Shown: piece by piece, positions 1-36,828 of the stretch
Numbering within the stretch: position 1 is the stretch's first letter
Layout: each line of letters begins with the position of its first letter
NCBI GenBank assembly: GCA_035574235.1
Contig: DATLZA010000100.1
Span: forward strand, 1 to 36,828
Direction of reading: 5' to 3'
Length of the DNA stretch: 36,828 nt
DNA from: Planctomycetota bacterium
GTDB lineage: Bacteria > Planctomycetota > MHYJ01 > JACPRB01
Position numbers and translations under genes: made by a program
Notes under the pieces: model-generated
Database searches by the model: none
Told to the model about the DNA's origin: nothing
Seen by the model: the letters and a program-made list of their open reading frames with translations, nothing else

Positions 1-89
1 ACCGCCGCAGAAGCTTCCGGTCGGCGATCCTCCGCCTCAGGGCGATCCGACGTTCCATTGCCCTCCGCCGTCGACGAGCCATACGACAC
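1..89 (-). CDS. 5' end of an unidentified gene behind the attenuator (partial)
   Basis: This is the first open stretch downstream of the minus-strand attenuator and it runs off the left edge. Two reading frames are open. A GTG at 89 (GGAAG seven bases upstream) gives a Ser/Ala/Glu/Gly-rich start, MSYGSSTAEGNG..., which resembles a low-complexity N-terminal extension. An ATG at 82 (GAGG six bases upstream) gives a strikingly Arg-rich start, MARRRRRAMERR. I cannot tell which is real, and no family is recognisable in about 27 codons. The attenuator upstream predicts a branched-chain amino acid biosynthesis gene such as acetolactate synthase or isopropylmalate synthase. That is inference from regulation, not from this protein sequence. 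Confidence 0.3.
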   Translation of the reverse strand, partial: MSYGSSTAEGNGTSDRPEAEDRRPEASAA

Positions 90-213
90 CTCGGCACTTC
101 CGCCGGGTCGCGGGAAGGGATCGAAGACCCGCGATCCTACCGCGACCGCCCGGCTTCCTTCAAGACCTATCCGCCCTGCCCGCCGGCGCCCGCCGGCCGT
201 CCGGGCCGGGAAC

Positions 214-246
214 AAAAAAACCCGCGTCACCTTTCGGTGGCGCGGG
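214..246 (-). terminator. Intrinsic terminator of the attenuator
   Basis: Read on the minus strand, CCCGCGCCACC (246-236), a GAAA tetraloop (235-232) and GGUGACGCGGG (231-221) form ten base pairs with one A-C mismatch, followed at once by seven U (220-214). This is a complete Rho-independent terminator. It sits roughly 125 nt from the predicted transcript start and before any sizeable ORF, so it would end transcription prematurely rather than after a gene. Confidence 0.85.
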
Positions 247-282
247 TCAAACGTTTCTTCGAAGAGTCCGAGCGCGCGCCAC

Positions 283-336
283 CTAGAAGGTGGCAAGTCG
301 AATGACAAGAATGCAGACTCGGCCGCGCTCGAACAT
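283..336 (-). CDS. Leader peptide, 17 residues, rich in Ile/Leu/Val
   Basis: ATG at 336 to TAG at 285-283 encodes MFERGRVCILVIRLATF. Six of 17 residues are branched-chain (V7, I9, L10, V11, I12, L14), with four in a row. The TAG falls in the loop of the 1:2 hairpin, as expected of a leader peptide whose translation controls RNA folding. There is no Shine-Dalgarno sequence, and the -10 box ends nine bases before the ATG, so the mRNA is probably leaderless or nearly so. Known actinobacterial ilv leader peptides are similarly short, from memory. It could be a chance ORF, but the coincidence of promoter, control codons, stop position and terminator argues against that. Confidence 0.7.
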   Translation of the reverse strand: MFERGRVCILVIRLATF

Positions 337-345
337 CGAGGGATT

Positions 346-374
346 ACTCTACCGGCGCCCCGGAGCCGAGTCAA
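346..374 (-). promoter_or_regulatory. sigma70-type promoter of the attenuated transcript
   Basis: On the minus strand TTGACT (374-369) is separated by exactly 17 bases from TAGAGT (351-346). Predicted +1 is near 339, three bases before the leader-peptide ATG. It is divergent from the aldo/keto reductase promoter. Confidence 0.75.
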
Positions 375-409
375 CAGGAATCTCGTGGACGCCCCCCCGG
401 CCGCGCCGC

Positions 410-415
410 TACAAT
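410..415 (+). promoter_or_regulatory. -10 box of the aldo/keto reductase gene
   Basis: TACAAT (410-415) lies eight bases before the ATG at 424, with a weak -35 candidate TGGACG at 386-391 (18-base spacer). There is no Shine-Dalgarno sequence between box and start, so a leaderless transcript is predicted. Confidence 0.5.
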
Positions 416-423
416 TTCTCCCC

Positions 424-1530
424 ATGATCGCCGGGAAAGCCACGCCCGAAGGAACCGCCGGCTTCGCCCGCCGCCATGCCGGACTCGATCCGGGCCACTG
501 GCGGACGCCCTTGGGACTGACGGTTTCCTCCATCGGCCTGGGAACCTATCTCGGCAACGCGGATCCCGTCACGGACCGCAAGTATGCCGACTCCGCCCGC
601 CGGGCCCTGGAGCTCGGAGTCAACGTTCTGGATTCCGCGATCAACTACCGGTATGAGCGCAGCGAGCGCTCCGTGGGCGCCGCCCTCCGCGAAGCGATCT
701 CCTCGGGTCTCGTCTCCCGCGAGGAGGTTGTCCTCTGCACCAAAGGCGGGTTCATCACCGGAGACCTCGGTCCGGCCACCCGCGAGTGGTTCGAGACCCA
801 AATCCTCCGACCCGGTCTGGCCCGGCTCGAGGACGTGACCGCGGGCGGCCATTGCATGGCGCCCGGGTTCCTCCGGCACGAACTCGACCGGAGCCGCCGC
901 AACCTCGGCGTCGAAACGATCGACGTCTACTATGTCCACAATCCCGAAACCCAGATTCCCGAAGTGGGCGAGGACGAATACTATCGCCGCCTCACCGCCG
1001 CCTTCGCCGCCCTCGAAGAGGCCGCCCGCGAAGGCAAGCTTCAGTTCTACGGCACGGCCACCTGGAACGCCTACCGGGTCCCGCCCGGAGACGAAACGCA
1101 CGCCTCCCTCGAACGCACCCTGGAATGCGCCCGCGCGGCCGGAGGCGCGGATCACCGCTTCCGCGTCATCCAGCTCCCCCTGAGTCTGGCGCTTCCCGAG
1201 GCGTACGCGGTGCCCACGCAAGCCGTCGCCGGGACGGAGCGGCCCGCCCTCGAGGCGGCCGCCGCGCTCGGACTCGTCGCGTTCACCAGCGCCCCGCTCG
1301 TCCAGGGCCGCCTCCTGGGACACCCCGCGCTTCGTTCCGCCCGCGACAAGTTCCCCGGCCTGCGCACGGACGCGCAGCGGTGCCTGCAGTTCGCCCGCTC
1401 CGTCCCCGGCGTCGCCGCGGCGCTCTGCGGAATGAAAACCGCCGAACACGTGGAGGAAAATCTCCAGGTGGCCTCCGTCCCGCCGCTTTCGGCGGAGGCG
1501 CTGGCGACCCTCTTCGGGACCGGACCCTGA
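424..1530 (+). CDS. Aldo/keto reductase
   Basis: A 368-residue NAD(P)H-dependent oxidoreductase of the AKR superfamily, cytosolic, which reduces aldehydes or ketones of unknown identity. The TIM-barrel landmarks are present in order: GLGT (38-41), catalytic Asp70 and Tyr75 in LDSAINYRYE, Lys107 in CTKGG and His172 in YYVHNPE, so the tetrad is complete. The frame stays open upstream to 58, but that stretch overlaps the opposite-strand attenuator. The ATG at 424, with a -10 box eight bases before it, is the convincing start. The next genes form a sugar cassette with their own promoter at 1548-1576, so this gene may be a neighbour of that pathway rather than a member. The exact substrate cannot be called. 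Confidence 0.9.
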   Translation: MIAGKATPEGTAGFARRHAGLDPGHWRTPLGLTVSSIGLGTYLGNADPVTDRKYADSARRALELGVNVLDSAINYRYERSERSVGAALREAISSGLVSREEVVLCTKGGFITGDLGPATREWFETQILRPGLARLEDVTAGGHCMAPGFLRHELDRSRRNLGVETIDVYYVHNPETQIPEVGEDEYYRRLTAAFAALEEAAREGKLQFYGTATWNAYRVPPGDETHASLERTLECARAAGGADHRFRVIQLPLSLALPEAYAVPTQAVAGTERPALEAAAALGLVAFTSAPLVQGRLLGHPALRSARDKFPGLRTDAQRCLQFARSVPGVAAALCGMKTAEHVEENLQVASVPPLSAEALATLFGTGP

Positions 1531-1547
1531 CACCGAGTCCGAAAACG

Positions 1548-1576
1548 TTGACGCCCCCGCCCCCCGGAGCTAGGGT
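1548..1576 (+). promoter_or_regulatory. Promoter of the sugar kinase-aldolase-dehydrogenase cassette
   Basis: TTGACG (1548-1553), a 17-base spacer and TAGGGT (1571-1576) precede the PfkB kinase ATG at 1600. GGGGGA just before the ATG is a weak ribosome binding site. The -35 matches the TTGAC(T) form seen at the other good promoters in the window. Confidence 0.55.
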
Positions 1577-1599
1577 CATCTTCCGCGCACGGGGGAACC

Positions 1600-2532
1600 A
1601 TGAGGCGAGGGATAGCCGCCGCCGGCAACTGGATCGTCGACCGCGTCAAGATCATCGACGCCTGGCCGCAGGAAGAGCGCCTCGCCCAGGTCCTCAGCGT
1701 CACGCGCGGCGGCGGCGGGGGCGCCCACAACGTCCTGATCGACCTGGCCCGCATGAAGGCGCCCTTCCCTCTCGTGGGAATCGGGTGGGTGGGCAACGAC
1801 GAGGACGGCCGGTATCTCATCGAGGAAGCCCGCGAGCTCAAGGTCGATTTTTCCGGCATCCGCGTCAGCCTGGATCATCCCACGTCGTTCACGGACGTCA
1901 TGACCGTCCAATCGACCGGGAAGCGCACCTTCTTCCACGCCCGCGGGGCGAACGCCCTGCTTTCGGAAGACGACGTCGATCCGGGCTCCTGCCGGATCCT
2001 GCATCTGGCCTACCTGCTGCTTCTGGATCGGATCGATCCGGTGGCGCCCCGGCTCCTGGCGCGCCTGCGGGCCGAAGGCGTGAAGACCTCGGTGGACCTC
2101 GTCAGCGCCGAGCGCGCCCGATTCGCCGAGGTGGTTCCGCCGGCGCTGGAGCACATCGATTACCTCATCCTCAACGAAATCGAAGCCGGCGAATGCACGG
2201 ATCGGCGCATCCGCCGGCCGGACGGATCGTTCGACCGCAAGGCGCTCGAGGAGGCGGCGCGGCTCCTGTGGAGGGAGAATCTCGTGGTCGTTCACATGCC
2301 GGAAGGGGCCTTCGCCAAGGCGCCCGGCGAAGAGGCGTGGGTTCCCTCCCGGCCCGTGCGGCGGATCGTCAGCACCGTGGGCGCCGGAGACGCCTTCTGC
2401 GCGGGGATGCTGTACGCCCTGCACGAGGGCTGGCCGCTCCGGCAGGCCCTGGATCTGGCCCACGCCGCCGCGGCCGCCTGCCTGGGGCACGAAACGACCA
2501 CCGAGGGGTTGCGGCCGATCCAGGACCTCTGA
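1600..2532 (+). CDS. PfkB (ribokinase) family sugar kinase
   Basis: A 310-residue cytosolic kinase predicted to phosphorylate a sugar or sugar-acid derivative with ATP. The N-terminal glycine-rich PfkB signature (GGGGGAHNVLIDLARM) and the C-terminal signature with catalytic base Asp264 (TVGAGDAF) are both intact, and length is normal for the family. It is the first gene behind the 1548 promoter. A class I aldolase and a Gfo/Idh/MocA dehydrogenase follow with 26- and 8-base gaps, so phosphorylation followed by aldol cleavage of a C6 or C5 substrate is the likely route. Such kinase-aldolase pairs occur in tagatose, inositol and sulfoquinovose breakdown. Nothing in the sequence lets me choose among these. 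Confidence 0.9.
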   Translation: MRRGIAAAGNWIVDRVKIIDAWPQEERLAQVLSVTRGGGGGAHNVLIDLARMKAPFPLVGIGWVGNDEDGRYLIEEARELKVDFSGIRVSLDHPTSFTDVMTVQSTGKRTFFHARGANALLSEDDVDPGSCRILHLAYLLLLDRIDPVAPRLLARLRAEGVKTSVDLVSAERARFAEVVPPALEHIDYLILNEIEAGECTDRRIRRPDGSFDRKALEEAARLLWRENLVVVHMPEGAFAKAPGEEAWVPSRPVRRIVSTVGAGDAFCAGMLYALHEGWPLRQALDLAHAAAAACLGHETTTEGLRPIQDL

Positions 2533-2558
2533 GGCCGCCATCGAAGGAGCCCGCGTCC

Positions 2559-3395
2559 ATGAGCCACCTCAAGCCGCGCCTGAACCGCCTGTTCGCCCGC
2601 ACGGGCAAGTGCTTCGACGTCGCCGTCGACCACGGCTTCTTCAACGAGTTCTCGTTCCTCGGAGGGATCGAGGACCTCGAAAAGGCCGTCCGCACCATCG
2701 CGGAGGCGGGTCCGGACGCCATCCAGCTCACCGTGGGCCAGGCCCGACTCCTTCAGGACCTGCCCGGACCGCGCAAGCCCGCGCTCGTCCTGCGCACCGA
2801 CGTGGCCAACGTCTATCACCCGGCGCTGCCTTCGGCGCTCTGGTCGAAAATGATCGACGATCCGGTGGAGCAGGCGCTGGCGCTGGACGCCGCCTGCGTG
2901 GTGGTGAACCTCCTGCTTCTTCCCGGACAGCCGGACCTCCACGGCCAGTGCGTGGACAACATCTGCCGCCTCAAGCCCGCCTGCGAGCGCTACGGAATGC
3001 CGCTCATGATCGAACCGCTCGTCATGCGGCCCAACGACAAGGGCGGCGGCTACATGGTGGACGGAGACCTGCGCAAGATCACGGCGCTCGTGCGCCAGGC
3101 GGTGGAGCTGGGCGCCGACGTCATCAAGGCCGACCCCTGCGACGACGTGCGGGAATACCACAAGGTCGTGGAGATCGCCGGCCGCGTGCCGGTGCTCGTC
3201 CGCGGCGGAGGCAAGGCGCCCACGGCGGAGATTCTGCGGCGGACCTACGACCTGATGCAGCAGGGCGCCCGGGGCATCGTCTACGGCCGCAACGTCATCC
3301 AGCATCCGGATCCGGCGGGAATCACCCGCGCCTTCATGGCCCTCGTCCATGAGGGGGCCACCCCCGAGCAGGCCGCCCGCTTCGTCAAGGAGTAA
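2559..3395 (+). CDS. Class I (DhnA/LacD-type) aldolase
   Basis: A 278-residue TIM-barrel aldolase that should cleave a phosphorylated sugar through a Schiff base. Lys190 in GADVIKADP is the expected Schiff-base lysine. AVDHG near residue 22 and the phosphate-binding RGGGKAP and GIVYGRNV loops fit the DhnA/DeoC-LacD fold. The start is the ATG at 2559 with GAAGGAG at 2543-2549; the open frame upstream of it is an out-of-frame shadow of the kinase gene. It sits between a PfkB kinase and a sugar dehydrogenase and is probably co-transcribed. Its substrate is presumably the kinase product. An LsrF-like thiolase role is possible but less likely beside a PfkB kinase. Confidence 0.88.
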   Translation: MSHLKPRLNRLFARTGKCFDVAVDHGFFNEFSFLGGIEDLEKAVRTIAEAGPDAIQLTVGQARLLQDLPGPRKPALVLRTDVANVYHPALPSALWSKMIDDPVEQALALDAACVVVNLLLLPGQPDLHGQCVDNICRLKPACERYGMPLMIEPLVMRPNDKGGGYMVDGDLRKITALVRQAVELGADVIKADPCDDVREYHKVVEIAGRVPVLVRGGGKAPTAEILRRTYDLMQQGARGIVYGRNVIQHPDPAGITRAFMALVHEGATPEQAARFVKE

Positions 3396-3403
3396 ACGAT
3401 CCC

Positions 3404-4549
3404 ATGCGCGAGATCCGCTTCGGCATCATCGGCGGCGGCCTCATGGGCCGCGAGTTCGCCTCCGCCGCGGCCCGATGGTGCCACCTGCTCGACGTGGATT
3501 TCCGCCCCGTCCTGGTGGGACTCTGCGACACGAACCCCGCGATCTTCGAGTGGTACCGCCGTCATTTCCCGTCCCTCCGGGCCGTCACGACGGAGTACCG
3601 CGAGCTTCTGGCCCGCCCGGACATCGACGCCGTCTACTGCGCCGTGCCGCATCACCTCCACCGCGAGCTCTACACGGAAATCATCCGCGCGGGCAAGCAT
3701 CTCTTCGGCGAAAAGCCGTTCGGCATCGACCTGCCCGCCTGCCGCGCGATCGTGGAGGAGATCCGCCGCCGCCCGGACGTCTTCGTCCGCTGTTCCTCGG
3801 AATTCCCGTTCGTGCCGGGCGCCCAGCGCGTTCTGCGCGCGATCCGCGAAAACCGCTTCGGGCGCATCATCGAGGTGAACGCCGGGTTCCTGCATTCCTC
3901 GGATCTGAACCCGGAAAAACCCATCAACTGGAAACGGCAGGTGGAGTTCAACGGGGAATACGGATGCCTCGGCGACCTCGGCATGCACGCGCTCCACGTG
4001 CCGCTGCGGGCGGGATGGCGTCCCCGCCGCGTCTTCGCCCAGCTCAACAAGATCGTCTCCGAACGGCCCGACGGCAAGGGCGGCCGGGTGCCGTGCCTCA
4101 CGTGGGACAACGGAACGCTCCACTGCGACGTCGTCAACCCGGCGGACGGCCTTCCGTTCCCGATGACGCTCCGGATCTACCGGATCGCCCCGGGCGAGAC
4201 CGACACCTGGTACCTCGAAATCCTCGGCACCCGCTACAGCTGCCGCTTCTCCAGCCGCAACATGAAGGCCTTCCAGTTCATGGAGTACGCCCCCGGCGGC
4301 CCTCAGACGTGGCAGGAGGAGAACCTCGGCTACGAAACGATCTACCGGACGATCACCGGAAGCATCTTCGAGTTCGGATTCTCGGACGCGATCCTTCAGA
4401 TGTGGGCGGCGTTCCTGGACGAGATGGTCCACGGCCGGGCCCCGTACGGCTGCGTCCGCCCGGAAGAAGCGCTCGACTCCCACCGGCTGTTCACGGCGGC
4501 CCTGGAGTCCCAGAAGACCCGGCAGGCGGTCGAAATCGATTACGCCTAA
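3404..4549 (+). CDS. Gfo/Idh/MocA family oxidoreductase
   Basis: A 381-residue NAD(P)-dependent sugar or cyclitol dehydrogenase. The N-terminal Rossmann motif GIIGGGLMG (residues 7-15) and the conserved EKP (Glu103-Lys104-Pro105) are present, and the C-terminal half has the usual alpha/beta catalytic domain. AAGGAG at the end of the aldolase gene serves as its ribosome binding site, and the intergenic gap is only eight bases, so it is the third gene of the kinase-aldolase cassette. There is no Tat or Sec signal, so it is cytosolic, unlike many planctomycete members. Its stop overlaps the stop of the convergent PD40 gene by four bases, leaving no room for a terminator. Confidence 0.88.
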   Translation: MREIRFGIIGGGLMGREFASAAARWCHLLDVDFRPVLVGLCDTNPAIFEWYRRHFPSLRAVTTEYRELLARPDIDAVYCAVPHHLHRELYTEIIRAGKHLFGEKPFGIDLPACRAIVEEIRRRPDVFVRCSSEFPFVPGAQRVLRAIRENRFGRIIEVNAGFLHSSDLNPEKPINWKRQVEFNGEYGCLGDLGMHALHVPLRAGWRPRRVFAQLNKIVSERPDGKGGRVPCLTWDNGTLHCDVVNPADGLPFPMTLRIYRIAPGETDTWYLEILGTRYSCRFSSRNMKAFQFMEYAPGGPQTWQEENLGYETIYRTITGSIFEFGFSDAILQMWAAFLDEMVHGRAPYGCVRPEEALDSHRLFTAALESQKTRQAVEIDYA

Positions 4550-5925
4550 CGCAGCGGTCCGTGGCCGAAGACGTCCACGGTTCCGTTCCGGTCGCCCACC
4601 ACGAGATCGTCGGCGAGGGAAAGAAACACCGCCCAGCGCCCGTCCGAGGAGAGAACCGGAGACAGGGAGTAGCTGTTTCCCGGTCCTCCCACGGGCCCGA
4701 CGGAAACCACGCGTTCGGCTCCCGAAAGGAGGTCCTGAACGCGGATCTGGAGATCCTCCGGAGGGCCGAAGGAATCCCTGGCGTTGGGCACCATCCGCGT
4801 GTAGGCCAGAAGCCGCCCGTCCTGCGTCAGGGCGACGCGATCGGCCTCGGCGAGGAAAACGGCCGGACCGACGGACAGCTCGAAGGCGAACGGACTCTCG
4901 GCGACCCGGCGCGTCGTGAACGGAGAAGAAAGCTCCCGTACGAACACCGCCGGCCCGGATCCGCCGAGATTCCCGGCAATGGACGTGAAGGCCACGTGCG
5001 TGGCGTTGGAATTGACAAAGGGTACTCTCGAATCTCTGTCGAACGGAGTCCCCGTCGCTCCCGTTTCGCGGGAAACGAGCGTCACATTCCCCGTCCACGG
5101 GGCGGTTCCGGCAAAGATGTGAGCAATCCCCGAGCCGCCCGACCCGAGATTCGAAGCCCGCGAAGCGAAGACCACGACCTGACCGTTCGCCGAAAGATGA
5201 GGATCCACGGAGTGCTCATCGGCGCCGGTGGAGGAAGCGCCCGCCGCATGCGAGACGAGCGCATACGTCGGCGGAGAAGCGCTCATGTCGGCAACGTAAA
5301 CCTGGGTGACTCCTCCGCTTGAGAAGCTCCCCAGATCGGAGGCCATGCTCTGAAAGGCCACGTAGCGGCCGTCGGCGGAAATGCTGGGATTCTCCAACGA
5401 GGCGTCCGGCCAATCTGTGGCGCTCGCGTTGCTGTAGCCCACGCGCCGCAGGGCCCCCGTAACCATGTCCCGGACGAAGAGGTTCGTCTGGCCGGCGTCC
5501 GCGTTGGGATTCACTCCATCGAACTCGGTCGCCGTCTGGAAAACCACGAATCGGCCGTCGGCGGACACGGCCGGATTGAAGCAATCGGCCACGAACTTCT
5601 TCGGATCCCGGATGTCGCCGAGGCGGGAGACGTTCACCACGAGATCGGAAACTCGATCCCGAAAGTAGATTTCCTCGAAGCCCGTGGAGCCGCTGGCCAG
5701 GTTCTGAGCCTTCGAGGAAAAGACGACGTACCGGCCGTCCGCCGAAACCGAAGGAGGGCCGGACTCCCCGTTGGCCTCCACCGTCCCCGTCCCCACCGAA
5801 AGGCGGAACGTCACGGCGCGGGGCTCGTTCTCTCCGAGGTTTCCGCCGCACGAGTCCCCCCGAAGGAGGAGCGCCGCCCCCAGAAGCGCCGCCCCGCGGA
5901 GCCACCGATGCGCTTTACAGCTCAT
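4546..5925 (-). CDS. Exported PD40 (TolB-like) beta-propeller protein
   Basis: A 459-residue protein with an N-terminal hydrophobic segment (about residues 9-22) followed by Cys-containing GDSCGG, so it is exported and possibly a lipoprotein, though the lipobox is poor. The rest is at least seven PD40 blades with the recurring core (V/I/L)SADGRYVVF: VSADGRYVVFSS, VSADGRFVVFQT, ISADGRYVAFQS, LSANGQVVVFAS, VNSNATHVAFTS, LTQDGRLLAYTR and LSSDGRWAVFLS. This is a TolB/DPP-type propeller without a catalytic domain, usually a binding platform. Its ATG lies inside the last codons of the upstream barrel gene (11-base overlap), so the two are translationally coupled and may act together at the envelope. 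Confidence 0.82.
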   Translation of the reverse strand: MSCKAHRWLRGAALLGAALLLRGDSCGGNLGENEPRAVTFRLSVGTGTVEANGESGPPSVSADGRYVVFSSKAQNLASGSTGFEEIYFRDRVSDLVVNVSRLGDIRDPKKFVADCFNPAVSADGRFVVFQTATEFDGVNPNADAGQTNLFVRDMVTGALRRVGYSNASATDWPDASLENPSISADGRYVAFQSMASDLGSFSSGGVTQVYVADMSASPPTYALVSHAAGASSTGADEHSVDPHLSANGQVVVFASRASNLGSGGSGIAHIFAGTAPWTGNVTLVSRETGATGTPFDRDSRVPFVNSNATHVAFTSIAGNLGGSGPAVFVRELSSPFTTRRVAESPFAFELSVGPAVFLAEADRVALTQDGRLLAYTRMVPNARDSFGPPEDLQIRVQDLLSGAERVVSVGPVGGPGNSYSLSPVLSSDGRWAVFLSLADDLVVGDRNGTVDVFGHGPLR

Positions 5926-7120
5926 ACGTGAACCCGAACGCCAGGTTGAAGGAATCTCCGCCCACGTCCATCGCCGCGTCGAGCGCCCAGTTCTTGCCCC
6001 GCGCGTCCGTCCAGGAAAGCCCCAGGCCCGCCGTGAAGATGTTGAAGCGGCTCCCGTCCGTATCCACGAGGAGCTTGTAGTTCGACGTCATCGGCAGGTT
6101 GTCCTCGTCGTCCCACGGGGCCTGGAACCGGCGGAAGCCGGCCCGCGGATAGAGGTTGACGCGCTCGGCCACGCGGAAGCGGTATTCGAGGCCCACGGAG
6201 TAGTTGACGGCGTCCTCGAAGGAAGGCTGCCCGATGAAGGTCGGCTTCTCGGCGGTGGCGCTCCAGTCCACCCACTGGAGGTCCACCGTGGCGCGAAGCA
6301 AACTCCCCTCGAAGAAATAGCCCGTCAGCCCCACGTTCACCTGCTGCGGCATGTCGAAGGCCGGGAAGATCCGGGGATCCGAGTTGAACTCCCACCGGAT
6401 CGCGCTCTGGTAGGCGGCGCCGAAGTTGAGCTTGAAGCTCGCCCCGTTGTCGTAGAGGCCCACCAGGATCCCGCCGCCTCCCCCCGGCGCGGTGGCGGTG
6501 TCGCGGATCGACTCGTCCTCGTGGTCGAATTCCCAGCGCTCGTACCCCAGGTCCGCGCCCGCCCCGAGCGCCACGTGCGTGAGAAATCCCGCCTCGCCCG
6601 CGCGGACCCGCCGGAAGTCGATCGCGAAAGCCGCCCGGAACCGGCTGAAGGACTCCTCGACGTTCGTGTCCGGAACGAAGACCTGCTGGGCGGGATCCTC
6701 CACGCGGTCGAAGCTGTAGTTGAGGTGATAGGGCCGCGCGTAACAGATGCCGACCGCCATGGGAAGGTCTTCCGTGCCGAGCTGGAAGACGAAGCCCAGG
6801 TAGGACGGAAGAAGCGCCGGATCCACGAAGGTCGTGCGCGCCTCGGCGGAGAATTCGATCGCGGTGCCGCCGGCCGAAAGCTCCCGCTGGAGGGGGTAGG
6901 TCGTGTAGGTCTGGTACGAAATCGACATCTGGTTGGGCTGCGTAGCGATCCCGGCGGGGTTGAGCCAGATGGACACCGGATCGTCCTCGAAGGCGGTGTA
7001 GCTTCCGCCCATGGCCTTGGTGCGGGCGCCCAGCTGCTGGTCCTGCGCGAAGGCCGCCGCGGTCGCCGCCGCCAGCCATGCCGCCGCGAGCGCGGTCCGG
7101 CCGCCTCTCCCGTTCCCCAT
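5915..7120 (-). CDS. Outer-membrane beta-barrel protein (FadL/PorV-like)
   Basis: A 401-residue protein with a clear signal peptide (hydrophobic Ala-rich core ending AAAFA-Q, about residue 25). It is followed by the family-typical N-terminal block GARTKAMGGSYTAFEDDP...NPAGIA seen in OmpP1/FadL and PorV-type barrels. Alternating hydrophobic strands continue to a C-terminal aromatic strand, FGFTYEL, as in outer-membrane proteins. It probably transports hydrophobic molecules or forms part of a surface complex; FadL and PorV roles cannot be separated here. It is preceded by a -10 box TAGAAT (7135-7130) nine bases from the ATG with no Shine-Dalgarno sequence, and it is coupled to the downstream PD40 gene. 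Confidence 0.8.
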   Translation of the reverse strand: MGNGRGGRTALAAAWLAAATAAAFAQDQQLGARTKAMGGSYTAFEDDPVSIWLNPAGIATQPNQMSISYQTYTTYPLQRELSAGGTAIEFSAEARTTFVDPALLPSYLGFVFQLGTEDLPMAVGICYARPYHLNYSFDRVEDPAQQVFVPDTNVEESFSRFRAAFAIDFRRVRAGEAGFLTHVALGAGADLGYERWEFDHEDESIRDTATAPGGGGGILVGLYDNGASFKLNFGAAYQSAIRWEFNSDPRIFPAFDMPQQVNVGLTGYFFEGSLLRATVDLQWVDWSATAEKPTFIGQPSFEDAVNYSVGLEYRFRVAERVNLYPRAGFRRFQAPWDDEDNLPMTSNYKLLVDTDGSRFNIFTAGLGLSWTDARGKNWALDAAMDVGGDSFNLAFGFTYEL

Positions 7121-7129
7121 CCCGATGAA

Positions 7130-7135
7130 ATTCTA
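7130..7135 (-). promoter_or_regulatory. -10 box of the outer-membrane barrel gene
   Basis: TAGAAT on the minus strand (7135-7130), nine bases before the ATG at 7120, with no ribosome binding site in between. No convincing -35 is visible at 16-18 bases. Confidence 0.45.
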
Positions 7136-7173
7136 GCCCGCGGTTCCGGCCCCGGGGAAAATTTTATCGGGAT

Positions 7174-7506
7174 TCATCGGGCCAGCCGGTCGATCTTGGC
7201 GGCCAGGATGAAGTCGTTCTCGTGAAGCCCGCCGATCTTGTGCGTCCAGATCTCGACGAGCACCTTGTTGTAGTGGACGTGAAAATCCGGGTGGTGGCCT
7301 TCCGCCTCTGCCAGCTCCGCCATGGCGTGGACGAACTTCATCGCCTTCCTGAAGTCCTTGAAGGAGAACTCGCGCCGGAGCCGGTCCGCGCGCTCGGAAA
7401 GCTCCCACCGGGGAACCTCCGCCGCCCGGAGCTTTTCGGCTTCCTCCCGCGGGAGGGGCGGCGTGCCCCCCTTGCACGGCCCGCATTTCCGATCCGCCAG
7501 AGCCAC
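7174..7506 (-). CDS. phhB: 4a-hydroxytetrahydrobiopterin dehydratase (pterin-4a-carbinolamine dehydratase)
   Basis: A 110-residue enzyme that dehydrates 4a-hydroxytetrahydrobiopterin during pterin recycling; some bacterial members act in molybdopterin metabolism instead. The signature is intact: EGHHPDF (His71-His72-Pro73), Tyr79, then HKIGGLHENDF with His89. The N-terminal KCGPCKGG pair of cysteines is common in members outside the animal group. I chose the GTG at 7506 because GGGAGGAG lies eight bases upstream and the family N-terminus begins there; the longer Arg-rich frame upstream overlaps the permease gene. It follows the MFS gene after 17 bases and is probably co-transcribed, although no functional link is obvious. 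No aromatic amino acid hydroxylase is present in the window. Confidence 0.88.
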   Translation of the reverse strand: MALADRKCGPCKGGTPPLPREEAEKLRAAEVPRWELSERADRLRREFSFKDFRKAMKFVHAMAELAEAEGHHPDFHVHYNKVLVEIWTHKIGGLHENDFILAAKIDRLAR

Positions 7507-7522
7507 GAAAGTCTCCTCCCGA

Positions 7523-8794
7523 TCAGGCTCCCGACGGCTGCGCCTCCGGAACGGACGCCCCCGCCTCCTGCGTCCGGGGCGGCCGGAAGAAGACGGCAAG
7601 CGCCACCGCCGCCCCCAGGGCGATCAGCGTGGGCATGATGAACATCGAACGCCAGTCGGTGACCCCGTTCTTCGTGAAGACCTCGTCGAAAAGCACCGGG
7701 CACAGGAAATTGGCCACCAGCTGCCCGATCCCCAGAATCATCACGTTGAAGAGGCCCTGGGCGCTGGAACGCGCATCCTTGGGGAAGAACGCATCCACGA
7801 AGATGTAGACCGTGGCGAAGAAGAACGCGTAGCAGATGCCGTGCAGGACCTGGACCCCGACGACGAGCGCCGGACTCGGCGCGAAGGCGTACACCGCGAA
7901 GCGCGCCGCGTGCCCCAGAATCCCGAGCGTCATCGTCGCCCGCCACCCCAGCTTCTTGAGCACCAGGCCGAGCACCGCCATGGTCAGAATCTCCGAGACC
8001 TGACTGATGCTCATGACGGGCATGATCCATTTGCCCTCCAGACCCACCACGGGGCTGGCCAGAAACCGGCCCGTCCAGCTGAAGTAGCACGTGTGCACGA
8101 ACGAATCCACGAACGTGATGATCCAGAGCACCAGTACGAAGGGATGCCGCAGAAGCTTCATGGCCTCCAGCCAGGCGAGCTTCCCGGCCCCCGCCTCCCC
8201 GGCCTTCCGCGGCGGCGTGTGGGGAAGCGACAGACTGAAGATCGCCAGGGCGAGCGACGCCGCCCCCGCCACGACGTACGTCCACCGCGTGGCGTCCACG
8301 ACCTGCTCCGGATTCAGACCCTGGAAGATGAAATAGATCGGCCAGGCGGCCAGGATCCATCCGATCGTGCCCCCCATGCGGACCAGACCGAACTCCTTCT
8401 GCGCGTCCTTGAGGCTGGCGAACGCGATGGAGTTCGTGATCGAAATCGTGGGCACGTAGAACAGGCAGTGGACCGTCATCAGGGCGAAGAACGGCCAGAA
8501 GCTCCGGGTGAACCCCAGCCCGAGCATCGCCAATCCGCCCACCAGGTGGCTGAAGGCCAGAAACCGCTCCCCGGCGAAGTTGCGGTCCGCGAACTGGTTG
8601 CTGAAGAACATGCCCACGATCGCGGCGACCGGGAACGCGTTCAGGATGAGCGACTGCTGGAGCGAGGAAAAGCCCAGGGCCGGAAGATAGCCGAAAATGA
8701 GGGGCAGCCACGCCCCCCAGATGAAAAACTCCAGCAGCATCATCACGAACAGCCGGGTCCGCAGAAGGGGCATCCCCCGCCGCGCGCCATCCAT
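7523..8794 (-). CDS. MFS permease of the nucleoside:H+ symporter (NupG-like) group
   Basis: A 423-residue inner-membrane transporter with about 12 hydrophobic helices. The opening RTRLFVMMLLEFFIWGAWLP is characteristic of the NupG/XapB-type branch (Nuc_H_symport), and the SLKDAQKEFGLVRMGGTIGW loop also fits. The substrate could be a nucleoside or a sugar; planctomycetes carry many paralogues with unknown substrates. The ATG at 8794 has a near-perfect AGGAGGT at 8807-8801, six bases away, so the 11-residue longer ORF start is rejected. The downstream pterin dehydratase gene follows closely, and a Gfo/Idh/MocA gene lies 58 bases upstream on the same strand, suggesting uptake and oxidation of one substrate. 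Confidence 0.85.
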   Translation of the reverse strand: MDGARRGMPLLRTRLFVMMLLEFFIWGAWLPLIFGYLPALGFSSLQQSLILNAFPVAAIVGMFFSNQFADRNFAGERFLAFSHLVGGLAMLGLGFTRSFWPFFALMTVHCLFYVPTISITNSIAFASLKDAQKEFGLVRMGGTIGWILAAWPIYFIFQGLNPEQVVDATRWTYVVAGAASLALAIFSLSLPHTPPRKAGEAGAGKLAWLEAMKLLRHPFVLVLWIITFVDSFVHTCYFSWTGRFLASPVVGLEGKWIMPVMSISQVSEILTMAVLGLVLKKLGWRATMTLGILGHAARFAVYAFAPSPALVVGVQVLHGICYAFFFATVYIFVDAFFPKDARSSAQGLFNVMILGIGQLVANFLCPVLFDEVFTKNGVTDWRSMFIMPTLIALGAAVALAVFFRPPRTQEAGASVPEAQPSGA

Positions 8795-8852
8795 CGCAGC
8801 ACCTCCTGGGCGAACGATCAGCGACATGCCGTCCCCTCCACCCGGCGTCCGG

Positions 8853-10094
8853 TCACTTCCTTCCCTTGAAGACGTCCTCCGCCGTGTACTCCTCGCGCGC
8901 CGGAGCCGGCACGTACTCGTCCAGCCCTTTCGGGGGCCACGACAGCCGCTCTCCCCGCTCCGCCGACATGTAGCAGGCCATCAGAAGCTTCGTCACCTCC
9001 AGGCCGTCCTCGAAGGTCTCCATAGGCTTCTGCCCCGTGCGGAAGCACTCCACCATGTGCCGGTTCTCGGCCGTGTAGCCGTACTCGCTTTCCTCCTCCG
9101 GCACGACCGGCATGAGCCCCTGCTCGGCCGCCTGCTTTTCGACCAGATCCTCCCCCTCCTTGCCGCGCACCTCGCGGGAGAAGAAGACCTGCAGATGGTT
9201 GTTGAGGGAACTGCCCTGCATGAAGTACTCGGGGCCCATGACCTCCATCGAAAGCCGCAACCCCGGCCCCATGAAGCTCCACGAGGTGGTCACTTCCGTC
9301 AGGACCGGCCGGCCTTCCTCGTCCTCCCAGGTCACGGTCGCCCGGGCGAAGTCCTCGCTGGGGCGGCGCGTGTAATCGACCCCCATGCGCTCCTTGAGCT
9401 TCCGGGCGTAGTCCGGACGGGCCCACTTGAGGGTCGCGATCTCGGCGCTGACGGTGCGGGGTTTGAGGCTGTCGCGCCCCTTGCGGGGATCCGTCAGGAG
9501 GAACCGCGCCGCCTCGATCGAGTGGCACATCATGTCGTTGAGCACGCCGCCGCCCTGCTCCTTCCCCTTCCAGAACCACGGCTCGTGCGGACCGCCGTGC
9601 TCCTCGGCCGCCCGCGCCAGATACGGCCGGCCCGCCGAAGGCACCCCGCGGCGCCAGAGAATCTCCTTGCCCCGGGCCACCATGGGGGCGTACACCTGGT
9701 TCTCGAGGTATCCCGTGTTGAATCCCTTGACCAGCTCCACCACCTTGCGCGCCTCTTTCACGTTGCGCGCCAGCGGCTTCTCGCAGGCGATCCCGAGGAG
9801 CTTCCCCTTGCCGGCGTCCACGATCTCCTGGATCACCTCCACGCGGGAAAAGTTCGGGCTGCACACCCAGATCGCGTCGATCCCGGGCGCCTTGACCATC
9901 TCGGAAATCGAGGTGTACGCCCTGGCCTCCCCCACCCCGAGGTCGCGCGCCAGCTTGGCGGCCTTCTCGGCCTTGGCCCGCGTCCGACTGCACACCCCCA
10001 GAATGTCCGCATGCCGGACGCCCACGAACGACTTGATGTGAAAAGTCCCCACGAACCCGGCGCCGACGACGCCCACCCCGAGCCGCTTCGCCAT
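8853..10094 (-). CDS. Gfo/Idh/MocA family oxidoreductase (second copy)
   Basis: A 413-residue cytosolic NAD(P)-dependent dehydrogenase. GVVGAGFVG (residues 8-16) is the dinucleotide-binding loop and Glu105-Lys106-Pro107 the conserved EKP. The C-terminal domain carries the WFWKGKEQGGGVLNDMMCHSIE segment, with the GG..D.. .H substrate-site pattern of the family. It is only distantly like the copy at 3404 and is about 30 residues longer. AGGGGAG just before the ATG gives a good start. It lies upstream of the MFS permease on the same strand, so a transporter/dehydrogenase pair is likely. Substrate unknown. Confidence 0.87.
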   Translation of the reverse strand: MAKRLGVGVVGAGFVGTFHIKSFVGVRHADILGVCSRTRAKAEKAAKLARDLGVGEARAYTSISEMVKAPGIDAIWVCSPNFSRVEVIQEIVDAGKGKLLGIACEKPLARNVKEARKVVELVKGFNTGYLENQVYAPMVARGKEILWRRGVPSAGRPYLARAAEEHGGPHEPWFWKGKEQGGGVLNDMMCHSIEAARFLLTDPRKGRDSLKPRTVSAEIATLKWARPDYARKLKERMGVDYTRRPSEDFARATVTWEDEEGRPVLTEVTTSWSFMGPGLRLSMEVMGPEYFMQGSSLNNHLQVFFSREVRGKEGEDLVEKQAAEQGLMPVVPEEESEYGYTAENRHMVECFRTGQKPMETFEDGLEVTKLLMACYMSAERGERLSWPPKGLDEYVPAPAREEYTAEDVFKGRK

Positions 10095-10213
10095 AAGTCT
10101 CCCCTTTCGTTTCCCGCGAGAGCCGGTACCTTACCATCCCCGCCCGGCAAATCAAAGCTTTGAAGCCGCCCCGCCGGGACCGAAACGGGATACCCCGCGC
10201 GCCCTCCTTCGGG

Positions 10214-10219
10214 TACACT
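10214..10219 (+). promoter_or_regulatory. -10 box of the EamA transporter gene
   Basis: TACACT (10214-10219) ends eight bases before the ATG at 10228, with only a C-rich stretch between. No Shine-Dalgarno sequence is present, so a leaderless mRNA is predicted. The -35 is not recognisable. Confidence 0.45.
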
Positions 10220-10227
10220 CCCCCGCC

Positions 10228-11139
10228 ATGGCGCCCTACCTCTGGATGCTCCTGGCGGCGGCGAGCTTCGCCACCATGAACGCCCTGGGCCGCGCCGCCT
10301 CCGAACGCGGCGCGGACTGGCGGCTGGTGGCCCTGGCCCGCGTGGGGCTCATGCTCCTTTTCGCCTTCGTCATCGCGCGGGCCGGACGCGTCCGCCTCGC
10401 CTTCCTGCGGCCGCCCGCCCTCTGGATGCGCAGCCTCGCCGGCAGCGCGGCGCTTCTTTCCACCTTCTACTCCGTCACCCACCTGCCCCTTTCGGATGCG
10501 GTCACTCTGATGAACACCGTCCCCGTCTGGGTCACCCTCCTCTCCTGGCCTCTCCTCGGCGAGCGCCCCGGACTCAAGGAAGCCGCCGCCGTGGGCGTCA
10601 GCATGCTCGGCGTCGTCCTGATCGCCCAGCCCCACTTCCGCGAAGGGAACCTCGCCATCCTCGTGGCTCTGGCCAACGCGGCCTTCACGGCCGTGGCCGT
10701 CCTGGGACTGCATCGCCTGGGGGGGATCGACCCTCGCGCGGTCGTCGTCCACTTCTCCGCCGTGGCCACGGCGGTGGGCGGCGCGGTCCTGTCCCTTTCG
10801 GGCCTGGAACCGCATCTGCCGGCGCTCCGAAACGCCCAGGCGATGGCGCTCCTCGTGGGCGTGGCCCTCGTGGGAACCGTGGGACAGATCGGGCTCACCC
10901 GCGCCTTCGCGCTCGGAGTGCCCGCGCGCGTCTCCGTGGTGGGCCTCACCCAGCTCCTCTTCGCGGTCGGCTACGACGTCTTCCTCTGGCACCGCACGGT
11001 GAACGCCTGGGCCGCGGCCGGCATGATCCTTGTGGCCGCCCCCACCGCGTGGCTCCTCCTGCGCCGCGCGCTCCGCCGGAATCGCGCCGGCGGGAATGAA
11101 GAAATCGTCAAACGCGACGAACTTTCCGCCGTCCCATAG
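10228..11139 (+). CDS. EamA/DMT family transporter
   Basis: A 303-residue inner-membrane protein with ten predicted helices in two five-helix EamA repeats, normal for the drug/metabolite transporter superfamily. The YSVTHLPLSDAVTLMNTVPVWVTLLSWPLLGERP stretch at the end of the first repeat is the diagnostic EamA region, with the typical basic-plus-Glu GERP loop. Likely an exporter of an amino acid, metabolite or drug; the substrate cannot be inferred. It is a single-gene unit: the upstream neighbour is divergent, and the downstream protease gene has its own strong ribosome binding site after 53 bases. It appears to be translated from a leaderless transcript. Confidence 0.85.
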   Translation: MAPYLWMLLAAASFATMNALGRAASERGADWRLVALARVGLMLLFAFVIARAGRVRLAFLRPPALWMRSLAGSAALLSTFYSVTHLPLSDAVTLMNTVPVWVTLLSWPLLGERPGLKEAAAVGVSMLGVVLIAQPHFREGNLAILVALANAAFTAVAVLGLHRLGGIDPRAVVVHFSAVATAVGGAVLSLSGLEPHLPALRNAQAMALLVGVALVGTVGQIGLTRAFALGVPARVSVVGLTQLLFAVGYDVFLWHRTVNAWAAAGMILVAAPTAWLLLRRALRRNRAGGNEEIVKRDELSAVP

Positions 11140-11192
11140 TAGAGGCGGGATCTGCGGGCTTTCGTCAACCTGAAATCGACGGGAGGGTTCCC

Positions 11193-13916
11193 ATGCGCAT
11201 CCTCGTCCTGGCGAGCCTTCTGGCGGCCCTTCAGGAACCTCCCAAGCCGCCGCCCGCTCCGCCGACCCCCGCCGCCCCGGCCGCCCCCCAGCCGCCGCCC
11301 CCCAAACCGCCCGAGTTCCCCCGCTTCGAGGACGTCGTCCGGGATCTCGAAGTCAAGAAAGGCTATTACACCCTCTACCAGAAAGACAACCGCCTCCTGG
11401 CCGAAATCCCCGCCGAGCGGCTCAATAAGCCCTTCCTCCTGGCCACGAGCTTCGCCCGCGGCGACATGAGCGGCTGGATGTGGGAGGAATACCTGGTCCA
11501 GTGGATCCGGGTGGACCGGAGGCTTCTGCTGATCGAGCCTGAAGTCCGCCACCGCGCCCGCCCGGACGACCCCCTGGCCTCCTCCGTCCGGCGCAACTAC
11601 ACCGAATCGATCATCGCCTTCGCCGACATCGTCACGGTCACCCCGTCCGGAGCTCCCGTCATCGACCTTTTCATGCTCCTGACCCAGCGTTCCCCTCAGT
11701 TCCTTGGACCCGCCTTCACACGCTTGTTTCTCCCGCGCGGCATCGATCCCATGACCGCCAAGCTTCACCAGCTCAAGGTCTTCCCGAGCAATCTGGAAAT
11801 CGAGGTGGACCTTCCTCCGATGGGACGCGGGCCGATCACCACCGTGCACTACAGCCTCTCGGAGCTTAAGGAAACCGGATACCGCCCGCGGCTGGCCGAC
11901 GACCGCGTAGGTTATTTCCTCACCTCCGTGAAGGATTACTCCAAGAGCCCCAAGGACGACACCCGTTTCGTCCGCTACATCAACCGCTGGCACATCCAGA
12001 AGGCCGATCCGCGCCTGAAACTCTCGCCGCCCAAGGAGCCGATCGTCTTTTACATCGAAAAGACCGTCCCCGTGCAGTACCGCCGGGCCGTCCGCGAAGG
12101 CATTCTCGAATGGAACAAGGCCTTCGAGAAAATCGGCATCAGCGAGGCCATCGTCGTGCGCCAGCAGACCGACACGAACGAGTTCGCCGCGCTCGACCCC
12201 GAGGATGTCCGGTACAACTTCTTCCGCTGGATCACCAGCGACCGCGCCTTCGCCATGGGCCCCTCGCGCGTGGACCCGCGCACCGGCCAGATCCTCGACG
12301 CCGACATCATCTTCGACGACGCCATGATCCGCGCCTACCTCCAGGACCACCGGCTCCTCATCGGGGAAGCCGCCCGGGCGAGACTTTCGCCGCGCCTGCG
12401 GGAGTTCCTGGACGCGCGTCCGGAAATCGATCCGCTCCTGGCCGAGCTGCCCGGGGACCGGGAATCCCGCGAATCGATCCTGGCCGCGCTGCGCGAACGG
12501 GAAGCGATGGGGATGCTCGACGGCAACGGCCGCAAGGCCTGCTCTCTCGGCCGCGGCCTCCTGCAGCAGATGCATCTGGCCCAGCTGGCCGGTCTGGCCC
12601 TCTCGGGAGAGGACGCCCTGGACAAGTGGCCCGAGGAGTTTGTGGATCAGGTGGTCAAGGAAATCGTCATGCACGAAGTCGGCCACACGCTGGGCCTGCG
12701 CCACAACTTCAAGGCCTCCAGCTGGCGCTCCCTCGACGAGCTGGCGGGCGACGCCCCGCCGGAGGACACCAGCGGCTCGGTCATGGACTACAACCCCCTC
12801 TGGATCCCCGCCGACCCCAAGAAGCCCGCCCGGTACGTCCCCTGCACGATCGGCCCCTACGACTACTGGGCGATCGAGTACGGTTACAAGCCGCTGGCGG
12901 CCCCCTCGCCCGAACAGGAAAAGCCCGAGCTCGACAAAATCGCCCGCCGCGGAGCCGAGAAGGGACTCGCCTACGGCACCGACGAAGACCTCTGGTCGAG
13001 CGACCCGTTGATCGAACTCTTCGATTTCGGCAGCGATCCGCTGGCCTACAGCGTCGAACGGATGCGTCTGGTTCAGCAGATCCAGGAGAAACTTCTCGAC
13101 CGCGCCGTGCGCCCCGGCGACTCCTACGCCAAAGCCCGGCGCGCCTTTATGGTGCTGCTTCTCGAGCGCCTGGAGGCGGCCGGTCGCGCCGCCCGCCACG
13201 TGGGCGGCCACTCGATCGCGCGCGACCACCGCGGAGATCCCGGCGAGCGGCCTCCCGTGACGCCCCTGACCGGCGACAAGCAGCGCGAGGCGCTGGCGTT
13301 CCTGCGCGACCACGTCTTCTCCGACGCCGCCTATCGGTTCTCCCCCGACCTCCTCAACCGCCTGGGGGCGAACCGCTGGCGGGACTGGGGCCAGGAATTC
13401 GATTTCGACGTGGAGTTCCCCATCCACGACTACGTCCTCCTGCTCCAGCGCTGGGCGATCCTCGGAGTGCTCAACCCCGAAACCCTCCAGCGGGTGATGG
13501 ACGCGGAGCTGCGCACGCCCCGCGACCGCGACGCCCTGACGCTTCCGGAGGTCTTCGCCTCTCTCACCCAGGCGGTCTTCACCGAGATTCTCCAGCCGCC
13601 CCCGGGAGAGGCGCGCTACTCGGAGCGGCAGCCCTTCCTCTCGAGCTTCCGCCGCAACCTCCAGCGGGAATACGTGGCGCATCTCATCCACATGTCCCTG
13701 GAAGCGGAATCGCGCGGCTGGGGATACCCGCGGCAGGCGCGCACGCTCGCCTGGCACGAGCTCAAGCAGATCCACGACCGAATCGACCGCGTGCTTCGGG
13801 TCGATCCGCCCCCGGCGTTCGACCGCTACAGCCTCTCCCACCTCGAAGAGGCCCGTCAGAGAATCCGGAGGGCGCTCGAGGCCGCCTTCTCGATCGGCGG
13901 CGGGAGCTTCCGATAG
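11193..13916 (+). CDS. Secreted zinc metalloprotease (DUF5117/DUF4953-type metzincin)
   Basis: A 907-residue protein with a short signal peptide (MRILVLASLLAALQ) and a Pro/Ala-rich spacer to about residue 40. A large N-terminal DUF5117-like region containing FLLATSFARGDMSGW follows, then a metzincin catalytic site. The zinc site HEVGHTLGLRH (His494, His498, His504; Glu495 catalytic) and the Met-turn SVMDYNP about 30 residues on are intact. The C-terminal part corresponds to the long helical region of the family. GGGAGGG five bases before the ATG fixes the start. These proteins are widespread in Bacteroidota and planctomycetes but their targets are poorly known; cell-surface or periplasmic proteolysis is the likely role. 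It is convergent with the EAL regulator and has no partner gene. Confidence 0.9.
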   Translation: MRILVLASLLAALQEPPKPPPAPPTPAAPAAPQPPPPKPPEFPRFEDVVRDLEVKKGYYTLYQKDNRLLAEIPAERLNKPFLLATSFARGDMSGWMWEEYLVQWIRVDRRLLLIEPEVRHRARPDDPLASSVRRNYTESIIAFADIVTVTPSGAPVIDLFMLLTQRSPQFLGPAFTRLFLPRGIDPMTAKLHQLKVFPSNLEIEVDLPPMGRGPITTVHYSLSELKETGYRPRLADDRVGYFLTSVKDYSKSPKDDTRFVRYINRWHIQKADPRLKLSPPKEPIVFYIEKTVPVQYRRAVREGILEWNKAFEKIGISEAIVVRQQTDTNEFAALDPEDVRYNFFRWITSDRAFAMGPSRVDPRTGQILDADIIFDDAMIRAYLQDHRLLIGEAARARLSPRLREFLDARPEIDPLLAELPGDRESRESILAALREREAMGMLDGNGRKACSLGRGLLQQMHLAQLAGLALSGEDALDKWPEEFVDQVVKEIVMHEVGHTLGLRHNFKASSWRSLDELAGDAPPEDTSGSVMDYNPLWIPADPKKPARYVPCTIGPYDYWAIEYGYKPLAAPSPEQEKPELDKIARRGAEKGLAYGTDEDLWSSDPLIELFDFGSDPLAYSVERMRLVQQIQEKLLDRAVRPGDSYAKARRAFMVLLLERLEAAGRAARHVGGHSIARDHRGDPGERPPVTPLTGDKQREALAFLRDHVFSDAAYRFSPDLLNRLGANRWRDWGQEFDFDVEFPIHDYVLLLQRWAILGVLNPETLQRVMDAELRTPRDRDALTLPEVFASLTQAVFTEILQPPPGEARYSERQPFLSSFRRNLQREYVAHLIHMSLEAESRGWGYPRQARTLAWHELKQIHDRIDRVLRVDPPPAFDRYSLSHLEEARQRIRRALEAAFSIGGGSFR

Positions 13917-13936
13917 GCGCCCGCCACCCGAAGGGA

Positions 13937-15130
13937 TCAGCAGCTCAGAGGGCTGGACGCCCGGCGGCTCAGCGCCCCCGCCCGGCGTAACCCTTCCGCC
14001 CGGAGGGGGCGCGAGAAGTGGTAGCCCTGTCCGTACTTCACCCCGAGCCGGCGGACCGCCTCCAGTTCCTCCCGGGTTTCCAGGCATTCCATGATCGCCG
14101 GGATCCGAAGCTTCTGAAGCATCCGCGCCGTCGAGCGGACGACCTCCTGCTTGGCCGCGTCGCGTTCGATCCCCCGGCAGAAGTAGCCGGCCAGTTTCAC
14201 ATAATCGGGCTTGAACTCGAGGAGGAAATGCTGATTCGAATGCCCCAGCCCGTAATCGTCCATGGCCACTTGAAAGCCCCGCCGGCGCGCCTCGGCCAGA
14301 GCCTCCGCGAAGGCGGGCGCGTTCAGGATCGTCCCCTGTTCCGTCAGCTCCAGAACGATCCCCTCCGGCGCGAACCCCGATCGCTCAACCAGGCGGACGA
14401 CTTCGTCGGCGAAACGCGGATGCGCCAGGGATCGCGGCTGAACGTTCAGGAAGAGACGGTACCGGCCGCCCAGAAGCCTCGCTTCCGCCAAGGCCGCGCG
14501 GATGCACAGGAGGTCGGTCTCGTAAAGCCGCTCCTTGCGCAGCGCGTAATCGAAGAGGATCTCCGGGTTCCGCAACACCGACTCCTCCGGACCGCGCGCC
14601 AGGGCCTCGAACCCGAGAACCGGAAAAGGAGGAGTTCCCCGGGAAAGGTCCACGATCGGCTGAAGCACCGCGTGAACGTCCCCGGCGGCCAGAAAATCAT
14701 CCAGCGGCTCAAGCGCCTCCACCACCCCGGCCGAGGACGCCCCGGCGCCCGGAGCGCCCTCCAGAATCCTCAACGCCAGCCGTTTCGGATCGACGGGCTT
14801 GTCGAACACCTCCGCTCCCAGCGAAGCCAGCAGCCGGCGCACCCCCGGCGTGACGTGACCGCTCAGAACGAAAAGTCTCGTCCGGGGAAAGCAGGCCGCC
14901 ACGTGCCGCACGAGACGCGTTCCGTCCAGCCCCCCCAGCTCGGACAGGCAGAGATCGGTCACCACGACGTCCGGCCGGACATGCTCGACCACCGCCTCGG
15001 CCGCCTCCAGCTCCCGGCAGGTCACGACATCGAGACCGTAGCCCTTCAGATGCTCGGAGAGCAGAAGAAGCGTCGTCGGATCGTCATCCAGAAGCAGAAC
15101 CCGGCGGTGCGATGGATCATGGTCTTTCAC
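13937..15130 (-). CDS. Response regulator with EAL (c-di-GMP phosphodiesterase) output
   Basis: A 397-residue cytosolic two-domain protein. REC domain (about 10-125): acidic pocket Asp15-17, phospho-acceptor Asp59, Ser90 and Lys111 are all in place. EAL domain (about 150-385): EAL at 175-177, Asn229 in LNVQP, Glu261 in ELTE, Asp291-Asp292 in DDYGLGHSN, Lys312, Glu348 in ECLET and QGYHFSRP at 368. All metal and catalytic positions look conserved, so it should hydrolyse c-di-GMP when phosphorylated. The DDFG loop reads DDYGLG. The GTG at 15130 with AAGGAGGG (15143-15136) is the start; the much longer open frame upstream is a shadow of the kinase gene. No cognate histidine kinase is nearby. A strong dyad separates it from the kinase gene. 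Confidence 0.9.
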   Translation of the reverse strand: MKDHDPSHRRVLLLDDDPTTLLLLSEHLKGYGLDVVTCRELEAAEAVVEHVRPDVVVTDLCLSELGGLDGTRLVRHVAACFPRTRLFVLSGHVTPGVRRLLASLGAEVFDKPVDPKRLALRILEGAPGAGASSAGVVEALEPLDDFLAAGDVHAVLQPIVDLSRGTPPFPVLGFEALARGPEESVLRNPEILFDYALRKERLYETDLLCIRAALAEARLLGGRYRLFLNVQPRSLAHPRFADEVVRLVERSGFAPEGIVLELTEQGTILNAPAFAEALAEARRRGFQVAMDDYGLGHSNQHFLLEFKPDYVKLAGYFCRGIERDAAKQEVVRSTARMLQKLRIPAIMECLETREELEAVRRLGVKYGQGYHFSRPLRAEGLRRAGALSRRASSPLSC

Positions 15131-15220
15131 GATTTCCCTCCTTATGACTCCCGGAGGACTCGACGAACGCCGGTCGAATCTCCCGCTCGCACCGTCTTCT
15201 GGAGCATACCGCATGCCAAA

Positions 15221-15262
15221 CGACAGGACGGTTTCCCGCGGGGGAAACCTACAGAACTGTCG
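15221..15262. repeat. Nested inverted repeat between the FGGY kinase and REC-EAL genes
   Basis: The inner hairpin GGTTTCCC (15230-15237), loop GCGG, GGGAAACC (15242-15249) is enclosed by outer arms CGACAG (15221-15226) and CTGTCG (15257-15262). It starts three bases after the kinase stop codon in the minus-strand direction. There is no U-run, so it is not a standard intrinsic terminator. It may be an operator, an mRNA-stabilising structure or a Rho-associated end. Confidence 0.5.
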
Positions 15263-15264
15263 GT

Positions 15265-16776
15265 TTATCCGACGTGGGTGAAGGGCGTGCCGCCCGCCGG
15301 CGCCCCTTGAGGGTTTTCCGAGATGAGACGCGCGTAGTACCGCTCCTGCCGCTCCGTCGCCCGCGCATAGCGGGCGTGCCGCGCCGGATCGGGCTCGAAA
15401 CGCCGGCCCGTCCGCGCCGGAAGATCCTCCAGCCGCCCGACCTTCCCCAGCGCCTCCAGCGCCAGGAGCGCCGCCCCGCGGCAGGACGCTTCCGGCTCCT
15501 CCGAAGCCGCGACCGGAACCCCCAGAGCGTCCGCCAGAATCTGCATCCAGGCCGAAGACCGCAGGAGCGCCCCTCCCGAAGCCACGGCCTCCCGCACCCC
15601 TTCGAGCCGCCGAAGGATCAGGCGGAAGCGGCAGGCCACCGCCTCCATCGCCGCCCGCAGAATCTCGACCGGCCGCGTCGCCATCCGGAGCCCCACGATC
15701 GCCCCCCGCGCATCCGCCGCCCATCCCGGGCTGCGCTCGCCGGCCAGAAGCGGCAGAAACGTCAGGCCGTGAGCGTCCGGCTCCATTCCGGCGACCTCCC
15801 TTTCCGCCTCCTCCGGCAGCCGAAACGTCCGCCGCGCCCACTCGATCAGATTGCCCCCGTCGTTGAGCGCTCCGCCGACGACCCCACGGCGCCGGTCCAC
15901 TCGATAGGCGAAAAGCCCCGGTAGCGCCCCCAAGCGCTCGGCCGGCACGACGACACGGAGCGCCCCCGAGGTGCCGACCATGACCCCCGCGCGTTCGGGC
16001 GTCACGGCGCCGGCGCCGAGGTTGTTGCAGGCGCCGTCCCCGACCGGCGGAAACCACGGAAGGTCCCGCAACGCCGGCCACCGCCGGGCCCCCTCGGGCC
16101 GCAGGCCGCGGAACGCGTCCCCCACGTCTCCGAGCGGCGAGAGCTGCTCCTGCCGGACGCCGGCGGCCCTCAGGATTTCCTCGTCGTAGAGACAGGATCG
16201 GACATCGAGAAGGCCGGTGGCGGAAGCCATGGACACGGTCGCCCGAAACCGCCCGAACCAGCGGGCGTACAGAAATTCGCCGAACGATACCCAGCGGGCC
16301 GCTCGGGCGAAGACGTCGGGCTGCGTCCGGGCGATCCAGCGAAGCTTGGCCGGATGATAGCACGGATGGAGAAAACATCCCGTCCGTTCGTGGTAGGCCG
16401 CCTCGTCGAGGGACGCCCGCAGGGAGCGCGCCTCCGCCGCGCTGCGCAGGTCCGCCCAGGTGTAAAGCGGAGTCACGGGCTCCCCCGCCGCATCCACGCC
16501 CATCAGGCTGTGCCAGAAGGTGCAACAGGCCACGGCCGCCGGAGAAAAGCGTTCCGCCCGGACGGCCGCCTCGTCCAGAAGATCCTCCACCGCCGCCGTC
16601 AATTCCGCGGGATCGAAGTCCCCCCCTCCGTCGGCGGTCGCGCGGGGACGGTAGGACCGGCGCGTTTCGAAGTCCGGCACGGCGCGCCCCGCGCCGTCGA
16701 AAAGAAGGGCCCGGGCGGAGGAAGTCCCTACGTCGAGCGTCAGCACGAAGGGCGCTTCAGGCGCGGGCGGCGTCAT
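15265..16776 (-). CDS. FGGY family carbohydrate kinase
   Basis: A 503-residue cytosolic sugar kinase (gluconokinase/xylulokinase superfamily). The N-terminal phosphate loop LTLDVGTSSARALLFD, the substrate-site region GDGACNNLGAG with its catalytic Asp, the VGTSGALRV ATP loop, and a C-terminal ASGGALLRSSAWMQILAD motif are all present at normal spacing. CNNLGAG is closest to the gluconokinase-like branch, but the sugar is not certain. I start at the ATG at 16776, which follows AGGTGG and overlaps the nagA end by 20 bases, implying translational coupling. The Arg/Trp-rich 20-residue extension of the open frame is unlikely to be translated. Pairing with NagA suggests amino-sugar or related sugar use. 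Confidence 0.88.
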   Translation of the reverse strand: MTPPAPEAPFVLTLDVGTSSARALLFDGAGRAVPDFETRRSYRPRATADGGGDFDPAELTAAVEDLLDEAAVRAERFSPAAVACCTFWHSLMGVDAAGEPVTPLYTWADLRSAAEARSLRASLDEAAYHERTGCFLHPCYHPAKLRWIARTQPDVFARAARWVSFGEFLYARWFGRFRATVSMASATGLLDVRSCLYDEEILRAAGVRQEQLSPLGDVGDAFRGLRPEGARRWPALRDLPWFPPVGDGACNNLGAGAVTPERAGVMVGTSGALRVVVPAERLGALPGLFAYRVDRRRGVVGGALNDGGNLIEWARRTFRLPEEAEREVAGMEPDAHGLTFLPLLAGERSPGWAADARGAIVGLRMATRPVEILRAAMEAVACRFRLILRRLEGVREAVASGGALLRSSAWMQILADALGVPVAASEEPEASCRGAALLALEALGKVGRLEDLPARTGRRFEPDPARHARYARATERQERYYARLISENPQGAPAGGTPFTHVG

Positions 16777-17950
16777 AGACCACCTGTCCCCGCGCCAGCG
16801 TCCACCGGACCTCCAGCCGCGGCTCGGTCGAAACAAGCACGATGTCCGCGTCTTTCCCCGGATCCAGCGCGCCCTTGCGGTCGGCCACTCCGGCCAGAAC
16901 CGCCGGGATCAGGCTCGCGCGGCGGACCGCCTGCTCCAGCGACAGGCCCAGCGCCTCCACGGCGTTTCGGACCAGATCGATCATCCGCGCGGTCGAGCTG
17001 GCGAAGCCGGTGTTGGAGAGATTCCTCGCGACGCCGCCCTCGACGACGGCGGGCGTCCCCCGCGCCGAACCGAACGTGTACGTTCCGTCGGGCATTCCGG
17101 CGCCCCGCATGGCGTCGGTCACGAAGCATACCGCGCGCTCGGCCTTCGCCTTCATCGCCAGAAGCAGGAGCTCCCGCGGCACGTGCTTGAGGTCCGCGAT
17201 GAGCTCCGTCCCCAGCCGGTCGTCCAGAAGCGCGGCCTCGAGCATCCCCGGAACGCGGAAGGGGCCCTGCTTGACGATCGTGGACATCGCCGAATAGAGG
17301 TGCGTGATCATCGACATCCCGGCGTCCAGGGCGCGCAGCGTCTCCTCGAGCGTCGCGTTGCTGTGGCCCCCCGAAGGAACGATCCCGCGGCGGGACGCCT
17401 CCCGGATGAATTCGAGGACGCCGGGAACCTCCGGGGCGAGCGTGATCCGCCGGATGACGGCCGCGCGGTCCAGGTAGGCGCGGTTCTCCTCCGGCGAGGG
17501 CGGCCGAACGAACCCCGGATCGTGGCAGCCGCTCTTGCCGGGAGCCATGTAGGGACCTTCCACGTGAACGCCGAGGATCTCGACCCCGCCGATCCTCTGC
17601 TCCCGGCAGCGCGCGGCCATGTCGATCGCGGCCAGGATCGCCTCCGGCGACTCCGTGGCGGTCGTGGGCAGGTAGGCGGTGGTGCCCCCGGAGGCGTGGA
17701 ACCGACCGATCGTGTCGAAGGCCTCCTCCGTGGCGTCCATGAAATCGGCTCCGCGGCCGCCGTGAACGTGCAGATCGATGAAGCCCGGACAGGCCGTCAG
17801 GCCCGCGCCGTCGAGACGCCGGGCGCCGGGGGGCACGGGCCCGCCCGACGGGGTCACCGCCGCCAGGCGCTCCCCGGCGACGTGGAGATCCCACGTCCCC
17901 GGCCGCCCCGGCAACCGAACGGACGTCAGGACGAGGGACACCGGCGCCAT
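16757..17950 (-). CDS. nagA: N-acetylglucosamine-6-phosphate deacetylase
   Basis: A 397-residue amidohydrolase that removes acetate from GlcNAc-6-phosphate to give glucosamine-6-phosphate, for cell-wall recycling or chitin use. The metal- and substrate-binding motifs occur in order: DLHVHGG, GVHVEGPYM, SGGHSNAT, MITHLYSAMS and the catalytic Asp in FVTDAMRGAG. C-terminal DPGKDADIVLV is typical of the amidohydrolase beta-sandwich. The ATG at 17950 matches the family N-terminus; no good ribosome binding site is seen, but the upstream gene stops 12 bases before, so coupling is plausible. No nagB is present here. The following FGGY kinase overlaps it. Confidence 0.92.
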   Translation of the reverse strand: MAPVSLVLTSVRLPGRPGTWDLHVAGERLAAVTPSGGPVPPGARRLDGAGLTACPGFIDLHVHGGRGADFMDATEEAFDTIGRFHASGGTTAYLPTTATESPEAILAAIDMAARCREQRIGGVEILGVHVEGPYMAPGKSGCHDPGFVRPPSPEENRAYLDRAAVIRRITLAPEVPGVLEFIREASRRGIVPSGGHSNATLEETLRALDAGMSMITHLYSAMSTIVKQGPFRVPGMLEAALLDDRLGTELIADLKHVPRELLLLAMKAKAERAVCFVTDAMRGAGMPDGTYTFGSARGTPAVVEGGVARNLSNTGFASSTARMIDLVRNAVEALGLSLEQAVRRASLIPAVLAGVADRKGALDPGKDADIVLVSTEPRLEVRWTLARGQVVYDAARA

Positions 17951-17961
17951 GGAAGAGGCGG

Positions 17962-19260
17962 TCAGCGGGCGGCCTCCGGGTACAGCATGCGGAGGGCGGT
18001 CTGATAGTTCATGGTACGGCTGATGATGTCTTCGAGACGTCCGGCGGCTTCGGCACGGTAGCGCGCCGGCTCGGAAAGCCAGAGCTGGGCGCGCTCGCGT
18101 CCGCGGCCGGAGGCCACGATGAAGCCCAGCGCCATCTCCATCGTCTCGCGCCCGAAGCTGCCCACCGGAAGGGTGGCCAGGTAAGCGCGCAGTTCGCGCA
18201 CGAATTTGCCCAGCTGGGCGCGAATCTTCAGGAGCTTCTCGAAAAGCTCCAGCGCCCCATCCACGAAGGCCTGCTGTTCCCCCTTCCTCTTGAGATGCAA
18301 AAGCCGCTCCACGGCGTTGCGGGTCGCCTCCGCGTCGAGCATGACCAGGCAGAAGACCTCCCACACCTCGATCTCCTGGTGCGTCTCGGCGAAAATCTGC
18401 CGGCACTGGTCCACGCGACGCACGTCGTTGAGGATTTCCGGGTTCACGCCCCGCGGAAGGATAATCGACACCGTCTCCGACGAAGAGGCCGGGGCGGCGG
18501 CGGGCTCGGGCGCGGGAGGCGGCGACACGGGAGCTTCGACGCGGTTCGGCGCCGGAGCGGGAGCCGCGGGCGCCGGGACCGGCGCCGGAGCGGCCGCCGG
18601 GGCCGGAGGGGGAGCGGGCGGAGCCGCCGCTGGCACCGGGGCGGACTCGACCGCCGCGGGCGCCCCGTCGGCGGACGGAAGCAGCGGCCCCTCGAGCGGC
18701 TTTTCGAGGCGCTGGAAGCGCGGGCTGAGCTGCGGCCGGTTCTCCCGGTCGAGGGGGCTCGAAGGCGGCGGCGGAGAGGGCCGCCATTCCCGCAGCGCCT
18801 TCTGGTACGTCTCGACGATCCCGGCGATCACCTTGACTTTCGCGGTCGCGTCGGCCGCCTGGCCCGCCGGATCGGCGATCCAGCGCGCCACCGCCTCGCG
18901 GCCCTTCTGGGAAATCGTGATGAAGGCGATCGCCAGCTCAAGCAGCTCGGAGTCCCTGGGCGCCGTCGGAAGTCCCGCCAGAAACGTCCGCAGCGAGCGA
19001 ATCATCCCGCCCTGCTTTTCCCGGATGCCGTCGAGCCTTTGGAGAATGGTCCGGGCGATCCCCGCGGCCCGGTACGCCTCCCGCAGGCCTTCGTAGCGGT
19101 AGATCTCCCCGCGCACCATGGCCCGCTCGACCCGCACGAGCTGCACCATCTCCCAAAGTTCCGTGGGCCGCTGGAGGATCCGGCAGAGCTTCAGGCCGTC
19201 GATGGAAATGTACAGGTCTTCGAAGATGTCGGGGTCGATTCCCGCGGGGAGTTCGGACAT
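17962..19260 (-). CDS. Uncharacterised protein with two copies of one helical domain
   Basis: A 432-residue soluble protein with no recognised family. Residues about 4-161 and 268-428 are homologous to each other: LPAGIDPDI aligns with LPRGVNPEI, ELWEMVQLV with EVWEVFCLV, RSLRTFLAGLP with RELRAYLATLP, ARWIADPA with AQLWLSEPA, and TYQKAL with NYQTAL. Both copies look mostly alpha-helical. They are joined by a roughly 100-residue Pro/Ala linker (162-265) that is probably flexible. There is no signal peptide or membrane segment. It heads the minus-strand run containing nagA and the FGGY kinase, with only 11 bases before nagA, so co-transcription is likely. Function unknown; the layout suggests a scaffold or a protein-binding module. 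Confidence 0.8.
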   Translation of the reverse strand: MSELPAGIDPDIFEDLYISIDGLKLCRILQRPTELWEMVQLVRVERAMVRGEIYRYEGLREAYRAAGIARTILQRLDGIREKQGGMIRSLRTFLAGLPTAPRDSELLELAIAFITISQKGREAVARWIADPAGQAADATAKVKVIAGIVETYQKALREWRPSPPPPSSPLDRENRPQLSPRFQRLEKPLEGPLLPSADGAPAAVESAPVPAAAPPAPPPAPAAAPAPVPAPAAPAPAPNRVEAPVSPPPAPEPAAAPASSSETVSIILPRGVNPEILNDVRRVDQCRQIFAETHQEIEVWEVFCLVMLDAEATRNAVERLLHLKRKGEQQAFVDGALELFEKLLKIRAQLGKFVRELRAYLATLPVGSFGRETMEMALGFIVASGRGRERAQLWLSEPARYRAEAAGRLEDIISRTMNYQTALRMLYPEAAR

Positions 19261-19270
19261 AGTCCAAGTG

Positions 19271-19300
19271 TATCTTGACGCCCCGCGGGCGGTTGTCAAG
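19271..19300 (-). promoter_or_regulatory. Promoter with dyad upstream of the tandem-domain gene
   Basis: On the minus strand TTGACA (19299-19294) is a perfect -35. The best -10 at 17 bases is AAGATA (19276-19271), and GATACA or TACACT lie slightly further on. The -35 sits in one arm of an inverted repeat, CTTGAC (19274-19279) and GTCAAG (19295-19300) separated by 15 bases, which could be a repressor operator. Confidence 0.45.
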
Positions 19301-19417
19301 ATCCGGCAACGGGTCGATTCCCCCGCCGTAAGGCGCAGGAGCGGCTTCCGGCCTTTGAATCCCCCCTGGCCCTTGCCGATGGGGTAATATTGGAAGGGGG
19401 TTTGGCGGGCGGAAGGA

Positions 19418-20785
19418 ATGCTTCGGCACAAGCGCATCCTCATCGCGGTCCGGCTGCTTTTTCTCATCCTCATCGGCGCCCTGGCGATCCCGCCCTTCGT
19501 CCAGGGCACCCTCTCGCCGATCCTGCCGACGATTCTGGCGGCGTATCTGGTGACCAACCTCGCCCTCCTGGCGGAGCGCGGGCATCGCCTCGCCTCCCAG
19601 CGCGTCCAGGCGTGCATGGTCCTTTTTGACATCTCGGTGCTCGTCATCGCGCTGGCGAGCCTCGAGCAGCATCGCCAGGAGCTTTTCCTGGCCATGTTCC
19701 TCGTGGTCCTTCTGGCCTCGGCGGGGCAGCGCCTGTCGGTTTCGATCGGCGGGTTCGTGGCGGTGGCCGCCTTCTACGTGGGCTTTTCCGGACGCGGATC
19801 CGAGGCGGATGCGGATCGGATCGTGACGCTCCTGACGGGCCTGCCCGTCCTGTTCGTCGTGGCCATCTACGTGGGGTATGTCTCGGAGGCCGTCGCCCGC
19901 GAGCGGCAGCGGCGGCTGGAGGCGGAGGACCGGCTGCGCAAGGAGCTCCAGGGGATGCGCCGCATCCAGTCGCTCGCGGCCAGCCCCGTCCTGGAGCCGG
20001 ACCCGAAATGCGTCCTGGCCGCCGCGGCGGAGGCGGCGCGCTCCCTCCTGGGGAACCCCGAAGCGGCCGTGCTCTGGACCGGACCGGGAGACGCCGGCTT
20101 CCGGATCGCTCCCGCGCCCGGCTTATGCCCGGAGCGCGGCCGCCGGTGGAGCGCTACGCCGCCGGAGACCTCCCCCGTCCGCGAAGCCCTCGAGAAGGAC
20201 GGCGTCGTCCGGCTGGCGCCGCCCGACCGCAGCCCCTGGCTTGAGCCGGGGCTCTCGGAGATCCTTCTGGCTCCCTTCGCCGACCGGGTCGGTCACCTGC
20301 AGGGAGCGCTCGTCGTCGCCTGGGTGGAGCCGCACGAACATCTGCGGGCCGAGGAGGAGGCCGCCGCCGCCTTGGTCGAGCAGGCCCGGCTCTGCCTGGA
20401 AAACGCCGCCCTCTTCAGGCTTCTCAGTCAAACGCGCGACGTCTGGCAGGCCGCTTTCCAGTCGGTGCCCGCGCCGGTGGTGATCCTTGACGGCGCATGG
20501 CGCATCCTTCAGGCCAACCCCGCCTTTCTGACCATCGCGGGCCGGGACGTGGCGGACCTCGTCGGCCGCCCGTTCGCCGACGTTCTGGAGGGCGCCTGCC
20601 ACGCGGACGGAACCCCGTGGCGCGACGACGACGGCGGCGCCTCGGGCCGCTCCGTGCGGCTGACCATTCCGCGCCTCAACGGGCGCTTCGACGTGACGCG
20701 CGGGCCTTACCTGGGCGCGGCGGGCGACGGCCCGGGAACGGTCTGGGTTCTGCGCCCCCTCCCGGCGGACGTCGCGACCCGTTGA
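19418..20785 (+). CDS. Membrane sensor with GAF and PAS domains, no output domain
   Basis: A 455-residue protein. Residues 1 to about 160 hold five or six hydrophobic helices with short loops, like the membrane input region of PilS-type kinases. A short charged coiled coil (about 163-185, ERQRRLEAEDRLRKELQ) leads to a GAF-like domain (about 190-340) and a PAS domain (about 350-445; VVILDGAWRILQANPAFLTIAGR). The protein then ends: there is no HisKA/HATPase, GGDEF, or phosphatase module, and the next gene is on the other strand. It could signal through a partner or be a remnant of a histidine kinase. AAGGA precedes the ATG, with TAATAT further upstream. It is tail-to-tail with the GAF-GspE gene, zero bases apart. 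Confidence 0.8.
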   Translation: MLRHKRILIAVRLLFLILIGALAIPPFVQGTLSPILPTILAAYLVTNLALLAERGHRLASQRVQACMVLFDISVLVIALASLEQHRQELFLAMFLVVLLASAGQRLSVSIGGFVAVAAFYVGFSGRGSEADADRIVTLLTGLPVLFVVAIYVGYVSEAVARERQRRLEAEDRLRKELQGMRRIQSLAASPVLEPDPKCVLAAAAEAARSLLGNPEAAVLWTGPGDAGFRIAPAPGLCPERGRRWSATPPETSPVREALEKDGVVRLAPPDRSPWLEPGLSEILLAPFADRVGHLQGALVVAWVEPHEHLRAEEEAAAALVEQARLCLENAALFRLLSQTRDVWQAAFQSVPAPVVILDGAWRILQANPAFLTIAGRDVADLVGRPFADVLEGACHADGTPWRDDDGGASGRSVRLTIPRLNGRFDVTRGPYLGAAGDGPGTVWVLRPLPADVATR

Positions 20786-23008
20786 TCACAGATCTTCCTC
20801 CACCGTCATCGAGAGGACTTCCTTGACGTCGGTCAGCCCCTGCAGGACCTTCCGCAGTCCGTCCTGCCGCAGCGTGGCCATTCCCTTCCCGCGCGCGGCC
20901 TCGGCGATCTCATCCGCCCGGGCGCGCTTCTGCACGAGCCTCCGCACCTCCGGCGAAACCGCCAGAAGCTCGTGAATGCCGACGCGCCCCTTGTAGCCGG
21001 TCTTGAAGCACGCGTCGCATCCTTTGCCCCGCGCCAGGACGGTCTTGCGGCGGTCCAGGCGCAGCGCGTCGAACCGGGCCTCGTCCCCGTAGAGGCTCCG
21101 GATCTGGTCCCACTCGTCCGCCGAAGGGGCGTAGCGCTCCGCGCAGCCGTCGCAGATCCGGCGCACAAGCCGCTGAGCCAGGACCCCCAGAAGGCTGTTG
21201 CCGAAGGTGAAGGGGTCGAGCCCCATTTCCAGCAGCCGCGTCACCGTCTCGGGAGCGCTGTTCGTGTGCAGGGTCGAAAGGACCAGGTGCCCTGTCAGGG
21301 ACGCCTCGATCGCGGCGTCCGCCGTTTCGCGGTCCCGGATCTCCCCGATCATGATGACGTCCGGGTCGCACCGCAGGAACGCCCGCAGCGCGCGGTCGAA
21401 CGTCAGCCCGATCTGGGGGTGCACCTGCACCTGCCGGACCCCCTCCTGCGTGATCTCGATCGGATCCTCGGCGGTCCAGACCTTCACGGACGGCCCCTTG
21501 ACGTGAGCGAGCGCGGCATGGAGAGTCGTCGTCTTCCCCGACCCCGTCGGACCCACGCACAGAACGATGCCGTGCGGCTGTTCGATGAGCTTCTGGAACC
21601 GGTCGCGCACCTCCTCCGTCATGCCGAGCTGGTCGAGCTTGAACACCTGATACTCCGGCAGGAGCCGCAGCACCACGTCCTCATATCCGCCGTGCGTGGG
21701 CATGATGGCGACGCGCAGGTCGGTCTTGCGTCCCTGGCGGTCCTTCAGGCGGATCTTGCCGTCCTGCGGCAGCCGGTGCTCGGCGATGTTGAGCTGGCTC
21801 ATGATCTTCAGGCGCGAGACGACCGGGCGGGCGCACGCCTCCTTGAGGACGCGGTAATCGTGGAGCACGCCGTCCACACGGAAGCGGACGGTCAGCCCGC
21901 CCGTCGGCGTGGTCTCCAGATGGATGTCCGAAGCGCCCCGGTCCACCGCCGCCTGGATGATCTCGTTGACGAGACGCACGGTGCGGGAATCGTTGGCGGC
22001 GACCTCGGGCTCGAGCGAATAGCCGACCTCGTCGCCGGCCACCGGCTCCCACTCCGCCTCCCCGGCGGCGGGTTCCTCCGCCGCCGGCGGGGCCGCCTCC
22101 GCGAGAAACCGGTCGAGCGCGTCCAGGATGTCCTCGCGCACCGCCACGGCGAGCGCCAGCTTTTCCGCCCCCAGGCGCCGGCTGAGATCGTCCACAAGCG
22201 TCAGGTTCCGCGGGTTGACCACGACCACCTCGACCGCCGCGCCCTTCCAGCCCACCGGAAGCACCGCGTGGGTCCGCAGAAAGTCCGGCGAGAAACGCCC
22301 CAGAAGCTCGCCGGACACCGCCAGTTCCGCCGGCGCCGCGACGAAAGGACACTCGAAGTGCTCCGAAAGGCTCCGCCCCAGGGCCGCCTTGTCGATCCCG
22401 CACCGCTCGACCAGGATCCGTTCCACCGAAAGCCCCGACCGGACCGCCTCGTCCCGCGCCTGCTTGAGCGTTTCCCGCGTCAGGAGCCCGGCCTGCAGAA
22501 GGTAGTCGTAAGGCGTGGCCCGGGCCGTCCCCTCGACGAGCTGCTGAAGCCGGCGGCCCAGGTGGAGGCAGAGATCGTGAAACACCTTCAGCCGCTCGTC
22601 GTCGAGCGCGACATCCGGCGTCCCGTGGGTGAGTTCCGCTACGCCCAGGACCTCGCCCCCCGCCAGAAGCGGCGCGGCCGCCACGTAGCGGCGCACGCCC
22701 GCCGGATCCCGCTTCCAGGCGAAGGACTTCTTGTGAGTCATCGCCGCGTAGCCGGCCGCGCTGGAGGGATCCGCCGGCAGGCGGAATTCCCGCAGGCGGC
22801 GCCCCTGGAGCGCCCGCGCGTAAAGCTCCCCCGTCAGCGGGTCGCGCCGGTAAACCCGCACCTGGGCGGCGCCCAGAAGCGCGGCGATCTCGGCGGCCAC
22901 CCGCGACGAAAGGTCTTCGAGACCGGCGGACTTCAGGGACGCGGCGATGCGCCGGCGCCCCGCGTCCAGCTGAGAATTGGTGATCCCGAGGCCCGACTTC
23001 GACCCCAT
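20786..23008 (-). CDS. GspE/PilB-type secretion or pilus assembly ATPase with N-terminal GAF domain
   Basis: A 740-residue cytosolic motor ATPase for a type II secretion or type IV pilus system. Domains: GAF-like (about 25-158), MshEN/T2SSE-N (about 165-305), acidic linker, then the ATPase (from about 345). Walker A is GPTGSGKTT (486-494), Walker B CDPDVIMIGEIRD (547-559) with the His box LVLSTLHTN, and the C4 zinc site is Cys619/622 and Cys664/667, as in GspE/PilB. Ordinary GspE proteins are about 500-570 residues; the N-terminal GAF domain accounts for the excess and suggests ligand control of the motor. The ATG at 23008 has AAGGAGGGG upstream; the 25-residue longer frame lacks one. No other secretion genes are in the window. 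Confidence 0.9.
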   Translation of the reverse strand: MGSKSGLGITNSQLDAGRRRIAASLKSAGLEDLSSRVAAEIAALLGAAQVRVYRRDPLTGELYARALQGRRLREFRLPADPSSAAGYAAMTHKKSFAWKRDPAGVRRYVAAAPLLAGGEVLGVAELTHGTPDVALDDERLKVFHDLCLHLGRRLQQLVEGTARATPYDYLLQAGLLTRETLKQARDEAVRSGLSVERILVERCGIDKAALGRSLSEHFECPFVAAPAELAVSGELLGRFSPDFLRTHAVLPVGWKGAAVEVVVVNPRNLTLVDDLSRRLGAEKLALAVAVREDILDALDRFLAEAAPPAAEEPAAGEAEWEPVAGDEVGYSLEPEVAANDSRTVRLVNEIIQAAVDRGASDIHLETTPTGGLTVRFRVDGVLHDYRVLKEACARPVVSRLKIMSQLNIAEHRLPQDGKIRLKDRQGRKTDLRVAIMPTHGGYEDVVLRLLPEYQVFKLDQLGMTEEVRDRFQKLIEQPHGIVLCVGPTGSGKTTTLHAALAHVKGPSVKVWTAEDPIEITQEGVRQVQVHPQIGLTFDRALRAFLRCDPDVIMIGEIRDRETADAAIEASLTGHLVLSTLHTNSAPETVTRLLEMGLDPFTFGNSLLGVLAQRLVRRICDGCAERYAPSADEWDQIRSLYGDEARFDALRLDRRKTVLARGKGCDACFKTGYKGRVGIHELLAVSPEVRRLVQKRARADEIAEAARGKGMATLRQDGLRKVLQGLTDVKEVLSMTVEEDL

Positions 23009-23119
23009 ATCCCCTCCTTGGCGCCCCCCGCCGCGGCGGACGGCGCCCGGCTCGACGGATCCCCTGGAAAGAGTGTATCCCAAGGAACGGCCGGCCGGGG
23101 GGGAAGGCGGCGATCGGGA

Positions 23120-23485
23120 TCAGCGCGTCTGCTGAATCTTGATCGTGGCGCGGACCTGCCCCTGCGAGGCCGCGAAGTGAAGCGCGCAGGTCCGGTTGTC
23201 CTTCCGGAGCGTCCCGACGGCCTTGTTCTCGTCGATTTCGTCGCTCGCGCTGACCCACCCCAGCTCGCGCATCGCGGAAACATACTGCCGATAGACGGTC
23301 TTGAGGTCCCCCGGCCCCGCGTACTCGAGGGTGCCCCCCTGGAGCAGGCCGCCCGACTTCTGAATCCCCGTCGCCAGCTTGAGCTCGAACCCCGGCACCT
23401 CCATGACATCGGTGTCCGGGTACACCCCCGCGGAACCCGCACAACCCGCCAGAACGCCCCAAACCACCGGCAGCAAACGCTTCAT
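23120..23485 (-). CDS. Small lipoprotein of unknown function
   Basis: A 121-residue protein beginning MKRLLPVVWGVLAGCAG: basic residues, a hydrophobic core and a good lipobox LAGC, so it should be lipid-anchored at about Cys15. The mature part is a small domain in which YRQYVSAMRELGWV and the closing strand QVRATIKIQQTR suggest an alpha/beta fold like other small periplasmic lipoproteins. No specific family is recognised. The ATG at 23485 has GGGAGG three bases upstream. It precedes the GspE-like gene on the same strand by about 110 bases, but a functional link is not shown. Confidence 0.75.
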   Translation of the reverse strand: MKRLLPVVWGVLAGCAGSAGVYPDTDVMEVPGFELKLATGIQKSGGLLQGGTLEYAGPGDLKTVYRQYVSAMRELGWVSASDEIDENKAVGTLRKDNRTCALHFAASQGQVRATIKIQQTR

Positions 23486-23568
23486 GGTCCTCCCTTCGGG
23501 ACGGAATCGGCGGCCGCCGTCCCGGAAGAAGCATACCATTTGCCCTTCCGGCGGCCATCCCCCCGTCG

Positions 23569-23574
23569 TATTAT
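23569..23574 (+). promoter_or_regulatory. -10 box of the redoxin gene
   Basis: TATTAT (23569-23574) lies 36 bases before the redoxin ATG. No good -35 exists at 17 bases (TTGCCC is 23 bases away). The gene has a proper GAGGAGGG ribosome binding site. Confidence 0.4.
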
Positions 23575-23610
23575 AGGGGGACTTTCGATACTTCAAAGAG
23601 GAGGGCTGAA

Positions 23611-24201
23611 ATGATTCGACGCGTCGTGGCGCTGGCGGCCGCTCTGTCGGCGGCGGCCGTCCCCGCCTCCGCCCAAGAGCGCGGCATGATCGGCAAGCCG
23701 ATCAAGGAATTCAAGCTTCGGGACGCCACCAAGGACGGGGACGCCTGGATCAGCTTGGCGGACTTCAAAGGCAAGAGCCCGGTCGTTCTCGTCTGGATCA
23801 GCGAGAAGTGCGACGTCACCTGGAAGTACGAAAAGCGCACGGGCGCCCTCCGGGAGGAATTCGGCCCCAAGGGCGTGCAGTTCCTCGCCGTCTGGAGCAG
23901 CGCCGCGGACACCCGCGAAGGGATCCGCAAATACGTCGAGTCCAAGAACTACGGCATGCCGGTGCTCGACGACGAGAACGGCGAGCTGGCCCGCTACTTC
24001 GGAGCGGTCGTGACGCCGACCTACGCGGTCATCGACAAAGAGGGCGTTCTGCGCTACGTCGGCGCCATGGACGACCTGCAGTGCGGCCCGAACTACCGCG
24101 CCGACGAGAGTCAGGTCAAGGAGCGGTACGTCCATTCGGTCCTCACCGCGCTCCTCGAAGGCAAGGAAGTGACCGTCGCCCCGAGAAAGGGCTTCGGGTG
24201 A
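23611..24201 (+). CDS. Exported redoxin (AhpC/TSA-thioredoxin fold)
   Basis: A 196-residue periplasmic protein with a signal peptide (about 1-22, cleavage after VPASA). The mature part has the AhpC/TSA-like order: GKPIKEFKLRDATKD, LADFKGKSPVVLVWISEKCDVTWKYE, then VTPTYAVIDKEGVLRYVGAMDD. The reactive region has one cysteine (SEKCDVT) instead of CxxC, so it is peroxiredoxin-like rather than a TlpA disulfide reductase. A second cysteine lies downstream in LQCGPNYRADES. The GAGGAGGG site before the ATG is good. It precedes the propeller-cytochrome gene by about 90 bases, and a hairpin separates them. Role: probably periplasmic peroxide or thiol chemistry. Confidence 0.82.
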   Translation: MIRRVVALAAALSAAAVPASAQERGMIGKPIKEFKLRDATKDGDAWISLADFKGKSPVVLVWISEKCDVTWKYEKRTGALREEFGPKGVQFLAVWSSAADTREGIRKYVESKNYGMPVLDDENGELARYFGAVVTPTYAVIDKEGVLRYVGAMDDLQCGPNYRADESQVKERYVHSVLTALLEGKEVTVAPRKGFG

Positions 24202-24248
24202 GGGTTCAAGGTTCGCGGGGCTCGTTGAGCCCGACGCCATGATCATCG

Positions 24249-24283
24249 CCGCACCGGGGGCGGCCGGCCCGCCCCCGGTGCGG
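24249..24283. repeat. 14-bp perfect hairpin before the propeller-cytochrome gene
   Basis: Arms 24249-24262 and 24270-24283 (core GCACCGGGGGCG / CGCCCCCGGTGC) pair perfectly around a seven-base loop. There is no T-run on either strand. It ends nine bases before the ATG at 24293 and could attenuate transcription from the redoxin gene or restrict translation initiation. Confidence 0.6.
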
Positions 24284-24292
24284 ATCCTTCGG

Positions 24293-26041
24293 ATGAGATC
24301 CCTGACCTTCCTTCTGGCCGCGATCTCCTGGACCTCGGGGGTCGCCCCTCAGGAACCCCCGCCCCCTCGATCCCCCCGCGATGTCGTTCTCTCCCCGGAC
24401 GGGCGCTGGGCCCTCACCGCCAACTCGGGCTCGGATACGGCGTCCCTCGTGGACCTCGAGCGAGGAACCGTCGCCGCCGAAGTCTCCGTGGGCCGCCGGC
24501 CCTTCGCCCTGGCCTGGAGAGGATCGACGGCCGTGGTGTCCAACCTTCTGGACGATTCAATCACGATCCTCGAAGCGGATCCGCCGCGCCTCGCCGTCCG
24601 AACCGCGATCCGCGTCGGCGACGAGCCGCGCGGCGTCGCCCTGTCGGCCGACGGCCGCCGGGCCTTCGTCGCCCTGGCGGGCGAGGACGCGGTCGCCGTC
24701 GTCGATCCGGCGACCGGGCGGGTGACGGCGCGCCTTCCCGTCGGGGACGAACCCTGGCACCTTGCCCTCACCCCGGACGGTTCGCGCCTGGTCGTCGGCG
24801 AGACCCTCTCGCGCTCCGTCCGCGTTCTCGAAGTTTCCGAAGGACGTACGCTCTACACGGTGGACCTGCGCGGGCCCAACGTCCGGCAGATCGCCGTCTC
24901 TCCGGACGGCGCGTGGGCTTACGTCCCGAATGTCGCCGAGCGCGGCTCCCCGGTCACCCGGCAGAACATCGACCGCGGCTGGGTCATCGCCGCCCGTCTG
25001 AGCCGCGTGCCCCTTCGGAGCGAGGGCCCCCGCGCGGCCATCGCCCTGGACCCGCGCGGGCAAGCGGTCGGCGACGTCGAGGGGCTGGCCGTGGGGCCCG
25101 ACGGCGAGTCGCTCGCCCTGGCGGCCGGCGGCACGCACGAGGTCCTGCTGCTCCGCCTGCCGCTGCCCTTCGTCTCCTTCGGCGGCCCCGGGGACCACAT
25201 CGAGCCCGAGCTGCTCAGGGATTCCCGGAGATTCCGGCGCGTGGCCGTGGGCGGCCGCCCCGTCGCCTGCGCCTTCACGCCCGACGGCGCTTCCGTGATC
25301 GTGGCCGACTTCCTGGCCGACGCGCTCCACGTGCTCGACTTCGAAGCCGGAAAGGTCCGGCGCACGATCCGCCTGGGCGGTCCGGCGGAACCGTCTCTCG
25401 CCCGCCGCGGCGAGGCCGTCTTTTACGACGCGGGACGCTCGTTCCATCAGTGGTTCTCCTGCCACACCTGCCACACGGACGGGCACACGAACGGATCGAG
25501 CTACGACACGCTCAACGACGGAAACTACGGGCGGGCCAAGAAGACGCTCAGCCTGCGGGGCGCGGCGCGCACGGGACCCTGGACGTGGCACGGCTGGCAG
25601 CCCGAATTGCGCGCCGCTCTGGCGCATTCGATGAAAACCACGATGCAGGGCCCCGAACCCTCCGCGGAAGACCTCGACGCTCTCGAAGCGTTCATCCGGA
25701 CGCTCGATTTCCCCCCGCCGGCGGCCCCGCGGAACGAGGCGGCCCGCCGCGGCGAAGCGCTCTTCCGCGACCGCGCCTGCGACACCTGTCATGCGCCGCC
25801 GGACTATACCTCGCCCGAGACGTATCTCGTGGGTCTCGAAGAAGCCCGCGACGCCTACAAGGGATTCAATCCGCCTCCCCTGCGCGGGGTCGGCACACGC
25901 GGCCCGTATCTGCACGACGGCCGGGCGAGAACGCTTGAGGAAGTCCTCCAGAGGCATCACCGCCCCTCGCGCCTGACGGGGAAACCCGACTTCGCTCCCG
26001 AGGAGCTGAAGGATCTCCTGGCCTTCCTGAATTCGCTCTAA
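24293..26041 (+). CDS. Secreted YVTN beta-propeller fused to a dihaem cytochrome c domain
   Basis: A 582-residue protein. After a signal peptide (MRSLTFLLAAISWTSGVAP), residues about 25-370 form a seven-bladed YVTN-type propeller with repeated SPDG..A.VAN..SDTVSVVD-like units. The C-terminal part carries two haem-binding sites, Cys390-His-Thr-Cys393-His394 and Cys496-Asp-Thr-Cys499-His500, in a MauG/cytochrome c peroxidase-like arrangement (YLHDGRARTLEEVLQRHH). Likely a periplasmic electron-transfer or oxidase protein with a propeller binding platform. I start at 24293 because the frame upstream to 24239 runs through a strong hairpin and has no ribosome binding site. The upstream exported redoxin suggests a shared redox theme. 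Confidence 0.85.
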   Translation: MRSLTFLLAAISWTSGVAPQEPPPPRSPRDVVLSPDGRWALTANSGSDTASLVDLERGTVAAEVSVGRRPFALAWRGSTAVVSNLLDDSITILEADPPRLAVRTAIRVGDEPRGVALSADGRRAFVALAGEDAVAVVDPATGRVTARLPVGDEPWHLALTPDGSRLVVGETLSRSVRVLEVSEGRTLYTVDLRGPNVRQIAVSPDGAWAYVPNVAERGSPVTRQNIDRGWVIAARLSRVPLRSEGPRAAIALDPRGQAVGDVEGLAVGPDGESLALAAGGTHEVLLLRLPLPFVSFGGPGDHIEPELLRDSRRFRRVAVGGRPVACAFTPDGASVIVADFLADALHVLDFEAGKVRRTIRLGGPAEPSLARRGEAVFYDAGRSFHQWFSCHTCHTDGHTNGSSYDTLNDGNYGRAKKTLSLRGAARTGPWTWHGWQPELRAALAHSMKTTMQGPEPSAEDLDALEAFIRTLDFPPPAAPRNEAARRGEALFRDRACDTCHAPPDYTSPETYLVGLEEARDAYKGFNPPPLRGVGTRGPYLHDGRARTLEEVLQRHHRPSRLTGKPDFAPEELKDLLAFLNSL

Positions 26042-26054
26042 GAAAAGCGAATCC

Positions 26055-27452
26055 TCAGGGCTCGCGGTACTCGATCGAGAGAATCCGGAAACCTTCGGCC
26101 GTGGCGTTGAACTGAAGCCGGCCGCGCCGGGGCCGCCGGCCGTGCTGTTCCACCGGAACCGGCGAGCCGTCCAGACGGGCGGTCACCTCATCCCCCCGCA
26201 AAGCGACCCGCAGTTCCCGCGTTCCCCCCGCCAGAGCGGCGGCGGCCGCCGATTGCCAATCCACTCCGTACAAGCCCTCGCTCCCCTGGCGAAAGGCGAA
26301 CCACACCCGGCGCGCCCCCCGCGTCTCGAATCGAATGCGGAATTCGACGTCCTCGAAATCGTCCTTCGACTGGGCGGCGTTGTCCACCCCCGGCTTCAGG
26401 CATATCGCCCCGTCGACCACTTCCCAGGCGTCCCGAGACCCCGAGGACATCCAGTTCAGGGTTCTTCCATCGAAGAGGGGCCTCCAGGGACGCTCGGGGC
26501 GGATCTCGGCGAGCCTCCGTTCCAGAGCCGAGGTCCATTCCGCCAGCCCCCAGCCCGCCACCCGGGCCCGCAGCTCGTCCTCCGTGCGGCGATCCCCCTG
26601 GCGGCGCGCCTGCGCCGCATCCTCGCCGACCTTGCGAAAGAGCGTCTCGATGCGGGCCCGCTCCTCGCGGAGGCGCGCCTCGAGAAGGGCCTGCCACTCG
26701 CGACTTGGGCGCCGCGCGCGGGCCCCCTCGTAAATCGCCAGCGCCGCGGCGAAACGCTCCCGCTCGCGAAGCGGACGCGCCTCCTCGTCCAGCGCCGCCA
26801 GCTCGCGCAGGAGATCCTGCTCCCGGCGAGCCACGAGCGCCTTGTGCGCCTCCTCGGCCTCCGGATGGAGCGCCGTCCCCTGGGATACCCGGGCCGCCTC
26901 GGCGTAGGCCGCGATCTTGGCGTCGAGGTCCTCGGCGGGAATCCGCCGCGCGCGCTCCAGAGCGGCGCGGGCCTCGCGTTCCCGCGGGTCCGGCGCCGGC
27001 GGCCGGGCCGGAGGAGACGCCTCGGCCCGGGTTTGGGGTGTCCGGGCGGACGTATTCCCCGAAGGCCAGGCCGCCCAGGCCACGAACGCCGCGGCCGCGG
27101 CGGCTGCGACGGCGATCCCGACGGCTCTGCCCGACCTCAGGCGGCCGTGGGGGTTCGACCGGACCGGCGCAGCCACCGTGCGGATCCGCGCCGTGGATCG
27201 GGGGCGGGAGGGAAGCGCGCGCAGCGAGGAAGAGGAGCCGGTTCCCGGACCGCGAACCGGTGACCCGGTGCGGTGGGCCGCCAGGATCTGCGCGAATTCC
27301 TGCCGCTCGTCGGGCGTCAAAGCGGAAAGGACGCCCGGCAGACAATCGACGCAGGCCACCCGGTTTCCCAGCCGAGTCGCCCGTCCCTTGTCGAAGTCCC
27401 CGGTCGCCAGCCGCACCTGACAGCGGCAGCAGTAGACGATTTCCTGCCCCAT
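26055..27452 (-). CDS. Membrane protein with N-terminal zinc ribbon and C-terminal DUF1080-like domain
   Basis: A 465-residue protein. The N-terminus has a zinc-ribbon-like module (CCRC about 8-11, CVDC about 34-37). A Ser/Arg-rich basic linker is followed by one transmembrane helix of Ala/Val (about 110-130), a long charged helical region (about 165-330; many Arg/Glu, coiled-coil like), and a C-terminal lectin-like domain opening with WRPLFDGRTLNWMSSG, which is DUF1080/3-keto-disaccharide hydrolase-like. The zinc ribbon should be cytoplasmic and the sugar-binding domain outside. ATG 27452 is chosen because YCCRC follows directly; a TACAAT -10 box (27474-27469) lies 16 bases upstream. Function unknown, but a cell-surface sugar sensor is a reasonable guess. 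Confidence 0.75.
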   Translation of the reverse strand: MGQEIVYCCRCQVRLATGDFDKGRATRLGNRVACVDCLPGVLSALTPDERQEFAQILAAHRTGSPVRGPGTGSSSSLRALPSRPRSTARIRTVAAPVRSNPHGRLRSGRAVGIAVAAAAAAAFVAWAAWPSGNTSARTPQTRAEASPPARPPAPDPREREARAALERARRIPAEDLDAKIAAYAEAARVSQGTALHPEAEEAHKALVARREQDLLRELAALDEEARPLRERERFAAALAIYEGARARRPSREWQALLEARLREERARIETLFRKVGEDAAQARRQGDRRTEDELRARVAGWGLAEWTSALERRLAEIRPERPWRPLFDGRTLNWMSSGSRDAWEVVDGAICLKPGVDNAAQSKDDFEDVEFRIRFETRGARRVWFAFRQGSEGLYGVDWQSAAAAALAGGTRELRVALRGDEVTARLDGSPVPVEQHGRRPRRGRLQFNATAEGFRILSIEYREP

Positions 27453-27534
27453 CCGTCGCTCAAAGAGAATTGTACCCCGCCGCCCCCCCATGCGTTACAC
27501 TTCGGAGAAACGCCGCGTTTTCGGAGAAAAACCC

Positions 27535-28353
27535 ATGGTCTGTCTTCTGGCGCTGTCCTGGACGCTCGCTCAGGAGGGCTACGACTACGCGGAGGCCATG
27601 CGCAAGGTCGCCGCGCGGTTCTCCGGCCGCCCGGGGGTGGTCCTCCACCTCGGCGATTCGATCACGTATTCCAGCGCCTATTCCGCCTGGGCCCGCGGCG
27701 GGCGCGGCAAGACCGCGGACGATGAGGCGGTCCTGCGCTGGATGCACACCGGGCGCCGGGACGACGCCGACGGCTGGTGGCTGTGTTCCGTGGACCGGCC
27801 GGGCAACCGGTCCGAGACCGCCGCCAGCGGCGTCCGAAGCGACGAATTCCTGGCCGGGGGCAAGGGAGGACTTCCGCCGCTCCGGGAGATCCTCGACAAA
27901 TACCGCCCGCAGGCGGCCGTCGTCATGCTGGGGACCAACGACGCTTCCGCGGGCCGCGAGGTGGCGGCCTACCGCGCGGACATGGAGCGGATCGTCCGCC
28001 TCATCCTCGAGCGCCACGCCGTCCCGATCCTTTCCACGATCCCTCCCCATCCGCACCGCGGGGATCTGGCCCGGCGCTACAACGAGGCGCTTCGCGAGCT
28101 CGCCCGGGCGCATCGCCTTCCGCTCATCGACTACGAGCGCGAAATCCTGCGGCGCCGGCCGAACGACTGGAACGGGACGCTCCTGGCCAAGGACGACGTC
28201 CACCCCACCGCCGATTCCGGTGACGCGACCCCCTCGAGCGAACCGACCGAGGAGAACCTCCGCCGATCCGGGTACCTCCTCCGCGGGTGGCTCTCGGTGC
28301 GGAAGATCGCGGAAGTGAAGTCGCGCGTGTTCGACCGGCTCGAGAAGCGGTAA
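27535..28353 (+). CDS. SGNH/GDSL family hydrolase
   Basis: A 272-residue esterase-type hydrolase, probably exported (MVCLLALSWTLAQ start). The four SGNH blocks are present: Ser42 in LGDSITYS, Gly99 in TAASGV, Asn135 in LGTNDAS, and Asp220/His223 in KDDVHPT, so the active site is complete. It is likely to deacetylate or de-esterify a carbohydrate or lipid; the substrate is unknown. The ATG at 27535 has GGAGAA upstream and gives a signal-like N-terminus; the frame is also open 15 codons further up but with no ribosome binding site. Divergent from the zinc-ribbon/DUF1080 gene and convergent with the phosphatase gene. Confidence 0.85.
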   Translation: MVCLLALSWTLAQEGYDYAEAMRKVAARFSGRPGVVLHLGDSITYSSAYSAWARGGRGKTADDEAVLRWMHTGRRDDADGWWLCSVDRPGNRSETAASGVRSDEFLAGGKGGLPPLREILDKYRPQAAVVMLGTNDASAGREVAAYRADMERIVRLILERHAVPILSTIPPHPHRGDLARRYNEALRELARAHRLPLIDYEREILRRRPNDWNGTLLAKDDVHPTADSGDATPSSEPTEENLRRSGYLLRGWLSVRKIAEVKSRVFDRLEKR

Positions 28354-28362
28354 GGCGGAGAA

Positions 28363-29847
28363 TCAGCGGATCTTGAGGCAGACGAGGGTCACGTCGTCGC
28401 CGGCGGGCCGGCCGGCCAGGAATCCGTCCAGGGCGGCCGTCACGCAGGAGAGAATCGCCGAGGCCGGCGCCTCCGCCGGAGCTTCGAGGAGCGCCTGCTT
28501 GAGGCGCTCCATGCCGAACTGGCCCGCCTCGGGGCCCGCCTCGATCACGCCGTCCGTGTAAAGAAGCAGCACGTCCCCGGGCGCCAGGTCCACCTCCCGC
28601 TCCTCGAGCGCCGCGGAGAAGCGCGGTCCGGGATCGACGCCGAAGGGCAACCCCGGGGCTTCGAGCTCCTCGCAGTCGCCCGAGGCGCGCCGCAGCAGCG
28701 GCCGCGGGTGGCCCGCGCGCACGTAGGTCATGCGCCGCGTGGCGCGGTCGATCACGGCCACGACGCCGGTCACGAACGCGGAGCGCCGCAGCTCCGTGAA
28801 AAGGTCCCGGTTGGCCGTCGCCACGAGGTCCCGCAGGGCGCCGGGGGATCCGGTCCGGATCCGAAGCGCCATCTTCGCCATGCCCATGGTGATGGCCGTT
28901 TCCACGCCGTGGCCGCTCACGTCGCCGATGACGGCGCCGAAGCGGTCCCCCTCGAGCGCGTAGAAATCCAGGAAATCGCCGCTGACGGACTGGAGCGGGC
29001 GGTAGACGACGGCGATGTCGGCCACGGCGTCCGGCGCCGGATCTACGGGAAGAAGGTGAAGCTGCTTGCGCTTGGCCTCCTCGACGCTGCGCTCCAGCGC
29101 CTGCATGGAATCCACGCGGTCCTGGAGGGCCTCCATCTCGCGCGACATCCGCCACCGGCGCTCCAGCTCGGCGGAGGCCTTGCGCTTGTTGATCTCGAGA
29201 AGGAAGGCGTCCAGGACGCTCGCCGGCAGAGGAACGCGCCGCCCCGCCCGCCAGGCGGCGCATTCCTCGACAAGATGGACCCGGATGCCCCGCAGCGCGC
29301 CGAGCCCCGGCCGCGCGAAGTTCCAGATCCGCACCGCGTCCACTCCCGTTCCGCACAGCGGGCACAGCCAGCACGCCTCCTGGTCGATGCGCCTCCAGAG
29401 GGGATTCACCTCCAGGCGCGAAGCCAGGTCGTCCAGCGCCGCCCGCTCCCGAAGCACGGCGTCGGCGACGGACTTGGCCCCCTCGAGAGCCCCCGGGCTG
29501 CTCAGCGAGGGAAGCAGGCTCCCGGCGCCGAGCCGTTCGGCGATCTCCGCCGCGCGGCCGGAAGGGTCCACCAGCGCCGCCTGGCGCTTGCGGCGGACCG
29601 CCTGGCGGGCGAAGCGGATGACTTCCTCGACGAAGGCGCCGTCCACGCCCTCCAGGCCCCGGAGGTCCAGGACCACCGACTGGCGCGCCTCTCGAAGCCC
29701 GCGGCGCAGCCATTCGACGACGGCAGGGGAGCACTTGCCCGAGAAACGGAAGAGGATCGCCGGGCCGCAGGGTTCCTGGGCGACGCTGGCGTCTTCCAGG
29801 CCGTAAACCACCTTGGGCGGAGCGGAAGGAGCCGTCATCTCCGCCAT
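28363..29847 (-). CDS. SpoIIE/RsbU-type PP2C phosphatase with STAS-like and Cys-rich regions
   Basis: A 494-residue cytosolic protein. Residues about 25-115 look like a STAS domain (LRGLEGVDGAFVEEVIRFAR). A Cys/His cluster follows (CWLCPLCGTG about 165-175 and HLVEEC about 197), probably a zinc site, then a coiled coil (about 235-270) and the PP2C/SpoIIE catalytic domain (about 280-494). The catalytic core has GDFLDFY, VIGDVSGHG and the closing AGDDVTLVCLKI, with the metal-binding Asp residues present. It should dephosphorylate a STAS anti-anti-sigma factor; carrying a STAS-like module itself is unusual. An ATG at 29838, with TACTCT ten bases upstream, is an alternative start. No sigma factor or RsbW-like kinase is nearby. 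Confidence 0.82.
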   Translation of the reverse strand: MAEMTAPSAPPKVVYGLEDASVAQEPCGPAILFRFSGKCSPAVVEWLRRGLREARQSVVLDLRGLEGVDGAFVEEVIRFARQAVRRKRQAALVDPSGRAAEIAERLGAGSLLPSLSSPGALEGAKSVADAVLRERAALDDLASRLEVNPLWRRIDQEACWLCPLCGTGVDAVRIWNFARPGLGALRGIRVHLVEECAAWRAGRRVPLPASVLDAFLLEINKRKASAELERRWRMSREMEALQDRVDSMQALERSVEEAKRKQLHLLPVDPAPDAVADIAVVYRPLQSVSGDFLDFYALEGDRFGAVIGDVSGHGVETAITMGMAKMALRIRTGSPGALRDLVATANRDLFTELRRSAFVTGVVAVIDRATRRMTYVRAGHPRPLLRRASGDCEELEAPGLPFGVDPGPRFSAALEEREVDLAPGDVLLLYTDGVIEAGPEAGQFGMERLKQALLEAPAEAPASAILSCVTAALDGFLAGRPAGDDVTLVCLKIR

Positions 29848-29895
29848 AAGAGTACCACGCGCGCCCGGACCGGGAAACGTTTCGCCCCGGGGGGC

Positions 29896-30564
29896 TTACT
29901 TCACCGGCGTGATCCGGATGTTCCGGTACGCCACCGGACCGTGGTCGCCCTGGAACATGAGCGGACCTTCGGGAGCCTCCTTGCCCGTGACGCCCGACGG
30001 GGTGGGCCCCTTCATTTCGACGTTCTCGTGAAGCACCTGGCCGTTGAGCTCGACTTTGACGAAGCGCGCGTTGGCGATTTTCTTGCCCGACTCGTCGAAC
30101 TTGGGGGCGCGGAAGTCGATGACGAACTTCTGCCACTCGCCGGGGGGCTTCGAAGCGTTCACGCGCGGGGGCGCCGCTCCGTAGAGCGCGCCCACGTCCC
30201 CCGTGCCGATCTTCTGCTTTCCGTAACTGTCGAGCACCTGGACCTCGTACTCGCCCATGACGTACACGCCCGAGTTGGAGCCCTTGGGGACCATGAACTC
30301 CACCTCGATGAGGGCGTCGCCGAATTTCGCCTCCGTGTAGAGATCCACTCCGCCCCCCTGGGCGTTGACGAGTTCCGACCCTTCGGCGACGACGAATTTG
30401 CGAGGATCCTGAGGGTCGAGCGAGGCCTTGCCCACCCTCCAATGGCTCTTTTCCGCCGGGCCTTTGAGCTTCCAGCCCGAAAGGTCCTTCCCGTTGAAGG
30501 GCTCCACGGCCTGCGGAGCCAGGCATGCGGCGGCAACCGCGCAGGCGGCCAGCGCTCGAATCAT
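29896..30564 (-). CDS. Secreted DUF1080 (3-keto-disaccharide hydrolase-like) protein
   Basis: A 222-residue protein with a signal peptide (about 1-18) and one complete DUF1080/LamG-type jelly-roll: FNGKDLSGWKLKG at the start, FGDALIEVEFMVPKGSNSGVYVMGEYEVQVLDSYG in the middle, and GPLMFQGDHGPVAYRNIRI at the end. This fits the family now described as 3-keto-glucoside hydrolases acting on oxidised disaccharides in the periplasm; the family activity is established knowledge, the activity of this protein is inferred. AGGGGAGG precedes the ATG. It is a single gene, divergent from the zf-TFIIB operon. Confidence 0.9.
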   Translation of the reverse strand: MIRALAACAVAAACLAPQAVEPFNGKDLSGWKLKGPAEKSHWRVGKASLDPQDPRKFVVAEGSELVNAQGGGVDLYTEAKFGDALIEVEFMVPKGSNSGVYVMGEYEVQVLDSYGKQKIGTGDVGALYGAAPPRVNASKPPGEWQKFVIDFRAPKFDESGKKIANARFVKVELNGQVLHENVEMKGPTPSGVTGKEAPEGPLMFQGDHGPVAYRNIRITPVK

Positions 30565-30639
30565 GTTTCGCCTCCCCTGAAATCTCCTTCTTATTACGAC
30601 GCCGAACGCCGCTTCGTTGCGGTCTTCGATATCCGGTAA

Positions 30640-30668
30640 TGGACAGGTGGGCAGATCGTCTACATAAT
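30640..30668 (+). promoter_or_regulatory. Promoter of the zf-TFIIB/lemA/M48 operon
   Basis: TGGACA (30640-30645), 17 bases, CATAAT (30663-30668): each box has one mismatch to consensus. The -10 ends nine bases before the ATG at 30678 and there is no Shine-Dalgarno sequence, predicting a leaderless mRNA. Confidence 0.6.
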
Positions 30669-30677
30669 GAACTCACG

Positions 30678-31094
30678 ATGAGCGCCGCCGACCCTTGCCC
30701 CGCCTGCGGGGATCCCCTGGTGGGATTCACCCTCGAGGGGGTCGAACTCGACCGGTGCCTGCGCTGCGGAGGAACCTGGCTGGACGGGGGCGAGCTGGAA
30801 CTCCTGGGGGTTCAGGAGGGGATTGAGCCCGGCCGGCTCACCGAAGCCGCCGCCCGCGGCCGCGAAGGCCGCCCGACCGACCGGCGGTGCGCGCGCTGCC
30901 GGGGCCGCCTGCGCGAAGTCCTGATCGAAGGCGTCCCCGTGGACCGATGCCCGGGCGGGGACGGCCTGTGGTTCGACCCGGGGGAGATGGAACGAATCCT
31001 GGCGGCGTTTCGGAGCGGCGAAGCGGGGGCCGTGGCCCGGCTGCTCGGGGACTTGACGGCCGCGGAACGGCCGAAGAAGGAGGGATCGGAATGA
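30678..31094 (+). CDS. zf-TFIIB domain protein with two zinc-ribbon repeats
   Basis: A 138-residue cytosolic protein with two copies of the TFIIB-type zinc ribbon. The first is complete (CPACGDPLV...DRCLRCGGTWLDGGELELL, about 6-45). The second (CARCRGRLR...DRCPGGDGLWFDPGEMERIL, about 72-110) has lost its last cysteine: CLRCGGTW is replaced by CPGGDGLW, so it probably does not bind zinc normally. The protein is likely structural or a protein-binding adaptor; the family has no defined enzyme activity. The start at 30678 fits the -10 box nine bases upstream. Its stop overlaps the lemA start in ATGA, so expression is coupled to LemA. Confidence 0.85.
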   Translation: MSAADPCPACGDPLVGFTLEGVELDRCLRCGGTWLDGGELELLGVQEGIEPGRLTEAAARGREGRPTDRRCARCRGRLREVLIEGVPVDRCPGGDGLWFDPGEMERILAAFRSGEAGAVARLLGDLTAAERPKKEGSE

Positions 31095-31666
31095 GCGGAA
31101 CGGTGATCGGCATCCTCGTGGTTCTCGGCGTGGGGCTGGGGCTTTTCGTCCTTCTGGGTCTCATCTTCGCCGCGATCTATAACAGCCTCGTCCGGCTGCG
31201 CAACCAGGTCAAGAACGCCTGGGCGCAGATCGACGTGCAGCTCAAGCGCCGGCACGACCTCATTCCGAACCTGGTGGAGACCGTCCGCGGCTACGCCACG
31301 CACGAGAGCCAGACCCTCGAACGCGTGATCGAAGCGCGCCGGCAGGCCGTCGGCGCCTCCAGCGTCGAGGACCGGATCAAGGCGGAGGCGGAGCTCGGCG
31401 GCGCGCTCGGGCGCCTGATGCTCGTGGTCGAGCAGTATCCGGACCTCAAGGCCAACCAGAACTTCATGGCCCTCCAGGAGGAGCTGACCTCGACGGAGAA
31501 CAAGATCGCCTTCGCCCGGCAGTTCTATAACGACGCGGTGATGCACTACAATACGAAGACCGAGGTGTTCCCCACGAACGTCGTGGCGGCGTTTTTCCAC
31601 TTCGTGCCCGCGACGCCTTTCGAAGCGGGCCAGGAGGAGCGGAAGGCGCCCCAGGTGAAGTTCTAA
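31091..31666 (+). CDS. lemA: LemA family protein
   Basis: A 191-residue inner-membrane protein: one N-terminal membrane helix (about 7-31) and a long helical periplasmic or cytoplasmic domain. Family hallmarks are YNSLVRLRNQVKNAWAQIDVQLKRRHDLIPNLVETVRGYA and the central YPDLKANQNFMALQEELTSTENKIAFARQFYNDAVMHYNT block, followed by the usual FP.N..A..F motif. The ATG overlaps the previous stop (ATGA). LemA is regularly found beside an M48 peptidase, as here, and is thought to act with it in envelope quality control, although the biochemical role is not settled. Confidence 0.93.
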   Translation: MSGTVIGILVVLGVGLGLFVLLGLIFAAIYNSLVRLRNQVKNAWAQIDVQLKRRHDLIPNLVETVRGYATHESQTLERVIEARRQAVGASSVEDRIKAEAELGGALGRLMLVVEQYPDLKANQNFMALQEELTSTENKIAFARQFYNDAVMHYNTKTEVFPTNVVAAFFHFVPATPFEAGQEERKAPQVKF

Positions 31667-31693
31667 GAGTCCGGCCTCCCGGCCCGCGCTCCC

Positions 31694-33076
31694 ATGTGGG
31701 AAGCGATTCAAGCCAATCGGCGCCGATCCTGGATCCTCGTCTCGCTGATGGGGGTCCTGCTGGTCCTTCTCGGGACCGCGGTCGGTTCCGCCGTGGCGGG
31801 TCCGGACGCGGCGGCTTGGGGAGCTCTGGGCGCGGTCGGGCTCTGGGGAGGGCTCTGGGCGGTCGCCGCCCTCCAGGGGGACCGCATCCTTCTGGCCACC
31901 GCCGGCGCCCGCAGAATCGAAAAGCGGGATCACCCCCAGCTCTGGAACGTGGTCGAGGAGATGGTGCTGGCTTCCGGCCTCGGGGCCGTGCCCGAAGTCT
32001 ATATCATCGACGATCCCTCGCCCAACGCCTTCGCGATCGGCCGGAAGCCGGAGCGGAGCGCGGTCGCGGTGACCACGGGGCTCCTGCGCCTCATGAACCG
32101 CGACGAGCTTCAGGGCGTCGTAGGGCACGAAGTCGGGCACATCAAGAATCGCGACAGCGCCTTCATGATGCTGGTGGGGGTGATGCTCGGGGCGATCGTG
32201 ATCCTCGCGGACCTCCTTCTGCGCCTGATGCGCTTCCGGGACGGGCGCCGAAGCCGCGCCGGAGGACAGGTCCAGGCGCTGGTCGTTCTCCTGGCGATCC
32301 TGCTTTCGGTCCTGGCGCCGCTTCTGGCGCGGCTCATCTACTTCGCCTGTTCGCGGCGCCGCGAGTACCTGGCGGACGCCTCGAGCGCGCGCTTCACGCG
32401 CTACCCCGAAGGGCTGGCCTCGGCGCTCGAAAAGATGGGGGCGTTTTACGGCCGCCGGCAGGGAACGGCGCATCGCGTGCTGGCCCCCCTCTACATCGTG
32501 AACCCGATGACGGCGCTCGCCGCGACGGGGCTCCTCTCCACGCATCCCCCCACCGAGGAACGGATCCGGATCCTCCGGAGCATGGGAGGAGGCGCCGGAT
32601 ACGTGGACTACGATGCGGCGTTCCGGAAGATTCTTCGCCGATCGGTCATCGGCGCGCGGACGCTGTCGGCGGAGGGGGCGTCCGTTCCGGTCCGGGCTCC
32701 CCAACCGGGCGAGGCCCCCCGGCCGGAAGAAGCCGCCGCTCCCGCCGTCGCGACGCTGGACCTCGTGGGGCGTCTCCGGGGGCTCGTCTTCATGACCTGT
32801 CCGTGCGGGGTGGGAATCCAGGTGCCCGCCGGCCTCGGGCGCGACGCGATTCGCTGTCCCCGCTGCGGGCGCGACAACCCCGTGCCGCGGGCCCGGGAGA
32901 CCGAGTCGATCCCGGAGGCTCCGCTCGAATACCGCCGCGCGGGGGCCGGCTGGGAATCGTTCCAATGCCGCTGCGGCCACGCCGTTCATCTGAGTCCGGC
33001 CTTCGCCGCGCCGCTCGTGGCGTGCCCCGCCTGCGGGCGGAAAATCCGCGTGATCCCGGGCGCCGGAAGCTCCTGA
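31694..33076 (+). CDS. M48 (HtpX-like) membrane metalloprotease with two C-terminal zinc ribbons
   Basis: A 460-residue membrane protease. Helices at about 12-32 and 41-60, catalytic HEVGH (His145, Glu146, His149), further helices (about 158-175 and 193-217), and a third ligand Glu224 in REYLADA follow the HtpX plan. After about residue 350 are two extra zinc-ribbon modules: CPCGVGIQVPAGLGRDAIRCPRCG, and QCRCG...CPACGRK near the end. HtpX proteins are about 290 residues, so the 110-residue ribbon tail is an accessory. Likely function: cleavage of misfolded or damaged membrane proteins, with the ribbons as adaptors or regulators. It follows lemA by 27 bases in the same operon. Confidence 0.9.
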   Translation: MWEAIQANRRRSWILVSLMGVLLVLLGTAVGSAVAGPDAAAWGALGAVGLWGGLWAVAALQGDRILLATAGARRIEKRDHPQLWNVVEEMVLASGLGAVPEVYIIDDPSPNAFAIGRKPERSAVAVTTGLLRLMNRDELQGVVGHEVGHIKNRDSAFMMLVGVMLGAIVILADLLLRLMRFRDGRRSRAGGQVQALVVLLAILLSVLAPLLARLIYFACSRRREYLADASSARFTRYPEGLASALEKMGAFYGRRQGTAHRVLAPLYIVNPMTALAATGLLSTHPPTEERIRILRSMGGGAGYVDYDAAFRKILRRSVIGARTLSAEGASVPVRAPQPGEAPRPEEAAAPAVATLDLVGRLRGLVFMTCPCGVGIQVPAGLGRDAIRCPRCGRDNPVPRARETESIPEAPLEYRRAGAGWESFQCRCGHAVHLSPAFAAPLVACPACGRKIRVIPGAGSS

Positions 33077-33150
33077 ACGTCGCCGCGGGACGTATATTGA
33101 AATGCATTCTTTGAAAAAGGAGGTTCGACCTTCATCGCAAGGAGGCCGCC

Positions 33151-33978
33151 ATGACTTCGTGGATCGCCGCAGGGTTCGCCGCCGTTCTGTCTCTTCCCCC
33201 GACCGCCGAGGATCTCTTCCCGGACAAGAATCTGGAAGCCGCGGTCCGGCAGCAGGTCTTCGAAAAGCGAGGGACGGACAAGCCCCTGACCGAGGAGGAC
33301 GTCAAGAACCTCTCCACGATCGAGGCCAAGGGAAAGGGAATCCGGGATCTGCGGGGCCTCGAGAAGTGCCGGAGCCTGGCTCTCCTGGACCTTTCGAACA
33401 ACGAGGTGACGGATCTGTCCCCGCTCAAGGAGCTTAAAAATCTCCAGGCGCTCCACTTGGCGGGCAATCGCGTCCAGGATCTTTCTCCTCTCGCGGGACT
33501 GGAACGCCTGCAATATCTGGATCTCCGGGGCAATCAAGTCGCGGATCTCGGCCCCCTGTCGAAGCTGCAGCCGCTCAACACGCTGGACGTCTCCGACAAC
33601 AAGGTATCGGATCTGGCGCCGCTGGCGGGCCTGACCCGGCTCTGGACGCTGCGGCTGGACGGCAACCAGGTCGCGCGCCTCGATCCGATCCGCGGTCTCA
33701 AGGGGCTCTCGACGCTTTCGCTGCGGAACAACGCCGTGTCGGATCTGGCGCCCCTGGCGGAGCTCGCCGAGCTGCGGTACCTCTTTCTCGAGCGCAACAA
33801 GGTGACGGATCTTGGGCCGCTCGTGGCGATGGCGAAGAAAGACGCGGAGAAGGAAAAGCGTTTCACGCCCTACTGGAGGGTCTACCTGACGGGCAATCCC
33901 CTCTCGCCGGCCGCCCGGTCCGAGCAGCTGGCGCAGCTGCGCGCCTTCGGGGGGCAGGTGGTTTTCGAGGAGAAGTAG
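33151..33978 (+). CDS. Leucine-rich repeat protein, internalin/SDS22-like
   Basis: A 275-residue protein, probably exported (hydrophobic start MTSWIAAGFAAVLSLPP). It has a short cap (about 20-60, DLFPDKNLEAAVRQQVFEK, as in internalin caps) and about eight 22-residue LRRs of the form L..LDLSNNEVTDLSPL. A C-terminal cap follows (about 230-275). SDS22-type LRRs of this kind usually bind proteins or ligands. AAGGAGG at 33140-33146 sits five bases before the ATG. An earlier AAGGAGG lies 23 bases upstream with no ATG behind it. TATATT at 33093-33098 could be a -10. It is a single gene, convergent with the hemerythrin gene. Confidence 0.85.
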   Translation: MTSWIAAGFAAVLSLPPTAEDLFPDKNLEAAVRQQVFEKRGTDKPLTEEDVKNLSTIEAKGKGIRDLRGLEKCRSLALLDLSNNEVTDLSPLKELKNLQALHLAGNRVQDLSPLAGLERLQYLDLRGNQVADLGPLSKLQPLNTLDVSDNKVSDLAPLAGLTRLWTLRLDGNQVARLDPIRGLKGLSTLSLRNNAVSDLAPLAELAELRYLFLERNKVTDLGPLVAMAKKDAEKEKRFTPYWRVYLTGNPLSPAARSEQLAQLRAFGGQVVFEEK

Positions 33979-33980
33979 GC

Positions 33981-34448
33981 TCAGGCGGTGCGCCGGTAGC
34001 GGGGTCCGGCCTGGAGGCTCTTCTTGAGCGCCTCCATGCGGGCGCCCATGTCCTCCAGGCGGTCGGCGGGGAAGTGTTCGCGGGCCTCCTCGAAGAGCTC
34101 GCTCTCTTCCTCGTCCACGTGGTGGATCACGTTCTTGCGCAGTTCGCTCATCCGGTCGTCGAACTCGGCCTCCTCGGGGTCGAGGCCGGCGATCTCCTCG
34201 AGGAGGTCCTTGACGTCCTGGTGTTCGCGGAGCGCCTCCGCCACGGGGTGAGGCGCGTCGGGGGGCTGGATGTCGCGCAGCGCGGGATAAAAGACCTGTT
34301 CCTCGATCTGCGCGTGGATTTCGAGCTCCTGGCGGAGGCGCTCGAAGAGGGCCTTCTTGAGGTCGGGGGCGTCCCCCGCGGCGTCGTACTCCTCGAAAAG
34401 GCGCTCCACGTTCCGATGATCCTGCTCCAGAAGGTCGAGGGCTTTCAT
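33981..34448 (-). CDS. Hemerythrin-like HHE cation-binding domain protein
   Basis: A 155-residue all-helical cytosolic protein of the hemerythrin HHE type. Expected di-iron ligands are visible: His11 in LEQDHRNVE, His45/Glu49 in EIHAQIEEQVFYP, His in ALREHQDVK (about 84), and HHVDEEESELFEE (about 120). Probably a diiron oxygen, nitric oxide or iron sensor or store. The ATG at 34448 has GAGGAGA five bases upstream; the open frame extends 13 codons further but without support. The gene ends two bases from the convergent LRR stop. The tRNA and element lie on its upstream side. Confidence 0.88.
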   Translation of the reverse strand: MKALDLLEQDHRNVERLFEEYDAAGDAPDLKKALFERLRQELEIHAQIEEQVFYPALRDIQPPDAPHPVAEALREHQDVKDLLEEIAGLDPEEAEFDDRMSELRKNVIHHVDEEESELFEEAREHFPADRLEDMGARMEALKKSLQAGPRYRRTA

Positions 34449-34566
34449 GGCGGTCTCCTCGGTCGGGTGGCCGCCGGCGGAGGACACGGAAGCCGCGCGG
34501 CGGAGGTCGTCACCCCTGAGGATCCGCGGCCGGGCCGGACGTTACGGAGCGCGCCGAACCTTCCTC

Positions 34567-34594
34567 TTGACTGGCACGGCGCGCCCGATACACT
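34567..34594 (+). promoter_or_regulatory. Promoter of tRNA-Val
   Basis: TTGACT (34567-34572), a 16-base spacer and TACACT (34589-34594); the mature tRNA begins 19 bases after the -10. The elements match the TTGACT-type promoters at 346-374 and 1548-1576. Confidence 0.65.
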
Positions 34595-34612
34595 GGCCGT
34601 CGTCTTCTCGCC

Positions 34613-34689
34613 GGGCCGTTAGCTCAGCTGGCTAGAGCGTCTGCTCGACACGCAGAAGGTCGCAGGTTCAAGTCCTGCACGGCCCACCA
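34613..34689 (+). tRNA. tRNA-Val (anticodon GAC) with C33
   Basis: A complete cloverleaf with encoded CCA. Acceptor GGGCCGT (34613-34619) pairs perfectly with ACGGCCC (34679-34685). D stem GCTC/GAGC (34622-34625, 34635-34638), anticodon stem TCTGC/GCAGA (34640-34644, 34652-34656), T stem GCAGG/CCTGC (34662-34666, 34674-34678) with TTCAAGT loop, discriminator A, then CCA (34687-34689). The anticodon loop is TCGACAC, so the anticodon is GAC (34647-34649) for valine, but position 33 is C instead of the near-universal U. Functional status is therefore uncertain. The 3' part is antisense to the recombinase gene end. Confidence 0.88.
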
Positions 34690-36715
34690 TCTCTGACTCC
34701 GGGACGAAACAACGCCCTGCCCCGTGCAGGGCGCTGTCGTAGTCGAGCGTGTCCGGCGAGAGCGCCACGGGGTGCGCCCAGAGCGAGACCTCGAGCTGGC
34801 CCTCGCCCTTCGGGCCGCCGTGCCAGATCACGTAGTCCACGAACCGCGTGATGCCCGCCTTGATCCGCTCCGGCTCGTCGCCGTGCTCCCGGACGAGGGC
34901 GTCGAAGAGGGCGAGCGACTTCATGTGGGCGTCGACCGCGATCTCCTGCGACTCTTCCGATTCGAGCTCGGCCTTGAGCCGGGCCTGGGTGTCTTCCATT
35001 TCGGCGCGCTCGGCTTCCAGGGATTCGAGCTTGTCCTTGATGGTGCCGAGGGCCGACATGCCGCCGTTGGCCACGACTTCGGCCAGGTGGGCGAGCTGCT
35101 GCTTGGTCCTGCCGAGCTGCGTGGAGACGCGCCCGTAGTCCTCCTTGAGCCTCGTGATGGTCAGGGAGACGAGACCGTTCTCCTTCGAGGCGATGGCCTT
35201 GACCCGTTCCGGCTTGACGTGCAGTTCTCTCATGAAGGCGAGGACCGCCCGGTCGATCGCCTCCGCGGGGACATAGCGCTTGGGGCAGGCCGTGCCGACC
35301 GATTTCTCGGCGCGGTTGCAGCCGTAGTAGTGGTACGCATTGCCGTTCCGCCCCGTCGCGGGCTGCGGGACCATCTTGTGCCCGCACTCGCCGCAGCGGA
35401 GGAGCCCTTGGAGGAGGTAGACGTAGTTCCGGGGCTGGGTCTTGCCGCCGTGCTTGCGCTTGTTGTTTCGGTCCATGAGGCGTTGGATCTTCTCGTGGGC
35501 CTCCCAGGTGCGGAGGGGCTGCCAGCCGGCGTCGTAGAGCTTGCCTTCGTGCTCCTGCTTGGCCGCGTAGACGGGGTTCCGGAGCATGTGGCAGACGACG
35601 GGCTTGGTGTAGGTCACACCGCTTTTCGTCCGGTATCCCAGGCGGGCGAACTCCCGGACGATGACGTCGGTGCTTTCCCGTTCCAGGTAGAGGGCATCCG
35701 CCGTCCGGACGTGGGAGGCATAGGGCTCGTCGATCGCGTACGTCTTGTCCTTCATGACGTAGTCCGAGGGCGGGCGGCCGATGGGAAGGCCCTTCTCCAG
35801 CCTCCAGAGCACCTTGTCCTTCACGCGCGCGGAGGTCAGTTCCCGCTCGTACTGCGCGAGCGCCACCAGCATGTGGACCTGGAGCCGCCCCGCCGCGGTC
35901 GTGAAGTCGAAGTTCTCCTTGAGGGAGATGAGCTTCACGCCGTAGCGGTCGAGCTCCTCGACCAGCTTCACGAAGTCCGAGAGGCTCCGGGAGATGCGGT
36001 CGAGCTTCGTGACGGCGACCACGTCGATGAGACGCGCCCGCGCCAGTTCGAGGAGCCGCTGGAGCGCCGGGCGGTTCATGTTCTTGGCGCTTTTCCCGCG
36101 CCGCTTGCCGTCCTTCTCGCCTTCGACCAGCTTCTCGAAGGCGACCCAGTTCTCCCCCTGCTTCCTCCGGTAGTCGATCATGGAGGAGAGCCGGTCGAGC
36201 TGGGTGTCGAGGGAGCCGTCTTCCTTCTCGGCCTGCTTATCGGTCGAGACGCGGCAGTAGAAGAGCACGTTCACGACCGGGCCTTGTGGCCGAGACGCCT
36301 GTTCGTTCTTCTGGATCATGCGCCTCCTTTCGTTAGGCCATGCGGCGGCGGACCATCCGCCGCTCGCAGGTTTCGGGGACTTCTTCCTCACCCGCAGCCG
36401 GGCGAAGAAGGTGTCGATCTCCTCCAGCCGCGCCTCGACGGACATCCTCGCGAAGGGATGGTCCTTGTCCTGGGCGAACTGGGGGTACTTCGCGGCGTCG
36501 ATCCGGAGGACCCGTATCTTCCAGCGCTTGTGAGGACGGCCGCCGACATTCTTGGCGGGAGGTCCATCATGGCGCTCGTCCTTGGGGGGAGACGCGGCCG
36601 ATCGCTCGGCGCGTCGGTGGCGACCACTTCCTTCAACCGGCTCGGCCTCGGAAGGTTCGCCACATTCCTTCGCGGGCGGGCGTACTTCTGTTTCCCGACT
36701 CTCTTTTTCTGCCAT
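34619..36715 (-). CDS. Large serine recombinase (integrase) with N-terminal extension
   Basis: A 698-residue site-specific recombinase. Catalytic Ser157 in LFYCRVSTDKQ with LDRISRSLSDF further on marks the resolvase domain; then a Recombinase domain (YVMKDKTYAIDE...GVTYTKPVVCHMLRNPVYAA), a zinc ribbon (CGECGHKM...YGCN...ACPKRYVP), and a coiled coil (about 545-610). The last 22 codons are the reverse complement of tRNA-Val and give GRAGLEPATFCVSS..., a tail type I recall from other tRNA-integrated recombinases. Residues 1-132 are an extra charged region (KIRVLRIDAAKYPQFAQDKDH, ARMSVEARLEEIDTFFARLRVRKK). An internal ATG at 36319 preceded by AAAGGAGG would give the usual 566-residue recombinase, so two products are possible. 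Confidence 0.85.
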   Translation of the reverse strand: MAEKESRETEVRPPAKECGEPSEAEPVEGSGRHRRAERSAASPPKDERHDGPPAKNVGGRPHKRWKIRVLRIDAAKYPQFAQDKDHPFARMSVEARLEEIDTFFARLRVRKKSPKPASGGWSAAAWPNERRRMIQKNEQASRPQGPVVNVLFYCRVSTDKQAEKEDGSLDTQLDRLSSMIDYRRKQGENWVAFEKLVEGEKDGKRRGKSAKNMNRPALQRLLELARARLIDVVAVTKLDRISRSLSDFVKLVEELDRYGVKLISLKENFDFTTAAGRLQVHMLVALAQYERELTSARVKDKVLWRLEKGLPIGRPPSDYVMKDKTYAIDEPYASHVRTADALYLERESTDVIVREFARLGYRTKSGVTYTKPVVCHMLRNPVYAAKQEHEGKLYDAGWQPLRTWEAHEKIQRLMDRNNKRKHGGKTQPRNYVYLLQGLLRCGECGHKMVPQPATGRNGNAYHYYGCNRAEKSVGTACPKRYVPAEAIDRAVLAFMRELHVKPERVKAIASKENGLVSLTITRLKEDYGRVSTQLGRTKQQLAHLAEVVANGGMSALGTIKDKLESLEAERAEMEDTQARLKAELESEESQEIAVDAHMKSLALFDALVREHGDEPERIKAGITRFVDYVIWHGGPKGEGQLEVSLWAHPVALSPDTLDYDSALHGAGRCFVPESEMVGRAGLEPATFCVSSRRSSQLS
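34622..34689. other. Predicted attachment site region (attL/attR) in tRNA-Val
   Basis: The recombinase gene runs through the tRNA and stops at 34619. Integrated elements commonly use tRNA 3' halves as attachment sites and keep the integrase beside them, so the core is expected somewhere in 34640-34689. A second copy of this segment should lie off the right edge; it cannot be seen here. Confidence 0.5.
36319..36330 (-). promoter_or_regulatory. Internal ribosome binding site and start within the recombinase frame
   Basis: On the minus strand AAAGGAGG (36330-36323) lies three bases before the ATG at 36319. That ATG is in frame with the 698-residue ORF, and downstream of it the typical serine recombinase N-terminus begins. 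No stop codon separates the upstream segment, so translation could begin at 36715, at 36319, or both. Confidence 0.55.
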
Positions 36716-36828
36716 ACGTTTCTTCTTCTCCTTTCTCAGGGCAGTTCATACATCATCCCGCCGGGGGTGGCGGGCGACTGAGGGGGGAATTGTAGGTGGG
36801 TGGGTGGAACGGCGGGCCCGGAGGGGGC

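Follow-up and report, generated by a model that had tools for sequence, protein, structure and literature searches.

A probable ribosome-mediated transcription attenuator upstream of an ilvDCGM operon in Planctomycetota

The window analysed here spans contig C100 (36,828 bases) from end to end; the contig comes from a draft genome (G000; 4.06 Mb, 203 contigs) whose source belongs to the Planctomycetota, in agreement with the planctomycete-like background suggested by the first-pass annotation. The element under study, a leader at 214-374, lies on the minus strand and is directed toward position 1 and off the end of the contig; because C100 stops at position 1, the gene downstream is unreadable from the window. 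Its divergent neighbour on the plus strand is an aldo/keto reductase gene (PF00248; 424-1530, ATG at 424), which the leader does not overlap. The leader had been described as hidden antisense to another ORF, a description that has to be abandoned: that ORF, rejected here as a candidate gene, is only a stretch of reading frame that happens to stay open ahead of the aldo/keto reductase start codon at 424. A promoter-like sequence (TGGACG-18-TACAAT, 386-415, plus strand) points toward the aldo/keto reductase gene, back-to-back with the leader promoter. In G001, a genome of another genus in the same family, the position of the aldo/keto reductase gene is occupied by an unrelated gene, and the upstream genes differ between both genomes.

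The leader promoter comprises a -35 element TTGACT (369-374) and a -10 element TAGAGT (346-351), both on the minus strand and separated by 17 nt; the corresponding sequence in G001 is TTGACT-18-TATACT, and in G002, which represents a third genus, the two hexamers read TTGACC and TAAACT. A promoter scan of 1.5 kb returned 2 sites versus 0.1 expected. The distance from the -10 element to the ATG is 9 nt in G000, 10 nt in G001, and 9 nt in G002, so the leader 5′ UTR would measure only about 0-4 nt, and a leaderless mRNA, with a near-absent 5′ UTR, is plausible from this promoter spacing. The ORF that begins there (283-336, minus strand; ATG at 336-334, TAG at 285-283) encodes the 17-codon peptide MFERGRVCILVIRLATF, for which a homologous leader exists in G001. 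Its putative control codons, GTC TGC ATT CTT GTC ATT CGA CTT (V-C-I-L-V-I-R-L; 295-318, minus strand), include a best stretch in which five of six codons specify Ile, Leu, or Val (I/L/V, or ILV). In six genes sampled from G000, ATT accounts for 7% of Ile codons and CTT for 14% of Leu codons; this rarity is not taken as proof, since non-coding DNA is also expected to show rare codons.

The RNA-level features downstream of these codons, all on the minus strand, can be resolved into three segments and two mutually exclusive structures. Segment 1 (GTTCGAGCGCG, 324-334) is the 5′ arm of a long 1:2 helix whose 3′ arm is CGCGCTCGGAC (266-276), and in the minimum-energy fold of the leader this helix (334-324/276-266) encloses a small hairpin located where the leader ORF ends, and the terminator is also formed. 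The small hairpin (GCCACC/GGUGGC, 277-295; 294-289 with 283-278) carries the stop codon at its tip. Segment 2 (GGUGGCGCG, 275-283), whose first base is the G of the TAG stop, is the 5′ arm of the antiterminator and forms nine perfect pairs with segment 3 (CGCGCCACC, 236-244), a pairing (283-275/244-236) that excludes the terminator because segment 3 is common to the antiterminator and the 5′ arm of the terminator. The latter is an intrinsic terminator at 214-247, ACCCGCG C CACC GAAA GGTG A CGCGGGT, followed by a T-run with seven T at 220-214. Geometrically, the UAG at 285-283 abuts segment 2, and the control codons lie 12-35 nt upstream. Every part named by the first-pass annotation, from TTGACT-17-TAGAGT through the 17-codon peptide, the hairpin, and the nine-base pairing to the terminator with its seven T, was found in place when re-read from the sequence. 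Its account of the hairpin at 294-289/283-278 needs amendment: the hairpin is present, and its loop contains the stop codon only in part, with G 283 of the TAG lying in the stem and in segment 2, whereas the main sequestering helix is the larger one at 334-324/276-266.

Computed folds in which parts of the leader were withheld are consistent with an exchange between these structures. When the leader upstream of 283 is left out, mimicking a stalled ribosome, the fold of 283-205 (-31.8 kcal/mol) favours the antiterminator, and when 283-273 is hidden as well, mimicking a ribosome at the stop codon, the terminator forms. The G001 leader folds with the same topology, its 1:2 helix differing from that of the window by two compensatory changes and one GU-to-GC change, and its antiterminator retains 9 of 10 pairs with one mismatch; with just these two leaders close enough for alignment, the covariation evidence is small.

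The operon that this leader precedes can be identified by joining contigs. In G000, ilvD lies on the minus strand of contig C23, with its ATG 55 nt from the contig end, and the 10-mer at positions 1-10 of the window (CTGCGGCGGT, minus strand) is identical to the C23 end (8445-8454) upstream of ilvD. Of 34 copies of this 10-mer in G000, only two are at contig ends, those of C100 and C23, in an orientation compatible with a leader-ilvD join. That C100 continues into C23, placing the leader before ilvD at a distance of about 260 nt, is thus a strong inference, its basis being a 10-nt overlap between draft-genome contigs. The gene order on C23 is ilvD-ilvC-ilvG(B)-ilvM, in which the acetolactate synthase large subunit (L122; C23 4003-5670, minus strand) has its best NCBIfam match to PRK08978 (NF006524), of the ilvG type, and the last gene encodes a small, ilvM-like subunit of the ACT type. 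The prediction that a branched-chain amino acid (BCAA) gene would follow the leader is therefore borne out, here by the unique contig-end overlap and in G001, G003, and G002 by direct synteny.

Several further features accompany this junction. A short Arg-rich, putatively coding ORF (1-82, minus strand) follows GAGGTG and is open at the contig end; joined to C23, it reads MARRRRRAMERRIALRRRIADRKLLRRFVRAFGRREPLEKTRNA up to its stop codon, and its 3′ end overlaps the ilvD start (AATGCTTAG), an arrangement in which translational coupling is possible. A Pfam search of this ORF gave no match. In G002, a short ORF likewise lies between attenuator and ilvM. Downstream of the terminator, TTGAAG-18-TAGGAT (134-163, minus strand), with the G001 counterpart TTGAAG-17-TAGGAT, is possibly a second promoter that would serve ilvD independently of attenuation. 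The closest named full-length homologues of ilvD come from Acidobacteria, Rokubacteria, and others, and, considered together with the ilvG-type synthase, they suggest that the ilvDCGM operon may have been acquired horizontally. Elsewhere in G000, a region upstream of leuA (L163; C158 ~16760-16869, minus strand) carries the peptide MVWRHGRDLPQALSLPLTGGSR, two segments that pair (GGGGAGCCGC and GCGGTTCCCC), and a weak terminator, and is a possible candidate for a separate leucine attenuator.

GC-rich DNA yields random hairpins and short ORFs, so the leader could in principle be an ordinary intrinsic terminator, perhaps one ending a transcript from upstream or from the opposite strand, that sits near a chance short ORF and performs no attenuation. 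A scan of both strands of the 36.8-kb window for the full combination (a terminator, a short ORF in which four or more of six codons are I/L/V, and an antiterminator that has eight or more pairs and shares the terminator 5′ arm) returned a single instance, the leader at 214-374, and dinucleotide-shuffled windows contained 0.05 such combinations each (3 in 60). Conditional on the terminator, 0.12% of shuffled leaders showed an antiterminator with nine or more Watson-Crick pairs (P = 0.0012), which speaks against a chance terminator; by themselves these statistics would be suggestive, and the comparative evidence decides. In G001, the leader MKPAARVIRIVRLPAC, then a stop codon, and the same terminator stem stand directly before ilvD on one contig. 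That genome has kept the promoter, the stop codon, segment 2, and the terminator, while its spacers have diverged; both terminator stem arms and the T-run are identical, and the loop is different. This conservation persists although the upstream genes of the two genomes differ, as noted above, which is hard to reconcile with a terminator belonging to an upstream transcript.

A covariance model built from the G000 and G001 leaders only was searched against related genomes, a check suggested by the first-pass annotation, and matched G002, of the same family, with 28.7 bits (E 0.005 per genome), a match that is weak taken alone. The matched locus (L158; G002:C324 ~10009-10345, minus strand) holds two attenuators of different build in tandem before ilvM. 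The first, MKSRACLLNVPMITAGGGGAR, has the window's exact GGUGGCGCG/CGCGCCACC pair; promoter layout and terminator recur there as well, with diverged spacers. The second, MMMNLRDMLVVLNLCVITPRCGPPV, is of the type seen in G003. The gene behind both, after the short ORF, codes for a small protein with an ACT domain (Pfam ACT_5 at 26.8 bits, against a cut-off of 27), whose matches in G000, G001, and G003 sit just behind ilvG/ilvB genes; that a match found by the two-leader model appears to precede a BCAA gene is independent support for the assignment. G003 itself has the classical ILV leader MSPNLTSLALVLGLTLSLLVIITGRCGPP, an antiterminator GAGGUGCGGG/CCCGCACCUC, and a terminator, and then ilvD followed by ilvC, ilvB, an ilvM-like gene, and a leuA-type gene. 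ILV codons are present in the leaders of all three relatives, although the peptides differ, with no sequence conservation from genus to genus. The expectation that homologous leaders would keep both the ILV codons and the alternative pairing is thus supported, with the 9-mer pair identical in G002 and nearly complete in G001. A BCAA gene stands behind the element every time in the window's family, and with the conservation and the pairing statistics above this makes a chance terminator very unlikely. Two other matches of the covariance model, in G115 (L157; no BCAA gene) and in G010 (E 0.06), were rejected as showing a similar terminator only, and a second DNA match within G000 itself (C105), comprising 31 GC-rich bases that lie past the terminator, was put down to chance.

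Beyond this family, ilvD leaders with ILV-rich peptides and hairpins were found in other planctomycete families (L130 and L131 in f16, L132 in f52, and L133 in f38), and likewise in other phyla at 12 loci (L039, L051, L055, L056, L063, L065, L076, L089, L097, L099, L107, and L117). In a strict scan, the elements occurred in 10 of 106 ilvD upstream regions, the window included, versus 4 of the 2697 windows drawn from these loci as controls. The upstream regions of many close ilvD homologues (e.g., L038 and L040-L048) have no such leader, and the ILV leader is therefore not universal before ilvD. That attenuators of this kind precede ilvD or ilvM in four families of planctomycetes, and ilvD in further phyla, suggests a wide distribution along with this ilvD lineage.

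Taken together, the minus-strand element at 214-374 is very probably a ribosome-mediated transcription attenuator that controls ilvD-ilvC-ilvG(B)-ilvM, and from its architecture we infer the transcription start, leader translation, ribosome stalling, and the response to amino acids. Transcription would start at, or a few bases from, the leader AUG. With Ile-, Val-, and Leu-tRNAs charged, the ribosome would reach the UAG at 285-283 and cover segment 2, leaving segment 3 to fold into the terminator and transcription to stop at about position 214. If Ile, Val, or Leu were short, the ribosome would stall on the V-C-I-L-V-I-R-L codons and open the long 1:2 helix and the small hairpin, and the freed segment 2 would pair with segment 3, blocking the terminator and allowing RNA polymerase to read about 260 nt further into ilvD. 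If the leader went untranslated, segment 2 would be sequestered by the 1:2 helix, making the terminator the default.

The ilvL-ilvGMEDA and ilvB leaders of Proteobacteria are classical ribosome-mediated attenuators. The window leader resembles them in its ILV-codon leader peptide, its exclusive antiterminator and terminator, and its downstream BCAA operon, and the operon itself resembles ilvGMEDA in having a synthase of the ilvG type with an ilvM-like subunit. It differs in its short peptide of 17 codons with few control codons, the stop codon immediately before segment 2, the predicted near-absent 5′ UTR, the Planctomycetota host, and the gene order ilvDCGM. An ILV leader peptide and a terminator before a BCAA operon are likewise found in the ilvBNC leaders of Corynebacterium, Mycobacterium, and Streptomyces (PMC1262725), from which the window differs in sequence and layout and in having ilvD as its first gene; the title of a further paper on such leaders names a three-hairpin model (PMC11857589). 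Among Rfam families, Leu_leader (RF00512) represents the same mechanism class and gives sub-threshold matches at the planctomycete ilvD leaders L130 and L131.

These comparisons also bear on whether the leader might respond to BCAAs by another route, such as translation coupling, Rho, or a riboswitch that binds a metabolite, in which case the peptide would be incidental. A precedent is the ilvB leader of Streptomyces coelicolor, in which codon changes were without effect despite an attenuator-like leader (PMC1262725). For the window, an Rfam search of the leader gave no riboswitch, T-box, or Leu_leader match with E up to 5, the exchange of terminator and antiterminator fully explains the hairpins, and the ILV codons are retained while the peptides differ, all of which renders such a route extremely improbable. 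Matches to DUF3800-IX and anti-hemB (E 0.19-0.71) were rejected, being far below gathering scores and covering just the terminator or the leader.

The predicted 5′ end also invites comparison with Sinorhizobium meliloti trpLE(G), whose leader mRNA begins at the leader AUG (leaderless trpL; PMC7298713) and whose terminated leader RNA and peptide, rnTrpL and peTrpL, are reported to act in trans. That system concerns tryptophan rather than BCAAs, and its 5′ end is reported, whereas that of the window is deduced from the -10-to-ATG spacing. The match to leaderless rnTrpL raises the question of whether the terminated RNA could be a product in its own right, with a role in trans either as a small RNA or as a leaderless mini-mRNA. 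No sequence feature indicates trans targets and the peptide is not conserved between genera, so that we assign this reading a very low probability; a trans-acting leader RNA would in any case be compatible with attenuation, coexisting with it rather than replacing it.

In the openly accessible literature searched, to which the 2010 Lopatovskaya survey cited in PMC4833913 does not belong, no published case of an amino-acid operon attenuated by a leader peptide came to light for Planctomycetes. On sequence evidence, the window appears to present a genuine and well-supported case of classical attenuation, a known type of bacterial control, here at a planctomycete ilvDCGM operon. A broader reading, to which we give slightly less than an even chance, is that it belongs to a planctomycete lineage of BCAA attenuators whose peptides are made from leaderless mRNA and which, in G002, is stacked with the second, differently built attenuator before ilvM to form a two-step or multi-amino-acid gate. 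Leader-peptide attenuation depends on a temporal and spatial coupling of translation to transcription, and Planctomycetes have an unusual cell plan. The window attenuator offers a simple reporter for transcription-translation coupling in Planctomycetota, and both the near-absent 5′ UTR predicted for it and the stacked attenuators of G002 would be useful variants of attenuation.
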